From: Chitinivorax tropicus
GTDB taxonomy: Bacteria > Pseudomonadota > Gammaproteobacteria > Burkholderiales > SCOH01
Reading direction: 5' to 3'
Assembly: GCF_014202905.1 (NCBI RefSeq)
Contig: NZ_JACHHY010000005.1
Span: forward strand, 1 to 64,000
Length of the DNA: 64,000 nucleotides
Positions within the stretch are counted from its first letter, which is position 1, and each line of letters begins with the position of its first letter. The position numbers and the translations under genes are program-made. Of the stretch, positions 1-64,000 are shown piece after piece. The notes beneath the pieces are model-generated. The model had not been told where the DNA came from. It searched no databases and saw only the letters and a list, made by a program, of their open reading frames with translations.

Positions 1-2
1 GA

Positions 3-179
3 GCCAGCCCTATGTTTAGGCCTGACCGTGACGTCATGGCGATCACCATGCAGGGGGCTTGGCTTGAGAAGTCGGGAAGAGGAAAGTGCGATATGGGGGG
101 ATGGTGCATCCCCAAACGACAGTATGTCGTCCAGGGGCCGGCAGAAGAGGAGGCCTATGGAATTCGGACAGTCCGTTAA
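3..179 (+). other. Unidentified open frame running in from the window edge
   Basis: An open frame of 58 codons enters from the left edge and stops at TAA 177-179, inside the TTAA that flanks the insertion sequence. I do not recognise the peptide; it has no obvious domain and may be a remnant or chance. Both the original and the IS-interrupted sequence would end at this stop, so the IS does not truncate it. Confidence 0.15.
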
Positions 180-1112
180 GGATTTATCCGTAAATTAAAT
201 ATACAATACAACCCTGAGCCGACCGTAACTCGGCACAGGATTCTCAAGATGACCAAAACTCGTGCCCATCCGTGGGAAGTGACCGATGAATTCTGGAAAC
301 GTGTGGAGCCCCTGATTCCGCAACCCTCACGCGATCCAGCCAGGTAGTACCTGCGCTGTGCTGGTGCAGGACGCCCGCCCAAATTGCCTCGTCTGGTCTT
401 TGAGGCCATCGTGTATGTGCTTAGAACCGGTTGCCCATGGAAGGCTTTACCCAAGGAGCGCTTTGGCAGAGCCAGTGCGGTGCATCAGAAGTTCATGCAG
501 CGGTCCAAGGCCGGATTCTTCGAGGCGCTATGGAAAGTGGGCGTTGCCGAATACGACAACTTTGAAGGCATCGCTTGGCGTTGGCAAAGCATGGATGGGG
601 CGATGTTCAAGGCACCCTTGGCGCAAGAGGCTGTCGGCCCCAACCCGACGGATCGGGGAAAAAACGTAAGCCAGCGTCATCTGCTGGTGGACGGACCTGG
701 TATCCCGCTATCACTCGTCGTGACCACAGCCAATGTGAACGACGTGACACAGATTGATGTTGTACTCGATGCTGCGGTGATCAAGTACCCAAGCAGCGTC
801 GCTCCAAACCTCTGTGTCCGGATGCGGGCTATCGCGGCAAAGGTGCCATGGCTGTGATCCTGGCACATGGCTACATCGCGCATGTGGTCAGTCGGCAGAG
901 AAAAGCGGCAGAGAAAAGACGTGATCCGCAGAAGAAAGTCCGGCGCTGGATGGCCGAGGCTTGCCATGGCGGGTTTAACCGGTTCCGCAAGCACTTGGTA
1001 CGCTACGAAAAGCGGGAGCATACCTGCTTGGCACTCAACCACCTTGCTGCAGCCATCATTGCCTTGCGCAAGATCGATTTACCCGTCCATATTATTTATG
1101 GATAAATCTTAA
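176..1112 (+). mobile_element. Decayed IS5-family insertion sequence
   Basis: The element is about 930 bp with a single transposase gene. Near-matching terminal inverted repeats are visible: left GGATTTATCCGTAAAT (180-195) and, read from the other strand, right GATTTATCCATAAAT (1094-1108). Both ends are flanked by TTAA (176-179 and 1109-1112), which fits a 4-bp target duplication. The transposase resembles the IS5 family, ISL2/IS427-like groups. It carries an in-frame stop and a frameshift, so the copy should not move by itself. Family assignment is from remembered transposase motifs. Confidence 0.75.
249..1105 (+). pseudogene. IS5-family transposase, broken by a stop and a frameshift
   Basis: The frame begins at ATG 249 with a typical IS5-family N-terminus (W-E-V-T-D-E-F-W-K-R-V-E-P-L-I-P). 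It meets TAG at 345-347, then continues in the same frame through the conserved segment G-R-P-P-K-L-P-R-L-V-F-E-A-I-V-Y-V-L-R-T-G-C-P-W to about 820. The match then moves to another frame (C-P-D-A-G-Y-R-G-K-G-A, then the C-terminal part from about 820 to TAA 1103-1105), so an indel lies near 815-825. The stop could be a CAG or AAG codon mutated to TAG. IS5 elements sometimes use programmed -1 frameshifting, but with the separate nonsense codon, decay is the simpler reading. Confidence 0.75.
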
Positions 1113-1365
1113 GCAATCGCGTCGTGACTGCCCAGGGTGTCATGGGAGCCATTGCTGCTGTGCCAGCACGTGTCGCGATCCAGCCAGATTATCAACGACC
1201 CGCGTGCTTTGGGCGCTACGTCGTAGGCATACTAGTTCGTGATCTTGTCCTTTGGCGGGATGGACTTGCTTTTGCCATCATTACTACCTCGCTGGTTCGG
1301 ACCGTGATAGGGCAGCAAAGTCATTGCCTAGCATTGCCCGGCAAAGAGAGGGCGCAATTGGGCTT
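1113..1365. other. Intergenic stretch right of the IS, no gene seen
   Basis: About 250 bp lie between the right end of the IS and the end of the convergent response-regulator gene. One frame is open on the plus strand but continues antisense into the regulator gene and shows no recognisable protein. I see no RNA gene or clear terminator. Confidence 0.4.
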
Positions 1366-2124
1366 TTATAAGTGTCGATACTCGCGCACGATGGCTTGCT
1401 GGCGGCGACTGATGGGGAGGCGTTCGGGGACGCCGTTCAGGATGGCAACCCAGTGCCCTTCGCCTTCTTGGGTTGTGGCTCGTTCAAAGCCGGCGATATA
1501 GGCTCGTGCGACTAGGCAGTTGCGGTGGATGCGGACGAATGCATCGGGGAATTCTTGTTCGAGATGGGTGAGCGATTCTTCCAATAGGTATTCTCGCGCC
1601 AATGTGCGGACAGTGACATATTTCAGCTCTGCTTTGAGATACAGCACGTCTTTGATTGGTACCAGCACCACCTTGCCTCGTTCAGAGACGCTGAGGAACT
1701 GGCGGCTTTTTTGATCGAGATTTTTGACTGAAGGGGGAGGGGCATGGAATTTATTGGCTTTTTCCAATGCGGCCTGTAGGCGTTCGAGTCGGATTGGTTT
1801 CAACAAATAGTCGATGGCATTGACTTCAAATGCTTGTAGCGCGAATTGATCATAGGCGGTGGTGAAGATGATGGCGGGCGGCTTGGGCAGTTTTGCCATG
1901 TGCTGGGCCAGCTCGATGCCTGACATGCCTGGCATTTTGATATCCAGCAGGGCTACGTCAGCCTCATTTTCATTCAGCCAAGTCAGTGCCTGTTGGCCAG
2001 AGGCGGCCTCTCCGGCGATGGATAGGCCCAATGCGCCGGGGCAGTCGTCGATCAGGTCTTTGAGGCGCTGTCGAGCGGGCATTTCGTCATCGACGATCAA
2101 AATTCGAATAGCATTTGCAGCCAT
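1366..2124 (-). CDS. algR: LytTR-family response regulator, AlgR-like
   Basis: The 252-residue protein has a receiver domain at about 6-120 with the acidic pair D12-D13, phospho-acceptor D61 in L-L-D-I-K-M-P-G and the conserved lysine K109. A LytTR DNA-binding domain follows at about 145-248. It should be phosphorylated by the kinase encoded just upstream (2-nt gap) and act as a cytoplasmic transcription regulator. AlgZ/AlgR beside argH is the arrangement known in Pseudomonas, where the pair controls type IV pili and exopolysaccharide. What it controls here cannot be read from the window. Domain assignment is firm; the name rests on synteny. Confidence 0.85.
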   Translation of the reverse strand: MAANAIRILIVDDEMPARQRLKDLIDDCPGALGLSIAGEAASGQQALTWLNENEADVALLDIKMPGMSGIELAQHMAKLPKPPAIIFTTAYDQFALQAFEVNAIDYLLKPIRLERLQAALEKANKFHAPPPSVKNLDQKSRQFLSVSERGKVVLVPIKDVLYLKAELKYVTVRTLAREYLLEESLTHLEQEFPDAFVRIHRNCLVARAYIAGFERATTQEGEGHWVAILNGVPERLPISRRQQAIVREYRHL

Positions 2125-2126
2125 GA

Positions 2127-3134
2127 TTATTCTCGATAGGGCAGCACGATATGTACTTGATAATAGTTGCTGCCAACGGTCGTGGTAAGGGATGCTTCTG
2201 CGTCGAAGAACAGCGCAAGTCGTTCTCGGATGTTGCCCATGGCCATCTTGTTGCCGGCGTGATGTTTGCCGTCATCGGGCGAGAACGGGTTGCGGATGTC
2301 CAGATGGACTTCGTTACGCGAGCGGTAAGCATTGATGCTGATGATGCCCGGCGTTTCGCAGGGCTCGATTCCATGATAAACGGCATTTTCAAGCAAGGGC
2401 TGTATGACCAACGGTGGAATTTTAGCTTGTAACGGCGCCTTTTCAATATGCCATTCGAGTTGCAATCGTTCGCCTAGACGCAACTGCTCAATGGCCAGAT
2501 AGTTGGATGCCAGCTCTAATTCACGCTTCAATGAAGACAGCTGGTTGTTGTCTGCCATGACTACGCGGAACAGATCTGCCAAGTCTTCCAGTGCGCGCTC
2601 TGCGACACGGGGTTTGCTGCGGATCATGCTCAGCACTGCATTTAGGCTGTTGAACAGGAAGTGGGGTCGGATACGTGCCTGCAGGGCTTGGAGGCGTGCT
2701 TCTGCAAGGGCAGGAGACAGTGCGCGATTCCTTAAATAGAAGTAATTCAGCAGTACACCGCTGCTGGTGGCACCGTACAGTAGGGCACGGATGATGCGCT
2801 CGCTCACCTTGATGGTAGGGTCGCCAAATACCCATGCGCCAATGGCACAGATCAGGGCGGTGCTGCCGAGTACGATCAATACGCCATTGCTGTAGCTTTG
2901 TCGGTGCAAGGGTTCGTTGATCGCGGCCAGGCATAGCATCGCGGCCAGCATGGTTGGCTGGGCAACCGTTGAGAATGCAGTGAAGGTGTTGGCCAGATCG
3001 CGAAGGGCATCGCTGCAGGTCAGGGCTGCCATCAAGATGGCAAGGTTGATGGCCAGCAGTATCCGTACTTGGGTGCCCAGGTTGCGGAAGTCTGGCAGGG
3101 CGTCGGGGACGCGGTTTTGGCTTATAATCGTCAT
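2127..3134 (-). CDS. algZ: LytS/AlgZ-type membrane sensor histidine kinase
   Basis: From ATG at 3134 the protein has 335 residues. Several hydrophobic segments fill about residues 20-135, followed by a His_kinase domain with the motif R-I-R-P-H-F-L-F-N-S-L-N (His158) and a C-terminal ATPase region with P-P-L-V-I-Q-P-L-L-E-N-A. This is the family that partners LytTR regulators, and the regulator gene follows after 2 nt. The start is uncertain: a GGAGG lies only one base before this ATG, and a longer frame reaches 3242, but that would overlap argH on the opposite strand. The divergent argH begins at 3165, leaving about 30 bp for promoters in both directions. Confidence 0.85.
   Translation of the reverse strand: MTIISQNRVPDALPDFRNLGTQVRILLAINLAILMAALTCSDALRDLANTFTAFSTVAQPTMLAAMLCLAAINEPLHRQSYSNGVLIVLGSTALICAIGAWVFGDPTIKVSERIIRALLYGATSSGVLLNYFYLRNRALSPALAEARLQALQARIRPHFLFNSLNAVLSMIRSKPRVAERALEDLADLFRVVMADNNQLSSLKRELELASNYLAIEQLRLGERLQLEWHIEKAPLQAKIPPLVIQPLLENAVYHGIEPCETPGIISINAYRSRNEVHLDIRNPFSPDDGKHHAGNKMAMGNIRERLALFFDAEASLTTTVGSNYYQVHIVLPYRE
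3123..3128 (+). promoter_or_regulatory. Candidate -10 box for argH
   Basis: A perfect TATAAT lies 36 bp upstream of the argH start, inside the first codons of the divergent kinase gene. The -35 region is poor (no TTGACA-like hexamer at 16-18 bp spacing), so the call rests on the -10 alone. Confidence 0.4.
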
Positions 3135-3164
3135 CCCTCCATTTTTGTACAAGGCGAATGACAT

Positions 3165-4568
3165 ATGCAAGCCAGTAACCTGGATAACCGCGATAAAGCG
3201 TGGTCTGGCCGATTCTCCGAGCCGATGTCCGATCTGCTGCAACGCTATAATGCGTCGGTGGATTTTGATAAACGCATGGCGGAATTCGACATCCAGGGCT
3301 CATTGGCGCATGCGCGGATGTTGACCCGTGCCGGTGTGCTGTCAGAGGCGGATCTGAGTGCCATCGAACAGGGTATGTCGGAAATCCTGGCGGATATCCG
3401 CGCGGGCCGGTTCGAGTGGACGATTCAGCTTGAAGACGTGCACATGAACATTGAAAAGCGGCTGACGGATAAGATAGGGGATGCTGGGAAACGCTTGCAT
3501 ACCGGGCGCTCGCGCAATGATCAGGTGGCAACCGACATTCGCCTGTACGTGCGTGCTGCCATCGATGAAATCAGCGCCTTGTTGGTCGAGGTGCAAAAAT
3601 CGTTGTTGGATCTGGCGGAGCAACATGTTGATACGGTCATGCCTGGCTTTACTCATCTGCAGGTTGCGCAGCCGGTCACCTTTGGCCACCACCTGATGGC
3701 GTATTTCGAGATGTTTGGGCGTGATATCGAGCGCTTTGTCGATGCTCGCAAGCGTACCAACCGCATGCCACTGGGCAGTGCCGCCTTGGCGGGCACCAGT
3801 TACCCGATCCAGCGTGAGTACACCGCAGAGCTGCTGGGCTTTGAGCAGGTCTGTCGCAACTCGCTCGATGCGGTATCAGATCGTGATTTCGCCATCGAAT
3901 TCACCAGTGCGGCCTCGATTGCCATGATGCACATGTCACGTTTGTCCGAAGAGCTGATTTTGTGGATGAACCCGCGTTTCGGTTTCATTGATATCGCGGA
4001 TCGTTTCTGCACGGGCAGCTCGATCATGCCGCAAAAGAAAAACCCAGATGTGGCTGAGCTGGCGCGTGGCAAATCTGCACGTGTGTTTGGTCATCTGATG
4101 GGGCTGCTGACGCTGATGAAAGGCCAGCCGCTCACGTATAACAAAGACAACCAGGAGGACAAGGAACCGTTGTTCGATACGGTGGATACCTTGACCGTCA
4201 CCCTGACCATCTACGCGGACATGCTACGGGGCATCACCGTCAATAAGGAAGCAATGCGGGCTGCGGCCTTGCAAGGCTATGCCACTGCTACCGATCTGGC
4301 TGACTATCTGGTCAAGCGAGGCTTGCCTTTCCGCGATGCACACGAGGCGGTGGCCCTGGCGGTGCGTCATGCCGAGCAGCAGCGTTGTGATCTGGCTGAG
4401 CTGAGTCTGGACACCCTAAGGCAATTTTCAACCTTGATCGAAGCGGATGTATTTGAGGTGTTGACCCTGGAGGGTTCGCTCAATGCCCGTAATCATATCG
4501 GCGGCACCGCACCCGCTCAGGTGCGCGCAGCCATTGCCGCTGCCAGGCAAGCGCTCGGAGGGGATTGA
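3165..4568 (+). CDS. argH: Argininosuccinate lyase
   Basis: ArgH cleaves argininosuccinate to arginine and fumarate, the last step of arginine synthesis, in the cytoplasm. The 467-residue protein has the usual length and the fumarase/aspartase superfamily signature [11 protein letters not shown] (around residue 284), which holds the catalytic serine. The substrate-binding segment [12 protein letters not shown] is also present (near 111). The start ATG 3165 has AAGG about 10 nt upstream. The gene is divergent from algZ and followed after 1 nt by a glutaredoxin-like gene, suggesting co-transcription. Confidence 0.98.
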
Positions 4569-4569
4569 G

Positions 4570-4908
4570 ATGTGGCGGAGCGTCGCGCCGATCCTGATCA
4601 TCTGTGCGTTGGGTGGGCTGTGGCATGGGTGGAAGCAACCATCCAAGCTGGAGATCAAGCCAGATGAGCTAGGGCGTGTACAGCTCTATGCAACGACCTG
4701 GTGTGGTTACTGTCAGGCTGCACGCCAATACTTCCAGGCCAAGGGCATCCAATATGTCGAATACGATGTCGAAAAAGACGCTGAGGCCAATCGGCGTGCT
4801 GTTGGCTATGCAGGCCCTGGCGTGCCGGTCATTGTGGTGGGGCAGGACGTGATGCATGGTTTTTCAGTTGAAGAATTTGAAGAGCGCTTTGCCTCACGGG
4901 CTCAGTGA
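4570..4908 (+). CDS. Membrane-anchored glutaredoxin-like protein
   Basis: The 112-residue protein has one N-terminal hydrophobic segment (about 4-18), which should anchor it facing the periplasm or act as a signal. A glutaredoxin/thioredoxin fold follows with the redox motif T-W-C-G-Y-C (Cys45, Cys48) and the cis-proline region G-V-P-V-I. It probably reduces or oxidises disulfides or glutathionylated partners; the substrate is unknown. The start ATG 4570 has GGAGG inside the end of argH, and only one base separates the two genes, so translation may be coupled. Cytoplasmic GrxC-type proteins lack the anchor. Confidence 0.8.
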   Translation: MWRSVAPILIICALGGLWHGWKQPSKLEIKPDELGRVQLYATTWCGYCQAARQYFQAKGIQYVEYDVEKDAEANRRAVGYAGPGVPVIVVGQDVMHGFSVEEFEERFASRAQ

Positions 4909-5035
4909 CAGCGTTGCTGCTGGCATTCGCCCCTCGGCCATCAAAATTCAGCTCAGTCATTTTCCATCGGTGCAGCAGGGGCTGCTCAGCGCGGCTCCTG
5001 CCATGTCATGCGTTTCATCGATGTGGTAGCGAAAT

Positions 5036-5506
5036 ATGCAAATCCATTGGCAGTGTCTGGCATTTCATCAGCTGAATGTCCATCAATTGTATCTGGTGAT
5101 GTCTTTGAGACAGCAGGTGTTTGCGGTCGAGCAATCCTGTGTCTATCAGGATGCTGATGGCGCGGATCAAGCAGCATGCCATCTCATGGGGTGGTCTGTT
5201 GATGGCAGGCTGCTGGCTTACGCCAGATTGCTCCCGCCAGGTGTCAAGTTCGCAGATGCTTCGTTTGGCCGGGTGGTCACCAGCCCGGATGTACGTCGCC
5301 AACGTATTGGCTGGCAATTGCTGGATCAGGTCATGCAGGCCATGGATCGGCTGTTCCCTGGGCAGCCGATCACCATCGGTGCGCAAAGCCATCTGCAATC
5401 ATTCTATGGCAGCAAAGGGTTTGTAGCGATTGGGCCAGAATACCTGGAGGATGGGCTGCCGCACATCGACATGAGATGCCCAGGTTCCGTCGGCGCGATT
5501 GCATAG
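5036..5506 (+). CDS. ElaA-like GNAT N-acetyltransferase
   Basis: The 156-residue protein matches the ElaA branch of GNAT acetyltransferases, which use acetyl-CoA to acetylate small amines or proteins. Conserved points are the N-terminal L-R-Q-Q-V-F-A-V-E-Q motif (about 24-33) and the acetyl-CoA loop V-R-R-Q-R-I-G-W-Q-L-L (about 86-96). The C-terminal segment F-Y-G-S-K-G-F follows. The substrate is unknown. It stands alone, 127 bp after the glutaredoxin gene. Confidence 0.85.
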   Translation: MQIHWQCLAFHQLNVHQLYLVMSLRQQVFAVEQSCVYQDADGADQAACHLMGWSVDGRLLAYARLLPPGVKFADASFGRVVTSPDVRRQRIGWQLLDQVMQAMDRLFPGQPITIGAQSHLQSFYGSKGFVAIGPEYLEDGLPHIDMRCPGSVGAIA

Positions 5507-5703
5507 TCCACGCTGAATCGGGTCATCAGAACCTGGTGGCCACCGCTGGGTGATGCAATCAGGCTGTGTTGGGCATCACCGCAAGGATAGGGCTCAGAAC
5601 GAGCCGGGCGGGCGAACGACGGTGGATGGCACGTCTGCCAACCAAGCCAGCTGTCGTGCTGCCTTGAAAGGGTGAAGTCATAACCCGTCCATACCCGCTT
5701 GGT

Positions 5704-6270
5704 TCAACGCAGGCTGGAGATATCATCTGCCGACATGGCCAGCATCGGGTTGCCGTTGTGGGCGGTTCGATTGATCGGTCGGAACCCCAACGAGCGGAAA
5801 AAAGCACGAGAGGTTGCGTTGTCAGGGTGGTGGGTGACGACCATCCATTGGCAATCCGGCAAGGCTGCCAGCCCTTTCAAAATGGCGGTGGCCGCGATCC
5901 GGCCCAGGCCTTGACGATGATAACGTGCATCGATGACCAGCTGCTTCAGCTCATATTCACCCGGCACGCGCTGTGTCTGGGCGGGGTCATTGTAACTGGG
6001 GCCGAAGGCAATCATGCCAACCGCACCGTCGGCAATGTCAGCGTGAATCAGCCTGAATTGTATGCCAGGGCGATCCAGCGATTGCTGATGCCAATACCAG
6101 CAAGGCTGCACCCAGGTTTTTTCCAGCGCGCCCGGGTCGATCTGTTCCAGATCACTACGATTCAGGAGTGTGACGGGTCTGAGTTCTAAATTCATGGTTG
6201 TTGGGGTTTCCAATTGCAGGGCAAGAAGAAGCGGGGCAATCGCTGTCATGGCGGCAACGGAACTGGCCAT
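5704..6270 (-). CDS. GNAT-family N-acetyltransferase
   Basis: A GNAT fold is clear: the acetyl-CoA loop R-Y-H-R-Q-G-L-G-R-I-A-A-T-A-I-L and the C-terminal N-A-T-S-R-A-F-F-R-S-L-G-F segment are present. The substrate is unknown. The start is uncertain. ATG 6270 has a strong GGGGAGG eight bases upstream and gives 188 residues, adding a hydrophobic N-terminal stretch of about 25 residues. ATG 6195, where the conserved domain begins (M-N-L-E-L-R-P-V-T-L), gives 163 residues but has only a poorly placed ribosome-binding site. I prefer 6270 on the ribosome-binding site and state the alternative. Confidence 0.75.
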   Translation of the reverse strand: MASSVAAMTAIAPLLLALQLETPTTMNLELRPVTLLNRSDLEQIDPGALEKTWVQPCWYWHQQSLDRPGIQFRLIHADIADGAVGMIAFGPSYNDPAQTQRVPGEYELKQLVIDARYHRQGLGRIAATAILKGLAALPDCQWMVVTHHPDNATSRAFFRSLGFRPINRTAHNGNPMLAMSADDISSLR

Positions 6271-6708
6271 GAGCTGCCTCCCCACCAAGTGCAAACGCAA
6301 TCCATCGATCATGTGTCAAAAGCGGACTTGGCGGATGGTTTATGCCAAGGCCTGCCTTATTCTGCGGTGCGCTATGTGGGGTCGAATCCTAGTGCAGCAA
6401 TAATATATTAGCCAACTACTTTCGATGCTTCTTATATTTTAATGATGAAATGTATGGAAGCGTCGTGAAATCGGTGGATATGAAGAATATTGCTTCTCTT
6501 TGAAATCATTAATGTTTGTGAGGTGAGAGGCAATACATGCACATCGGTAAATGTAGATGTAAGCGGTTGAGACTTGGTGCCGATGGGCCAAGAGGCGTAG
6601 ATAAAAAGTAGGGGCAGCGGCTGTGCCAAGCCCTGCTGCATGGCAGCCAGCCGGGCTTGGTCGAGGGGTATCGGCAGGAGCGCCCAAGGCGGGCGCACTG
6701 GGCAAGCG
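6271..6708. other. Intergenic region, AT-rich in the middle
   Basis: About 440 bp between the GNAT gene and the end of lysA. The part from about 6395 to 6560 is clearly richer in A and T than its neighbours. Open frames on either strand are short and unlike known proteins. A small inverted repeat (GCGCCC/GGGCGC near 6679-6695) could be the end of the lysA transcript, but it lacks a T-run. Confidence 0.4.
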
Positions 6709-7944
6709 TTACAGGCTTTCCAGCTGCAGCAGTTCCTCGATGGTTTGCCGCCGACGGATCAAGTGTCCTTGTCCGTTTTCAACCAACACCTCTGGAATCA
6801 ACGGGCGGCTGTTGTAGTTGGACGACATGGACGCCCCATAGGCACCGGTATCGTGGAAAAGCAACAGGTCACCCACCTGTGTCGTGGGCAGATCACGTGA
6901 CACGACTGTGCCGCCATCCTGCTGGGTGAACACGTCGCCGGATTCACACAGCGGGCCTGCCACGACAGTCGGGACTGGCGGCGCCTCGCCAGACTGGGCG
7001 CGATCGGAAATGACGGAGATGCCGTGATAGCTGCCATACATGGAAGGCCGCATCAGATCATTGAACCCCGCATCCACTAGCACAAAGTGCCTGGAACCCA
7101 TCTGCTTGACCGCCCGAACCTCTGTCAGCAGCGCACCGGCCTCGGCCACCAGATAGCGTCCTGGCTCGATTTCCAGGCGGATCGGGTGCCCCAGCTTGGC
7201 TGCAATCCGCTGCCGGGCTGCGTCCCACAGGCCGAAATAGTGCTGGGTGTCAACGCGGGGCTCGTGCCCGACATAAGGAATCGATAACCCGCCACCTGCG
7301 GAAATGGCCTCGATGTCATGCTGCATCCCGCAGGCCAGCTCAACCATGGCATCGCACACCTTTTCGAGGTGTTGATAATCCACCCCCGAGCCAATATGCA
7401 TGTGCAAGCCGACCAGGTGTAGCTGATGTTGTCGGATGGCTGCCAGCGCTTGCGGCAGTTGCGTGTGCCAGATGCCATGCTTGCTGTTCTCGCCACCAGT
7501 GTTGGTCTTGTTGCTGTGGCCGTGCCCAAACCCTGGGTTGATTCTCAGCCAGACGCGGTGGCCGGGGCTACGTTGCCCCAGCTGGTGCAGCATGTCGATC
7601 GAGCCCGCATTCACCTCGATTCGTTGCGCCACGACCTGCTCCAGCGTGGGGCGATCCAGCAGATCAGCCGTGAAGACGATGCCTGCAGGATCTCCCGCAG
7701 GGCTGAATCCCGCCTTGAAGGCCCTTTCCAGCTCGCCTGCCGAGACGGAATCCACCACCACGCCAGCTTCTCGCATCAGGCGGAGGATGTGGGTGTTCGA
7801 ACAAGCCTTCTGCGCAAAGCGAATCACGTCAAACGCGCGTAGTGCCTGGATTCGCTCGCGGATCACCGAGGCATCATACAGCCAGAGCGGCGTGCCGAAC
7901 TCCTCGGCCAATTGGTGCAGCAAGGGGGAGGGGAAGGTGGGCAT
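6709..7944 (-). CDS. lysA: Diaminopimelate decarboxylase
   Basis: LysA decarboxylates meso-diaminopimelate to lysine using pyridoxal phosphate, in the cytoplasm. The 411-residue protein has the PLP lysine motif F-A-Q-K-A-C-S-N (Lys46), the H-M-H-I-G-S-G segment, the glycine-rich G-G-G-L-S-I-P phosphate loop, E-P-G-R-Y and the C-E-S-G-D active-site cysteine motif. This is the alanine-racemase-fold decarboxylase family. It is transcribed away from the LysR-type gene at 8099, the same divergent layout as E. coli lysA-lysR, suggesting lysine-responsive activation. No lysine riboswitch is seen in the 154-bp gap. Confidence 0.95.
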   Translation of the reverse strand: MPTFPSPLLHQLAEEFGTPLWLYDASVIRERIQALRAFDVIRFAQKACSNTHILRLMREAGVVVDSVSAGELERAFKAGFSPAGDPAGIVFTADLLDRPTLEQVVAQRIEVNAGSIDMLHQLGQRSPGHRVWLRINPGFGHGHSNKTNTGGENSKHGIWHTQLPQALAAIRQHQLHLVGLHMHIGSGVDYQHLEKVCDAMVELACGMQHDIEAISAGGGLSIPYVGHEPRVDTQHYFGLWDAARQRIAAKLGHPIRLEIEPGRYLVAEAGALLTEVRAVKQMGSRHFVLVDAGFNDLMRPSMYGSYHGISVISDRAQSGEAPPVPTVVAGPLCESGDVFTQQDGGTVVSRDLPTTQVGDLLLFHDTGAYGASMSSNYNSRPLIPEVLVENGQGHLIRRRQTIEELLQLESL

Positions 7945-8098
7945 GGTCGGTCAGCTCCTCGACATCGGATTGGATTCGTTGGCGGCATGCGCCGCAAAGA
8001 TACCGATATCTTTACTTGATTTGATCATTCAATAAAATAATAAAATATCGCCTATCCATTCATTTTTGATATGCATTGGCGATCATGACAAGGGCCAT

Positions 8099-9025
8099 AT
8101 GAAGATCTCTTTCCGTCATATCGAGGTGTTTCGCGCCGTGATGACCGCAGGCAGCGTAACCGGTGCCGCCACGCTGCTGAGCACCTCTCAGCCCACCATC
8201 AGCCGGGAGCTGGCGCGGCTGGAGCAATTGTTGCAGCTCCAATTGTTCGAGCGTGTAAAAGGCCGGCTGATCCCCACCACCCAGGCACTCTCGCTATTTG
8301 ATGAGGTGCAGCGCGCCTATGGGGGGCTGGAGCGGGTCGTGAGCAAGGCTCAGTCACTCCGTCATTTCGAGCAGGGCCAGCTATCCATCGCCGCCCTGCC
8401 GGTTTTTGCGCAGACCTTGCTGCCACTGGCATGCCGCGCCTTCAATGACCAGTTTCCACACGTCAGCCTGACCATCACCCCAGAGGAATCCCCCCTGCTT
8501 GAGGAAAGCCTGAGTGCCCAGCAGCACGACCTGGGCTTGTCGGAGCAGGCGACAACGCCACCAGGGACGGCACAGCACGGCATATTGACGGCGGACATGG
8601 TGTGTATTTTGCCCGAGGGGCATCGGCTTCTTGACCGGGCTTGTCTGGCGCCCAGCGATTTCCACAAGGAGCCATTCATCAGCCTGTCTGGCTTCGACGT
8701 GTATCGACAAAGGCTCGACAGCCTGTTCCTGGAGCATCAAGTCGAAAGGCGGATGTTGATTCAGACCACCAGCGCGGCATCGGTGTGTGCCATGGTTCGC
8801 GAAGGGCTGGGGGTGGCCATCGTCAACCCGCTGACAGCCTTTTGCGAGTTGGGGCAACGCATCCAGGTGCGACCATTTAGCCTGTCGGTGCCGTTTCAGG
8901 TCTGCAGCGTCCGCCCCCTGCATCGTCCGCCATCCGCGTTGGCAGACGCTTTTGCTGCGACCTTGTTGAAAACGGCGCGGCAGCTGCAACAACGCATCCA
9001 GCAGCAATTCAGCCCGGCTGGATAG
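8099..9025 (+). CDS. lysR: LysR-type regulator, probable activator of lysA
   Basis: The 308-residue protein begins with a winged HTH (about 4-62; R-H-I-E-V-F-R-A-V-M-T-A-G-S-V-T-G-A-A) and continues with a periplasmic-binding-like effector domain (about 90-295). Length and N-terminus fit E. coli LysR (311 residues), and the gene is divergent from lysA, as in E. coli. ATG 8099 is chosen because the HTH starts right after it and AAGGG lies just upstream; a longer frame starts at 8066. The intergenic DNA (7945-8098) is AT-rich and holds the palindrome GATATC near 8008, a possible LysR contact. The ligand is inferred from the family. Confidence 0.88.
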   Translation: MKISFRHIEVFRAVMTAGSVTGAATLLSTSQPTISRELARLEQLLQLQLFERVKGRLIPTTQALSLFDEVQRAYGGLERVVSKAQSLRHFEQGQLSIAALPVFAQTLLPLACRAFNDQFPHVSLTITPEESPLLEESLSAQQHDLGLSEQATTPPGTAQHGILTADMVCILPEGHRLLDRACLAPSDFHKEPFISLSGFDVYRQRLDSLFLEHQVERRMLIQTTSAASVCAMVREGLGVAIVNPLTAFCELGQRIQVRPFSLSVPFQVCSVRPLHRPPSALADAFAATLLKTARQLQQRIQQQFSPAG

Positions 9026-9527
9026 CCTCCATCAGCGGGCATACCCACATATCCGCATCGACCAAGTTCAGAGCTTTGCTCTTGTCCACGAATGAACACC
9101 CACATCGCCATGATCCACGTCAATACCGCGCGGTCTGACGCTGCCACCAAGAATTCTCAGCAGATACGGCTATGCCATGTAAGTAGCTGACTTTCATATT
9201 AATCAATGCCTTGTGTGCTGATGTCGAGCTGAGAGACTGGTTGTGCGCAATATCCCAATCGGTCGATGATCTGACATACCAAACCATCAACCACGCGATG
9301 CACGAAAACCCGCTCCATGACGCTGTTATGACGAAGACGGACATATGCCAGATCCAAACGAATACCTCGCCAAACCGCACCACGCCATGCGGCTTGCCTG
9401 TTTATAAAGCGAATGGCATCATTCATAGTTTGCGGTCAGTTCGACTCCACCAGCTTGTTGGCCCGCGCTCAACCACTGAGTTGCCGCCGGATTTGAATAC
9501 AAGTAATTGAATGATTGAGGAATAGCA
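9026..9527. other. Intergenic region before tig, no gene recognised
   Basis: About 500 bp between lysR and tig. Open frames of 75-99 codons exist on both strands (for instance 9199-9426 on the minus strand) but none resembles a known family. I see no tRNA. The end of the region holds GAGGAA (about 9518-9523), the ribosome-binding site of tig. A promoter for tig must lie here but I cannot place it. Confidence 0.4.
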
Positions 9528-10832
9528 ATGCAAGTGAATTTGGAAACCCTGGGCCAGCTAGAGCGTCGCCTGAACATAGTCGTGCCCTTTGCGCAAATCG
9601 ATGCCGAAGTCAATTCCCGCCTCAAGCGCGTATCCCGCACCGCCAAGATCCAAGGCTTCCGCCCAGGTAAGGCGCCGCTGCGTATCGTTGAGCAGTTCTA
9701 CGGCCCACAAGTGCGTGAAGAAGTCTTGGGTGAAACCGTGCAGCGTAGCTTCAGCCAAGCGGTAACAGAACAGCAATTGCGCGTTGCCGGCTATCCTCGC
9801 TTTGAGCCGCTGCCTGCAGAGGGCGACACCACTGATTTCAAATTCAGTGCAGTCTTCGAGGTGTATCCGGAAATCGCCGTGGGTGACCTGTCCGCAGTCG
9901 ACCTGGAAAACCCTGTCACCGACGTGACCGACGCCGAAGTAGACAAAACCATCGACATCCTGCGCAAGCAACGCACCTCGTTCAACGCAGTGGAGCGCGC
10001 AGCTCAGGAAAACGACCGCGTGATCATCGATTTTGCAGGCAAGATCGACGGTGAAGTGTTCGAGGGTGGCAAGGCAGACAACTACTCCGTATGGCTTGGC
10101 CAAGGCCAGATGCTGAAAGATTTCGAAGCAGGCATCGTGGGCGTGAAGGAAGGCGAATCCAAGACTTTCGAAATGGTCTTCCCAGAGGACTATCATGGTA
10201 AAGACGTGGCTGGCAAGACTGTGGTTTGGGAAATCACCGTCAAGAACGTTGCCGAAGCGACATTGCCTGAATTGAACGACGACTTCGCCAAGATGCTGGG
10301 TATCGAAGACGGCGACTTGACCAAAATGCGCGATGAAGTGAAGAAGAATGTTCAGCGCGAAGTCAGCCGCCGCCTGAAGGCCCGCCTGAAAGAAGGCGTG
10401 ATGCAAGCCCTGCTCGACAACACCAAGTTCGATGTGCCCAAGGCATTGGTGCAGATGGAAGTAGGCCGCCTGCAGCAACAGACAGCCAATGATTTCGCAT
10501 CGCGTGGCATTGATGTTGCTAATATGCAATTGCCAGCGGAGCTGTTCACTGCACAGGCAGAGCGCCGTGTTTCTTTGGGCTTGATCCTTGCAGAATTGGT
10601 GAAGCACCACAATCTACAAGCGAAGCCGGAGCAGATCCGTGTGATCGTGGAAGAGTTCGCTGAGTCTTATGAACAGCCGGAAGATGTTGTCAAATGGTAC
10701 TACGCAAGCCGCGAGCGTCTGGAAGGGCCTGAAGCGTTGGCTACCGAAGACAATGTGGTTGAGTGGGCCAAGACACAGGCGAAAGTTCAAGACAAGGCAC
10801 TCAGTTTTGATGAACTGATGGGGAATAAGTAA
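9528..10832 (+). CDS. tig: Trigger factor, ribosome-bound chaperone and prolyl isomerase
   Basis: Trigger factor binds the ribosome exit tunnel and holds nascent chains. The 434-residue protein has the ribosome-binding signature G-F-R-P-G-K-A-P (43-50), an FKBP-like prolyl isomerase domain around 150-245 (D-R-V-I-I-D-F-A-G to V-W-E-I-T-V) and a helical C-terminal chaperone arm. The length is normal. The ATG has GAGGAA upstream. Its stop overlaps the clpP start (TAATG), so the two are translationally coupled in the conserved tig-clpP-clpX order. Confidence 0.98.
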
Positions 10833-11449
10833 TGTTCCAAAAATCGGATTGGCAGCCTCAAAACATCGGCTTGGTGCCGATGGTTGTAGAAAGCAGCGGG
10901 CGCGGCGAGCGCGCCTACGATATCTATTCACGCTTGTTGAAAGAGCGTGTGGTGTTCCTCGTGGGGCCCGTCACAGACGAGTCAGCCAATCTGGTTGTGG
11001 CGCAGTTGCTGTTCCTGGAGTCGGAAAATCCCGACAAGGATATTTCGCTCTATATCAATTCACCCGGTGGTTCGATCACCGCCGGCATGTCGATCTACGA
11101 CACCATGCAATTCATCAAGCCCGATGTCAGCACATTGTGTATTGGTCAGGCTTGCAGCATGGGCGCGTTCCTGCTTGCATCCGGCAGTAAAGGCAAGCGC
11201 TTTGCACTGCCCAACTCTCGTGTGATGATTCACCAGCCGTTGGGCGGATTCCAAGGCCAGGCTTCGGATATCGAAATCCATGCCAAGGAGATCCTGTATT
11301 TGAAGGACAAGTTGAATCGCATGCTGGCAGAGCACACCGGGCAACCACTGGATAACATCCTGCGCGATACAGACCGTGACAATTTCATGAGCGCAGAAGC
11401 GGCTCGTGAATACGGCTTGATCGATCAGGTCATCTCCAAACGCGGTTGA
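10832..11449 (+). CDS. clpP: ATP-dependent Clp protease proteolytic subunit
   Basis: ClpP forms the tetradecameric serine protease that works with ClpX and ClpA. The 205-residue protein has the catalytic triad Ser109 (G-Q-A-C-S-M-G-A-F), His134 (M-I-H-Q-P) and Asp183 (T-D-R-D-N-F), matching E. coli S111/H136/D185 after a two-residue offset. The start overlaps the tig stop by one base. A perfect palindrome follows the stop before clpX, so ClpP and ClpX levels could be set separately. Confidence 0.98.
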
Positions 11450-11459
11450 AATGCCTGAG

Positions 11460-11484
11460 CACGGGCCTTGCAAGGCCCGTGTTT
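11460..11484 (+). terminator. Perfect palindrome between clpP and clpX, possible terminator or attenuator
   Basis: A 20-bp self-complementary sequence (ACGGGCCTTG and its exact complement, plus a flanking C-G pair) sits 10 bp after the clpP stop and is followed by GTTTCACTT. The T-run is weak, so it may only partly stop transcription before clpX or protect the upstream RNA. Confidence 0.5.
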
Positions 11485-11587
11485 CACTTGCTGATGAAAT
11501 TCGCTACACTGCAGATAAATCATTGTATTGATCAGCTCGGTACGTCGAGCGTCTCTATCTGCCATCCAGTTTTTCGGGGATACGGCC

Positions 11588-12856
11588 ATGTCCGACAGTA
11601 ATGAAAAAATGCTTTATTGCTCCTTCTGCGGCAAAAGCCAGCACGAAGTGCGCAAATTGATTGCCGGCCCCCAAGTGTTCATCTGCGATGAATGTATCGA
11701 ACTATGCAACGATATTATTCGCGAAGAGACGCAAGGCCAGAGCAACGAAGACAAAGTCACCGGAGAAAACAAATTACCGGTGCCTTCCGAGATCCGCTCG
11801 ATTCTCGATAGCTACGTCATTGGTCAAAACAAGGCCAAGAAGATCCTGGCCGTAGCGGTCTACAATCACTACAAGCGCCTTGCGCAGCAGGAAAAGAGCT
11901 CCGATGTGGAGCTGGCGAAGAGCAATATCCTCCTGATTGGCCCGACCGGCTCAGGCAAGACGCTATTGGCCCAGACCCTGGCTCGATTGCTGAATGTACC
12001 ATTCGTGATGGCTGACGCCACCACGCTGACCGAAGCCGGTTATGTGGGAGAGGATGTCGAGAATATCATCCAGAAGCTCCTGCAGAAATGTGATTACGAT
12101 GTGGAGAAGGCCCAGCGCGGCATTGTCTACATTGATGAAATCGACAAGATTTCCCGCAAATCCGACAACCCCTCGATCACTCGTGATGTATCGGGAGAAG
12201 GGGTTCAGCAAGCTTTGCTGAAGCTGATCGAAGGCACGGTTGCGTCGGTTCCACCTCAAGGTGGGCGTAAGCACCCCAATCAGGAGTTCGTACAGGTTGA
12301 CACCACGAATATCCTGTTTATCTGTGGTGGCGCATTTGATGGTCTTGAAAAAGTCATCCGCAATCGCTCCGTAAAAGGTGGGATTGGCTTCGGTGCTGAA
12401 GTTCAAAGCAAGGATGACAAAGTCGCTGTTGGTCAGACTTTGCGTGATGTCGAGCCTGAGGATTTGATCAAATTCGGTTTGATTCCAGAGTTTGTTGGTC
12501 GCCTGCCTGTGGTGGCGACGCTGGAAGAGCTGGATGAAGCCGCATTGGTCACCATCCTGACAGAACCCAAGAATGCGCTGGTCAAGCAATATCAAAAGTT
12601 GATCGCCTTGGAAGGCGCAGAGTTGGAAATCCGCGAGGACGCCCTGTATGCCACAGCACGTAAGGCACTGGCACGTAAGACGGGTGCACGCGGTCTGCGG
12701 TCGATTCTGGAGCATGCATTGCTGGATACCATGTATGAGCTGCCTGGAATGACCAATGTGAAAAAGATCGTGTTGGATGAGAACTGTATTCAAAACAATG
12801 CAGCGCCACTCATGATCTATGAAGATCAGCCCAAAACAGCCAATGCAGCACCTTGA
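11588..12856 (+). CDS. clpX: ClpX, ATPase and unfoldase subunit of ClpXP
   Basis: ClpX unfolds tagged proteins and feeds them to ClpP. The 422-residue protein has the N-terminal zinc-binding domain with C11-x2-C14 and C33-x2-C36, Walker A G-P-T-G-S-G-K-T (118-125), Walker B V-Y-I-D-E-I-D-K, and the G-I-G-F-G-A-E-V segment where the ClpP-docking I-G-F tripeptide sits. Start ATG 11588 is preceded by GGGGA; a longer frame from 11528 adds 20 residues that do not belong to the family. It ends at a strong terminator. Confidence 0.98.
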
Positions 12857-12890
12857 GTGTTGAATCTGTTTTTGTGAATGTAGTAAGTTT

Positions 12891-12918
12891 TCCGCCCCTT
12901 CTGGGGCGGAACTTTTTT
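12891..12918 (+). terminator. Rho-independent terminator after clpX
   Basis: The stem TCCGCCCC / GGGGCGGA with loop TTCT is followed by ACTTTTTT. It lies about 34 bp past the clpX stop and separates the tig-clpP-clpX unit from lon. Confidence 0.9.
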
Positions 12919-12986
12919 CTGCTATGCCTTGGTAAATCGGCTAACATTAGCTGAACGCTACATCTATTCTGGGCGTGCGGCCAAAG

Positions 12987-13014
12987 CTTGAATTATGAAC
13001 GGTCGCCCACATCT
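12987..13014 (+). promoter_or_regulatory. Sigma-32-like heat-shock promoter for lon
   Basis: CTTGAA (12987-12992) and CCCACATCT (13006-13014) are separated by 13 bp, close to the sigma-32 consensus CTTGAA-N11-16-CCCCATnT. It ends 36 bp before the lon start. Lon is a classic sigma-32 target in E. coli; the assignment here is by sequence match. Confidence 0.6.
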
Positions 13015-13049
13015 GCCTAATCTGTCAACTTGCTGCCCAGGTGAACGAT

Positions 13050-15470
13050 ATGTCCCACCAAAACGAACTACCTGCAACACCGACCTCGTTGCCACTTTTG
13101 CCATTACGTGATGTGGTGGTATTCCCACACATGGTGATCCCGCTGTTCGTCGGGCGTCCGAAATCCATCAAAGCGCTGGAAACCGCGATGGAAGATGGCA
13201 AACAGATCCTATTGGTTGCGCAGAAATCTGCCGCCAAGGATGAGCCTCAGCCCGAAGATTTGTACGGTGTTGGCACGGTTGCTACGGTGCTCCAGATGCT
13301 GAAGCTGCCAGACGGCACCGTGAAAGTGCTGGTTGAAGGATCACAACGCGCCTTGGTTGACTCAGTCGATAGCGAACAAACGCATTTCGTGGCTAAAGTG
13401 ACACCTGTGCAATTGGATGACAAGGAAAACCACGAAGTCGAAGCCATGCGCCGTGCTTTGATCGCGCAGTTTGATCAATACGTCAAATTGAACAAAAAAA
13501 TACCCCCGGAAATCTTGACCTCGCTTTCTGGAATTGATCAGGCTGGCCGGCTGGCTGATACCATTGCCGCCCATCTGCCACTCAAACTTGAGCAGAAGCA
13601 AGAAGTTCTGGAAATGTTCCCGATCAAGGATCGATTGGATCATCTACTCGGTCTGTTGGAAGCGGAAATCGACATCCTGCAAGTCGAGAAACGCATCCGT
13701 GGCCGCGTCAAGCGCCAGATGGAAAAGAGTCAGCGCGAGTACTATTTGAATGAGCAAGTCAAAGCCATTCAGAAAGAGCTGGGAGAAACCGAGGAAGGTG
13801 CTGATCTCGACGATCTTGAGAAAAAGATCAAGGTTGCAGGCATGACCAAGGAAGGCAAGGCCAAGGCGGAAGCCGAGCTTAAGAAGCTACGACTGATGTC
13901 CCCGATGTCAGCCGAAGCCACCGTCGTCCGTAACTACATCGAAACTTTGATCGGCCTGCCCTGGAAAAAACGCACCAAAATCCACAAAGACCTGGCTGAA
14001 GCCGAAACCGTGCTCGATACAGATCACTATGGATTGGATCGCGTCAAGGAACGCATTCTGGAGTACCTCGCGGTGCAACAGCGCGTTGACAAGCTCAAAG
14101 CACCGATTTTGTGCCTAGTAGGCCCGCCAGGGGTGGGCAAGACCTCACTGGGGCAATCCATTGCCCGCGCCACCAACCGCAAATTTGTCCGGATGGCACT
14201 GGGTGGTGTGCGTGATGAAGCGGAAATTCGCGGCCATCGTCGGACTTACATCGGCTCCATGCCCGGCAAGATTCTGCAAAACATGAATAAGGTTGGGGTG
14301 AAAAACCCATTGTTCCTGCTGGATGAAGTAGACAAGATGGGCATGGACTTCCGAGGCGATCCAAGCTCCGCGCTGCTGGAAGTGCTCGACCCCGAACAGA
14401 ATTCAACCTTTGTTGATCACTACATCGAAGTTGAATATGACCTGTCAGATGTGATGTTCGTTGCCACCGCCAACACATTGAACATCCCCGGACCCCTGCT
14501 CGATCGGATGGAAATCATCCGTTTGTCAGGTTATACCGAGGACGAAAAAGTCAATATTGCCGAGCGCTACCTGATTCCAAAGCAGATGAAGGCCAACGGG
14601 CTGAAAGAAGGCGAGTTGAGCATCACCGAAAGCGCCATTCGAGATGTCGTCCGTTATTACACCCGCGAGGCAGGTGTGCGTAGTCTTGATCGCGAGATTG
14701 CCAAGATCGCACGAAAAGTGGTCAAGAGCCTATTGCTGAAAAAGGACAAAACTGGCAAGGCCATCTCGGTCAATGCTCGGAACCTCGATAAATACCTGGG
14801 TGTCCGCAAATACCTCTACGGAATTGCAGAGCAGACCAATCAGGTTGGCCAAGTGACCGGTCTGGCCTGGACAGAAGTGGGCGGCGAGCTGCTGACCATT
14901 GAATCGGTGGTGTTGCCTGGCAAAGGAAAAATGACCACGACGGGCAAGCTGGGCGATGTGATGCAAGAGTCCATCCAGGCTGCGCTATCTGTCGTTCGTA
15001 GTCGCGCACGTAGCATGGGTGTCGATGAGTCCTTCCATGAAAAGAAAGATATCCATATTCACCTGCCAGAAGGCGCAACACCCAAAGATGGTCCAAGTGC
15101 GGGTATCGCCATATGCACCGCAATCGTCAGCGTGCTGACAGGTATCCCTGTGCGCGCAGATGTAGCGATGACCGGTGAGATCACATTGCGAGGTGAGGTA
15201 CTGCCTATCGGCGGCTTGAAAGAGAAGTTGTTGGCGGCCCATCGAGGCGGAATCAAGAATGTATTGATTCCAGAGGGCAACGTGAAAGATTTGGCTGAGA
15301 TTCCGGACAATATCAAACATAAATTAACGATTCATCCAGTGAAATGGATCGATCAGGTGCTTGAATTGGCCTTGGAAAGACTGCCTGTGATCGAAGGTGA
15401 AAATGACGTTGGCATCGAAGTTCCGCCTAAAACAGAAGACTCGGCTACTGGCGCGGCTTTGAAGCATTGA
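13050..15470 (+). CDS. lon: ATP-dependent Lon protease
   Basis: Lon is a cytoplasmic homo-oligomeric AAA+ serine protease that degrades damaged and regulatory proteins. The 806-residue protein has the substrate-binding LAN domain (about 15-205), the ATPase domain with Walker A G-P-P-G-V-G-K-T (about 355) and L-L-D-E-V-D-K, and the protease domain with the P-K-D-G-P-S-A-G catalytic serine and the G-G-L-K-E-K lysine. ATG 13050 is chosen because AGGTGA lies five bases before it; a GTG at 13041 is in frame. A sigma-32-like promoter lies just upstream. Confidence 0.98.
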
Positions 15471-15487
15471 TTTATCTGGCAATTAAC

Positions 15488-15517
15488 TTGACATGGAGAA
15501 TTTGCAGTTGCTATAAA
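15488..15517 (+). promoter_or_regulatory. Sigma-70 promoter for hupB
   Basis: TTGACA (15488-15493) and TATAAA (15512-15517) are spaced by 18 bp, about 55 bp before the HU start codon. It overlaps no coding sequence and should drive strong, independent expression of HU. Confidence 0.75.
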
Positions 15518-15572
15518 AGCCCTGTAGGGCGTTTAAAGTGAACCTAAATAACTGAATGGAAAGGGGACGTTC

Positions 15573-15860
15573 GTGAACAAATCCGAATTGATCGACGCGA
15601 TTGCCGCACATGCCGAGATCTCCAAAGCCGCTGCTGGCCGCGCCCTGGATGGTGCGATCGAAGCGGTCAAGGACGCATTGAAAAAAGGGGATATGGTTAC
15701 GCTGGTGGGTTTCGGTACCTTCTATGTTGGCGAACGTTCTGCTCGTAATGGGCGCAATCCGCGTACGGGTAAGACAATCAAGATTGCGGCAGCGCGCCTG
15801 CCGAAATTCCGTGCAGGTAAGTCTTTGAAAGAGGCGGTTCAGCCCCCAGGGAAAAAATAA
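15573..15860 (+). CDS. hupB: DNA-binding protein HU, beta type
   Basis: HU is a small dimeric nucleoid protein that bends and compacts DNA. The 95-residue protein shows the family N-terminus [10 protein letters not shown] and the DNA-binding arm around G-R-N-P-R-T-G-K-T (about 61-69). The start is GTG 15573 with AAGGGG about eight bases upstream. Position right after lon is conserved in many proteobacteria. The C-terminus is slightly longer than E. coli HU (95 versus 90) with a P-P-G-K-K tail. Confidence 0.96.
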
Positions 15861-15884
15861 TTTCGTCTGAATGCAAAAAAGAGC

Positions 15885-15913
15885 TTGGCGAAATAAGGAT
15901 GTCTCTATATAAT
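15885..15913 (+). promoter_or_regulatory. Sigma-70 promoter for the tRNA-Val/tRNA-Asp pair
   Basis: TTGGCG (15885-15890) and a perfect TATAAT (15908-15913) are spaced by 17 bp and lie 43 bp before tRNA-Val. Confidence 0.75.
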
Positions 15914-15955
15914 GCCGGTCTCTGTCGTTAGCCAAGACTGGTTTTCGGCAGATCC

Positions 15956-16031
15956 GGGCGCTTAGCTCAGTTGGTAGAGCGTCTGCCTTACAAGCAGAAT
16001 GTCGGCGGTTCGACTCCGTCAGCGCCCACCA
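15956..16031 (+). tRNA. tRNA-Val (anticodon TAC)
   Basis: A full cloverleaf with encoded CCA: acceptor GGGCGCT/AGCGCCC, anticodon stem TCTGC/GCAGA with loop CTTACAA (anticodon TAC), and a T-loop TTCGACT. It is 76 nt and sits 9 bp before tRNA-Asp. Confidence 0.97.
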
Positions 16032-16040
16032 AAGCATTCC

Positions 16041-16117
16041 GGAGCGGTAGTTCAGTTGGTTAGAATACCGGCCTGTCACGCCGGGGGTCGCGGGTTCGAG
16101 CCCCGTCCGCTCCGCCA
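16041..16117 (+). tRNA. tRNA-Asp (anticodon GTC)
   Basis: A 77-nt cloverleaf with encoded CCA: acceptor GGAGCGG/CCGCTCC, anticodon stem CCGGC/GCCGG and loop CTGTCAC (anticodon GTC). It is co-transcribed with tRNA-Val and followed by a strong terminator. Confidence 0.97.
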
Positions 16118-16122
16118 AATTT

Positions 16123-16154
16123 AAAAAAGGGTGAACTCCGGTTCACCCTTTTTT
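16123..16154 (+). terminator. Terminator after tRNA-Asp
   Basis: AAAAAAGGGTGAAC and its complement GTTCACCCTTTTTT flank a TCCG loop. The A and T runs make it usable from both strands. Confidence 0.92.
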
Positions 16155-16268
16155 GTTTCTTGTCGCCACCTTTTGTCAAAAGATACTTGCCCTGGCTGGT
16201 TTTATCGATAGAATTACGCGCTGACCCTTCAACATCAAACCTATGAAGCTCGTGCTTCCCATATCCAA

Positions 16269-18107
16269 ATGTTTGAATTTGTAGAAAAGTATAAAACTCC
16301 GCTTCAAGTCCTGCTAGGCGTCATCGCCGTGTCTTTCGTTGGTTTCGGTGTTGGCAGCTATGATATCGGTAGTGATCCGAATTTCGTGGCGAAGGTGGGC
16401 GGGCAAAAAATCTCCCGTCAAGAATTGGTGAATGCTATCCAGGGGCAGAATCTGCCCAATACGCCAGAGGTCAAGGAAGAAATTCTGCGCGGATTGATTT
16501 CCCAGCGATTGCGCATTAATCATGCAACTGACATTGGTATGCGTGTGTCAGATGCTGAGTTGGCAAAATACATTGCGGGTATTCCAGCATTTCAGGATAA
16601 CGGGGTGTTTAGCAAAGCCAAGTATGAACAATTCCTGAAAGCGCGCGGATGGTCTGTCGAGTATCTGCAGAACCAAGTCCGTAATGATCTGGTTTCGGCC
16701 CAGTTGGTGGATAGCGTTGTCAGCAGTGGGTTTGCATCGAAGACCATGACTGCCCAACTGCTGGGTTTATTTGAAGAGCAACGAGAAGTGTCGGTAGCTA
16801 CCTTCTCGCCCCAGGCTTTTACAGCTCAGGTCAAGCTGGATGCGGATGCAGCGAAGAAATATTACGATGCGCACCCTGACGAGTTCAAGCAGCCAGAGCA
16901 GGCGAGGGTGGAGTATGTCGTGCTCTCCAAAGAGGAATTGGCTGCGCACCAGGCGGTGACAGATGCCGAGTTACAGCAATACTTCGATCAGAATAAAGAC
17001 AGCCTGGCCAAAGAGGAGCGCAAGATCAGTCATATCTTGCTGACAGTTGATCCAAAGGCAAGCGCGGAAGAGAAGGCTAAAGTCAGGGCTAAAGCGGAAG
17101 ACCTTCTGAAAAAGGTACAGGCTGCGCCGGATACGTTTGCCCAATTGGCAAAAGCAGAATCTCAGGATCCGGGCTCTGCGGTCAATGGTGGTGATCTGGG
17201 TTTCTACAGCAAGGGTGGTGGTTTTGTAAAACCGTTTGAGGATGCGGCCTTCTCAATGAAGAAAGGCGAAATCAAAGGATTGGTCGAGACCCAATACGGC
17301 TTCCATATCCTGAAGCTGGATGATCTGCATATGAAGTCGTTTGATGATGTCAAGCCGCAGGTCGAGGCAGCAGTCAAGGCACAAAAAGCGTCGCAGCTAT
17401 TTGGTGCTGCGTCGGACAAGTTCAACGACTTGCTGTATAACCAGCCCGACTCACTGAAGGCGGTCGTCGATGAGTTCAAATTGACGGTCAAGCAAAGCGA
17501 TTGGTTGGATCGTAAAGCGGCCAAAGATGCTGACCTCAATAATCCGAAGGTGCTGGAAGCGCTGTTCTCCGACGATGTCATCAAGAAGAAGCATAATAGT
17601 GAGGCCGTTGAGTTCATGCCTGGCAAGTTGGTTGCCGCCCGCATGATCGAGCATCGCCCTGCGGGAGCGAAGGCGTTGACGGAGGTTCAAGCTGAGCTGG
17701 TGAAGAAATTGACACTGGATAAGGCAAAAGAACTGGCGGTGGCCGACGGCAAGGCGAAGCTGGGTGCGCTCAACTCGGGTAAGGAGATAGGTCTTTCCTG
17801 GGGTGAGTCAGTGAAACTGACCAGGCAAGGGTCGCAAACAATCGATCAGGACAGTGCCCGAGAGATATTCAAACTTGCTGGCGCCAAGCTGCCTGCATAT
17901 GCGGCTTCCACATTGCCGGATGGCGGATTCGCCATCTATAAGTTGACCAAGATCACGCCGGCAGATGTGGGGCCAGATAAGGTCAAGGCAATGTCGCAGA
18001 TGGTGGCGCGGCAGACCTCCCAGCTAGAGGCGATGGCCTACGTCAAGAGTCTGGAAGGCAAGTACAAAGTCGAGATTCAAAAAGAGTCACTTGGCAGCGC
18101 CGAGTGA
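16269..18107 (+). CDS. ppiD: PpiD-like periplasmic folding chaperone
   Basis: PpiD is anchored in the inner membrane and helps proteins that leave the Sec translocon. The 612-residue protein has one N-terminal membrane segment (about 12-30), a SurA-like chaperone region and one parvulin domain (about 252-358, starting E-R-K-I-S-H-I-L-L and including G-G-D-L-G-F-Y and the Y-G-F-H-I-L-K end). A second chaperone region follows. No good ribosome-binding site precedes ATG 16269, but the N-terminus M-F-E-F-V-E-K-Y fits the family. Position after lon-hupB-tRNA genes is conserved. Confidence 0.93.
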   Translation: MFEFVEKYKTPLQVLLGVIAVSFVGFGVGSYDIGSDPNFVAKVGGQKISRQELVNAIQGQNLPNTPEVKEEILRGLISQRLRINHATDIGMRVSDAELAKYIAGIPAFQDNGVFSKAKYEQFLKARGWSVEYLQNQVRNDLVSAQLVDSVVSSGFASKTMTAQLLGLFEEQREVSVATFSPQAFTAQVKLDADAAKKYYDAHPDEFKQPEQARVEYVVLSKEELAAHQAVTDAELQQYFDQNKDSLAKEERKISHILLTVDPKASAEEKAKVRAKAEDLLKKVQAAPDTFAQLAKAESQDPGSAVNGGDLGFYSKGGGFVKPFEDAAFSMKKGEIKGLVETQYGFHILKLDDLHMKSFDDVKPQVEAAVKAQKASQLFGAASDKFNDLLYNQPDSLKAVVDEFKLTVKQSDWLDRKAAKDADLNNPKVLEALFSDDVIKKKHNSEAVEFMPGKLVAARMIEHRPAGAKALTEVQAELVKKLTLDKAKELAVADGKAKLGALNSGKEIGLSWGESVKLTRQGSQTIDQDSAREIFKLAGAKLPAYAASTLPDGGFAIYKLTKITPADVGPDKVKAMSQMVARQTSQLEAMAYVKSLEGKYKVEIQKESLGSAE

Positions 18108-18125
18108 TCTGACAGAATCGGTTTG

Positions 18126-18160
18126 AACGGCGGGTGTTGGTTGCACCTGCCGTTTTTTTT
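18126..18160 (+). terminator. Terminator after ppiD
   Basis: The stem AACGGCGGGTG / CACCTGCCGTT (one G-T pair) is followed by a run of eight T, 18 bp past the ppiD stop. Confidence 0.92.
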
Positions 18161-18223
18161 CTGCGTGGATGGTGGTAGGTCGCTTTTGAAACCATGCTAG
18201 CTCTGGGCAGGTACTGCTACCAT

Positions 18224-20053
18224 ATGGCTATGGAAGCTTCTACCGTATTCGACCCCAAGCCCATACTGACCGCCTTGCCCAGCCTGCCTGGTGTCTACCG
18301 CATGCTGGCCGTTGACGGTTCGGTGTTGTATGTCGGCAAGGCAAAAGACCTGAAAAAGCGCGTATCGTCTTATTTCCAGAAGACGGATCTGTCGCCTCGC
18401 ATCAAATTGATGGTAGCGCAGATTTCGGCGATTGAAACAACTGTGGTGAGAACCGAGAGTGAGGCATTCATTCTTGAAAACAACCTGATCAAGGCACTCA
18501 GTCCACGTTATAACATCCTCTTTCGGGACGATAAATCCTACCCCTACATCTTACTGACTGGCCACGCATTCCCTCGACTGGGCTTCTATCGTGGTGCGCT
18601 GGATCGCAAAAATCAGTATTTTGGCCCGTTTCCGACTGGACATGCAGTACGTGAAAATATCCAATTGCTGCAAAAAGTCTTCCGCCTGCGCACATGCGAA
18701 GATTCCGTCTTCAACAATCGGTCGCGCCCATGCCTGCTTTACCAGATCAAGCGCTGTACAGGGCCTTGTGTCGGGCTGATAGCCCCGGCGCAATACCAGG
18801 CTGATGTGCGTAATGCCATCTTATTTCTGCAAGGCAAGGACCATGAATTGCTGGCGGATCTGCAGCAGAAGATGGATGCAGCTGCAGAAGCATGGCGCTT
18901 TGAAGAGGCCGCCTTGCTGCGGGATCAGATCCAGAGCCTCAACAAGATACGTGGTAAGCAATTTGTCAGCAGCAACACCTCCCAATTGGATGCAGATGTG
19001 GTGGCCTGTGTCGCAGCCAACGGCTTGCTATGTGTCAATCTGGTGATGATTCGTGGTGGTCGCCATCTGGGTGATAAAAGCTTCTTTCCCAGCAATGCAG
19101 AAGGCTATTCGGCACCACAAGCACTTGAAGCTTTCTTGCTGCAGCACTATCTGGAACGGGGCATTCCGCACGCTATCATCGTCAACGGCGTGCCCGAGCC
19201 AGAGCCCTTGCAACAACTACTGTCCGAGCAGGCAGAGCGCAAGGTGCTATTGAATACATCACCCACTGGCGAGCGGCGAGTCTGGTTGGAGATGGCCATC
19301 AAGAATGCGGAAATCGCCATCGGCCAACGCTTGGTGAATCAATCAACGCAAGAAGCGCGACTGAATGCGTTGCAAGCCCTGCTGGGGCTTCCTTCTGGCG
19401 AGGCACGGATCGAATGCTTCGACATCAGCCACACCATGGGTGAGGCCACCGTCGCATCATGTGTGGTCTATGACCACATGGCTATGCAACCCTCAGAGTA
19501 TCGTCGCTACAACATCACCGGGATCACCCCTGGAGATGATTTTGCCGCCATGCGGGATGTGTTGACCCGACGTTACCAAAAGATTGCGGCGGGGGAAGGA
19601 TTGATGCCCGATCTGATCCTGATCGACGGTGGAAAGGGACAGGTGGGCGTGGCGCAGGAAGTCATGTCGGAAGTGGGGCTGACGGATTTGCTTCTGGTGG
19701 GCGTGGCGAAGGGCGAAGAGCGTAAGCCAGGGCTGGAGCAGTTGATTATTCCCCAGCACCAAAAGACGCTACAATTACCAAGTGACCATCCTGCCTTGCA
19801 CCTGATCCAGCAGGTTCGTGACGAAGCGCACCGCTTTGCCATTACTGGCCATCGGAATCGACGAGGTAAAGCACGTACGACCTCCACACTGGAAGACATC
19901 GATGGCGTGGGGCCAAAACGGCGACAGCGGCTGTTGGCGCACTTTGGTGGACTCAAGGGCGTTCAAACTGCCAGTGTTGAACAATTGTGCCAAGTTGAGG
20001 GTATCAGTCGAGCATTGGCCGAAACCATCTACAAACAGCTGCACTCATCTTAA
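18224..20053 (+). CDS. uvrC: Excinuclease ABC subunit C
   Basis: UvrC makes both incisions in nucleotide excision repair together with UvrB. The 609-residue protein has an N-terminal GIY-YIG nuclease ([21 protein letters not shown]), a UvrB-binding UVR segment (about 200-235), the RNase-H-like second nuclease domain ([13 protein letters not shown]) and C-terminal helix-hairpin-helix motifs (I-D-G-V-G-P-K-R-R). The start is uncertain between 18194, 18224 and 18230; I use 18224, close to where the conserved domain begins. pgsA follows 16 bp later, a pairing also seen in E. coli. Confidence 0.96.
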
Positions 20054-20069
20054 CTAACCACGACTTCTC

Positions 20070-20645
20070 ATGCCGTTCAATCTACCGATTTTTCTCACCT
20101 GGTGTCGTATTGTGCTTATCCCCTTGTTCGTGGGTATCTACTATCTGCCGGCACAATGGATGCCGATGGGGGATAAAAATCTATTTGCCGCAATGTGTTT
20201 TGCGCTGGCAGCCATCACAGACTGGTTTGACGGCTATCTGGCACGTGCACTTGCGCAGACCACCTCATTCGGAGCCTTCCTCGACCCAGTCGCAGATAAA
20301 TTGATGGTTGCTGCCGCATTGATCCTATTGGTCAACCTTGGGCGGACGGAAGCATGGATAGCCGTGGTGATCATCGGGCGGGAAATCACCATTTCAGCCT
20401 TGCGCGAATGGATGGCCCAGCTGGGAAGAAGCAAAAGCGTGGCAGTCAGTTTCATTGGTAAGCTCAAAACAGCTGCGCAAATGATTGCGATTCTGCTATT
20501 GCTCTATGCAGGACCGATCATTCCAGAGATCAGCACACTTTTTATTGGCGAATTGCTGATGCTGATCGCAGCTGTTTTGACTTTATGGTCAATGATTTAT
20601 TACCTGCGCGTTGCATGGCCCCTGATCAAGCATGCAGAAAATTGA
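20070..20645 (+). CDS. pgsA: Phosphatidylglycerophosphate synthase
   Basis: PgsA joins CDP-diacylglycerol and glycerol-3-phosphate, the committed step to phosphatidylglycerol, in the inner membrane. The 191-residue protein has the CDP-alcohol phosphotransferase motif: D-G-Y-L-A-R, eight residues, G-A-F-L-D-P-V-A-D-K. About four to five hydrophobic segments follow. It lies after uvrC and before tRNA-Gly genes, a conserved order. Confidence 0.96.
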   Translation: MPFNLPIFLTWCRIVLIPLFVGIYYLPAQWMPMGDKNLFAAMCFALAAITDWFDGYLARALAQTTSFGAFLDPVADKLMVAAALILLVNLGRTEAWIAVVIIGREITISALREWMAQLGRSKSVAVSFIGKLKTAAQMIAILLLLYAGPIIPEISTLFIGELLMLIAAVLTLWSMIYYLRVAWPLIKHAEN

Positions 20646-20655
20646 TTACGAAGTG

Positions 20656-20683
20656 TTGACACGAATATTTTCGCCGCTATAAT
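20656..20683 (+). promoter_or_regulatory. Sigma-70 promoter for the tRNA-Gly genes
   Basis: Consensus TTGACA (20656-20661) and TATAAT (20678-20683) with 16-bp spacing, 41 bp before the first tRNA-Gly. A very strong promoter by sequence. Confidence 0.88.
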
Positions 20684-20723
20684 GGCGGCTCTCTGAACGA
20701 CGGCGGTAACGCAGTCAAGCAAA

Positions 20724-20799
<76 letters not shown>

Positions 20800-20827
20800 T
20801 TAAAAGCTTGAGTCTGTCAGAAATTAT

Positions 20828-20903
<76 letters not shown>

Positions 20904-20908
20904 GTTTC

Positions 20909-20934
20909 AAGGGAAAGCAGTGCTTTCCCTTTTT
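20909..20934 (+). terminator. Terminator after the tRNA-Gly pair
   Basis: AAGGGAAAGC / GCTTTCCCTT with a three-base loop and a T-run. tRNA-Cys and tRNA-Leu follow, so they may have another promoter or rely on readthrough. Confidence 0.85.
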
Positions 20935-21002
20935 AATTCAAGGCCGATGGCGAATGGCCTTGAGTTGCGATAAACTAAGTCGGTTTTCGCAACGCCTGCG
21001 AT

Positions 21003-21076
21003 GGCGGGTTAGCAAAGTGGCTATGCAGCGGATTGCAAATCCGTCTACGTCGGTTCGATTCCGGCACCCGCCTCCA
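21003..21076 (+). tRNA. tRNA-Cys (anticodon GCA)
   Basis: A 74-nt cloverleaf with encoded CCA: acceptor GGCGGGT/ACCCGCC, anticodon stem GCGGA/TCCGT, loop TTGCAAA (anticodon GCA). Confidence 0.96.
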
Positions 21077-21093
21077 AATTCCAGTTACCATCA

Positions 21094-21182
21094 GCCCGGA
21101 TGGTGAAATAGGTAGACACAAGGGACTTAAAATCCCTCGCTGGGAAACCGGCGTGCCGGTTCGATTCCGGCTCCGGGCACCA
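21094..21182 (+). tRNA. tRNA-Leu (anticodon TAA)
   Basis: An 89-nt class II tRNA with long variable arm and encoded CCA: acceptor GCCCGGA/TCCGGGC, anticodon stem AGGGA/TCCCT, loop CTTAAAA (anticodon TAA). Confidence 0.96.
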
Positions 21183-21207
21183 TGAATTCATTTCAGTACA
21201 GAATATT

Positions 21208-21239
21208 AAAACCCACAATGTGTCTGCTTGTGGGTTTTT
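21208..21239 (+). terminator. Terminator after tRNA-Leu
   Basis: AAAACCCACAA / TTGTGGGTTTTT stem-loop with T-run, 25 bp after the tRNA-Leu CCA. Confidence 0.88.
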
Positions 21240-21398
21240 GCTTTTTGCTTTTCCTCTCACACCATATATCGCTTGCCATTGGGGGGCACTTGGCAGGACG
21301 GGTACCTGGTGCTGTGGTTGGGTGTCGCGTGAAACGACCGCAGCTGATGCTTAAATGGTCAAGGGGATCTCCGGGCTGCTGTTTGGAGATGCGAGAGC

Positions 21399-21425
21399 AA
21401 AAAGCCAGCGCCAATGGCGCTGGCT
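21399..21425 (-). terminator. Terminator of the tetR-emrA-emrB operon
   Basis: On the minus strand AGCCAGCGCC, loop ATT, GGCGCTGGCT, then TTTT. It starts 19 bp past the emrB stop. Confidence 0.88.
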
Positions 21426-21443
21426 GGCATGATCAGGGAGGGC

Positions 21444-23030
21444 TCAGTGCGCGTCCATGGCGCCTTGCCGCAGTTGTGTATTCCTCATCAATAACAGCAA
21501 GGGCATGGCGCAGGCCAGCACGATCCCAAGCCAGAAGAACAGCTGGTTGAACGACAGCATATTGGCTTGTTTTTGCACTTGTACATTCAAAATGGCCTGG
21601 GCCTTGATCGAGGCCATGCTTTCCGGCACGCCGCGTGCAATCAGGATCTGCTTCAATGTGCTCAGTCGTTGCATGGTCGCGATCGAGTTGTTGGTCAGAT
21701 GCTCGGCCAGGTGGGCTTGCTGCGCTTGAACAAGATGGCTGAAACTGGTGGCTGAGGTGGCGATGCCGACACTGCCGCCCAGCATGCGGGTCAGGTTGTA
21801 TAGGCCGCTGGCATTGGCCATGTCTTGTGGGGCGATGTTGCTCATGGCCAGGTTGTTGAGTGGTACGAAGACCATACCCAGCCCCAATCCACGTAATACC
21901 AGCGGCCAGAAGAAGTCCTCGGTGCCACTGTCGGTGGTCAGGTGGTAGTGCATCCACATGGCGTAACAGAATACCGCTGTGCCCAGTACGATCATGGCTT
22001 TTGCCGAGACGCCTCTGGCGACGAGTTTGCTGGTGGTGGCAAGGGCAATTGCGGTTGCAATGGCTGAGGGCAGGATAAACATTCCTGTCTGGAAGGCGTT
22101 GTACCCCATCAACGCCTGGGCATAGATCGGGAACATGAAGATGGTGCTGTAGAGTGCTGCTCCGGTCAGGAAGGCGTAGACGAGCCCTGCATTGAATTGG
22201 CCGTCTCGCATGATGCGCAAATCGACAATCGGGTGCTTGCTTTCCAGCTCGTGGATGACAAAGATGAACAGGCCGAAGAAAGAGGCCAGTGCCAACATGA
22301 TCACTTCGGTGGATTCAAACCAGTCATTCTTTTCGCCGCGCTCCAGCATGGTTTGCAATGCGCCAATGCCGATGGCGAGAAGGATCAGGCCGATGTAGTC
22401 GATTCGTGCGGCCTTTTTTTGCATGGCGGAATCGGGCACGTAGATCAGCGCCAGTAGCAATGCACCAATGCCCAGTGGCAGGTTGATGTAGAAAATCCAG
22501 GGCCAGGAGTAGGCATCAGTCAGCCAGCCGCCAACTGTCGGCCCCAATGCTGGCCCGGCCATGATGCCCATGCCAAATATGGCCATGGCGGTGCCTAGCT
22601 CTTTGGGGGGAAAGGTTTCGAATAAGGTGGACTGAGCTGTTGCGATCAGTCCGCCGCCGCCGATGCCCTGGACGATCCGCCAGGCCACCATGGATTCCAA
22701 CGATGTGGCCGCGCCGCAGGCCATGGAGGCAATGGTGAAGACCAGGATCGAGAGTGCGAAGTAATTACGCCGCCCCAGTTGGTTTGACAGCCAGCCCGAG
22801 ATGGGCAGGACGATCACGTTGGCGACGACATAGCCGGTCGATACCCAAGCAATTTCGTCCAATGTGGCGCCGAGCGAGCCCATCATGTGTGGCACTGCGA
22901 CGTTGACGATGCTGGTATCCAGCAATTCGAGCACCGAAGCCAGGGTCACTGTCAGTGCAATGATGAAGCGGTTGGCTTGGATGCTGGCCGGCGTGGTCGA
23001 ACGCGACAGACCAGGTAGGATGGGGCTCAT
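21444..23030 (-). CDS. emrB: EmrB/QacA-type multidrug efflux MFS transporter
   Basis: The 528-residue protein is a 14-helix proton-driven exporter (DHA2 family) of the inner membrane. Seen motifs include L-D-T-S-I-V-N-V-A-V-P-H in helix 1, W-V-S-T-G-Y-V, G-W-L-S-N-Q-L-G-R-R (loop 2-3) and G-P-A-L-G-P-T-V-G-G-W (motif C). The start overlaps the emrA stop by four bases (ATGA), so translation is coupled. EmrB normally works with EmrA and an outer-membrane TolC; no TolC-like gene is near. Drug range is unknown. Confidence 0.92.
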   Translation of the reverse strand: MSPILPGLSRSTTPASIQANRFIIALTVTLASVLELLDTSIVNVAVPHMMGSLGATLDEIAWVSTGYVVANVIVLPISGWLSNQLGRRNYFALSILVFTIASMACGAATSLESMVAWRIVQGIGGGGLIATAQSTLFETFPPKELGTAMAIFGMGIMAGPALGPTVGGWLTDAYSWPWIFYINLPLGIGALLLALIYVPDSAMQKKAARIDYIGLILLAIGIGALQTMLERGEKNDWFESTEVIMLALASFFGLFIFVIHELESKHPIVDLRIMRDGQFNAGLVYAFLTGAALYSTIFMFPIYAQALMGYNAFQTGMFILPSAIATAIALATTSKLVARGVSAKAMIVLGTAVFCYAMWMHYHLTTDSGTEDFFWPLVLRGLGLGMVFVPLNNLAMSNIAPQDMANASGLYNLTRMLGGSVGIATSATSFSHLVQAQQAHLAEHLTNNSIATMQRLSTLKQILIARGVPESMASIKAQAILNVQVQKQANMLSFNQLFFWLGIVLACAMPLLLLMRNTQLRQGAMDAH

Positions 23031-24106
23031 GTTCTGGCCTCGATGGTGGCATTGACGCTCATGCCGGGACGTAACGGGTGTTTCTGATCCGCTGTCTGCG
23101 CCAGGCGGATCTTCACAGGGATGCGTTGAACCACCTTGGTGAAGTTACCGGTGGCATTGTCGGGGGGGAGCAGTGTGAATTTGGCACCTGTCGCAGCGCT
23201 GATCGATTCAACCTTGCCCTCGAACTTCATGCCAGGGTAGGCATCGACTTCGATCTCGGCTTTGGCGCCTGGCTGCACTTTGCCGACATCCGTCTCTTTG
23301 ACATTCGCCACCACCCAGATGTCATCATTGGTCACCAGACTCATCAAAGTCTGGCCGGGCTGTACAAGCTGTCCTACCTCGACATTCTTTTTGCTGACCA
23401 TGCCAGTGGTCGGGGCTTTCAGCTCAGTGTCGGCCAGTTGGATGGCTGCCAGATCACGCACTGCGCGTGCTGCGTCCACCTTGGATTTAGCCGTGCGTAA
23501 TGCTGCGGAGTACACCGTGACCTGTTCGCCAGCGGCGCTGGCCGAGTCGCGAGCGGTCTTCAGTTGCGCTTCGGCTGTGCGTACTGCTGTCTCGGCGGCA
23601 TCCAATTGTTGTTGTGAGGCCATGGCTTGTGCAGCCAGTGACCGGGTGCGTTCATAGTCGTTTCTGGCTTTTTGCAGATTGGCTTCTGATTGCTTGATAT
23701 TGGCGCTGGCCGCCGAAGCATTGGCTTGTGCCCAGCTGATCTGTGCAACGGCTTGGCCTACGTCATTGCCTTGTTTGCCTGCGTTGGACAGTGCGACAGC
23801 CAATTCCGCATCGGCCTGGAGCAGCTTGGCTTTGTAGTCACGGTCATCGATCTTGACCAGCAATTCACTTTGTTTGGCTGTCTGGTTGTCTTCTGCTTGG
23901 ACTTCAGTCACATACCCGGCCACACGGGCCGCAATTGGGACGATCCGACCTTCGATCTGTGCGTTGTCAGTCGATACATAGTGCTGACCATGCCACCAGT
24001 TGTAGCCCAACCCCCCTGCTATGCCAATCGTGGCAATCAACAGCACAAGGCGTGCCTTGCTTTGTTTCTTGGGTGCTTCGATCGGGGCTTGTGCATCGGT
24101 TGTCAT
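23027..24106 (-). CDS. emrA: EmrA-type membrane fusion protein
   Basis: The 359-residue HlyD-family adaptor has a short cytoplasmic tail, one membrane segment (about 20-37), the N-terminal biotinyl-lipoyl half (V-S-T-D-N-A-Q-I-E-G-R-I-V-P-I-A-A-R-V), a long coiled-coil hairpin (about 105-210) and the second lipoyl half (L-K-A-P-T-T-G-M-V). It should bridge EmrB and an outer-membrane channel. ATG 24106 is chosen: GGAGAA lies upstream and the longer frame to 24316 adds unrelated residues. Confidence 0.92.
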   Translation of the reverse strand: MTTDAQAPIEAPKKQSKARLVLLIATIGIAGGLGYNWWHGQHYVSTDNAQIEGRIVPIAARVAGYVTEVQAEDNQTAKQSELLVKIDDRDYKAKLLQADAELAVALSNAGKQGNDVGQAVAQISWAQANASAASANIKQSEANLQKARNDYERTRSLAAQAMASQQQLDAAETAVRTAEAQLKTARDSASAAGEQVTVYSAALRTAKSKVDAARAVRDLAAIQLADTELKAPTTGMVSKKNVEVGQLVQPGQTLMSLVTNDDIWVVANVKETDVGKVQPGAKAEIEVDAYPGMKFEGKVESISAATGAKFTLLPPDNATGNFTKVVQRIPVKIRLAQTADQKHPLRPGMSVNATIEART

Positions 24107-24158
24107 GCTAGGTTCTCCAGGGTGCGAATATCTGATTTTTGATGATGAAGGCAAGACA

Positions 24159-24812
24159 TCAGGGCTTGATGTCGGCTGCCGTAGTGGGCCGGAGGGCTGC
24201 CAGCAGCATATCCAGGTGAAAACGCGCAAAGGCGGGCAGGTCGAACAGGTTTTTCCTGTAAGGGCCAAAGGCCTGTTGCCATAGCGTCTGCATGATGATG
24301 GGTGAGATGATTTCACTCACCGTAAAGCCGATATCGACAGCACGGAATTCACCTTGCTGGATACCACGCTCGATCACCTGGCTGTAGATACGGCGGCTTC
24401 GATCAACCACCTCTTGCAAATAGAACTGGGCGATTTCGGGAAAATTGCCTGCTTCGCCAATCGCCAGTTTGGACAAACCATTGACAGGTGAATTTTCCAG
24501 CTTTTCAACCCAGCGTAATATCAGGGTTTCCAATAGCTGTGCCGCAGATTGTTGTGTATCAGCGACCATCTCTTCAGCCAATTGCAGGCTAGGCCCCCAG
24601 GCATCGCGCACAGCTGCTTTAAACAGGTCTTCTTTGCTGGCGAAGTAAAGATAGAGCGTTCCCTTGGTGACACCAGCCGCCTTGGCGACCTCGTCAAGCT
24701 TGGTGGCGGCATAACCCTTTTGAATGAACAAAGCCAAGGCTGCTTCGGTGATCTCGGCTGGGCGGGCATCTTTACGGCGCTGCCAGCGTGGTTGAGGTTG
24801 ATCTGAGTTCAT
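24159..24812 (-). CDS. TetR-family regulator of the emrAB-like pump
   Basis: The 217-residue protein has the TetR HTH at about 18-64 (I-T-E-A-A-L-A-L-F, V-A-K-A-A-G-V-T-K-G-T-L-Y-L-Y-F-A-S-K-E-D-L) and a helical ligand-binding C-terminus. It is first in a three-gene operon with emrA (52-bp gap) and emrB. A 26-bp palindrome sits 10 bp before its start, so it most likely represses its own operon until a drug binds. Ligand unknown. Confidence 0.92.
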   Translation of the reverse strand: MNSDQPQPRWQRRKDARPAEITEAALALFIQKGYAATKLDEVAKAAGVTKGTLYLYFASKEDLFKAAVRDAWGPSLQLAEEMVADTQQSAAQLLETLILRWVEKLENSPVNGLSKLAIGEAGNFPEIAQFYLQEVVDRSRRIYSQVIERGIQQGEFRAVDIGFTVSEIISPIIMQTLWQQAFGPYRKNLFDLPAFARFHLDMLLAALRPTTAADIKP

Positions 24813-24821
24813 TTTGATATT

Positions 24822-24847
24822 AATAACTAACTGGTCAGTTAATTATT
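24822..24847 (-). promoter_or_regulatory. Palindromic operator of the tetR-emrAB operon
   Basis: A 26-bp inverted repeat: AATAAC-TAACTG, centre GT, CAGTTA-ATTATT. The inner 6+6 bp are perfect and the outer 6+6 match in five of six positions. It is placed where a TetR dimer would block transcription of its own gene. Confidence 0.75.
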
Positions 24848-25127
24848 ATGGCGAGCGCTGGCGTTGTCAACAGGTATGCCGTATTCAATTCCGTACGCAA
24901 TTGCCTATTTCAGGTGTGAAATCCACGCATTCGATTGATTTGGTTTGAAATTTACCGCTTGAGATAGGGGATTGTTACAGGTCTGGCGACAGATGTGGCT
25001 TGGCTGGGTAAAGTGTTATGTGGCGGGCAGGGGGAGGGCTGCTTGATCTGGCTGTGCGTCGCCCGCAAGGACGCTCAGGAGGCACTCGCCATGAGAGGAG
25101 TGGAATCTGGACTGGTCGGGTTGCAAT
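24848..25127. other. Intergenic stretch, no gene seen
   Basis: About 280 bp between the operator and the terminator of the small lipoprotein gene. It probably holds the -35 region of the tetR operon promoter near the operator. Open frames are short and unlike known proteins. Confidence 0.35.
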
Positions 25128-25156
25128 GAAAAAAGCACAAGCCGGAGCTTGTGCTT
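25128..25156 (-). terminator. Terminator of the small lipoprotein gene
   Basis: On the minus strand AAGCACAAGC, loop TCCG, GCTTGTGCTTTTTT. It begins about 30 bp past the stop at 25186. Confidence 0.88.
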
Positions 25157-25185
25157 TCATCTGGAATGGTATGGGGCGCCACAGG

Positions 25186-25413
25186 CTATTGAGTGATACG
25201 CCGGTGGCCGATATCCGCCGCTTCTCGGATGGCTTCGGCGGCTTTGCGATCCCCGACCTTGATTTCTGGTGAGCGTATCGCGCTGCTTCGACGCGGGATA
25301 TTGCTGCCCGTGATGTATTCTTTGTCATCATCATAGGGAGCCTGTTCTGGGGTATTGCTGCAGGCCGCCAACGTAGCAGCCAAACTGAGCGCCAGAATCA
25401 ATGATGGTTTCAT
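25186..25413 (-). CDS. Small predicted lipoprotein
   Basis: The 75-residue protein starts with a lipoprotein signal (M-K-P-S-L-I-L-A-L-S-L-A-A-T-L-A-A-C), where L-A-A-C is the lipobox and the cysteine (about residue 18) would be acylated. The mature part is charged: Y-D-D-D-K-E-Y-I-T-G-S-N-I-P-R-R followed by a basic and acidic helix. The I-T-G-S-N-I-P-R-R segment recurs, from memory, in small lipoproteins of betaproteobacteria; function is unknown. ATG 25413 is chosen since it starts the signal peptide. Confidence 0.75.
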   Translation of the reverse strand: MKPSLILALSLAATLAACSNTPEQAPYDDDKEYITGSNIPRRSSAIRSPEIKVGDRKAAEAIREAADIGHRRITQ

Positions 25414-25503
25414 GCCTGCAATTTTTCCTGATGTGTTGAGATAATTGATGCGCCGCTCCAGCACCTTGCTCGCTTACCGCCAAGCGCCCGAGCGGCATGA
25501 TGT

Positions 25504-26235
25504 TCACTGGCTGCGTTTACTGGCAAGGGTTTTCGTCAAAATACCGCGCAGCATGTCGATTTCATCGACTTCCAATGTCGCGCGCTTATATAGACGGCGT
25601 AATCTTGGCATCAAGCGCTTTGGATTGGCCGGGTTGAGGTAACCGATTTCAATCAAGGTGGCTTCCAGATGCTGCAGCATGCCTTCGATCTGCTCTTGCG
25701 TGGCCAGGGTCGGCGGGGTGGGCCAGTCGTCAAAGCGTGTCAGCCCGGCTGCCATGCGCAGCTCATAACAAACCAATTGCACCGCCGCAGCGAGATTCAG
25801 CGAGCAGTATTCAGGGTTGGTCGGTACATGGATCAGCAGGTTGCATTGCATGACTTCCTCATTGGACAAACCAAACGTCTCGTTGCCAAACACAAAGGCG
25901 ATCTCGTTGTGGGCGGCCAGATGCATGGCCTGTGTGGCCGCCTCGCGCAAATTCTCCGCTGGCAACGTCAGCTCTCTGCGCCGTGCGGACAGCGCTGCCG
26001 CGAAGCCCACTCCCTGCAATGCCTCACTCAGCGAGCCGCATACCGTGGCGTGGCGGAGCACATCGACCGCGCCACTGGCCAGGGCGTCAGCATGATCATT
26101 GGGAAACTCCTTTGGGTTGACGAGATACAACTTGGTGATGCCCATGACCTTCATGGCACGGGCGGCTGATCCAATATTGCCGGGGTGGCTGGGGTTGGTG
26201 AGGACAATGCGAATACGATCCAGATGATCAGCCAT
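25504..26235 (-). CDS. trmJ: tRNA (cytidine/uridine-2'-O-)-methyltransferase TrmJ
   Basis: The 243-residue protein is a SPOUT methyltransferase. Motif 1 is [19 protein letters not shown]; the SAM-binding knot contains [11 protein letters not shown] and [20 protein letters not shown]. TrmJ methylates the ribose at position 32 of several tRNAs. It is divergent from suhB, an order common in proteobacteria (suhB-trmJ). Confidence 0.93.
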
Positions 26236-26381
26236 GATGCGGGTGACTCTAACAAATCAAAAGCGGAATTTTAGCAGGGTTGGACAGCTTTCATGGGCAG
26301 GGTTGAGGAGCAGCATGGTGACATGGAGCCGCAAAACCGACACTTGGCGCCGCAGAAAGCGCCCTGGGGGTAAATTCGGGT

Positions 26382-26409
26382 TTCCTGATAGACCTAAAAA
26401 CAATACAAT
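26382..26409 (+). promoter_or_regulatory. Candidate promoter for suhB
   Basis: TTCCTG (26382-26387) and TACAAT (26404-26409) spaced by 16 bp, about 100 bp before suhB. A moderate match only. Confidence 0.4.
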
Positions 26410-26509
26410 AGCGCCCATTCATCGCGGTACTGAACTATTCTTAACTGGTATCCGCTCGTTCCTTGTCATCGTGGTGGTCGATCAACACCATCACATTGGA
26501 GTCAAAAAC

Positions 26510-27307
26510 ATGCACCCGATGCTGAATATCGCGGTCAAGGCTGCTCGCCGGGCCGGGACCATTATTAACCGTGCATCCAACAATCTGGATGTGTTACGTG
26601 TTGAACGCAAGAACCATAACGACTTCGTCAGTGAGGTCGATCGCGCAGCGGAGCAAGCCATCACCGAGGTGCTGTTGGATGCATACCCCAACCATGCCAT
26701 TCTGGGCGAGGAGGGTGGTGCGCAGGGAGACTCCGAATATCAATGGATCATCGACCCGCTCGATGGCACCACCAACTTTCTGCACAGCTTTCCCCAATAC
26801 GCCGTATCGATTGCGTTGTCGCACAACGGCACCATTACCCAAGGCGTGATCTACGACCCGGTTCACAACGACCTGTTCACTGCCAGCCGTGGTGCGGGTG
26901 CGTTTCTGAATGACCGCCGTATCCGTGTCTCCAAACGAATTCAACTGGCAGACAGCCTGATTGGTACCGGCTTCCCATACTCAGACTTTGCCCATCTCGA
27001 AACCTATATGTCGATGTTCAAGGATCTGTTGCAGCGCACTGCTGGGTTGCGCCGTCCAGGCTCTGCCGCGTTGGATCTGGCCTATGTTGCCTGTGGCCGT
27101 TTCGACGGGTTCTGGGAGTTGGGACTGAAACCGTGGGACATGGCTGCTGGTGTGTTGATGGTTCAGGAAGCTGGTGGCTTGGTCAGCGATGTGGAAGGTA
27201 ATGAGCATTTCCTGGAAACTGGCCACGTTGTGGCGGGTACGCCAAGAGTCTTCGGTCAATTGCTGCAAGCATTGCAACCGCACTTGACGGACTCCCTGCG
27301 GTACTGA
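26510..27307 (+). CDS. suhB: Inositol-1-monophosphatase family protein
   Basis: The 265-residue protein has the metal-dependent phosphatase motifs [17 protein letters not shown] and [15 protein letters not shown]. SuhB hydrolyses inositol phosphates and, in E. coli, also joins ribosomal RNA antitermination complexes. ATG 26510 is chosen: TTGGAG lies upstream and the conserved M-H-P-M-L-N-I-A start follows. A longer frame to 26234 has unrelated residues. Confidence 0.95.
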
Positions 27308-27326
27308 GCAGCCTCAGCCACACCCG

Positions 27327-27355
27327 AAAACCCATGCCGTTCGGCATGGGTTTTT
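27327..27355 (+). terminator. Terminator after suhB
   Basis: AAAACCCATGCC / GGCATGGGTTTTT with loop GTTC, about 20 bp past the stop; can also serve the convergent gene. Confidence 0.92.
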
Positions 27356-27529
27356 CTTCATCTGAGGACAGGGTTATTTGCCTGGATCAGGGCTGGTTGT
27401 CTTGCAAGCAGGTTGCCAGTCCAATCCAAGTCAAGCCCTTCATCAGAGCTCCACGCGTCTTTGCCACCCCTGCACCCGGCCATCCACGCCAATGTGCACT
27501 TGGTTTGCAGAGTAAGATGGAGCATCGCG

Positions 27530-28756
27530 CTAGAGATTTTGAAATGGGCCGCTGATCTCATAGGTGATGCCGCCCGCTGGGGTGGCTTCTTGTGAGCTGA
27601 AATACAGCCGGGTTCCGTCAGGGCTGAAGGCTGGGCCGGTGATTTCCGAGCTGTCCTGATTGACGACCTGGAGAAGAGGGGCGACGCGCCGGTCGGGCGC
27701 GATGACGACGATTTGCATGTCGCCGCCGTCCTCTGCCACCAGTACGTCGCCACGCCTGGATACCACGACGTTGTCAACACCGGTCAGGATGGGGTTGGGG
27801 GCAGTGGCTTCGTCGTAGATGATGTCGAGTTTGTTGCTGCCAGTGGTCAAGGCCCACACGCGGTTATCGCCTTTGGTGGTGAAATAGATGACGCCATTGT
27901 GGAACCAGATGCCTTCGCCACCATTGAAGGCGCTGCTGGCAGGGACTTGCCGCCGGGTGCGGATGTCGTTGCCGCCCGGGTTGGGCTGGGGGACGGGTAG
28001 CCATTCCAGTTGGTAGGGTGCGGCGTTGCCGATCCGTTTGGCCACTTCCAGTGTGCCGTTGGTCAGGTTGCCAGGTGTGGCGGGGCGGAAGCGGTAGAGG
28101 CGCCCATCGGTTTTGTCCTCGGTCAAATAAAGGTAGCCGGTACGGGTATCGACGGCGACGGCTTCGTGGTCGAACCAGCCGAGTGCATTTCTGACGATGG
28201 GGGCTCTGGTGCCGTATGGGTCGCATTCGATGACGCGTCCCCGATCCGTTTCTTCGCAGGTCAGCCAGGTCCCCCAAGGGGTGGGGCCGCCTGCGCAGTT
28301 ACGTGTGGTGTTGGTGCAGATGCTGTAGGCGCTGATGATATTGCCTCTGCGGTCAAACCGGATGGCACCGACTCCCCCTTTGTTATCTTTGACTTCTGCA
28401 TTGGACACGTAGATCCAGCCACCATCATGGGTGGCAAAGGTGGCGCCACCATCTGGCTCTAGGTGCCAGATATATCCACTACCGGCAACGCGGCTACCAC
28501 TACGGGCAACGACACGTGAGGTGAATCCTGCGGGAAGACGTATGCCATCGCTGTTTGGCGGTTGTAGCGGGCCGAGTCGGCCTGTGGCCATGATGGGCTT
28601 CAAGCCTTCGTCACCACGTGGGTTGGCGGGCACTGCAAACAGGTTGTTGGCCAGCGCGGCCTTGCCGCCCAGGGCTAGCAGGCCACTGGCCAGCAGGCTG
28701 GTGCGCAGCCATTGACGGCGGTTGGGTGCCTCGGGCGGGGGCGTGTCATTTGTCAT
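27530..28756 (-). CDS. PhoX-like (DUF839) protein with Tat signal
   Basis: The 408-residue protein starts with a twin-arginine signal (N-R-R-Q-W-L-R-T-S-L-L-A-S-G, Arg13-Arg14, cleavage near A-L-A at about 36). The rest matches DUF839/PhoX beta-propeller proteins: H-L-E-P-D-G-G-A-T, G-A-I-R-F-D, T-P-W-G-T-W-L-T-C-E-E-T, L-G-W-F-D-H-E-A-V-A-V-D, Y-L-T-E-D-K, and E-G-I-W-F near the end. PhoX enzymes are calcium- and iron-dependent periplasmic alkaline phosphatases; many DUF839 proteins are uncharacterised. It is shorter than typical PhoX (about 600 residues), so phosphatase activity is only a possibility. ATG 28756 is chosen over 28795. Confidence 0.82.
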   Translation of the reverse strand: MTNDTPPPEAPNRRQWLRTSLLASGLLALGGKAALANNLFAVPANPRGDEGLKPIMATGRLGPLQPPNSDGIRLPAGFTSRVVARSGSRVAGSGYIWHLEPDGGATFATHDGGWIYVSNAEVKDNKGGVGAIRFDRRGNIISAYSICTNTTRNCAGGPTPWGTWLTCEETDRGRVIECDPYGTRAPIVRNALGWFDHEAVAVDTRTGYLYLTEDKTDGRLYRFRPATPGNLTNGTLEVAKRIGNAAPYQLEWLPVPQPNPGGNDIRTRRQVPASSAFNGGEGIWFHNGVIYFTTKGDNRVWALTTGSNKLDIIYDEATAPNPILTGVDNVVVSRRGDVLVAEDGGDMQIVVIAPDRRVAPLLQVVNQDSSEITGPAFSPDGTRLYFSSQEATPAGGITYEISGPFQNL

Positions 28757-28878
28757 GATTTCACTCTGTGGGTTGGCGATGGTTATGGAACCCATCCATC
28801 ATCGACGTGGAGGGCTGGATGTGATCAAGCGGTATCACGTCGAGCGGCTGGTTGCTGCATGGGTGGAAGGTGCGCCAG

Positions 28879-29982
28879 TCAACTCAGCAGGTATGCCACT
28901 TTGCCTGCCAGAATCAAGCGCTGGTCGTCAAATGCCAACAAGCCGTCGCCGCGCTCGGTGACTGTAGGGCATTCCAGTGTGATGGTCAGCTCAATGCGGC
29001 TGCCTGGCAAGGCGGACTGCCACTCAGGTGGCAGATCGAGTGTGCCTTCCACCAGGTTGTTGCCTATGCAGACCGACAGCCGGTCTCCGCTGATCACGCC
29101 CAGCCCATCGCCGCCTTCTTCGGGTAAGGGCAGATAGACATCTGCGATCAGACGATTACAACAACTGAGGTTGCCTAGCTGTGACAGCACTTGCCCTGGG
29201 TAGACATCGGTCAGGTTCAGGCCGCTCAGAAAGACCGTGGCCTGATCGCCAGCCTGGCCTTCCGCCAGCACCTTGTCGAAGCTGCCAACCGCTGTGCAGA
29301 ATGCCTGTTGCACCCCTCGGCTGCCGATCAGCTCGACAATGTGGCCTTCTGAAATCGCCCCACGGCAGATGCAGCCGGATACTGTGACATGGTTACTGCC
29401 TGAGGCAATGTGCTGTATCGGCATGGCCAATGTGCCATTCAGGTCCCGCTCGGGCAGGGGGAGTTGGTCGCAGGCGTCCAGCACGGCGCACAAGGCGGTA
29501 AATGAATCGTCGTACAGGTGGATGAAAGGTACCTGACCGGCTGGGTGGTGATAAGTGTCCAGCTGTGCTTTCAACGCACCTTCCAGCAAATCGTCATGCA
29601 TGGCATCAGCCTTACCGGGTGCGTGCTGGATGACCATGACCAAATGGGTCACCCCCATATGGTGTGCCATCAGCAATGCTGCGTAGCTGTGCTCAGGTGG
29701 GGTGTCTGCGGCAATCAGCACAATGGCGGCATCCACGCCGCTCATCTGGCAAGCCTGGTTGGGCAAGGTGCCTGGGTTGCAGCTCAACGCGAAATGGCGG
29801 GTGGGGGTTTCCAGCTCCTCCAGCGCGGGCCAGCCATAGCGCCGTTGTGTGGGGCCTTCGTGTGGCATGTATCGTCGGGCTGCGCCGCATAACCTGCGTT
29901 GGAATTGTTGTCGGTCTGCCTCTTGCAGGCCGAGCAAGGCGAGATTCAGATGGGGTTTGTGGCGAGAGAACGCTTGGGTCAT
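28879..29982 (-). CDS. EF-Tu-like protein lacking GTPase motifs
   Basis: The 367-residue protein aligns by eye with EF-Tu over its whole length. The N-terminus F-S-R-H-K-P-H-L-N-L matches F-E-R-T-K-P-H-V-N-V; T-P-T-R-H-F-A (59-65) matches T-P-T-R-H-Y-A; M-S-G-V-D-A-A-I-V-L-I-A-A-D (80-93) matches the M-D-G-A-I-L-V-V-A-A-T-D strand. Domains 2 and 3 are preserved (about 180-270 and 275-367; A-E-G-Q-A-G-D, Y-P-G-Q-V-L, L-P-G-S-R-I-E-L). The nucleotide motifs are gone: the P-loop G-H-V-D-H-G-K-T is replaced by G-L-Q-E-A-D-R-Q (18-25), D-C-P-G-H by S-C-N-P-G-T, and N-K-C-D by Q-H-A-P-G. It should not bind GTP like EF-Tu. AAAGGA precedes ATG 29982. Function unknown; a binding or regulatory role is a guess. 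Confidence 0.85.
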   Translation of the reverse strand: MTQAFSRHKPHLNLALLGLQEADRQQFQRRLCGAARRYMPHEGPTQRRYGWPALEELETPTRHFALSCNPGTLPNQACQMSGVDAAIVLIAADTPPEHSYAALLMAHHMGVTHLVMVIQHAPGKADAMHDDLLEGALKAQLDTYHHPAGQVPFIHLYDDSFTALCAVLDACDQLPLPERDLNGTLAMPIQHIASGSNHVTVSGCICRGAISEGHIVELIGSRGVQQAFCTAVGSFDKVLAEGQAGDQATVFLSGLNLTDVYPGQVLSQLGNLSCCNRLIADVYLPLPEEGGDGLGVISGDRLSVCIGNNLVEGTLDLPPEWQSALPGSRIELTITLECPTVTERGDGLLAFDDQRLILAGKVAYLLS

Positions 29983-30304
29983 GCCGAATCCTTTCTTTGC
30001 GACAGCGGTTTTTACAGTGTTGCAATTCGGTTAACGGCTTGGCTCGGTGTTGGGTGCATCGGCTGATCGGCATGCAGACCAGGAGCCACGGTTACAGCGG
30101 TGAAAAACAACTGGAGATGTGCTTATCGAGCGCGGGAAAATCTTAGCAAATGCACTTGTATCTTTCCTAATGCGCATGCCGAAAACTGTAGCAGGCCAGC
30201 TCTTTCAACTAGGGTTGTCGGCCTGGGCCAGACAGATATCTGCCCGATATGGTGCATATAAAACAAAACCCCGCCTGGGCGGGGTTGTGTGGGTGGTGGG
30301 ATGA
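29983..30304. other. Region between htpG and the EF-Tu-like gene
   Basis: About 320 bp holding the htpG terminator and the unmapped promoter of the EF-Tu-like gene. AAAGGA (about 29989-29994, minus strand) is its ribosome-binding site. No gene seen. Confidence 0.4.
30259..30287 (-). terminator. Terminator after htpG
   Basis: On the minus strand AACCCCGCC-CA-GGCGGGGTT followed by TTGTTTT, about 20 bp after the htpG stop. Confidence 0.88.
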
Positions 30305-32209
30305 TCAGGCTGACAGCGCCATCATCAAACCATTCAGGCGCTTGACGAAGGTGGCTGGGTCTTCCAGCTGTCCGCCTTCGGCCAGCTGTGCTTGATCCAG
30401 CAAAATATGGCTCCAGTCGCCAAAATGCTCGCCATCCAGATTGCTGTGCAACTTTTGCACGATCATGTGGCTGGGGTTGATCTCCAGGATCGGCTTGCTG
30501 GCATCGACTTTCTGGCCGGCTTGCTTCAACAGGCGCTCCAGGTGGCCACTCATGGCATGCTCTTCGACGACGATGCACGAAGCAGACTCGGTCAGGCGGT
30601 GGGTGATGCGCACCTCTTTCACACGCTCCCCCAGCACTTCCTTGATTTTGTCGGTCAGCGCCTTGTAGTCGTCAGCAGCTTTCTTCTGCTCTTCCTTCTC
30701 GGCTTCGTCTTCCAGCTTGCCCAGATCGAGATCGCCCTTGGCTACCGAAACCAGCTGCTTACCTGCGTACTCGAACAGATTGGAGGTCAGCCATTCATCG
30801 ACACGATCCGCCAGCAACAACACCTCCACACCCTTTTTGCGGAAGACTTCCAGATGTGGGCTGTTTTTCGCGGCGGCAAAGCTGTCGGCGGTGATGAAAT
30901 AGATCTTGTCCTGGCCTTCCTTCATACGGCCAATGTACTCATCCAGGCTGACGACCTGAGCGTCGGTATCAGCCTGGGTCGAGGCAAAGCGGCACAGCTT
31001 GGCGATCTTCTCTTTGTTGGCATGGTCTTCACCCACGCCTTCCTTGAAGACCTGGCCGAATTCCTGCCAGAAGGTTGCAAACTTGTCGGCTTCGTTTTCC
31101 GCCATCTGGCCTAGCAGATCCAACACCTTTTTGGTGCAACCGGCGCGGATGCCGTCGATGTCCTTGGAGTGCTGCAGGATCTCTCGGGACACGTTCAGCG
31201 GCAGGTCGCTGGAATCGATCACCCCACGCACGAAGCGCAGGTAATGCGGCAACAGCTTGTCAGCATCTTCCATGATGAAGACGCGACGTACATACAATTT
31301 CACACCGTGGCGGCGCTCACGATCCCACATGTCGAAGGGGGCACGTTTCGGGATATACAGCAGCTCGGTGTATTCCTGGCGGCCTTCGACACGGGCATGG
31401 CTCCAGGCCAACGGCTCGTCATAGTCGTGCGCAACGTGCTTGTAGAATTCCTTGTATTGTTCTTCGCTGATGTCGTTCTTTGAGCGTGTCCACAACGCAG
31501 AGGCTTGGTTGACCGTCTCATCGCCCTCTGCCGGGGTGATGTTGCCATCCTTGTCATAGCCAGGTGATTTGACCATGACGATCGGCAAGGTGATGTGGTC
31601 GGAATACTTACGCAGAATGCTTTTCAGGCGCCAGTCATTGGCGAATTCCGCGTCTTCTTCACGCAGGTGCAGCACGACTTGTGTGCCCCGTGTGGCTTTA
31701 TCGACATTTTCCAGCGTGAATTCACCTTCGCCGCCGGACTCCCACTTCACGCCATGCTCTGCCGACAAACCTGCGCGGCGGGTGGTCAGGGTCACGCGGT
31801 CGGCCACGATGAAGGCGGAATAGAAGCCCACGCCGAACTGGCCGATCAGGTTGGCATCCTTCTTCGAATCACCAGTCAGGTTGTCGAAAAAGGCGCGGGT
31901 GCCAGAGCGCGCGATGGTACCGATGTTTTCGATGACTTCCTGACGGCTCATACCGATGCCGTTGTCGGTGATGGTGACAGTGCGGGCGTCCTTGTCGAAA
32001 TCCACACGGATCTTCAACTCGGAATCGCTCTCGAACAGCGCCGGGTCGGACATGGCTTCGAAGCGCAGCTTGTCGCAGGCGTCAGAAGCGTTCGATACCA
32101 GCTCGCGCAGGAAGATCTCCTTGTTTGAATACAAGGAATGGATCATCAGCTGCAACAGTTGTTTGACTTCGGCCTGAAAGCCCAGGGTTTCTTTATTCGC
32201 AGTAGTCAT
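30305..32209 (-). CDS. htpG: HSP90-family chaperone HtpG
   Basis: HtpG is the bacterial Hsp90, a dimeric ATP-driven chaperone in the cytoplasm. The 634-residue protein has the GHKL ATPase motifs [16 protein letters not shown] (about 30-45), D-N-G-I-G-M-S and G-Q-F-G-V-G-F-Y-S. The middle domain (Y-I-P-K-R-A-P-F-D) and C-terminal dimer domain follow. Length is normal. A sigma-32-like promoter lies 50-75 bp before ATG 32209. Confidence 0.98.
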
Positions 32210-32257
32210 GGTTTTCGATCACTCTGTGAATGGATGTTGGTTGAAGGAATGGATGCA

Positions 32258-32285
32258 AAGTGGGGGTGTCTACAGGGAATTCAAG
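32258..32285 (-). promoter_or_regulatory. Sigma-32-like heat-shock promoter for htpG
   Basis: On the minus strand CTTGAA (32280-32285), 14 bp, then CCCCACTT (32258-32265), close to the sigma-32 consensus CTTGAA-N11-16-CCCCATnT. htpG is a classic sigma-32 gene. Confidence 0.7.
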
Positions 32286-32643
32286 AGGGGTGAGTGCACA
32301 AGATCAGGAAATGATGGTGCTGACCAAGTCAATTTTCTTGATTCCTATGGACAATAGTTGGTATTTCGGGCTGGACATCCGGGCCTCCTCACTATGGCGG
32401 TGATGTTGTCGCTCCTGATTGGGAGGTGTGCTGGCAGCGGTAACGCTCTGGCTGTTCGGTGCGGCGGCGGTCTTGCTGGACATCAGCATCTCAATCGGCT
32501 ATGAGCAATTCATCCCTTGCTGGCTTGCGGGAGCGGTGTGGATGCTACATGGCTGATACGGCATTGGGTCAGACGTATCTGCGGGCGTCATTGGGCACGG
32601 GGCCTGGCACCGGCTTGGCGAGCACAGGCAACCTTTTGCCGGA
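32286..32643. other. Intergenic region between htpG promoter and the response regulator
   Basis: About 360 bp with short open frames on both strands but none resembling a known protein. No RNA gene or strong hairpin with a T-run is seen. Confidence 0.35.
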
Positions 32644-33321
32644 TCAAGCCTTGAGCGCAGGTAGATTGAAACGATACCCCGCGCCATACACCGACTCGAT
32701 GTAGTCGTGGTCTGGCCAGCGCTCAGCCAGCTTGCGGCGCAGCTTCTTGACATGGCTGTCGATGGTGCGATCGGCTACGACACGTTGGTCGGGGTAGATG
32801 CGATCCATCAATGCATCGCGTGAGAAGATGCGGCCTGGCGTTTGGGCGAGCAGTTGCAGCAATTTGTATTCGATGACGGTCAGGTCGAGTGCTTCTCCAT
32901 GCAGGGTGGCCTGCAATCGATCGTCGGCAAATTGCACTGGGCTGGGGCTTGGCTGGCCTGGCATGCGGCGGCGTAGCACCGCTTTGACGCGGGCGGTGGC
33001 CTCTCGCAGGCTGTAGGGTTTGCAGATGTAGTCGTCGGCACCCAGCTCCAGCCCCAGCAGGCGGTCGATTTCGTCTACCCGCGCGGTGGTCATCAGAATC
33101 GGTACGTCGCTGGATTGGCGGATGGTTCGGCAAAGGGTCATCCCGTCCACGTTTGGCAGCATCACATCCAGCAGGATCGCGTCTGGCTGGTGCGCCTTGA
33201 CCCAGGATAGCACTGCTGCGCCATCATGCAGGCAGGTAGGCTCGAAGCCTGCCTCTCGTAGAAAGTCAGCCATCAGGCCTGCGAGCCGTACTTCGTCTTC
33301 GACAATCAAGACTTTTGCCAT
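32644..33321 (-). CDS. baeR: OmpR-family response regulator, BaeR-like
   Basis: The 225-residue protein has a receiver domain (acidic E8-D9-E10, phospho-acceptor D52 in L-L-D-V-M-L-P, Lys101 in C-K-P-Y) and a C-terminal winged HTH (about 130-223; D-R-T-I-D-S-H-V-K-K-L-R-R-K-L, Y-G-A-G-Y-R-F). The N-terminus K-V-L-I-V-E-D-E-V and the insert-rich receiver-linker resemble E. coli BaeR, which controls envelope-stress efflux genes. It overlaps the downstream kinase gene by 16 bp. Domain call is firm; the BaeR name is a similarity inference. Confidence 0.85.
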   Translation of the reverse strand: MAKVLIVEDEVRLAGLMADFLREAGFEPTCLHDGAAVLSWVKAHQPDAILLDVMLPNVDGMTLCRTIRQSSDVPILMTTARVDEIDRLLGLELGADDYICKPYSLREATARVKAVLRRRMPGQPSPSPVQFADDRLQATLHGEALDLTVIEYKLLQLLAQTPGRIFSRDALMDRIYPDQRVVADRTIDSHVKKLRRKLAERWPDHDYIESVYGAGYRFNLPALKA

Positions 33322-34736
33322 GTCAGTGTCCTTTCGTCCGGTAGATCGATGATCAGCCGTAAGCCGCCCAACGGGCTGTGTTCTGCACGAATCCGGCCAT
33401 CGTGGCCGTGTACGATATTGGCCACGATAGCCAGACCGAGCCCGCTGCCGCCCTTGGCGCGATCGCGGCTGGCCTCGACACGGAAGAAGCGCTCGAACAG
33501 GTGGGGGAGGGCCTCCTCTGGCACACCAGGGGCGCTGTCTTGCCAGGTCAATTGAAAACCATCACTGGTGGCGCGTAATCGGATGTCGAGCTGACCGCCC
33601 GCATCCGTGTAGCGGATGCTGTTCTCGATCAGGTTGGTGACCAGCCTGGCCAGTTTGCTGCCATCCCCTTCGATCATGGCGTGATCGGGCAGGTCGGCCC
33701 GTAATTGCAATTGTGATCGGTGCAGGCGGGCGGCATGGTTATCCAGCTCGTCTTGAATCAATTCACCCAGGTTCACGGGTGCCATTTTGTAGCGCAGGCT
33801 GGCGCGGTCGCTCATCAACAGTGCCTGCAGGTCGTCCGCCAGATGTGCAAGGTGGCGCACCTGTGCCGACAGCTCACGATTGGTGTCATCGTTGTAGCTG
33901 CGGATACGGTCCCGCAGAGCCTCAAGCTCGCCCTGCAGAACCGCCAGTGGGGTGCGCAGCTCGTGTGCCAGATCGGTCAGCCATTGGCGCTGGCTGGTGC
34001 TGTGCTCGTCCAGGGCGATGGCCAACCGGTTCAGCTGGCTCGCCAGGCGCCCCAATTCGTCGGTGGATTTGACGGGTAGGCGTGGGCTGTAATCAAGTGC
34101 CGTCAGTTGTTCCACCACTTTGCTGATGCGGTGGATGGGGCGTAGCAACAGCCCTGCGAGCGGCCAAGCGAAGGCCACTGAGCCAATGGCCATGATGATC
34201 AACGCCGCCAGCATGATATTGCGCTGTCTGGCCAGATATTGCTGGGTCATGCCATCTGGGGGTGGTTTGCCGGGCAAGCGCCCGAGATAGCCGAATATCT
34301 GTTGTTGTCGATTGCGTAGCGGTGTCAGCTCCATCTGGTGGAGTGCCAGATGAGGGCCTGCCGTGATGATCTTGTCTGCATTCAACAATACCAGTGGGAA
34401 CAGTGGGCGGGGTGGCATGGCCGGGCCGGGTTGATCAGGGCGGCGTGGCGGTTGGGGAAAGACCAGACGGATTGCTTCGCCCCAGGCTTTGGGGTCGTCA
34501 TGCAGGTGTTGTCCCTGCCCTGGGGCGCCATATCGGGCTTCCAGGGCTTGGCGCATGGATTGGATCATCTCCCGTTCGGTGTGATCCATCTGGGCGAGCA
34601 CCCCTTGTTCCAGGCTGACGCTCAACATCAGATACATCACCCCGACCAGCAAGATGCCGAAGCCAGCCAGAGCCAAGGCCAATTTGGCTTTTAACGTGAA
34701 TGCCATATGCCGACGCAGACGGAAAAAAAGCGGCAT
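33306..34736 (-). CDS. baeS: Sensor histidine kinase, BaeS-like
   Basis: From ATG 34736 the protein has 476 residues: a membrane segment near 19-38, a periplasmic sensor of about 120 residues rich in proline (P-R-R-P-D-Q-P-G-P), a second membrane segment, HAMP, the phospho-histidine box L-T-D-L-A-H-E-L-R-T-P-L-A-V-L and the ATPase boxes N-L-I-E-N-S-I-R-Y-T and G-G-S-G-L-G-L-A-I-V. It pairs with the overlapping regulator. Alternative starts 34754 and 34706 are possible; the frame continues to 34925 without family support. Signal unknown; envelope stress is suggested by family. Confidence 0.85.
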   Translation of the reverse strand: MPLFFRLRRHMAFTLKAKLALALAGFGILLVGVMYLMLSVSLEQGVLAQMDHTEREMIQSMRQALEARYGAPGQGQHLHDDPKAWGEAIRLVFPQPPRRPDQPGPAMPPRPLFPLVLLNADKIITAGPHLALHQMELTPLRNRQQQIFGYLGRLPGKPPPDGMTQQYLARQRNIMLAALIIMAIGSVAFAWPLAGLLLRPIHRISKVVEQLTALDYSPRLPVKSTDELGRLASQLNRLAIALDEHSTSQRQWLTDLAHELRTPLAVLQGELEALRDRIRSYNDDTNRELSAQVRHLAHLADDLQALLMSDRASLRYKMAPVNLGELIQDELDNHAARLHRSQLQLRADLPDHAMIEGDGSKLARLVTNLIENSIRYTDAGGQLDIRLRATSDGFQLTWQDSAPGVPEEALPHLFERFFRVEASRDRAKGGSGLGLAIVANIVHGHDGRIRAEHSPLGGLRLIIDLPDERTLTWQKS

Positions 34737-34993
34737 TGTAGGTTCGCTTGGCATGGTTTCAAAGTGCCATCTGGCGGGCTGTTTCAGCAAACGCCAACGA
34801 CAGATCGACCCAACACGTGCTTCGGCGCGGGCTGAGGCCGTATCGATGGAACCTGTGCGCTCGTCCATTGCAAGCCTCGGCAGTGTCCGGGGTGGGCTGC
34901 GGTCGTCCAGGGGCGGCTGGGCCATTGACTTCGGTGGATTCAGGGGGGCGGGGTCGAGCCGATGCTTGATCCCGCCAGCTCATCGGGTGGGGC

Positions 34994-36058
34994 TCAGTTG
35001 TCTTCGCCATCCCACCAGCCGGTTGTCCAGCTGCCGCGTGGGCCGGTGCCGACTTTGTAATCATTGAGCAGCTTGGTGTACTTCATGATCGCCTGCCCGA
35101 CAGCTTCCATATGGTCATCATTGACATGGGGAATATTGCGTGATGGCATCTTCACATTGGTGTTGTCCATATTGAGCAGGCCCCAGCGACCGGTGTAATT
35201 GGTGATCGGGTGGTCGTTCAGCAGTTGGACGACATTTTGGGTGTCCCAGCTGATGCCGCCATCGTCGGTGACATCCACCACTTTCAATTCGCGTAGCCCA
35301 GCCGGGGTGACACCGCTGCTCGCCCAGCTCCAGTCAGAGTCGATCACTGTGGCATAGCTGAAGATATCTGAGCTGGGGTGGGTGCCGTGCGCATTCTGGG
35401 CGATATAGATCTTCGGACGGTTGCCATTCCAGCTGATGTCTTTGGGTGCATGGCGCGACTGCTTGCCGTGGGCATTGGTATAGACATCGGTCACCTCGCC
35501 GGTTTTGGCATTGATACGGACGCTGGCGTGTTCCCAGTCGCCTTCGTGGCGGCCAAAGTTGCACCAGGCGAAGTTGGTCTTGGTTGAGCTGTCCCAGACC
35601 CATTTATAGGTGAACGCACGGAACATCTCGCAGTCGTTGTAGGCGAACAGCATCGTGTACTGTACCTCGCGATAGTCGGTGCCGTTCTTGTTGTAGCGGA
35701 CGACGTGCGCATATAGCGGGGCTTGGGCGCTATAGGACACGTTGCGGGCATTGTCGTCGAGATCGAGGTAGTCGTCGCTGTTGGTGGCGAGGTGAGCAAA
35801 CTGATCAGGCGATTGCGGGTAGGATCTGAGAATATTGCCATTTTTGTCCTTCAGGACGGAATGCTTATAGAAGTACTCAATGCTGGTCGGAAAGTGTTTT
35901 TCTTCCGGGTGGAACTGCATGATGGGCGCCAGCTGCTTGGCCAGTTGCACATCGCTGAGATTCGGATCGACCTTGGCGGCCTGGCCCAGGCTTGGCAATA
36001 CCATCAGGGCGGCCAGGGTTGTCATGCGAAGAGGGGTGTGCTTGGCTGTGAAGTCCAT
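34994..36058 (-). CDS. Exported Vps62/DUF946-related protein
   Basis: The 354-residue protein begins with a Sec signal (about 1-27, ending S-L-G-Q-A-A). The rest resembles the Vps62/DUF946 family known from fungi and plants: Q-F-H-P-E-E-K-H-F-P-T-S-I-E-Y-F-Y, N-F-G-R-H-E-G-D-W-E-H-A-S-V, N-A-H-G-T-H-P-S-S and a tryptophan-rich tail. The histidine- and aspartate-rich motifs suggest metal binding or hydrolysis, but no activity is established that I know of. ATG 36058 is chosen as the start of the signal; the ribosome-binding site is weak. It lies downstream of an operon terminator, so is probably separate. Confidence 0.7.
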   Translation of the reverse strand: MDFTAKHTPLRMTTLAALMVLPSLGQAAKVDPNLSDVQLAKQLAPIMQFHPEEKHFPTSIEYFYKHSVLKDKNGNILRSYPQSPDQFAHLATNSDDYLDLDDNARNVSYSAQAPLYAHVVRYNKNGTDYREVQYTMLFAYNDCEMFRAFTYKWVWDSSTKTNFAWCNFGRHEGDWEHASVRINAKTGEVTDVYTNAHGKQSRHAPKDISWNGNRPKIYIAQNAHGTHPSSDIFSYATVIDSDWSWASSGVTPAGLRELKVVDVTDDGGISWDTQNVVQLLNDHPITNYTGRWGLLNMDNTNVKMPSRNIPHVNDDHMEAVGQAIMKYTKLLNDYKVGTGPRGSWTTGWWDGEDN

Positions 36059-36180
36059 ATTGTTTGTCTCGTTCTCGATAAGATGATTGAGCCTGCGCTG
36101 TCTGACAGGTTGAGAGCGAGTGTAGTGGCGATGTTTGCAACAATTTGGCAGCAAAATGACAAACATTGTGCAATGGTGCA

Positions 36181-36222
36181 AAAAACAAGGCCGGCACTGT
36201 CTGGTTGACAGGGTGCCGGCCT
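36181..36222 (-). terminator. Terminator of the chemoreceptor-porin-binding protein operon
   Basis: On the minus strand AGGCCGGCAC, 15-base loop, GTGCCGGCCT, then TTGTTTTTTG. It starts 18 bp past the stop at 36240. Confidence 0.9.
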
Positions 36223-36239
36223 GTGGGCGAGCAACAGGG

Positions 36240-36659
36240 CTATTGCGACAGCACCACCTTCACGCTGCTGTCCACCGCTCCTTTATCGATATATCCGATC
36301 ATGTTGGGGTTGTCGGCAATCAACTTTTTCACTGCGCCGTCATTGCCGATTTCCTTTGGTGGCTGGCCCTTGCCTGAAAAGATCAGCTTGGACCAATAGG
36401 CTTTGACCTGGGCTGCAGATTTGCCGGTCACCTTGGTGTAGAACTCCTCACGCGGCCCAGCCCCTTCTGATTGATCGACAGGCACCGCCTGGCCGCCACC
36501 GGGAAAGCTGTTCGATTTGCCAAGGAAAATCTGCGACACCTGATCGGCTGTCAAATTGCCAGCACTGCTTTTGGCGCTGACGATCACGGCGATGTCGGCC
36601 TTGGCCAGGGGGGCCAGTAGCAGCATGATGAGGGTGGCACGGACTAATGGGGTTTTCAT
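36240..36659 (-). CDS. Small PstS-like phosphate-binding-family protein
   Basis: The 139-residue protein has a Sec signal (about 1-21, M-K-T-P-L-V-R-A-T-L-I-M-L-L-L) and one domain resembling part of phosphate-binding proteins of ABC transporters: L-T-A-D-Q-V-S-Q-I-F-L-G-K, then P-V-D-Q-S-E-G-A-G-P-R-E-E-F-Y-T-K-V, and a C-terminal D-N-P-N-M-I-G-Y-I-D-K. Full PstS proteins have about 350 residues, so it is a mini version likely to bind a small anion or to act as a sensor partner. It is 13 bp after a porin gene and downstream of a chemoreceptor, with no permease nearby. Confidence 0.75.
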   Translation of the reverse strand: MKTPLVRATLIMLLLAPLAKADIAVIVSAKSSAGNLTADQVSQIFLGKSNSFPGGGQAVPVDQSEGAGPREEFYTKVTGKSAAQVKAYWSKLIFSGKGQPPKEIGNDGAVKKLIADNPNMIGYIDKGAVDSSVKVVLSQ

Positions 36660-36672
36660 GGGTGTCTCCCTT

Positions 36673-38154
36673 TCAGAACACGAAATCGACGGCCAGGCTG
36701 AACAGATTGATCTTCTTGCCTGGGTCGAAACCCACTTGATTGTTGTTCAGCGTATAGCCAGCCCCTTTGTTGTCGATTTTCAATTGATCCCACTGCATTT
36801 TGACATCCATGTTCTTCATCACATCCCAACGGACGCCCAATGTGATGTTTCGTTGCGCGGTGGAGCCGGCAAACAGCAATACATTGAGCCCTCCGTTCAA
36901 CAAGCCCAGTGATTGGTTGATCTGCGGAACCCCGCCATTCACCTGATCAATACCCGCTTGCAAGGCGGCCAGCTGCGGAATGGCAGGCAGGTTGCTGATG
37001 GCTGGGGCGCTGATCGGGCTGGCACCGTTGGAGGTGAGCTCGCTATCGGTCTTGATCCGAGAGTAGGTGGCATAAGGGGTGAATTTACCGACCCGCACGC
37101 CGCCGGACAGGTACCACGCAGTGGTATCCGCGACCAGGGAATCATTGGTGCGCTTGGTGTATTCAGCCTGGATGAACCAGCCACCTGGGTCGTAAAGCGC
37201 GCCAAAGCCCACAAAGGAGGCGGGTACGTTGTCCGCTTCATAGCGCTCGACGATGCTGCGCACGGACTGAGCTGTGGCTGTCGCATCAGCGGCTGCAGCC
37301 GCTGCGCTGGTGGCGGTGTTGCTCAGGGCTGTCAATATCGGGGCTGGCAGCGGCTGCTGACCGGCTGACTGTGCACCAGCGGCAACCTGTGCGGCGCCTG
37401 CGGCGAGTTTATCCACACCATTGGCCAGTGCGCGATAACTGTTGAAAAACGTGTTGGTGGCAGGGCCTTGGTAGGTGAAGCGAGTACGGACATAGCCCGC
37501 ACGCAAGGTCAGAGAGCCGATTTCAGAGGTGACATTCAAGCCAAGTGTCCTCCGGCCCTCGGACTCGTTCATGCCCGCCGAGGTAGGAATTTTATTCTTG
37601 GTGCGACCGCCATAGGCCTGGAAGGTGGTGGAAACGTCGCCAGTATTGAGCCGATACACTGCATCTGCACCATCGAGATGTGAGAATGGCACCTGGAAAT
37701 AGACCTCTGTCGGCGGGCGGACCCACGGGTTGGCATAGCCGACCTTCCGGTAATCCGACACCATATAGACGGGCAAGGCCATCCTGCCCGCGTGGAATGC
37801 AAGATCAGATGTGGCCTGGATCTTGGCATTGGCCCACTCCAGCGTGGGTTTGAAGGTCTTATCATAACGTCGCTCAGAGATCACCTGGATGGTGCCCGAC
37901 AGTATGTCATTTGCCTTCATGTCCGCTTGCAAGCCCAGCTTGCTGTCCACGCCGAAATCGTATTTGTGCGAGTAGCCCGCACCATTGGGCTGGTTCAGCC
38001 CGGTGCGGTAATCAGCCAGGTCGGTACTGGAGTGCACAACGCCCACTGTGCCAAACCCTCGTAACTTGAAGGCGTCACTGCCATCCGCCCATACCTGGCT
38101 GGTCAAGGCTACCAGCGCAGATCCGACCGCAGCTACCATCAGGCGCTGTTTCAT
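36673..38154 (-). CDS. Outer-membrane porin-like protein with two Ala/Gly-rich inserts
   Basis: The 493-residue protein has a signal peptide (1-23, ending V-W-A), many alternating beta strands and a terminal F-V-F, typical of trimeric or monomeric porins. Two unusual inserts replace short loops: residues about 241-310, with K-L-A-A-G-A-A-Q-V-A-A-G-A-Q and a run of six Ala, and about 376-430, rich in Pro, Ala, Leu and Gly. Such heptad-like stretches suggest helices, unusual in a porin loop. CAGGAGG precedes ATG 38154. It lies between a chemoreceptor and a small binding protein. Confidence 0.75.
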   Translation of the reverse strand: MKQRLMVAAVGSALVALTSQVWADGSDAFKLRGFGTVGVVHSSTDLADYRTGLNQPNGAGYSHKYDFGVDSKLGLQADMKANDILSGTIQVISERRYDKTFKPTLEWANAKIQATSDLAFHAGRMALPVYMVSDYRKVGYANPWVRPPTEVYFQVPFSHLDGADAVYRLNTGDVSTTFQAYGGRTKNKIPTSAGMNESEGRRTLGLNVTSEIGSLTLRAGYVRTRFTYQGPATNTFFNSYRALANGVDKLAAGAAQVAAGAQSAGQQPLPAPILTALSNTATSAAAAAADATATAQSVRSIVERYEADNVPASFVGFGALYDPGGWFIQAEYTKRTNDSLVADTTAWYLSGGVRVGKFTPYATYSRIKTDSELTSNGASPISAPAISNLPAIPQLAALQAGIDQVNGGVPQINQSLGLLNGGLNVLLFAGSTAQRNITLGVRWDVMKNMDVKMQWDQLKIDNKGAGYTLNNNQVGFDPGKKINLFSLAVDFVF

Positions 38155-38240
38155 ATCTTGTCCTCCTGAAGCTGTTTTGAATATGCCCGACTGCCCGACG
38201 ACCGATGGGCGGGTCAAGACAACGGTTTTGCCAACAGAAC

Positions 38241-39851
38241 CTAGGTTTTGAAATGCCCCGAAACCTCACGCAGATTTTCAGTGAGTTGCTTGATGGTGCT
38301 GCTGATCTTTGCCAGCTTCTTGCCCTGATCCTCCGTCGCAGCCGAGATCCGATGCAGATCGTCCATTTGCGTGCCGATCTGCCCCGACGCCTGCTGTTGT
38401 TGATCAGTTGCCTGGGCAATGGTCTGATTCATCCGGCTGATGGTGCCGACCTTGTCTGAGATTTCCTGCAAGGTCTGTCCTGATCCGGTCACTTGCTCCA
38501 CGGTGGCTTCCGCTTCGCGTTGGCTGGCCAGGATCACGTCAACGACCGATGCGGTCGTGGCCTGCAGTTGCGATACGATTTCAAAGATCTGGCTGGTGGA
38601 GTCACGGGTGCGGGCGGCCATGCTGCGCACTTCATCCGCCACCACGGCAAAGCCACGCCCATGTTCACCGGCCCGTGCGGCCTCGATGGCGGCATTGAGG
38701 GCCAGCAGATTGGTTTGCGACGAGATCCCCTTGATGACATCGACCACCACATTGATCTGCTGGCTATCTGATTCCAGCTTCTTCAGTGTTGTCGAGGCTT
38801 CATTGACCTGCTGTGCCAGCTCGTTGATACGGGTGATGGTGGTGCGGATGTTGGTGAGCCCATTCGCCGCCGAGGCGTTGGCCACAGCTGCCGCATCAGA
38901 TGCAGATGCCGCGCTGATTGCCACGCTGTCGATCTGCTGGGCAATGCCCTCGACTTGTGCCGCCACCCGCCCGATCACCTGTTTCTCGGTGGTGATGCTG
39001 CTGTCGGTGTTGCTGGCGATCAGGCTCATCTCGTCTGTGGTTTCGCTCAATGCGTTGACCGATTCGACAACGTGACGGATATCGCCATGTAGTCGTTCGA
39101 TGAACGTGTTGAACCATTTCACCAATTCACCGATTTCATCGCGGGTATATTGGCGGATACGCAAAGTCAGATCACCCTCGCCCTGGGCGATGTCACGCAG
39201 CGATCGCACCACCAGATCGACGTTCCGCTTGATCGAGAAGGACACCACCAGGCTGAACAACACGCCGCCCCCAATGGCGGCCAGGGCGCCGATCACCCCA
39301 ACGAACAGCGCTCGCTGTTGTGATGCTGTGGTTTCCTCGACTGTCTCGGTGAAACGCTTATAACTGGTATCGCGGAAGGCGGTCAGGTGGGTTCGATAGG
39401 TGGTGAGCAGGTCGCCCATGCTCTTGATGGCGGCTGGATCGGGGGCCTGTCCCGCCAGCATGCCGGCAGAGAGCTTCGCGGCTGCATCGTAGTAGGCATT
39501 GAACTCCGACACCAATTTATCTGGCTCGTTTCCGGCCATCGTATCGGCCTGCTTGATCTTGTCGAGATTGGCACGCACTCGCTTCGCCTGCTCGTCCACC
39601 GCCTGCAATGCTTCTTTTTCGCCCGCCGCCACAGCGGAGTTCAGCGAGCCGATGATGTTGTCGAGCAGGGCCACATTGTTGTTGGCCGCCTCCAGTGTTG
39701 GAAACAGATCGTTCTGGATGATTTTGAGCCGGTGTGTGTTGGCGCTGGAGACCGAAAAGTTATAGGCGACATAGATGACGAGGAAAACAGCGGCAATGGA
39801 TTGGGAGAGCAGTATCTTCTGACGCAGTGACAGTACTGAAAGTAACTTCAT
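38241..39851 (-). CDS. Methyl-accepting chemotaxis protein
   Basis: The 536-residue chemoreceptor has membrane segments near 12-32 and 188-212, a four-helix periplasmic sensor between them, HAMP (about 213-265), and the signalling hairpin tip [17 protein letters not shown] (about 400-416). The C-terminus lacks the N-W-E-T-F receptor pentapeptide. The ligand is unknown. The gene starts an apparent operon with a porin (86-bp gap) and a PstS-like protein, which suggests it senses what the two envelope proteins import or bind; this is inference. Confidence 0.93.
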
Positions 39852-40089
39852 CGTTGTGTTCCGGTCGAGGTGGGACGGTCAAGTTGAGCTGCCAGTTACT
39901 TTTATAGTCTGTTGTTGGGGCCATGCGCTAATTCTATGTAGGCATTGGGCGCGGTCTGGTCAAGTAAATTACTGAGTAATAACATTAATCCAATCTGATT
40001 TAGATATATGTTGAAACAAAAGTCTGATATAGGCATACTGCATGGTAGGTTAATGCCATTCTGGTTGGTATGTTATATGGCGGCTCTCG

Positions 40090-40875
40090 ATGCATAATGG
40101 TAATTCATTGAAATTTATTGACATTCTCAGGGATCTTGCTGAGGAGAAGGGCGTTGAGCAGGTCAGCTATGGCGACGTGGCAGGCCGCGCTGGCGTGCCT
40201 TGGCAAACCGTCAAGCGACATCTAGGGGCTCGCGAACATTTTGCCGAACTGTTGAACAATCAGGCTGAGCAACCCAACCCGGACGCACGTGTTCGTATAT
40301 TGCATGCCGCCGCCAAAGTGTTTGCGGAAAAAGGCTATGAAGCAGCTTCCCTGGACTTGGTCGCTGCTGCGGCAGGCCTGACAAAAGGCGCAATATATTG
40401 GCATTTCCGCAACAAAGCGGATTTATTCTTTGCGTTATTGGACAGCCGCTTCCGGTCATCGGTGGATGGTTTGCCACATCAGGTCGAGCAGGCTTTGCAA
40501 CACACCGAGCCACGGCAGGGGTTGACCTCTCTGGTCTCCAATCAATGGCGCAATGGGATGACCGATCCGATGTGGCCCGCACTGTTCCTTGAGTTCGTGG
40601 GCCAGATCCGAGATGAGCAGGTTCGCCAACACATTGCGAAGACCTATGACGAGACTTATTCGCTGTCCAGCAAATTGCTGCCTGTGTTGAAAAAGGGCGG
40701 GCTGGCGGCCAAGGATGTTGACGACCAGGCCATGGGCGTCATGTGGACTGCGCTGTTTGACGGCTTGATGATCGCCAAATTGGTGCAACGGGATACGCTG
40801 GATGTGGAGCGGTTGCTGCCCATCATTGTCGATCTGATCTGGCGTGGCATTGGCCCGAAGGCTGATGTCGATTGA
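40090..40875 (+). CDS. TetR-family regulator with a second N-terminal HTH-like segment
   Basis: The 261-residue protein has a normal TetR HTH at about 66-112 (R-I-L-H-A-A-A-K-V-F-A-E-K-G-Y, L-T-K-G-A-I-Y-W-H-F-R-N-K-A-D-L) and a helical effector domain resembling AcrR/TtgR regulators. Before it, residues 8-55 form a second HTH-like unit (I-L-R-D-L-A-E-E-K-G, V-A-G-R-A-G-V-P-W-Q-T-V-K-R-H-L), unlike standard TetR proteins of about 200-220 residues. It lies 109 bp before an RND pump operon in the same direction and probably represses it. Binding site not identified. Confidence 0.85.
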   Translation: MHNGNSLKFIDILRDLAEEKGVEQVSYGDVAGRAGVPWQTVKRHLGAREHFAELLNNQAEQPNPDARVRILHAAAKVFAEKGYEAASLDLVAAAAGLTKGAIYWHFRNKADLFFALLDSRFRSSVDGLPHQVEQALQHTEPRQGLTSLVSNQWRNGMTDPMWPALFLEFVGQIRDEQVRQHIAKTYDETYSLSSKLLPVLKKGGLAAKDVDDQAMGVMWTALFDGLMIAKLVQRDTLDVERLLPIIVDLIWRGIGPKADVD

Positions 40876-40984
40876 CAGATCGACAAAAAGATTTCCATTT
40901 GAAAAAGAGAGAGCTGAGCAAGGCATCGCAAAGCTGGCATTCGACCGGCTGCCGCTGTTTTGCCGACCTAGCTAGGAGCACAAG

Positions 40985-42139
40985 GTGAATATGAAACGTT
41001 CTGCAAAAATAGGCATGCTGATCGTCCTTGCACTCGGTATCGGGGTGGGGGCAAAGGTGATGAATGGCGACAAGGACAAAGACAAGGCTCAGGCCGTTGC
41101 CGAGGACAAGAAGAAGGGCAAGCCTCAGCCGATTGCGCTGCTGGAGCTGGCAGAGGCGGATCTGTTCCGCATCCAGGTCGGGGAGTTCCGCCGCACGCTG
41201 GTCTTGACCGGCAACCTGAAGCCGATTTCGGAAACCATCGTCAATGCCAAACAAAGTGGCCCGATTGCCAGTGTGCTGGTGCGGGAAGGTGATGCGGTCA
41301 AACAAGGGCAGCTGCTTGCCATCATGGATGACGCTGAGGTACGCCAACGCCTGAATGAGCGCCAGGCCCAGCTGGAGAGCTTCAAGGCAGAGGCCGCCTA
41401 TGCCGAGCGCAATCGTGAGCAGAATCGAGAGCTGATGAAGCAGGCATTCATCTCGCAAGAGGCATTCAACCGTATCGACAGCGACAGTACTGTCAAGCAG
41501 GCGCAATTGAAGGCACAGATTGCGCAGCTGGAGCTGGCCCGTAAATCCATGCGTGATACCAAGATCGTATCACCGATCCAAGGCTTTGTTGCTACCCGTG
41601 ATGTCAACCCTGGCCAGGATGTTGCGCCCGGTGCCAAGCTGTTCAGCATCATTGATCTCTCGCAGCTGGAATATGTCGCGCAGGTACCGGCTTCCGATAT
41701 CGCATCGGTGTCAGTCGGCCAGACTGTCCGTTTGCATGTGGATGGCTATAGTGGCCGTGAATTCCTCGGCAAAGTCGAGCGGATCAACCCGGCAGCTCAG
41801 CAAGGCACCCGCAGCATCGCGGTCTACATCCGCATCGACAATACCGATAATGCGCTACGGACTGGGCTGTTCGCCAGCGGCGAATTACAGCTCGATACGC
41901 AGGACAAGGCCATTGCGGTGCCGGATGCGGCTGTGGTGCTCGACAAGGGGCAGCGCTACATCTGGGTTCTGCGTCAGAACAAACTCGACAAGGCACACGT
42001 CGAGGTGGGGGCACGTGACCCCCGCACCGGCAAAGTGGAAGTCCGTAAGGGCTTGATGGCCGGGGATGCCGTGGTGCTGGCCCAGCTGGCCGATGAGGCC
42101 CGGGGCGCTTCGGTGAAAATGGCCACCGCCAAGCCTTGA
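40985..42139 (+). CDS. RND efflux periplasmic adaptor (membrane fusion protein)
   Basis: The 384-residue HlyD-fold adaptor has an N-terminal membrane segment without a lipobox cysteine, a lysine/aspartate-rich stretch, lipoyl halves (V-N-A-K-Q-S-G-P-I-A-S-V-L-V-R-E-G-D-A-V and I-V-S-P-I-Q-G-F-V-A-T), a coiled-coil hairpin between them and a beta-barrel domain. GTG 40985 has AGGAG six bases upstream; ATG 40991 is in frame. It feeds the inner-membrane pump encoded 15 bp later. Confidence 0.88.
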   Translation: MNMKRSAKIGMLIVLALGIGVGAKVMNGDKDKDKAQAVAEDKKKGKPQPIALLELAEADLFRIQVGEFRRTLVLTGNLKPISETIVNAKQSGPIASVLVREGDAVKQGQLLAIMDDAEVRQRLNERQAQLESFKAEAAYAERNREQNRELMKQAFISQEAFNRIDSDSTVKQAQLKAQIAQLELARKSMRDTKIVSPIQGFVATRDVNPGQDVAPGAKLFSIIDLSQLEYVAQVPASDIASVSVGQTVRLHVDGYSGREFLGKVERINPAAQQGTRSIAVYIRIDNTDNALRTGLFASGELQLDTQDKAIAVPDAAVVLDKGQRYIWVLRQNKLDKAHVEVGARDPRTGKVEVRKGLMAGDAVVLAQLADEARGASVKMATAKP

Positions 42140-42154
42140 GTAAAGGATGACATC

Positions 42155-45100
42155 ATGTGGTTAACCAGAATCAGTGTGCGGAACCCGGTTTTCGCCACCA
42201 TGTTGATGGTGGCATTGGCGGTGTTGGGCATCATTGCGTATTTCCAGTTGCGGATTGAAAACTTGCCAGATGTGTCAGTGCCAACCGTGATCGTCACCGC
42301 AGATTACCCCGGCGCGGCGCCCGAAATCGTCGAGAGCGATGTCGTCCGTCCGTTGGAGGAGGCGATCAATGGCATCTCCGGCATCAAATTGCTGCGGGGT
42401 CGGGCATTTGAAGGGTATGCCTTCGCGGTGGTCGAGTTCCAATTGGAAACCGATCCGCAGTGGGCGATCCAGCAGGTGCGCGAGAAGGTGGATCAGGTCC
42501 GGAATACGCTGAAGAAAGAGGTCAAGGAGCCCAAGGTCGAATTGGCGCAGGCGGATGACATGCCGGTCGTATCCTTGTCGGTCACCTCGCCAGTCAGGTC
42601 GCATCGCGAGTTGACGCAGATCGCGGACCGGATTGTGTCCAAGCGGCTGAAGTCGTTGCCCGGCGCGGGCAAGGTGGAGGTCATCGGTGGCGTGGATCGG
42701 CAGATCCGTATTCTGCTGCAGCCAGACAGCATGAAGGCTTTGGGTGTCAGCGTCGAGGATGTCATCAATACCATCCGTCAGGAAAACGTCGAATTCCCGC
42801 TGGGCACCGTCACGGTGGGTACGGGGGACAAACTGGTACAGATCCGTGGCCGGTTGAAAGATGCGCCTGCGTTTGGTCGGTTGATCGTTGTCAATCGCGG
42901 GGGCTCGGTGGTGCGGTTGGAGCAGGTCGCCACGGTGGTGGACAGCCAGAAGGAACTGGAGTCGATCGCCTATGTCAATGGCCGGAAGGCGGTATCGGTC
43001 GATGTCAGGAAGGCAACCGGTGCCAATATCGTTGAGCTGGTGGACCGCGTCCGTAAGGAGATGGATGCCCTGCACGCCATCTTGCCGCCAGATGTCAAAT
43101 TGCAGGTGCTTTCGGACAACACGGAAGGCATCAAGCTGATGCTGGAAGATGTGAAACGCACACTGCTGGAAGGCGCGTTGCTGACCATCATCATTGTGTT
43201 GTTGTTCCTCGGCTCATGGCGCAGCACTGTCATCACCGGCCTGACCCTGCCCGTGTCGCTGGTTGGCACATTCTTCGCGTTGCAGCTGTTCGGTTTCACC
43301 ATCAACCAGCTGACCATGATCGCCATGTCATTGTGTATCGGTCTGTTGATCGACGATGCCATCGTGGTGCGTGAAAACATCTCCCGGCATGCAGCCATGG
43401 GCAAGGGGCGGATACAGGCCGCGCTGGATGGCACCAACGAGATCGGGATGGCGGTGGTCGGTACGACCTTGACCATTGTGGCGGTGTTTTTGCCGGTTGC
43501 CTTCATGGGTGGGATCATCGGCAAATTCTTCTTCCAGTTTGGGGTGGCGGTGTCGGCTGCCGTGCTCATCTCCATGCTGGTCAGCTTCACGCTCGACCCA
43601 ATGCTGTCCAGCGTCTGGGCCGACCCACATAGCCACGGCAAAGCCATGCGTGGGCCGGTGGGCTGGCTGCTGAGCTGGTTTGACCGAAAGATGGACGCGC
43701 TGGCCGAGACTTATGCCAGCATGATCCGCTGGGCTTTGCGCAAGCGTAAAACCACACTGGCCTTGGCCATGGCCAGCTTCGTCGCGGCATTTGTCATTCT
43801 TGGTAAGGTCGGCGGGGAGTTTGTGCCGGATTCCGACTTTGATTTCGTACAGATGCAGATCGAAACCCCGATCGGCTCCTCGCTGGATTACACCGGTGCC
43901 AAGGCCAAGCAGGCATCGGATGCCATCATGACCTTTCCAGAGGTGAAGCAAGCCTATGTCGCGGTGGCGCAGGATTCCGCCAAGAACCAGGCCAATCTGT
44001 TCATCAATTTGACATCGCGCAAGGAACGCAAGCGGGATCACAAGGAGATGCGTCGGTTGTTCCGTGAGCGCTTGCAGCAGATCGGTGGTATCAAGGTGTC
44101 TGGTGGGGACTCCAATATGCCCATCATCTTGAGTATCCAAGGGGGGGATCTGGACGAACTGAAGCGCTTGTCCGAACAGGTCATGGCGATGCTGAAGGCG
44201 ATTCCCGGCGCGGTGGATGTCAAGTCGAGCATGGAAGAGAAGAAACCAGCACTGTTGGTGGATATCAACCGTGATCAGGCGCAGGATCTGGGGCTGAATG
44301 CCGCACAGATCGGCACTGTGCTACGCCCCTTGCTGGCTGGGCAGGCGATCAGCACCTGGCTGGGCCCGGATGGTGAGAATCACGACGTGAACGTCAAGAT
44401 CCCAGACCACCTGCGTGCCTCGCTGGATGATCTGGGGCGCTTGCCGATCGCCAGTCGTGGCAATCCGGAACAGCCTTGGATGATCGAGCTGGGCCAAGTG
44501 GCCAAGCTGCGTGAAGGCACCTCACAAAGCCAGATCAAGCGCTCCAACCAGTCGCGTGAAGTGACTATCGTGGCCGGGGTGGAAGGGCGGCCTCTGGGTG
44601 ATGTGGTGACGGAGATGAATAAAGGTATCGACAAGATCAAGTGGCCGGTTGGCTATAAGATCGAGACGCGTGGCGGTGCGCAGGATATGCAGGAATCCGC
44701 TCATCACGCCGGCAAGGCGATGTTGATGGCGATCATGTTCATCTATGCCATTCTGGCCACCCAGTTCCGTAGCTTCCTGCAACCATTGGCCATCATGTCA
44801 TCTCTACCGCTGGCCTTGATCGGCGTGGCGCTGGGGTTGTTCCTCACCAACAGCACGTTGAATGTGATGTCGATGATTGGGATCATCATGCTGATGGGGC
44901 TGGTGACCAAGAATGCCATTCTGCTGATCGATTTCACCAAGCAATCGATGGAGGAGGGCATGAACAGAGCGGAGGCGATAGTCGAGGCTGGGCGTATCCG
45001 TCTGCGTCCAATCTTGATGACCACTGCCGCCATGGTGTTGGGCATGATGCCGGTGGCAACCAGCAAGGACATGGGCGAGGGGTATGCTTCGATGGCCAAC

Positions 45101-45256
45101 GCCGTGATCGGTGGGGTGATCACCTCAACTTTGCTGACCTTGGTTGTGGTGCCGGTGGTCTTTACATATCTTGACTCCCTCGGCACCTGGGTCAAACGCA
45201 AATTGGTCAGCCCCGAGGAGATTCAATCCGCAGGTGAGGAAGTATGTTCGAAGTAA
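42155..45256 (+). CDS. RND-family multidrug efflux pump, HAE1 type
   Basis: The 1033-residue inner-membrane pump has the 12-helix layout with two large periplasmic loops. The proton relay is visible: G-L-L-I-D-D-A-I-V (AcrB Asp407/408 region) in helix 4 and M-G-L-V-T-K-N-A-I-L-L-I-D-F in helix 10. N-terminus R-N-P-V-F-A-T-M-L-M fits the family. It uses proton flow to expel drugs or lipids through a tripartite complex; no outer-membrane channel is in the window. Substrates unknown. The downstream gene overlaps its 3' end by 13 bp. Confidence 0.95.
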   Translation: MWLTRISVRNPVFATMLMVALAVLGIIAYFQLRIENLPDVSVPTVIVTADYPGAAPEIVESDVVRPLEEAINGISGIKLLRGRAFEGYAFAVVEFQLETDPQWAIQQVREKVDQVRNTLKKEVKEPKVELAQADDMPVVSLSVTSPVRSHRELTQIADRIVSKRLKSLPGAGKVEVIGGVDRQIRILLQPDSMKALGVSVEDVINTIRQENVEFPLGTVTVGTGDKLVQIRGRLKDAPAFGRLIVVNRGGSVVRLEQVATVVDSQKELESIAYVNGRKAVSVDVRKATGANIVELVDRVRKEMDALHAILPPDVKLQVLSDNTEGIKLMLEDVKRTLLEGALLTIIIVLLFLGSWRSTVITGLTLPVSLVGTFFALQLFGFTINQLTMIAMSLCIGLLIDDAIVVRENISRHAAMGKGRIQAALDGTNEIGMAVVGTTLTIVAVFLPVAFMGGIIGKFFFQFGVAVSAAVLISMLVSFTLDPMLSSVWADPHSHGKAMRGPVGWLLSWFDRKMDALAETYASMIRWALRKRKTTLALAMASFVAAFVILGKVGGEFVPDSDFDFVQMQIETPIGSSLDYTGAKAKQASDAIMTFPEVKQAYVAVAQDSAKNQANLFINLTSRKERKRDHKEMRRLFRERLQQIGGIKVSGGDSNMPIILSIQGGDLDELKRLSEQVMAMLKAIPGAVDVKSSMEEKKPALLVDINRDQAQDLGLNAAQIGTVLRPLLAGQAISTWLGPDGENHDVNVKIPDHLRASLDDLGRLPIASRGNPEQPWMIELGQVAKLREGTSQSQIKRSNQSREVTIVAGVEGRPLGDVVTEMNKGIDKIKWPVGYKIETRGGAQDMQESAHHAGKAMLMAIMFIYAILATQFRSFLQPLAIMSSLPLALIGVALGLFLTNSTLNVMSMIGIIMLMGLVTKNAILLIDFTKQSMEEGMNRAEAIVEAGRIRLRPILMTTAAMVLGMMPVATSKDMGEGYASMANAVIGGVITSTLLTLVVVPVVFTYLDSLGTWVKRKLVSPEEIQSAGEEVCSK

Positions 45257-45735
45257 TCACAACCCATGAAATCGATGCGGTTGACTATGACAGCCTGGCA
45301 TCGCAATTGACAGGTCTGCTGTCAGGCGAGCGTAACTTTGTGGCGAACAGTGCCCAGTTCTCGGCGTTCATCTACCAGGCCCTGCCAGTGCTGAATTGGG
45401 CAGGGTTCTATTTCTATGATGGACAAGAGCTGGTGCTGGGGCCATTTCAAGGTAAGGTGGCATGCGTTCGCATCCCACTGGGGCGCGGTGTGTGTGGTAC
45501 CAGCGCCCAGCAGCGCCAGACAATACGGGTGCCGGACGTGCATGCCTTTGACGGTCATATCGCATGTGATAGCGCATCCAACGCCGAAATCGTACTGCCC
45601 ATCATCAAAGATGGGCAGTTGGTGGGGGTGTTGGATATCGACAGCCCGTTGAAAGATCGCTTCAGCGAGCACGATCAAGCGGGGCTGGAAAGGCTGCTGG
45701 GCATCTATCTGGACGGAACTGATTTCCCGATGTGA
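45244..45735 (+). CDS. msrC: Free methionine-(R)-sulfoxide reductase (GAF domain)
   Basis: The 163-residue GAF protein matches fRMsr, which reduces free methionine-R-sulfoxide in the cytoplasm. The conserved N-W-A-G-F-Y-F-Y motif and the three redox cysteines are visible: Cys74 (V-A-C-V-R-I-P), Cys84 (G-V-C-G-T-S) and Cys108 (I-A-C-D-S). The D-I-D-S-P end is also present. It overlaps the RND pump gene by 13 bp, so its translation is coupled to the pump; an unusual pairing. A hairpin follows at 45768. Confidence 0.92.
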   Translation: MFEVITTHEIDAVDYDSLASQLTGLLSGERNFVANSAQFSAFIYQALPVLNWAGFYFYDGQELVLGPFQGKVACVRIPLGRGVCGTSAQQRQTIRVPDVHAFDGHIACDSASNAEIVLPIIKDGQLVGVLDIDSPLKDRFSEHDQAGLERLLGIYLDGTDFPM

Positions 45736-45767
45736 ACAACATCGGCAGTAGCCTGGCAACCAATGAA

Positions 45768-45797
45768 AAGGCGCGGCCTGAAAGCCGCGCCTTGATT
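45768..45797 (-). terminator. Bidirectional hairpin between msrC and pstB
   Basis: Stem AAGGCGCGGC / GCCGCGCCTT with six-base loop. The T-run is better on the minus strand (TTTTC), so it mainly ends the pst operon. Confidence 0.8.
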
Positions 45798-45832
45798 ACG
45801 TCTGGGGGGTGTTGCAACCGCTGCAATACGCC

Positions 45833-46606
45833 TCAGCCAAACTTACCGGTGATGTAATCTTCCGTTGCCTTCTTCTTCGGCTTGGTGAAGATCTCATTGG
45901 TATCGCCATACTCGATCAACTCACCCAGGTACATATACGCGGTGTAGTCAGATACACGAGCCGCCTGTTGCATATTGTGGGTCACGATCACGATGGTGTA
46001 ATCGTTCTTCAACTCGTGGATCAACTCTTCGATATGGGCGGTCGAGATCGGGTCCAGCGCAGAGGTCGGCTCGTCCAGCAGCAGAACTTCAGGCTTCACC
46101 GCAATCGCGCGGGCAATGCACAGCCGCTGCTGCTGGCCACCAGACAAGCCATTGCCGCTTTGCTTCAGCTTGTCTTTGACCTCATCCCACAGCGCGGCTT
46201 TCCGCAGGGCCCACTCAATACGGTCATCCATGTCGCTCTTGCTGAGCTTTTCATAGAGCTTCACGCCAAATGCAATATTGTCGTAGATCGACATCGGAAA
46301 GGGCGTGGGCTTTTGAAACACCATGCCGATCCGGGCGCGCAGCAAGTTCAGGTCTACACCCTTGTCCAGAATGTTCTGACCATGCAGCATGATCTCGCCC
46401 TCTGCCCGTAATTTGGGGTAAAGCTCATACATCCGGTTGAGGGTTCTCAACAAAGTGGATTTACCACAACCAGATGGGCCGATGAACGCGGTCACTCGTT
46501 GTGTTTCGATGTCGAGGTTGATGTTCTTCAGCGCATGGAAATTGCCGTAGTAGAAATTGAGATTCCGGATGGACAATTTCACGGTGCTGAGCGTTTGCTG
46601 GGTCAT
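45833..46606 (-). CDS. pstB: Phosphate ABC transporter ATP-binding protein
   Basis: PstB powers phosphate import. The 257-residue protein (same length as E. coli PstB from this start) has Walker A G-P-S-G-C-G-K-S, signature L-S-G-G-Q-Q-Q-R and Walker [16 protein letters not shown] 46606 is used; ATG 46624 and TTG 46633 are in frame. Last gene of pstSCAB. Confidence 0.96.
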
Positions 46607-46633
46607 GACGAATTCTCTACGCATGATGATCAA

Positions 46634-47476
46634 TCAATTGGATTTTTGTCTAAATAGCGAACGGGCCAGAATATTCAGAGCCAATACGCTGACGGTAATC
46701 AACAGGGCGCCGCCCCAGGCCAGTTTCTGCCAATCTTCGTAGGGACTCATCGCAAATTGGAAGATCACCACCGGCAAATTGGCCATTGGCGCATTCATGT
46801 TCATGCTCCAGAACTGATTGTTCAGTGCAGTGAACAGTAACGGTGCTGTCTCGCCGCTGATGCGGGCCACAGCCAGCAGAATGCCAGTCAGAATCCCTGC
46901 TCGTGAGGCCTTCAGCGTAACAAAGGTGATCACCTTCCACTGTGGCGCACCCAGCGCAGCGGCAGCTTCACGCAGACTGTTGGGAACCAGGCGCAGCATG
47001 TTCTCGGTGGTGCGCACCACAACGGGAATCACAATCAGGCTCAGTGCCAATGCACCCGCCCAACCCGAGAAGTGCTTTACCTTCGCCACATAGATCGTAT
47101 AGACGAACAGGCCGATGACGATGGATGGCGCGGACAGCAAAATGTCATTGATGAATCGGGTGGTAGGGGCCAGCCAGCCTCGTTCACCGAATTCAGCCAG
47201 GTAGGTGCCGGCCAGAATGCCGATCGGCGTACCGATCAGCGTGCCGAACAGTGCCATGAGCAAGCTGCCGAAGATCGCGTTCAACAGCCCCCCGGCTGAG
47301 CCTGGTGGGGGTGTCATTTGCGTGAACATGGCGATGGAGATGGCATCAAAGCCATGTTGGAACAGCGTGATGAGAATCCACGCCAGCCAGAACAACCCAA
47401 ACCCCATGGTCAGAACCGACATGACGATGTTGAACGAGTTGATGAAACGGCGCTTCGCGTAAATAGTCTTATTCAT
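46634..47476 (-). CDS. pstA: Phosphate ABC transporter permease PstA
   Basis: The 280-residue inner-membrane permease has about six hydrophobic segments and the binding-protein-dependent transport loop around [11 protein letters not shown] (EAA motif). It forms the channel with PstC. ATG 47476 is used; an in-frame GTG at 47485 follows directly after the pstC stop. It sits between pstC and pstB. Confidence 0.95.
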
Positions 47477-47485
47477 AATGGGCAC

Positions 47486-48490
47486 TCAGCTCGACTGGCC
47501 TTCACGTTTTTGCAGCTGTATCAGCAATACCTTGGAAAGCGCCAGCACGATAAAGGTGATGACAAACAAGATCAGACCCAGCGTAATCAATGAGCTGGTG
47601 TACAGCTCACCCGTGGCTTCGGTGAACTCGTTGGCCAACGATGACGCAATACTGTTGCCAGGCATGAACAACGAGACGTTGAATTCATGGGCATTGCCGA
47701 TCAGGAAGGTGACAGCCATGGTTTCACCCAGCGCACGACCCAGCCCCAGCATGATGCCACCGATCACCCCAGCCTTGGTGTATGGCAAGACCACACTGCG
47801 CATCACCTCCCAAGTGGTGCCACCCAGCCCATAGGCCGATTCCTTTAACATGGGCGGGACGATTTCAAACACATCTCGCATCACCGAAGCAATGAACGGG
47901 ATCACCATGATGGCTAAAATCAGCCCGGCGGTGAACATACCAATCCCCATCGGCGGGCCGCTGAACAAGGAACCGATGATAGGGATCGGGCCGATGTGCT
48001 CATTCATCCATGGCTGGATGTGTTTAGCAAACCAGGGAGCAAAGATAAACAACCCCCACATGCCATAAATGATGGATGGGATGCCGGCCAACAACTCGAT
48101 TGCCGTCCCTAGCGGGCGGCGCATCCACATCGGCGCCAGCTCGGTCAGGAACATGGCGATGCCAAAGCTGACCGGGATGCCAACCAGCAACGCGATGGCA
48201 GAGGTCACCAAGGTGCCATAGATCGGGATCAGCGCACCGAAGCTTTCCTGAACCGGGTCCCAATCCATGGTGACCAGAAACTTCGCGCCAAAATGCTTGA
48301 TCGCAGGTAGCGACCCTTCGATGAGCGACAAGATGATGCCCGCCAACAGCGCGAGCACAACGAACGCAAACACGCGCGTGACATTGCGAAAGATCGCATC
48401 GTATAGGCGTCCGGAATGGGTTCGCCCGGTCAATTGATGATGCTTGGGGGGCGGATTGAGCAAGGCAGGGGCTGCAGGAGCAGATTGCAT
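47486..48490 (-). CDS. pstC: Phosphate ABC transporter permease PstC
   Basis: The 334-residue permease has a long N-terminal tail, six hydrophobic segments and the EAA-type motif [11 protein letters not shown]. With PstA it forms the phosphate channel in the inner membrane. pstA begins almost directly after its stop. A perfect hairpin lies between it and pstS upstream. Confidence 0.96.
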
Positions 48491-48523
48491 TGAAAGCCTC
48501 GATTGCTACGGTTCAAACAGCAC

Positions 48524-48547
48524 GGAAGGGGCCGTCTGGCCCCTTCC
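48524..48547 (-). other. Perfect intercistronic hairpin between pstS and pstC
   Basis: GGAAGGGGCC and its complement GGCCCCTTCC around a four-base loop, about 80 bp after pstS. It lacks a T-run, so may stabilise pstS RNA or partly stop transcription, giving more PstS than PstC, A and B. Confidence 0.65.
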
Positions 48548-48626
48548 ATACGACTTCAACGAATCTCAACACGATGGCCATTAAGTTTTAACAGCACTGT
48601 AACATGTGTGAGTAAGTTTCTGTAAA

Positions 48627-49670
48627 TCAGTAGATTGCTTTGCCACTAGCGTCTTTGACCTGTGCTTTCCACGCGCTACGAACCAGCTTGACCACATTGT
48701 CCGGCAGCGGAATGTAATCAAGCTGCAGCGCAGTCTGGTCGCCTTGGTCGTATGCCCAGTCAAAGAACTTCAAGACATCCTTACCACTCTCGGCTTTCTC
48801 CTGAGACTTATGGATCAGGATGAAAGTCGCACCAGTGATCGGCCAGCTCTGCTTGCCCGGCTCATTGGTGAGGATTTCATAGAAGCCAGGCGCCTTCTCC
48901 CAGTCAGCATGAGATGCTGCTGCTTTGAAACTGTCCTCGCTCGGAGCGACAAACTGACCATCCTTATTCTGCAACTGGGTGAACGCCATCTTATTCTGCA
49001 GAGCATAAGCATACTCCACATAACCAATCGAACCCGCCGTCAGCTTCACATAGTTGGCTACACCCTCATTACCCTTGCCACCAATGCCAGTTGGCCACTT
49101 GACCGATGCCTCCTCACCAACTTTTTCCTTCCACTCAGCGCTTACCTTGGACAGATAATTGGTAAAGATGAACGTTGTGCCAGAACCATCAGAACGGCGA
49201 ACGACCGTGATCCCTTGATCCGGAAGACTCAAGCCTTGATTCAAGCTGGCGATACGGCTGTCGTTCCACTTGGTGATCTTGCCAAGAAAGATGTCGGCCA
49301 GCACAGCGGGCGTCAACTTCAACTGGCCAGGCTGCACACCTTGCAGATTAATAACCGGCACCACGCCACCCATTACAGTGGGGAACTGCATTAAACCTGC
49401 TTCTTCCAATTCCTTCGGTGTCAAAGGCTTGTCGGATGCGCCGAAATCAACAGTTTTTGCCTTGATCTGCTTGATGCCACCACCGGAACCGATGGATTGA
49501 TAATTCAAGCCAACACCGGTTTTGGCCTTGTAGGCTTCAGCCCATTTCGCATAGAGCGGATAAGGGAAAGTCGCGCCAGCACCCGTGATATCTGCAGCAG
49601 ATGCAAAAGGAGCATAAAAAGCTGTTGCGCAGAAAGTAACCACAAGGCTGCGGGCAAAAATGGCTTTCAT
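48627..49670 (-). CDS. pstS: Phosphate-binding periplasmic protein PstS
   Basis: The 347-residue protein has a Sec signal (1-25, ending A-S-A) followed by the mature start A-D-I-T-G-A-G-A-T-F-P-Y-P, and the phosphate-contacting segments S-I-G-S-G-G-G-I-K-Q-I, D-F-G-A-S-D and R-R-S-D-G-S-G-T-T-F. It captures phosphate for PstCAB. Two Pho-box-like repeats precede it. Confidence 0.97.
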   Translation of the reverse strand: MKAIFARSLVVTFCATAFYAPFASAADITGAGATFPYPLYAKWAEAYKAKTGVGLNYQSIGSGGGIKQIKAKTVDFGASDKPLTPKELEEAGLMQFPTVMGGVVPVINLQGVQPGQLKLTPAVLADIFLGKITKWNDSRIASLNQGLSLPDQGITVVRRSDGSGTTFIFTNYLSKVSAEWKEKVGEEASVKWPTGIGGKGNEGVANYVKLTAGSIGYVEYAYALQNKMAFTQLQNKDGQFVAPSEDSFKAAASHADWEKAPGFYEILTNEPGKQSWPITGATFILIHKSQEKAESGKDVLKFFDWAYDQGDQTALQLDYIPLPDNVVKLVRSAWKAQVKDASGKAIY

Positions 49671-49698
49671 GAACGACTCCGAATATAGGAAGATTTCG

Positions 49699-49767
49699 AT
49701 TACAAAACAATGAAAAACGAAGAAAGCGCCGCCATATTAGTAGATCAAGGTTGCAGAAATATTACAA
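49699..49767 (-). promoter_or_regulatory. Two Pho-box-like elements before pstS
   Basis: On the minus strand TTGTAAT-ATTT-CTGCAAC (49750-49767) and TTTTCAT-TGTT-TTGTAAT (49699-49716). Each has two 7-mers spaced by four, like the PhoB half-sites CTGTCAT, with about two mismatches per 7-mer. PhoB control of pstS is general knowledge; these sites are a sequence inference. Confidence 0.5.
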
Positions 49768-49798
49768 ATCATCATCCATCCGAAACCAGGGCGGGCAT

Positions 49799-49828
49799 TT
49801 GACTGCCCGCGAAAGCTATGCGTATAAT
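49799..49828 (+). promoter_or_regulatory. Sigma-70 promoter upstream of secG
   Basis: TTGACT (49799-49804) and TATAAT (49823-49828) spaced by 18 bp. It leaves an untranslated leader of about 160 nt before secG, with no recognised RNA element. Confidence 0.7.
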
Positions 49829-49995
49829 CCGCAGGCTTTGCGAAACGGGCGCTGCGTAAAGCGTGCTTCAGATCGGGTTTCCGTCTGCGTTTGGCTTTAG
49901 AAAGCATTTGATATGTGCTCTGGCTAAATAAACACAGTCTTTGAGGATGTAGAGCTTAAAGATTTGCGGCAGAGTTCAATTTTTAGGTAGAATAT

Positions 49996-50331
49996 ATGGA
50001 AATCCTGAAGCTGATAGTGCAAATAGTCAATGTGCTTTCTGCGGTATCACTGATCGTCTTGGTTCTAATGCAGCACGGGAAAGGTGCTGACATGGGCGCT
50101 GCATTCGGTAGTGGTGCTTCGGGTAGTCTTTTTGGGGCGGCGGGCTCTGCGAACTTTCTGAGTCGTGCAACTGCTGTCTCTGCGCTGGTATTCTTTGTAA
50201 CCTGCATGAGTTTGGTGGCCTTGGATGCCAAAAAGCCTGGTGGGTTGGGAGTAATGGAATCGCACGCTGTTCCGGCTGCCCCGGTTCAGCAGCCTGCTCA
50301 GGCGCCGAAGCCTGCAGGGATTCCGGAGTAA
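49996..50331 (+). CDS. secG: Protein translocase subunit SecG
   Basis: SecG is a small subunit of the SecYEG translocon. The 111-residue protein has two membrane segments (about 3-24 and 53-75), the conserved L-M-Q-H-G-K-G-A-D-M-G-A-A-F-G-S-G-A-S loop and a proline/alanine-rich tail. AGGTAGA precedes the ATG. The order secG-tRNA-Leu-nuoA is common in betaproteobacteria; the usual upstream tpiA is absent. Confidence 0.96.
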   Translation: MEILKLIVQIVNVLSAVSLIVLVLMQHGKGADMGAAFGSGASGSLFGAAGSANFLSRATAVSALVFFVTCMSLVALDAKKPGGLGVMESHAVPAAPVQQPAQAPKPAGIPE

Positions 50332-50337
50332 GTTTTG

Positions 50338-50423
50338 GCCGACATGGTGAAATTGGTAGACACGCTATCTTGAGGGGGTAGTGGGCGTAGCCCGTGTGAG
50401 TTCGAGTCTCACTGTCGGCACCA
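50338..50423 (+). tRNA. tRNA-Leu (anticodon GAG)
   Basis: An 86-nt class II tRNA with encoded CCA: acceptor GCCGACA/TGTCGGC, anticodon stem CTATC/GGTAG, loop TTGAGGG (anticodon GAG). Six bases after secG. Confidence 0.96.
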
Positions 50424-50479
50424 TCATTAATCAGGTGGCTCTTTTGCCTGGTTTGCGCTACAACTGATAAAAATCGGCA

Positions 50480-50508
50480 TTTTAAGGGCGGCTTGACCGC
50501 CCTTAAAA
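50480..50508 (+). terminator. Perfect hairpin before nuoA
   Basis: A 12-bp stem TTTTAAGGGCGG / CCGCCCTTAAAA with a five-base loop, 26 bp before nuoA. No T-run follows, so an attenuator or RNA-processing site is possible. Confidence 0.6.
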
Positions 50509-50533
50509 GCTAATGCGCGGTAGTGGGGTGCAA

Positions 50534-50890
50534 ATGCTACAACAATATTTTCCCATTCTTTTATTCTGTGCGGTCGGTCTTGCTGTTGGTGTGGGCCCGA
50601 TGTTGCTGGCTTGGTTGGTTTCTCCAAATAAGCCGGATGCGCAGAAGCTCTCTCCTTATGAGTGCGGCTTTGAGGCATTCGAAGACGCTCGCATGAAGTT
50701 CGATGTTCGTTATTACCTGATAGCGATTCTTTTCATTATCTTTGATCTGGAAACGGCCTTTTTGCTGCCCTGGGGTGTTGCACTGCGTGACCTGGGTTCA
50801 TCCGGCTTGATTACCATGGCGGTGTTTCTGGTCGAGCTGGTGATTGGCTTTGTCTATTTGTGGAAAAAAGGTGCGCTGGAATGGGAATAG
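50534..50890 (+). CDS. nuoA: NADH dehydrogenase I subunit A
   Basis: NuoA is a three-helix membrane subunit of complex I. The 118-residue protein has the [10 protein letters not shown] motif with the conserved loop cysteine. ATG 50534 has GTGGGG upstream. Its stop overlaps the nuoB start. First gene of nuoA-N. Confidence 0.96.
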
Positions 50891-51357
50891 AAGGCGTATT
50901 GGAGAAGGGTTTTGTCACGACAACAGCTGATAAGGTCATCAACTGGGCTCGGACGGGTTCCCTTTGGCCGATGACTTTTGGTTTGGCGTGCTGTGCTGTT
51001 GAAATGATGCATGCAGGCGCATCACGTTATGATCTGGATCGCTTTGGTGTGGTGTTTCGTCCCAGTCCGCGCCAGTCTGATTTGATGATTGTGGCAGGGA
51101 CGCTCTGTAATAAGATGGCGCCTGCGTTGCGCAAGGTTTATGACCAGATGCCGGAGCCTCGTTGGGTTCTGTCCATGGGTTCCTGTGCAAATGGTGGCGG
51201 CTACTATCACTATTCTTATTCTGTGGTGCGTGGCTGTGATCGGATTGTTCCGGTCGATGTGTATGTGCCCGGCTGCCCGCCGACGGCTGAAGCGTTGCTG
51301 TATGGCATCATCCAGCTTCAGAATAAGATCAAGCGTACTTGTACGATTGCCCGTTGA
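50881..51357 (+). CDS. nuoB: NADH dehydrogenase I subunit B
   Basis: NuoB (158 residues) carries the N2 [4Fe-4S] cluster next to quinone. The motif L-A-C-C-A-V-E-M-M and later cysteines (M-G-S-C-A and P-G-C-P-P) are seen. ATG 50881 lies inside the nuoA end. Confidence 0.97.
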
Positions 51358-51368
51358 GCAAGGTTAAC

Positions 51369-51962
51369 ATGAGTCAAAAGCTGGAAAATCTCTCCGCAGC
51401 ACTTGATCGTGTCTTGGCGGATAAAATCGTTTCTAAGGTCTGTGTGCTGGGTGAGCTGACCATCGTCATCCGGGCTTCTGATTGGCTCGACGTCTCCTGT
51501 ACACTGCGTGACGATGTGGCATTGTCATTCGAGCAGTGTACTGACGTCTGTGGCATGGACTACAGTTCCTACGGGGATGGTCGCTGGGATGGTGCGCGCT
51601 TTGCGGTGGTTTACCATCTACTGTCTGTGAGACAGAACTGGCGGCTTCGTGTCAGGGTGTTCGCTGCTGATGACGAGATGCCTGTTGTGCCCTCACTCGT
51701 GACGATCTGGCCGGGTGTTAATTGGTTCGAACGTGAGGCTTTCGATCTATTTGGTATTGTCTTTGAAGGGCACCCGGATCTTCGTAGAATCCTCACCGAC
51801 TATGGTTTTGTTGGTCACCCTTTCCGTAAGGATTTCCCGCTGTCTGGTCATGTTGAAATGCGCTTCGACCCAGAGCAAGGTCGCGTTATCTATCAACCAG
51901 TGACAATCGAACCGCGCGAGATAACGCCGCGAATCATCCGCGAGGAGAACTACGGTGGCTGA
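51369..51962 (+). CDS. nuoC: NADH dehydrogenase I subunit C
   Basis: NuoC (197 residues, the 30-kDa subunit) is a peripheral-arm protein with the signature [24 protein letters not shown] precedes ATG 51369. Separate from nuoD here, unlike the fused NuoCD of E. coli. Overlaps nuoD by 8 bp. Confidence 0.97.
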
Positions 51963-53208
51963 AATCCGTAATTACACGCTGAACTTCGGGCCGCAACACC
52001 CTGCTGCCCATGGTGTATTGCGTTTGGTACTGGAGTTGGATGGTGAGGTAATTGAGCGGGCAGATCCGCACATTGGCCTGTTGCACCGTGGTACAGAGAA
52101 GCTTGCCGAAAGCAAGACATTCATCCAGTCGCTTCCATATATGGATCGCCTCGATTATGTGTCGATGATGTGTAACGAGCACGCCTATGTGATGGCGATC
52201 GAGAAGCTGTTACAGATTGACGTGCCGATCCGTGCACAATACATCCGCGTCATGTTCGACGAGATCACTCGTATCCTGAACCACCTGCTGTGGATCGGTG
52301 CGCATGCACTGGATATCGGCGCAATGACGATGTTCCTTTATGCCTTCCGCGAACGTGAAGATCTCATGGATTGCTACGAAGCCGTCTCCGGAGCTCGCAT
52401 GCATGCGGCTTATTATCGCCCGGGTGGCGTGTATCGTGATCTGCCGGATCGGATGCCACAATACACTTTCTCCAAGATCAAGAATGATCAACAGCTGAAA
52501 GCGCTGAACGAAAATCGGCAAGGCTCCCTGCTTGACTTCATTGAAGACTTCACCAATCGCTTCCCTGGTTGCGTTGATGATTATGAAACATTATTGACTG
52601 ACAATCGGATTTGGAAGCAGCGTACCGTTGGTATTGGCGTGGTATCGCCAGATCGGGCCAAGGCGCTGGGCTTCACGGGGCCGATGTTACGCGGCTCAGG
52701 CGTTGCCTGGGATTTGCGTAAAACACAGCCTTATGAGGTCTATGCCAACATGGACTTTGATATTCCGGTTGGTGTTGAGGGTGATTGCTATGATCGTTAT
52801 CTGGTGCGGGTTCAGGAAATGCGTGAGTCCAACCGGATTGTCAAGCAATGTATAGACTGGCTACGAAAAAATCCAGGCCCTGTGATCACAGGTGACCATA
52901 AAGTGGCCCCGCCTTCTCGATTGGCCATGAAGACCAATATGGAAGAGTTGATTCACCACTTCAAGCTATTCACCGAGGGCATGCACGTTCCAGAGGGTGA
53001 AGCCTATGCTGCGGTGGAGCATCCCAAGGGTGAATTTGGTATTTATTTGGTATCTGACGGTGCCAACAAGCCTTATCGATTGAAAATTCGCGCGCCAGGT
53101 TTTCCGCATTTGGCAGCGTTGGATGAAATGGCTCGCGGTCACATGATTGCTGATGCGGTTGCCATTATCGGTACCCAAGATATCGTATTCGGGGAGATTG
53201 ACCGCTGA
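51955..53208 (+). CDS. nuoD: NADH dehydrogenase I subunit D
   Basis: NuoD (417 residues, 49-kDa subunit) forms the quinone site. The N-terminal [13 protein letters not shown] and the R-G-S-G motif are present. The start is GTG 51955, with GAGGAG before it, and it overlaps nuoC. Confidence 0.97.
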
Positions 53209-53681
53209 TGCTGTCCGCTGAGTCCCTTGCAAAAATTGATCGTGAAGTAGCCAAGTATCCCGCCGACCAAAAGCGCTCTGCGGTGATGGGCGCATTGCGC
53301 ATTGCGCAAGTCGAGAAGCGCTGGTTAAGTGCTGAATTGATCGAATATGTTGCCAACTACCTGCAGATTCCGCCCGTTGCAGCTTATGAGGTGGCAACTT
53401 TCTATAACATGTATGACCTCAAGCCCGTTGGTAAATACAAACTGACGGTGTGTACCAATCTGCCCTGTGCCTTGTCTGGAGGCGTTGATGCCGGTGAGTA
53501 TCTACAGAAGAAATTAGGCATTGGTTACGGTGAGACAACTGCCGATGGCAAGTTCACCCTGATTGAGGGGGAGTGCATGGGTGCTTGCGGCGATGCGCCG
53601 GTCATGCTGTTGAATAACCATTCAATGTGCAGCTTCATGTCGCGTGAGGCCATCGACAAGAAACTCTCGGAGCTGGAATAA
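53208..53681 (+). CDS. nuoE: NADH dehydrogenase I subunit E
   Basis: NuoE (157 residues) is the 24-kDa subunit with a [2Fe-2S] cluster: C-T-N-L-P-C and C-M-G-A-C-G. It starts on the last base of nuoD (TGATG). Confidence 0.97.
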   Translation: MLSAESLAKIDREVAKYPADQKRSAVMGALRIAQVEKRWLSAELIEYVANYLQIPPVAAYEVATFYNMYDLKPVGKYKLTVCTNLPCALSGGVDAGEYLQKKLGIGYGETTADGKFTLIEGECMGACGDAPVMLLNNHSMCSFMSREAIDKKLSELE

Positions 53682-54977
53682 ATGGCTGTCTTTGAGAATG
53701 GTGTAATTTTCGAGGGTGTTGATACCAGCGATTCACAGTGTTGGACGCTGGAAGCCTATCGTGCACGTGGCGGCTATAAAGCATTGACGCGCATTCTTGA
53801 GTCCAAGATGACTCAGGATGAAGTGATTGCGGAGGTGAAAGGCTCGTCTTTGCGGGGGCGTGGTGGTGCGGGCTTTCCGACGGGTCTGAAATGGAGCTTC
53901 ATGCCACGGCAGTTCCCCGGTGATAAATATGTCGTTTGCAATAGCGATGAAGGTGAGCCCGGAACATTCAAAGACCGTGACATTATGCGATATAACCCTC
54001 ACTCATTGATTGAGGGCATGATCATCGCCGGTTACGCCATGGGGGCCAAGCGTGGCTATAACTACATCCATGGCGAGATCTTTGAGGTTTATGAGTTATT
54101 TGAAGCAGCGCTGGATGAGGCTCGGCAAGCCGGATTGCTCGGGGAAAACATCCTGGGCTCTGGGTTCACTTTCGACTTGTTCGCCCACCATGGATATGGT
54201 GCCTACATCTGCGGGGAAGAGACTGCGCTGCTGGAGTCGCTTGAAGGGAAGAAAGGGCAGCCTCGTTTCAAGCCGCCGTTCCCGGCAAGTTTTGGCTTGT
54301 ATGGTAAGCCGACCACAATCAACAACACTGAATCCTTTGCTTCTGTTCCGTTCATCATTCGCGATGGGGCGCAGAAGTTTCTGGAGTTGGGCAAGCCTAA
54401 TAACGGCGGAACCAAGCTGTTCTCTGTATCTGGCCATGTCAATCGGCCTGGTAACTTCGAAATCCCATTAGGTACACCATTTTCAACCCTGCTGGAAATG
54501 GCTGGTGGTATGCGCGGCGGGAAAAAACTGAAGGCCGTGATTCCTGGCGGTTCCTCCGCTCCTGTACTGCCCGGTGATGTGATGATGGATCTGACCATGG
54601 ATTACGACAGTATCTCCAAGGCTGGATCAATGCTTGGTTCCGGCGCGGTCATCGTCATGAATGAAGATATCTGTATGGTGAAAGCATTGGAACGCTTAGC
54701 CTATTTCTATCATGAGGAGTCATGCGGCCAGTGTACCCCTTGCCGAGAGGGGACGGGTTGGCTGTATCGAGTGATCCACCGCATTGAAAATGGTCTGGGG
54801 CGCCCAGAGGATCTCGATCTGTTGGATTCCGTAGGAAACAACATGGCAGGCAAGACGATCTGTGCGCTTGCTGATGCTGCGGTATTCCCGGTGCGTAGCT
54901 TCACCAAGCATTTCCGCAAAGAGTTCGAATATCACATCGAACATAAGAAGTGCATGGTTGATCACAAATGGTGTTGA
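53682..54977 (+). CDS. nuoF: NADH dehydrogenase I subunit F
   Basis: NuoF (431 residues) binds NADH and FMN. Motifs: [21 protein letters not shown] and the cluster [11 protein letters not shown]. It starts directly after nuoE. Confidence 0.97.
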
Positions 54978-55013
54978 TCCGTTGATGGATCGAACGACAG
55001 GTAGCGAATAGCG

Positions 55014-57380
55014 ATGCTTGAAATTGAAATTGATGGCAAAAAACTGACGGTGCCGGATGGATCGACCGTCATGGAGGCTGCGAACTCCGTAGGTACTTAT
55101 ATCCCACACTTCTGCTATCACAAGAAGTTATCCATTGCGGCCAATTGCCGTATGTGTCTGGTGGAGGTGGAGAAAGCACCTAAACCGTTACCTGCCTGTG
55201 CCACCCCCGTCACGGATGGGATGAAAGTCCATACGCACTCTTCTTTGGCTTCCAAAGCTCAAAAAGGCGTGATGGAATTCCTGTTGATCAATCACCCATT
55301 GGATTGCCCAATATGTGATCAAGGTGGCGAATGCCAGCTTCAGGATCTGGCGGTTGGGTATGGTAATACTGCATCGCGCTACCAGGAAGAAAAGCGTGTG
55401 GTGGTCAACAAGAATATGGGGCCGTTGATTTCGACGGACATGACCCGCTGCATTCACTGTACTCGTTGTGTTCGATTTACTGAAGAGATTGGCGGATTTC
55501 AGGAAATCGGCATGGCCAATCGTGGCGAACACTCTGAGATCCTGCCTTTTATCAACAAGACGGTTGATTCCGAGATCTCTGGTAACGTCATTGATCTCTG
55601 TCCTGTTGGCGCATTGACATCAAAGCCCTTCCGCTATTCAGCCAGAACGTGGGAGTTGTCCCGCCGTAAATCTGTCAGCCCCCATGATGGTCTGGGGAGC
55701 AATCTGGTTGTGCAGGTGAAACAGTCCCGTGTTATGCGTGTGCTGCCGCGTGAAAATGAGTCGATCAACGAATGCTGGATTGCAGATCGTGATCGTTTCT
55801 CATACGAGGCGTTGAATTCTGAAGCCCGTTTGACCAAGCCTATGCTCAAGCATGATGGCAAATGGCATGAGGTGGAATGGCAAACCGCGCTGGACTATGT
55901 TGTTCACGGCTTGACCGACATTAAAGCGCGGCATGGTGCGGCGAGCATCGGTGCTTTGGCTACCCCACATAGCACACTGGAAGAGCTGTATCTGTTACAA
56001 AAACTTGTGCGAGGGCTGGGTTGTGGCAACGTTGATACGCGCATGCGCCAACGTGATTTCCGCGGGGATGCAGTAGATAAACACATTACCTATCTGGGTA
56101 TGCCGATCACCGCGCTCCGTAAGCTTGACCGCATCTTGTTGATTGGTGCCAACGTCCGTAAAGAACAGCCACTGATTGCCGCTAAGCTCAGGCATGCGGT
56201 GAAAAAGGGCGCACAGCTGTCGGTGATTCAAAGCAGCGATGACGATCTGCTGTGCTCAACGCACACCAAGCTGGTGGTGGCCCCCAATGTGATAGCTGCA
56301 CAACTTGCAGCGGTGTTGAAAGCGCTGCTGGAAATCAAAGGTGCTGTGGTTCCTGATGCGGTTTCCTCCTTGTTGGCCGATGCACTGGTGACAGAGTCAG
56401 CACGCGCGATCGCAATCAGTTTAAGCAGTGGCGAGCATGGCGCTATCTTGTTGGGTCAGGCCGCCCTGTATCACCCAGACTACAGCATGATCCGTTTACT
56501 GGCTGGTGAGCTGGCTACGTTGGCGGGCGTTACGGTCGGGGAGCTTACGCCTGCAGCAAACACGGTTGGCGCCGCATTGGCAGGTGCTCACCCTCTACGT
56601 GGCGAGCTTTCTACCGATGCAATTCAAGGATTGAATGCACGCGAGATGTTTGAACAACCTCGCAGGGCATACCTGTTGTTGAACGCGGAAGTTGAGCTGG
56701 ACGCCCACAATCCGCAACAGGCGATGTCTGCGGTCAAGCAGGCTGATATGGTTGTGGCGATGTCTGCTTTCAAACATGAAGCGATCGATTACGCCGATGT
56801 CTTATTGCCTATCGCACCATTCAGTGAAACCTCCGGTACATTCGTCAATATGGAAGGTCTGCCTCAGAGCTTCAATGGCGTTGTGAAACCACTGGGAGAC
56901 GCCCGTCCAGCCTGGAAGGTGTTACGTGTTTTGGCTAACCTGCTTGGCTTGTCGGGTTTTGACTTCAACACATCAGAAGAAGTGCGGGATACCGTGCTCA
57001 AAGGCGGGCAGGCTTCAGTGGATGCGCAGCTGAAAAATGTCACTTCAGTCAAAGCGCAGCCTTTGGAACAGCCTGCAGGATTGGCTCGCTTGGGTGAGGT
57101 GCCAATCTATCAATCGGATGCCTTGGTTCGTAGAGCACCAGCTCTTCAGATGACAAAAGATGGCAAAACGTTTGTCGCCTCCATCAACGGCAAATTGGCC
57201 AACGAACTTGGTTTAACCGATGGCTGCGATGTCAAAGTCACGCAGCAAGATGGGTATGCCAAATTAAAGCTGGTCATTGACGATAAACTGCCTGATCAGG
57301 TCGTGCGCGTGCCATCTGGGCATCCAGCGGTAATGACATTGGGCGACATGTTTGGTTCGATTGCATTGGAGCGCGTGTAA
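55014..57380 (+). CDS. nuoG: NADH dehydrogenase I subunit G
   Basis: NuoG (788 residues) holds several clusters: [2Fe-2S] ligands in C-Y-H-K and C-R-M-C, the H-x3-C-x2-C-x5-C motif around [10 protein letters not shown], and C-I-H-C-T-R-C. A molybdopterin-oxidoreductase-like region makes up the rest. Starts 36 bp after nuoF. Confidence 0.96.
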
Positions 57381-57381
57381 G

Positions 57382-58431
57382 ATGCTTGAGATGCTGAATA
57401 ATCTGGTCGGTGAACCATTAGGGATCACCATCTGGACACTGATCAAAATTGTTGCAATTGTATTGCCGTTGTTGGGTGCTGTTGCTTACCTCACACTGGC
57501 CGAGCGCAAAGTAATCGGATACATCCAGATTCGTATCGGCCCGAATCGCGTTGGTCCGGTTGGCCTGCTGCAGCCGATTGCAGATGCAGTCAAGGCGATT
57601 TTCAAAGAAATCGTTGTGCCTGCTCAGTCCAACAAGTCTTTGTTCTGGCTGGCGCCTGTGTTATCGATTGCGCCTGCATTGGTCTGCTGGGCAGTGGTGC
57701 CCTTCACCGGAACTGCTGTCCTGGCCAATATCGATGCCAGTCTGCTATTCATCATGGCGATCTCGTCGATGGGCGTATATGGCATCATTCTTGCGGGCTG
57801 GGCATCCAACTCCAAGTATGCATTTCTCGGGGCGATGCGATCAGCTGCGCAGATGGTTTCCTATGAAGTTTCCATGGGTTTTGCACTGGTCGGTGTGTTG
57901 ATGGTTTCTTCCAGCCTCAATTTCATCAAGATCGTCGAGGCGCAGGCAACCGGCATGATGGGTGGTAGCCTGCTCAGCTGGAACTGGATACCACTTTTTC
58001 CGATGTTCCTCGTCTACTTGATTTCCGGTGTGGCCGAAACCAACCGCGCCCCATTTGACATCGCAGAAGGCGAGTCCGAGATTGTGGCCGGCTTCCACGT
58101 TGAGTACTCGGGCATGCCATTCGCCGTTTTCTTCCTGGCCGAATATGCCAACATGATCTTGGTGTCGACGCTGACCGCACTGATGTTCCTGGGTGGGTGG
58201 CTTTCACCCTTCCCTCAGTCGTGGCCGGTGCTGGGTGCGCCAGGTTTCATCTGGTTGGCTGCCAAGGTATCGTTCCTGTTGTTCTGTTTCCTCTGGTTCC
58301 GTGCAACTTTCCCACGTTACCGTTATGACCAGATTATGCGTCTTGGTTGGAAGGTGTTCTTACCAGTGACAATGATCTGGGTGGCTGTTGTTGGGGTGTG
58401 GATGATGAGTCCACTCTCGATCTGGAAGTAA
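57382..58431 (+). CDS. nuoH: NADH dehydrogenase I subunit H
   Basis: NuoH (349 residues, ND1-like) lines the quinone channel with about eight helices. Motifs: [19 protein letters not shown] and [18 protein letters not shown] 57382 lies one base after the nuoG stop; a longer frame starts in nuoG. Confidence 0.97.
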
Positions 58432-58446
58432 GTGGGTAGAATCTGA

Positions 58447-58935
58447 ATGAACAAACTGACCAGTTTCTTCAAAACATTTTTGCTGTATGAATTGGTGAAA
58501 GGTCTGATGTTGACTGGCCGTCACCTCTTTGAGCGAAAGATCACTGTACAGTTTCCTGAGGAAAAGACGCCATTAAGTCCTCGTTTCCGTGGATTGCATG
58601 CACAACGGCGCTATCCTAATGGCGAGGAACGCTGTATCGCCTGTAAGCTGTGTGAGGCAGTCTGCCCGGCAATGGCCATTACAATCGAGTCGGAGCAGAG
58701 GGATGATGGCACTCGCCGCACCACCCGTTACGACATTGACCTGACCAAATGTATTTTCTGTGGTTTCTGTGAGGAATCTTGTCCGGTCGATTCAATCGTG
58801 GAAACCCATATTTTCGAGTATCACGGCGAAAAACGGGGTGATCTGCTGTATACCAAGCCCATGTTGCTTGCGGTCGGAGATAAATACGAGGCGGAAATCG
58901 CCAAGGCGCGTGAAGCTGACGCCAAATATCGTTGA
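58447..58935 (+). CDS. nuoI: NADH dehydrogenase I subunit I
   Basis: NuoI (162 residues) is the two-[4Fe-4S] ferredoxin-like subunit: [12 protein letters not shown] and [12 protein letters not shown]. It bridges NuoG and NuoB. Confidence 0.97.
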
Positions 58936-58980
58936 TTCATCCCATTCAGGGTTTCGTTGCATAACAACAAGGTCTGGCTC

Positions 58981-59619
58981 ATGACTTTTCAGACGCTCAT
59001 TTTTTATTTTTTGGCTGCTGTGCTGATTTTTGCCGCAGTTCGTGTCATTACGGCAAAAAACCCAGTGCATGCCGCATTGTTTCTGGTGTTGTCTTTTTTC
59101 AACGGGTCAGCACTATGGTTATTGATCCAGGCAGAGTTCCTGGGAATCACCTTGGTGCTGGTTTACGTTGGTGCCGTCATGGTGCTGTTCCTGTTCGTGG
59201 TCATGATGCTGGACATCAATTTTGAAAAGCTGCGGGCTGGATTCTGGAAGCACCTGCCGCTTGCAGGCATTGTGGCTGGCTTGATGGTCGTGGAGATGGT
59301 GGCGGTATTCAGTAGCCCGGCCAGTGGGCTTGGCGACTTCAATAGTATCCAGACCGCAGCTACCGAAGATGGCAACACCAAAATAATCGGTAAGGCGCTT
59401 TATACGCAATTCATCTACCCATTTGAGATTGCGGCAATTATTTTGCTGGTGGCGATTGTGGCGGCCATTGCGTTGACTTTACGTGGTCGCAAAGATGCGA
59501 AGGCTCAGGATCCAGGACTTCAGGCAAAGGTGAAGAGTACGGATCGGGTTCGCGTCATCAAAATGGCGGCAGTCGTCGAGCAACCTGTTACAGTCGATGA
59601 GCAAAAGACGGGCGAATAA
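58981..59619 (+). CDS. nuoJ: NADH dehydrogenase I subunit J
   Basis: NuoJ (212 residues, ND6-like) has about five hydrophobic helices, L-I-Q-A-E-F-L-G-I-T-L-V-L-V-Y-V-G-A-V-M-V-L-F being the pi-bulge helix, and a charged tail. ATG 58981 fits; an in-frame start at 58957 exists. Confidence 0.95.
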   Translation: MTFQTLIFYFLAAVLIFAAVRVITAKNPVHAALFLVLSFFNGSALWLLIQAEFLGITLVLVYVGAVMVLFLFVVMMLDINFEKLRAGFWKHLPLAGIVAGLMVVEMVAVFSSPASGLGDFNSIQTAATEDGNTKIIGKALYTQFIYPFEIAAIILLVAIVAAIALTLRGRKDAKAQDPGLQAKVKSTDRVRVIKMAAVVEQPVTVDEQKTGE

Positions 59620-59653
59620 AGGCCAGACAGGCTAATCAATCAGGGGTTTAAAC

Positions 59654-59959
59654 GTGTTAACACTGACTCACTACCTCGTACTTGGCGCTGTTTTGTTCGC
59701 GATCAGTATCCTGGGTATTTTTCTGAACCGCAAAAATGTCATCGTGTTATTGATGGCGATTGAATTGATGCTGCTTGCGGTCAACATGAATTTCGTGGCG
59801 TTTTCCAGGTTTTTGGGAGATACCGCTGGTGAAATTTTCGTGTTCTTCATTTTGACTGTTGCGGCGGCAGAGTCTGCAATCGGTCTGGCCATATTGGTTG
59901 TGTTGTTCCGTAACCTGAGCACAATTAATGTTGAAGATATCGATAAGCTGAAGGGCTAA
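59654..59959 (+). CDS. nuoK: NADH dehydrogenase I subunit K
   Basis: NuoK (101 residues, ND4L-like) has three helices with conserved glutamates in I-E-L-M-L-L-A-V-N and [12 protein letters not shown] 59654 has CAGGGG upstream. Confidence 0.96.
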
Positions 59960-60009
59960 ATGATTGTCCTGTCTGCTTCCATTAAATAAACAGAAAACGA
60001 CGCTTCATC

Positions 60010-62022
60010 ATGACTGATATGAAAATGCTCTACCTGATGATCCCACTAGCCCCTTTGGCCGGTGCGATTCTGGCAGGCCTGTTTGGCCGAGTCATTGGCC
60101 GTGCGGGTGCGCATTGGGCGACAATTCTTGGTGTGGCTGCTGCATTTGCAGGGTCAGCTTATACGCTCAATCATCTACTCCAAGGCGGACAGCCGTTCAA
60201 TGGGCCGATCTACACATGGCTGACGATCAACGGCATCGACATGTCGGTTGGTTTTCTGGTGGACAATTTGACCGCCATGATGATGTGCGTGGTGACTTTT
60301 GTCTCTTTGATGGTCCATGTTTACACCATCGGCTACATGCATGAAGATCCAGGTTATCAACGCTTCTTCAGTTATATTTCATTGTTCACCTTTTCGATGC
60401 TGATGCTGGTCATGTCGAACAACTTCGTCCAGTTGTTCTTTGGCTGGGAGGCGGTTGGTTTGGTGTCCTATCTTCTGATCGGTTTCTGGTTCAAGCGCCC
60501 CACGGCCATTTTCGCCAACCTGAAGGCTTTTCTGGTCAATCGCGTTGGCGATTTCGGTTTCGTTCTCGGGATCGGTCTGGTCTATATGCACACTGGGTCG
60601 ATGGACTACCAGGCTGTGTTCCAGGTTGCGCCACAATTGGTTGGTAAAACCATCAATTTGATCGGTGACACCCAGTGGCCTTTGCTTGCTGTCGCTTGCA
60701 TCTTGCTATTCGTTGGTGCCATGGGTAAATCAGCGCAGTTCCCACTGCATGTGTGGCTACCTGATTCCATGGAAGGTCCTACCCCCATTTCGGCATTGAT
60801 TCACGCTGCAACCATGGTGACCGCAGGTATTTTCATGGTTGCTCGGATGTCCCCGCTCTATGAATTGTCCGATGCGGCGCTATCATTCATTACAGTGATT
60901 GGAGCTATCACGGCGTTGTTCATGGGCTTTCTGGGCATCATCCAGAATGACATCAAACGGGTGGTTGCATATTCGACCTTGTCTCAGCTGGGCTATATGA
61001 CGGTGGCGCTGGGTGTCTCCGCTTACTCCGTAGCGGTTTTCCATCTGATGACCCATGCATTCTTCAAAGCGTTGCTGTTCCTCGCAGCTGGTTCTGTGAT
61101 CATTGGTATGCATCATGATCAGGATATCCGCAATATGGGCGGCCTGCGTAAATACATGCCCATTACATGGCTGACCTCCTTAATTGGCTCACTGGCCTTG
61201 ATCGGCACGCCTTTCCTGTCTGGCTTCTATTCCAAGGATTCGATTATAGAAGCGGTCAAGGAATCACATATCGCTGGCAGTGGTTTTGCTTATTTTGCAG
61301 TAGTGGCGGGTGTGTTTGTGACAGCATTCTACTCCTTCAGGATGTACTTCCTGGTGTTCCATGGTGAGGAGCGCTTTGGCAAAGCCGGACATCATGACGA
61401 CCATCATGATGATGAGCATCATCATGGGTTGGCGCCGGGTGAAAAACCACATGAAACACCTTGGGTCGTGACTTTGCCACTGGTATTGCTGGCAGTGCCT
61501 TCGGTGTTGATTGGTTATGTGGCAATCGAACCGATGCTGTTCGGCGACTTCTTCAAGGGTGTCATTTTCAGCGGGAATCATCATGTGATGACTGAGTTGA
61601 AAGAGGCATTCCATGGTGCTGGCGCCATGGGCTTGCATTCCTTGCAGACTTTGCCTTTGTGGTTGGCAGTCGCTGGTGTCGCTTCTTCGTGGTTCCTCTA
61701 TATGAAGCGTCCGGACATTCCAGCCATGATCAAGGACAAATTTGGATTCATCTACAAGATTCTTGAAAACAAGTATTTCATGGACGACCTGTACTTTAAT
61801 GTTTTCGCAAAGGGAAGCCGCCTTATTGGTACAGGGCTCTGGAAAATCGGTGATGTAGGCATCATCGATGGCTTGTTCGTGAATGGTTCTGCGAAGGTGG
61901 TTGGCTGGATGTCTTCTCTTGCTCGTCGCTTGCAGTCCGGTTACATCTACCACTATGCCTTTGCAATGATCATCGGAGCCTTGATGTTGCTGTTTATGAT
62001 GAATAAAGGCCTGATTGGTTGA
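60010..62022 (+). CDS. nuoL: NADH dehydrogenase I subunit L
   Basis: NuoL (670 residues) is an antiporter-like proton channel with the long lateral helix. Motifs: L-F-F-G-W-E-A-V-G-L-V-S-Y-L-L-I-G and F-P-L-H-V-W-L-P-D-S-M-E-G-P-T-P-I-S-A. A His/Asp-rich loop lies near residues 458-480. Confidence 0.97.
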   Translation: MTDMKMLYLMIPLAPLAGAILAGLFGRVIGRAGAHWATILGVAAAFAGSAYTLNHLLQGGQPFNGPIYTWLTINGIDMSVGFLVDNLTAMMMCVVTFVSLMVHVYTIGYMHEDPGYQRFFSYISLFTFSMLMLVMSNNFVQLFFGWEAVGLVSYLLIGFWFKRPTAIFANLKAFLVNRVGDFGFVLGIGLVYMHTGSMDYQAVFQVAPQLVGKTINLIGDTQWPLLAVACILLFVGAMGKSAQFPLHVWLPDSMEGPTPISALIHAATMVTAGIFMVARMSPLYELSDAALSFITVIGAITALFMGFLGIIQNDIKRVVAYSTLSQLGYMTVALGVSAYSVAVFHLMTHAFFKALLFLAAGSVIIGMHHDQDIRNMGGLRKYMPITWLTSLIGSLALIGTPFLSGFYSKDSIIEAVKESHIAGSGFAYFAVVAGVFVTAFYSFRMYFLVFHGEERFGKAGHHDDHHDDEHHHGLAPGEKPHETPWVVTLPLVLLAVPSVLIGYVAIEPMLFGDFFKGVIFSGNHHVMTELKEAFHGAGAMGLHSLQTLPLWLAVAGVASSWFLYMKRPDIPAMIKDKFGFIYKILENKYFMDDLYFNVFAKGSRLIGTGLWKIGDVGIIDGLFVNGSAKVVGWMSSLARRLQSGYIYHYAFAMIIGALMLLFMMNKGLIG

Positions 62023-62063
62023 GAAATTAAACACACCGCAAAGATAACGAGAATAGGTAAGTC

Positions 62064-63557
62064 ATGAGTGAACATTTGCTGAGTCTAGCCATCTGGACGC
62101 CCATTCTGGCCGGTGTGCTGGTATTGGCGACCGGCAGTGACCGTAACGCAGGTATGGCTCGCTGGATCGCACTGTTAGGCGCGTTGGCAGGTTTTATCGT
62201 ATCACTGCCGTTGTATACAGGGTTTCAGTCCCTGCATGGTGGTATGCAATTCGTAGAGATGAAACCATGGATTGAGCGTTTCAACATCAATTACCACCTG
62301 GGTGTCGATGGCATCTCGATGCTGTTCGTCGTGCTGAACAGTTTTACAACCTTGTTGGTTGTGGTGGCAGGCTGGGAAGTGATCGAGCGGAGAGTTGCGC
62401 AGTACTTCGCTGCATTCCTGATCATGTCAGGATTGATCAATGGTACGTTTGCGGCGCTGGATGCAGTTCTGTTCTACGTGTTCTTCGAGGCGATGCTGAT
62501 CCCGATGTATCTGGTGATTGGTGTTTGGGGTGGGCCGCGCCGCGTCTACGCAGCGGTCAAATTTTTCCTGTACACCCTGCTAGGCTCGTTATTGATGTTG
62601 GTTGCTTTTGTCTACCTGTACATTCAGTCGGGTCATAGCTTCAATATCATGGATTATCATGCGCTGAAGTTGCCGCTGGATGTCCAGAAGCTCATCTTCT
62701 TCGCGTTCTTCATGTCATTTGCCGTCAAGGTTCCCATGTGGCCCGTCCATACCTGGTTGCCTGACGCGCACGTCGAGGCGCCTACAGGTGGTTCGATGGT
62801 GTTGGCCGCGATTACGCTGAAGATTGGCGCATATGGTTTCCTACGCTTCAGCCTGCCCATTGCGCCCGACGCCGCACACGCTCTATCAGGAATCATGATC
62901 TTCCTGTCGTTGGTCGGCGTGGTGTATATCGGCTTGGTTGCGTTGGTTCAAGCTGATATGAAGAAATTGGTGGCGTATTCCTCCATCTCTCACATGGGCT
63001 TTGTAACACTCGGGTTGTTCATGTTTGCCGGGGGGTATTTGACCAATGAAGGTGTAGAAGGTGCATTGATACAGATGTTGTCGCATGGTTTTGTTTCAGC
63101 GGCCATGTTTGCTTGTATCGGGGTCATGTATGACCGCATGCATAGTCGTCAGATTGCAGATTATGGTGGTGTGGTCAACACAATGCCTAAATTCGCTGCT
63201 TTCATGATGCTTTTTGCGATGGCCAATGCCGGTTTGCCGGCAACATCAGGCTTCGTAGGTGAATTCCTGGTGATCATGGGGGCGGTAAAGGCAAACTTCT
63301 GGTACGCCTTCCTGGCCTCTACCACATTGATTTTTGGTGCGGCCTACACATTGTGGATGTATAAGCGCGTGATCTTTGGTGAGGTTGCAAATGAACATGT
63401 CGCCCAACTGCCAGATATCAATGCTCGTGAATTCGCATTGTTGGCAGTGCTTGCCGTGACAGTACTGGGCATGGGTCTGTACCCGGAGATGTTCATTTCC
63501 AAGATGCATATGTCTGTGAATGATCTGATTGCGCACGTCGCTAAATCCAAGATCTAA
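62064..63557 (+). CDS. nuoM: NADH dehydrogenase I subunit M
   Basis: NuoM (497 residues) is an antiporter-like proton-pumping subunit. Motifs: F-Y-V-F-F-E-A-M-L-I-P-M-Y and V-P-M-W-P-V-H-T-W-L-P-D-A-H-V-E-A-P-T-G-G-S. Confidence 0.97.
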   Translation: MSEHLLSLAIWTPILAGVLVLATGSDRNAGMARWIALLGALAGFIVSLPLYTGFQSLHGGMQFVEMKPWIERFNINYHLGVDGISMLFVVLNSFTTLLVVVAGWEVIERRVAQYFAAFLIMSGLINGTFAALDAVLFYVFFEAMLIPMYLVIGVWGGPRRVYAAVKFFLYTLLGSLLMLVAFVYLYIQSGHSFNIMDYHALKLPLDVQKLIFFAFFMSFAVKVPMWPVHTWLPDAHVEAPTGGSMVLAAITLKIGAYGFLRFSLPIAPDAAHALSGIMIFLSLVGVVYIGLVALVQADMKKLVAYSSISHMGFVTLGLFMFAGGYLTNEGVEGALIQMLSHGFVSAAMFACIGVMYDRMHSRQIADYGGVVNTMPKFAAFMMLFAMANAGLPATSGFVGEFLVIMGAVKANFWYAFLASTTLIFGAAYTLWMYKRVIFGEVANEHVAQLPDINAREFALLAVLAVTVLGMGLYPEMFISKMHMSVNDLIAHVAKSKI

Positions 63558-63586
63558 CGATAGGTCAGCTTGAGGGAAAACGCGTA

Positions 63587-64000
63587 ATGGATTTCGCTAG
63601 TATGAACTTGGTTGCAGCTGCGCCAGAGTTGTTTCTACTGTGTGCACTCGCCGTGATCTTGATGGTGGATGTATTCGTCAAAGATGAATCATCTCAGGTC
63701 ATTTTTGGGCTCTCGTTGCTGACGTTGGCGGGCTGTGCATTTTTCACATACAGCACACTGACACCGACGGTATCCTATGCTTTCAACAACATGTTTGTTG
63801 ATGACCCGATGGCAGACTGGCTGAAGCTTGTAATCTATGTCAGTGTCGCTGCCATTTTCATCTATTCACGCCAATACCTGCAGAATCGCGGTATCTTCAA
63901 GAGTGAGTTTTTCTCGCTGACACTCTTTTCGATGCTCGGGATGATGGTCATGGTATCAGCGAACAACCTGCTGGTACTGTATCTGGGACTGGAATTGCTG
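63587..64000 (+). CDS. nuoN: NADH dehydrogenase I subunit N, partial
   Basis: The first 138 codons of NuoN are present; the window ends inside the gene. The N-terminus M-D-F-A-S-M-N-L-V-A-A-A-P-E-L-F-L-L and hydrophobic helices fit NuoN, which always follows nuoM. ATG 63587 lies 29 bp after nuoM with GAGGG before it. Confidence 0.93.
   Translation, partial: MDFASMNLVAAAPELFLLCALAVILMVDVFVKDESSQVIFGLSLLTLAGCAFFTYSTLTPTVSYAFNNMFVDDPMADWLKLVIYVSVAAIFIYSRQYLQNRGIFKSEFFSLTLFSMLGMMVMVSANNLLVLYLGLELL

Follow-up and report, generated by a model that had tools for sequence, protein, structure and literature searches.

A candidate envelope sensing unit of Chitinivorax tropicus that joins a porin, a single-lobed PstS-like protein and a helical sensor domain

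The NspS-MbaA and ScrB-ScrC systems of Vibrio each comprise a periplasmic binding protein and a GGDEF-EAL transducer, an arrangement that recurs at the GGDEF-EAL loci of the family described here; their binding proteins are full two-lobed proteins and are not known to work with a porin, unlike those of the present unit. YfiBNR/TpbB likewise has a small periplasmic protein placed between a protein of the outer membrane and a membrane-bound diguanylate cyclase, although the folds of YfiR and YfiB differ from those of the small periplasmic protein and the porin considered below. Two publications describe binding proteins as activators of chemoreceptors, sensor kinases and diguanylate cyclases/phosphodiesterases (PMC9602780) and report that, in Pseudomonas aeruginosa phosphate taxis, Pi-loaded PstS binds to CtpL and stimulates it (PMC4926252).

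We analyzed a 64,000-nt stretch of C. tropicus DNA (the window), in which genes for an MCP chemoreceptor, a porin and a small PstS-like protein (mini-PBP) lie side by side. The trio resembles PstS-CtpL in pairing a PstS-fold periplasmic protein with an MCP and, in the logic proposed here, in receiving its input through a binding protein. However, PstS of that system is the full transporter protein and the available part of the source does not mention a porin (PMC4926252), whereas the mini-PBP is a single lobe that lacks the phosphate ligands and is linked to a porin, and the pair of porin and mini-PBP adjoins MCP, GGDEF/EAL or kinase genes. The receptor kinds treated in PMC9602780 are also found next to this pair, and in the unit the genes for the binding protein and the receptor are linked, a trait of such receptors; the words "porin," "truncated" and "single domain" do not occur in the main text of that article. 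Among the open-access literature matches listed, we recognized no system composed of a porin, a mini-PBP and a sensor. An earlier sequence-only reading knew of no described system of this form; the principle of receptors stimulated by binding proteins, however, was already established (PMC4926252 and PMC9602780). The new point is that three parts keep company: a binding protein of half size, a dedicated porin and a sensor domain that is as yet unclassified.

Gene arrangement of the locus

The features of the locus are listed in Table 1. On the minus strand, the order of transcription is MCP, porin, mini-PBP and then a terminator, whose hairpin lies at about 36186-36224 and is followed by TTGTTTTTT. 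The sequence-only reading had described three same-strand genes that end at one strong terminator, and this was borne out by the open reading frames and by folding: the hairpin reached -31.3 kcal/mol over an 81-nt stretch (z -4.3), and none of 200 shuffles was equally stable. A consensus scan for promoters and terminators did not list this hairpin; its promoter- and terminator-like sites in the region were no commoner than in shuffles, and it listed no minus-strand site of either kind in the gap between MCP and porin.

Table 1. Coordinates of the trio and of neighboring features in the window
Feature	Position	Strand	Basis and remarks
MCP gene, 536 aa	38241..39851	-	ORF; HAMP and MCPsignal Pfam matches over their cut-offs
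Porin gene, 493 aa	36673..38154	-	ORF; without Pfam family up to E 0.1
Mini-PBP (PstS-like) gene, 139 aa	36240..36659	-	ORF; PF12849 match; signal peptide by eye
Intrinsic terminator, hairpin and T-tract	36180..36224	-	15 nt past mini-PBP stop; folding versus shuffles
Intergenic region between MCP and divergent TetR gene	39852..40089	.	Conserved TTGAC(C/T)AG
Vps62-domain protein gene	34994-36058		Beyond trio terminator; Pfam
pstSCAB operon, complete	45833-49670	-	Same strand as trio; with its own full PstS

Given the gap of 13 nt between them, the porin and mini-PBP genes are likely co-transcribed, and it is plausible that the MCP gene joins them across a gap of 86 nt, the counterpart of which measures about 150 nt in a same-genus genome (G001) and 145 nt in a same-family genome (G003) according to our own gene caller. 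The motif TTGAC(C/T)AG upstream of the MCP gene is common to three related genomes and is possibly the -35 element of an MCP promoter. Further upstream, the divergent TetR gene is followed by efflux genes, which we read by eye as RND. For the porin, the ATG at 38154, which stands behind AGGAGG, was preferred over the TTG at 38217, giving 493 aa, and the porin of the same-genus genome starts at the equivalent position.

The trio was previously said to have no permease. This holds for the trio itself, in which no ABC permease or ATPase partner is found, but the complete pstSCAB operon, 6-10 kb away past the plus-strand TetR/efflux block, had not been mentioned. The window genome has three matches to the CheA dimerization domain (PF02895), and thus the MCP can have a pathway.

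Predicted properties of the three proteins

The MCP consists of an N-terminal region (residues 1-206), a HAMP domain (206-255) and an MCP signaling domain (318-501). By eye, the N-terminal region contains two transmembrane segments that flank a helical periplasmic domain (about 33-182). No Pfam family matches this sensor region convincingly: among 11 members, single matches to TarH (0.0073), HBM (0.047) and DAHL (0.0058) were found in one member each, and the window MCP matched none of the three. A profile of the sensor region (A6), built from 11 rows that all came from units, namely the first 206 residues of the window MCP and ten relatives, drew helical designs, coiled coils and further helical proteins from the PDB up to E 10, with no chemoreceptor among them. 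A search of plasmids with the window MCP at E 1e-40 gave no match. The region is carried by proteins with MCP, GGDEF, kinase or CheA-like outputs. Beside units, the non-MCP outputs are GGDEF (L136), HisKA (L140 and L145, the ATPase part of the latter occupying a frame of its own) and Hpt or Hpt/HATPase (L070 and L110); distant from units, they are Hpt/HATPase (L139), a HisKA hybrid (L142) and GGDEF-EAL (L143 and L144).

The porin was modeled by AF2 as a 16-stranded barrel (pLDDT 85.7), and Foldseek matched this barrel to OmpU, Omp32 and OmpF among the general 16-strand porins (OmpU/OmpT, Omp32, OmpF/OmpC). It differs from them in its low identity (6-15% among the 50 matches listed), its own L3 motif and helical insertions. 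The model and the Foldseek matches agree with a barrel that has a constriction loop L3; the assignment of loops to the outer side is presumed. By the usual topology, residues 127-158 would form L3, and a family motif surrounds D134, G139, Y140, W144, R146, P148, E150 and Y152 in this stretch, the mean conservation of which is 0.64 versus 0.50 for the strands. The helical insertions (231-305 and 393-430), which would lie outside the cell, are gapped in most of the aligned relatives, the gap fractions averaging 0.74 and 0.63. That the porin may admit a ligand, as the sequence-only reading proposed, is suggested by the conserved motif in the predicted L3.

The description of the third gene product as a signal-bearing PstS-like protein of 139 residues was confirmed, with a signal peptide at about residues 1-21 (by eye) and a match to PF12849 (PBP_like_2) that is barely over the gathering cut-off (27.3 bits against 27). 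Its score with TIGR02136 (PstS), also 27.3 bits, is far under the cut-off of 206.6. In the AF2 model (pLDDT 92.6), residues 21-139 resemble one PstS domain (4q8r residues 79-192, Z 15.1, rmsd 1.9, 106 aligned), so that the protein is modeled as lobe 2 of PstS alone, without room for the other lobe; with 139 aa and one domain aligned, it has no two-lobed cleft. When the mini-PBP profile was compared by hhalign to PstS of the window, the alignment covered 23 columns only, with a probability of 14%, and the PstS kinship thus rests on the other matches, including those of Pfam and structure.

The two proteins also differ at the ligand site. The window's own PstS carries RRSDGSGT, and we take the domain-2 Arg and Ser-Gly-Thr of PstS to be phosphate ligands. 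The motif of the mini-PBP family at this site is about D-Q-x-E-G-S-[AP]-x-R; with the motif aligned by eye, none of 40 mini-PBP sequences has the Arg (position 63) or S-G-T (67-69), whereas F73, A87, W89, F94, G96, P101 and Y123 are invariant in these sequences. This absence in 40 of 40 makes a phosphate clamshell in the mini-PBP unlikely. Phosphate binding in the manner of PstS is thus improbable for the mini-PBP, which may have another ligand or a role toward proteins only. The sequence-only reading, in which this protein captures a ligand in the periplasm, is doubtful on this point.

Conservation of the unit and its signaling neighbors

A mini-PBP match was found in 13 of 60 related genomes. 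The TetR gene and MCP-porin-mini-PBP are kept in both G001 and G003, and the full arrangement in the latter is MCP-porin-PBP-porin-PBP. In G002 and G004, also of the family, porin-mini-PBP lies at a contig end, and any MCP there is therefore out of view; both genomes have further copies elsewhere, those of G002 including MCP-PBP-porin and PBP-kinase-porin. The window genome itself has a second copy, in which a protein with SBP_bac_3 plus mini-PBP is followed by a porin. Two P. aeruginosa plasmids carry MCP-porin-mini-PBP in the same order as the window; a link of the trio to McpT of Pseudomonas putida plasmids was considered and rejected, as mcpT-2 of pTTS12 lies in a Tn3 element and nothing in the available part of the source ties the trio to it (PMC9537497).

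In a wider scan, a mini-PBP alignment was run against one genome per species (84,980), which gave 421 relatives. The best 80 of these and 20 earlier stretches made up 100 loci chosen by the small protein alone, plus the window. After removal of three duplicates (L048, L049 and L056) and three loci in which no unit was called (L045, L065 and L095), 98 units were counted, including two of L037 despite their spurious N-terminal frames. Domain labels came from profiles that we built from the loci, and selected genes only were checked with Pfam. The loci are mostly from Beta- or Gammaproteobacteria; one Geothrix locus (Acidobacteriota) has no signaling flank, and one locus of a Sulfuricurvum MAG (Campylobacterota) has a GGDEF flank.

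A porin is present in 90 of the 98 units. From porin stop to PBP start, 51 of 89 pairs, a set that includes duplicate loci and the window, are 10-15 nt apart, and 22 overlap by 1 nt or are up to 9 nt apart. Apparent porin-PBP fusions in L006, L024 and L027 were discarded as spurious upstream frames, each mini-PBP having its own signal peptide; in L060 the two are joined in one frame with the barrel cut short, which we read as decay or an assembly fault. The MCP gene comes first in L098, L101, L109, L127, L137, L138, L147 and L148, comes last in L050-L053, L059, L100, L146, L149 and L150, and is on the opposite strand in L055 and L135. Conservation of the gene order, proposed beforehand as a test of the idea, was thus observed in the genus, the family, the P. 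aeruginosa plasmids and other bacteria, with the place of the MCP varying.

An MCP, GGDEF/EAL or histidine kinase gene directly abuts 68 of the 98 units (GGDEF/EAL 47, MCP 19, histidine kinase 2); of the 30 units without such a label, two (L070 and L110) have a kinase-like gene with the sensor domain directly next to them. Signaling genes account for 68 of 190 immediate flanks versus 23 of 608 genes further off, an odds ratio of 14 that ignores kinship. A signaling flank occurs in 57 of 75 named loci, and at least one in 29 of 35 genera or records.

The sensor profile A6 was used for a reciprocal search of 232 genomes sampled evenly from the class. Matches were found in 25 genomes for the sensor, 60 for the mini-PBP and 34 for the porin, the last with possible misses because at most 7 candidates per genome were scored. 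The 31 rows listed were counted as 30 sensor matches, since a sensor gene broken into two fragments in G131 was entered once. Of these 30, 20 are found no more than 3 kb from a mini-PBP or porin (19 of 29 when the window is excluded) and 10 are away from any unit. A mini-PBP is also held by 22 of the 25 sensor genomes, as against 60 of 232 overall (hypergeometric 5e-12, which ignores kinship), and is missing from three; 44 of 52 porin matches have a mini-PBP no further than 1 kb away. In the fetched loci, all 17 strong sensor matches adjoin a unit, but 10 had been chosen for the profile on account of that position, which leaves 7 of 7 as independent evidence, with L055 and L056 being near-copies. 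MCPs without the sensor domain are mostly two or more genes off, except in L039, L106 and L111, in which the adjoining MCP may be a chance neighbor.

The output of the unit changes between relatives. On a rapidly built porin tree that covers 75 units (26 MCP, 44 GGDEF/EAL and 5 kinase, with some MCP labels, L039, L106 and L111, perhaps being chance neighbors), parsimony required 13 output changes, and the starred branches alone force 6 changes for GGDEF/EAL and 5 for MCP; long branches leave the deep part unsure. The outputs are still clustered, as the shuffled mean is 26.1. Of five GGDEF-type partners that were scanned, four show dCache_1 below its cut-off rather than the helical domain. The GGDEF-EAL partners that are frequent at loci of Massilia and Pseudomonas differ from the carriers of the sensor region, and in Pseudomonas the GGDEF-EAL gene faces the unit from the other strand. 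The pair of porin and mini-PBP is more constant than the sensor type.

Possible roles of the unit

The independent association of the sensor region with the porin and the mini-PBP makes a sensing unit the preferred interpretation. The earlier proposal of such a unit, correct in outline and partly supported as a whole, is well supported as regards the existence of a unit, by this association and by the conserved grouping. We hold with modest confidence that the trio is dedicated to sensing across the envelope, the porin providing solute entry, the mini-PBP acting as an intermediary that docks on the MCP, and CheA receiving the output. The 16-strand porin, with its family-conserved constriction loop, would pass a particular class of small solutes into the periplasm, where the secreted single-lobed mini-PBP would bind the solute, possibly in dimeric form or together with a partner, and dock on the helical MCP sensor domain. 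The MCP would relay the signal via HAMP to CheA, by which swimming would be steered; in other bacteria, the pair may be wired to c-di-GMP enzymes or kinases instead. The binding steps, the direction of signaling and the stimulus are all inferred, and phosphate bound in the PstS mode is not the expected stimulus. Recurring in distant bacteria with its output swapped, the trio looks like a portable sensing device. We tentatively extend this to a portable trans-envelope cassette in which the porin is itself a receptor part, the traffic or state of the pore being conveyed by porin and mini-PBP to a previously undescribed helical sensor domain in the inner membrane while outputs (chemotaxis, c-di-GMP, two-component or CheA-like) are exchanged.

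A different arrangement, which we regard as unlikely, is that the mini-PBP binds no free solute and sits between the periplasmic face of the porin and the sensor, reporting the occupancy, assembly or abundance of the porin, or, in an alternative form, represses the transducer until the porin removes it. The latter form resembles the logic of YfiBNR. The constancy of the porin and mini-PBP pair relative to the sensor type and the single lobe without phosphate ligands would suit such a relay, but the conserved L3 motif suggests selection on pore traffic. It is more improbable that phosphate is sensed, the mini-PBP serving taxis as an additional phosphate receptor in the way that PstS serves CtpL: its fold of PstS domain 2, the nearby pstSCAB operon and the annotation of the plasmid-record relatives as phosphate ABC transporter substrate-binding protein point that way, whereas the absence of the phosphate ligands from all 40 mini-PBPs, against the intact motif of the window PstS, argues against it, and among 100 fetched loci close pstS, pstC and pstA matches occur in L065 only. 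That the pair serves nutrient uptake, with the signaling genes being incidental, is very improbable, for although 30 of the 98 units have no labeled signaling neighbor, the enrichment of such neighbors, the 232-genome sensor search and the repeated pairing with differing outputs speak against it.

If the trio is a dedicated sensing unit, small proteins that now bear the annotation phosphate ABC transporter substrate-binding protein, together with their neighboring porins, would be re-read as parts of signaling cassettes, and orphan MCPs, GGDEF-EAL proteins and kinases would gain candidate inputs. The participation of porins in sensing would become testable, and the binding-protein fold would prove to have been cut to one lobe and reused for signaling.

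Genes flanking the unit and insertions in its porin

A complete pstSCAB operon lies 6-10 kb from the trio of MCP, porin and mini-PBP (the 139-aa secreted PstS-like protein) and on the same, minus strand, with a plus-strand TetR/efflux block standing between them. The TetR gene adjoining the window's unit has counterparts 5' of the MCP in two Pseudomonas aeruginosa plasmids (L131 and L132) and in locus L098; in L132, RND efflux genes are found on the downstream side as well. A Vps62-domain protein (PF06101, 52 bits), judged by eye to bear a signal peptide, is encoded 3' of the trio's terminator.

The window porin carries two helical, alanine-rich or Leu/Gly-rich insertions placed in predicted outer loops, both of which are gaps in the majority of aligned relatives; the first matches an xxxLxxG heptad weakly.

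Coordinates of the features described (L-numbers, fetched loci with internal coordinates)
Feature	Locus	Position	Detail
Porin insertion 1	window	37240-37464	residues 231-305
Porin insertion 2	window	36865-36978	residues 393-430
pstSCAB	window	45833-49670	
Vps62-domain protein	window	34994-36058	
SBP_bac_3/mini-PBP fusion, then porin	L028	8238-10597	contig C5 (about 128.2-130.6 kb) of the window's genome
SBP_bac_3 gene	L094	8017-8799	
CheA-like gene cluster	L110	10529-15045	
CheA-like gene cluster	L139	2634-7215	
Mini-PBP, then 386-aa gene	L130	4971-6548	Alteromonas mediterranea plasmid

Other partners of the mini-PBP and porin

A single secreted protein of L028 joins an SBP_bac_3 domain to a mini-PBP domain, and a porin gene belonging to the window porin's family comes after it. 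An SBP_bac_3 gene immediately precedes porin and mini-PBP in L094, and genes of 246-262 aa lie 5' of the porin in L061, L066, L075, L085, L091, L102, L112 and L126; Pfam confirmed the SBP_bac_3 identity in L094 only among these nine loci, none of which has a labelled signalling neighbour (MCP, GGDEF/EAL or histidine kinase). In L130, type IV CRISPR csf genes adjoin the mini-PBP gene and the 386-aa gene, of which the mini-PBP comes first.

CheA-like proteins with the sensor region

The membrane sensor region of the window MCP also occurs in CheA-like Hpt/HATPase proteins of L110 and L139, where a short MCP-signal gene and then two more genes, the final one with a CheX domain, come after the CheA-like gene. 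These clusters possibly constitute a membrane-bound chemosensory pathway.
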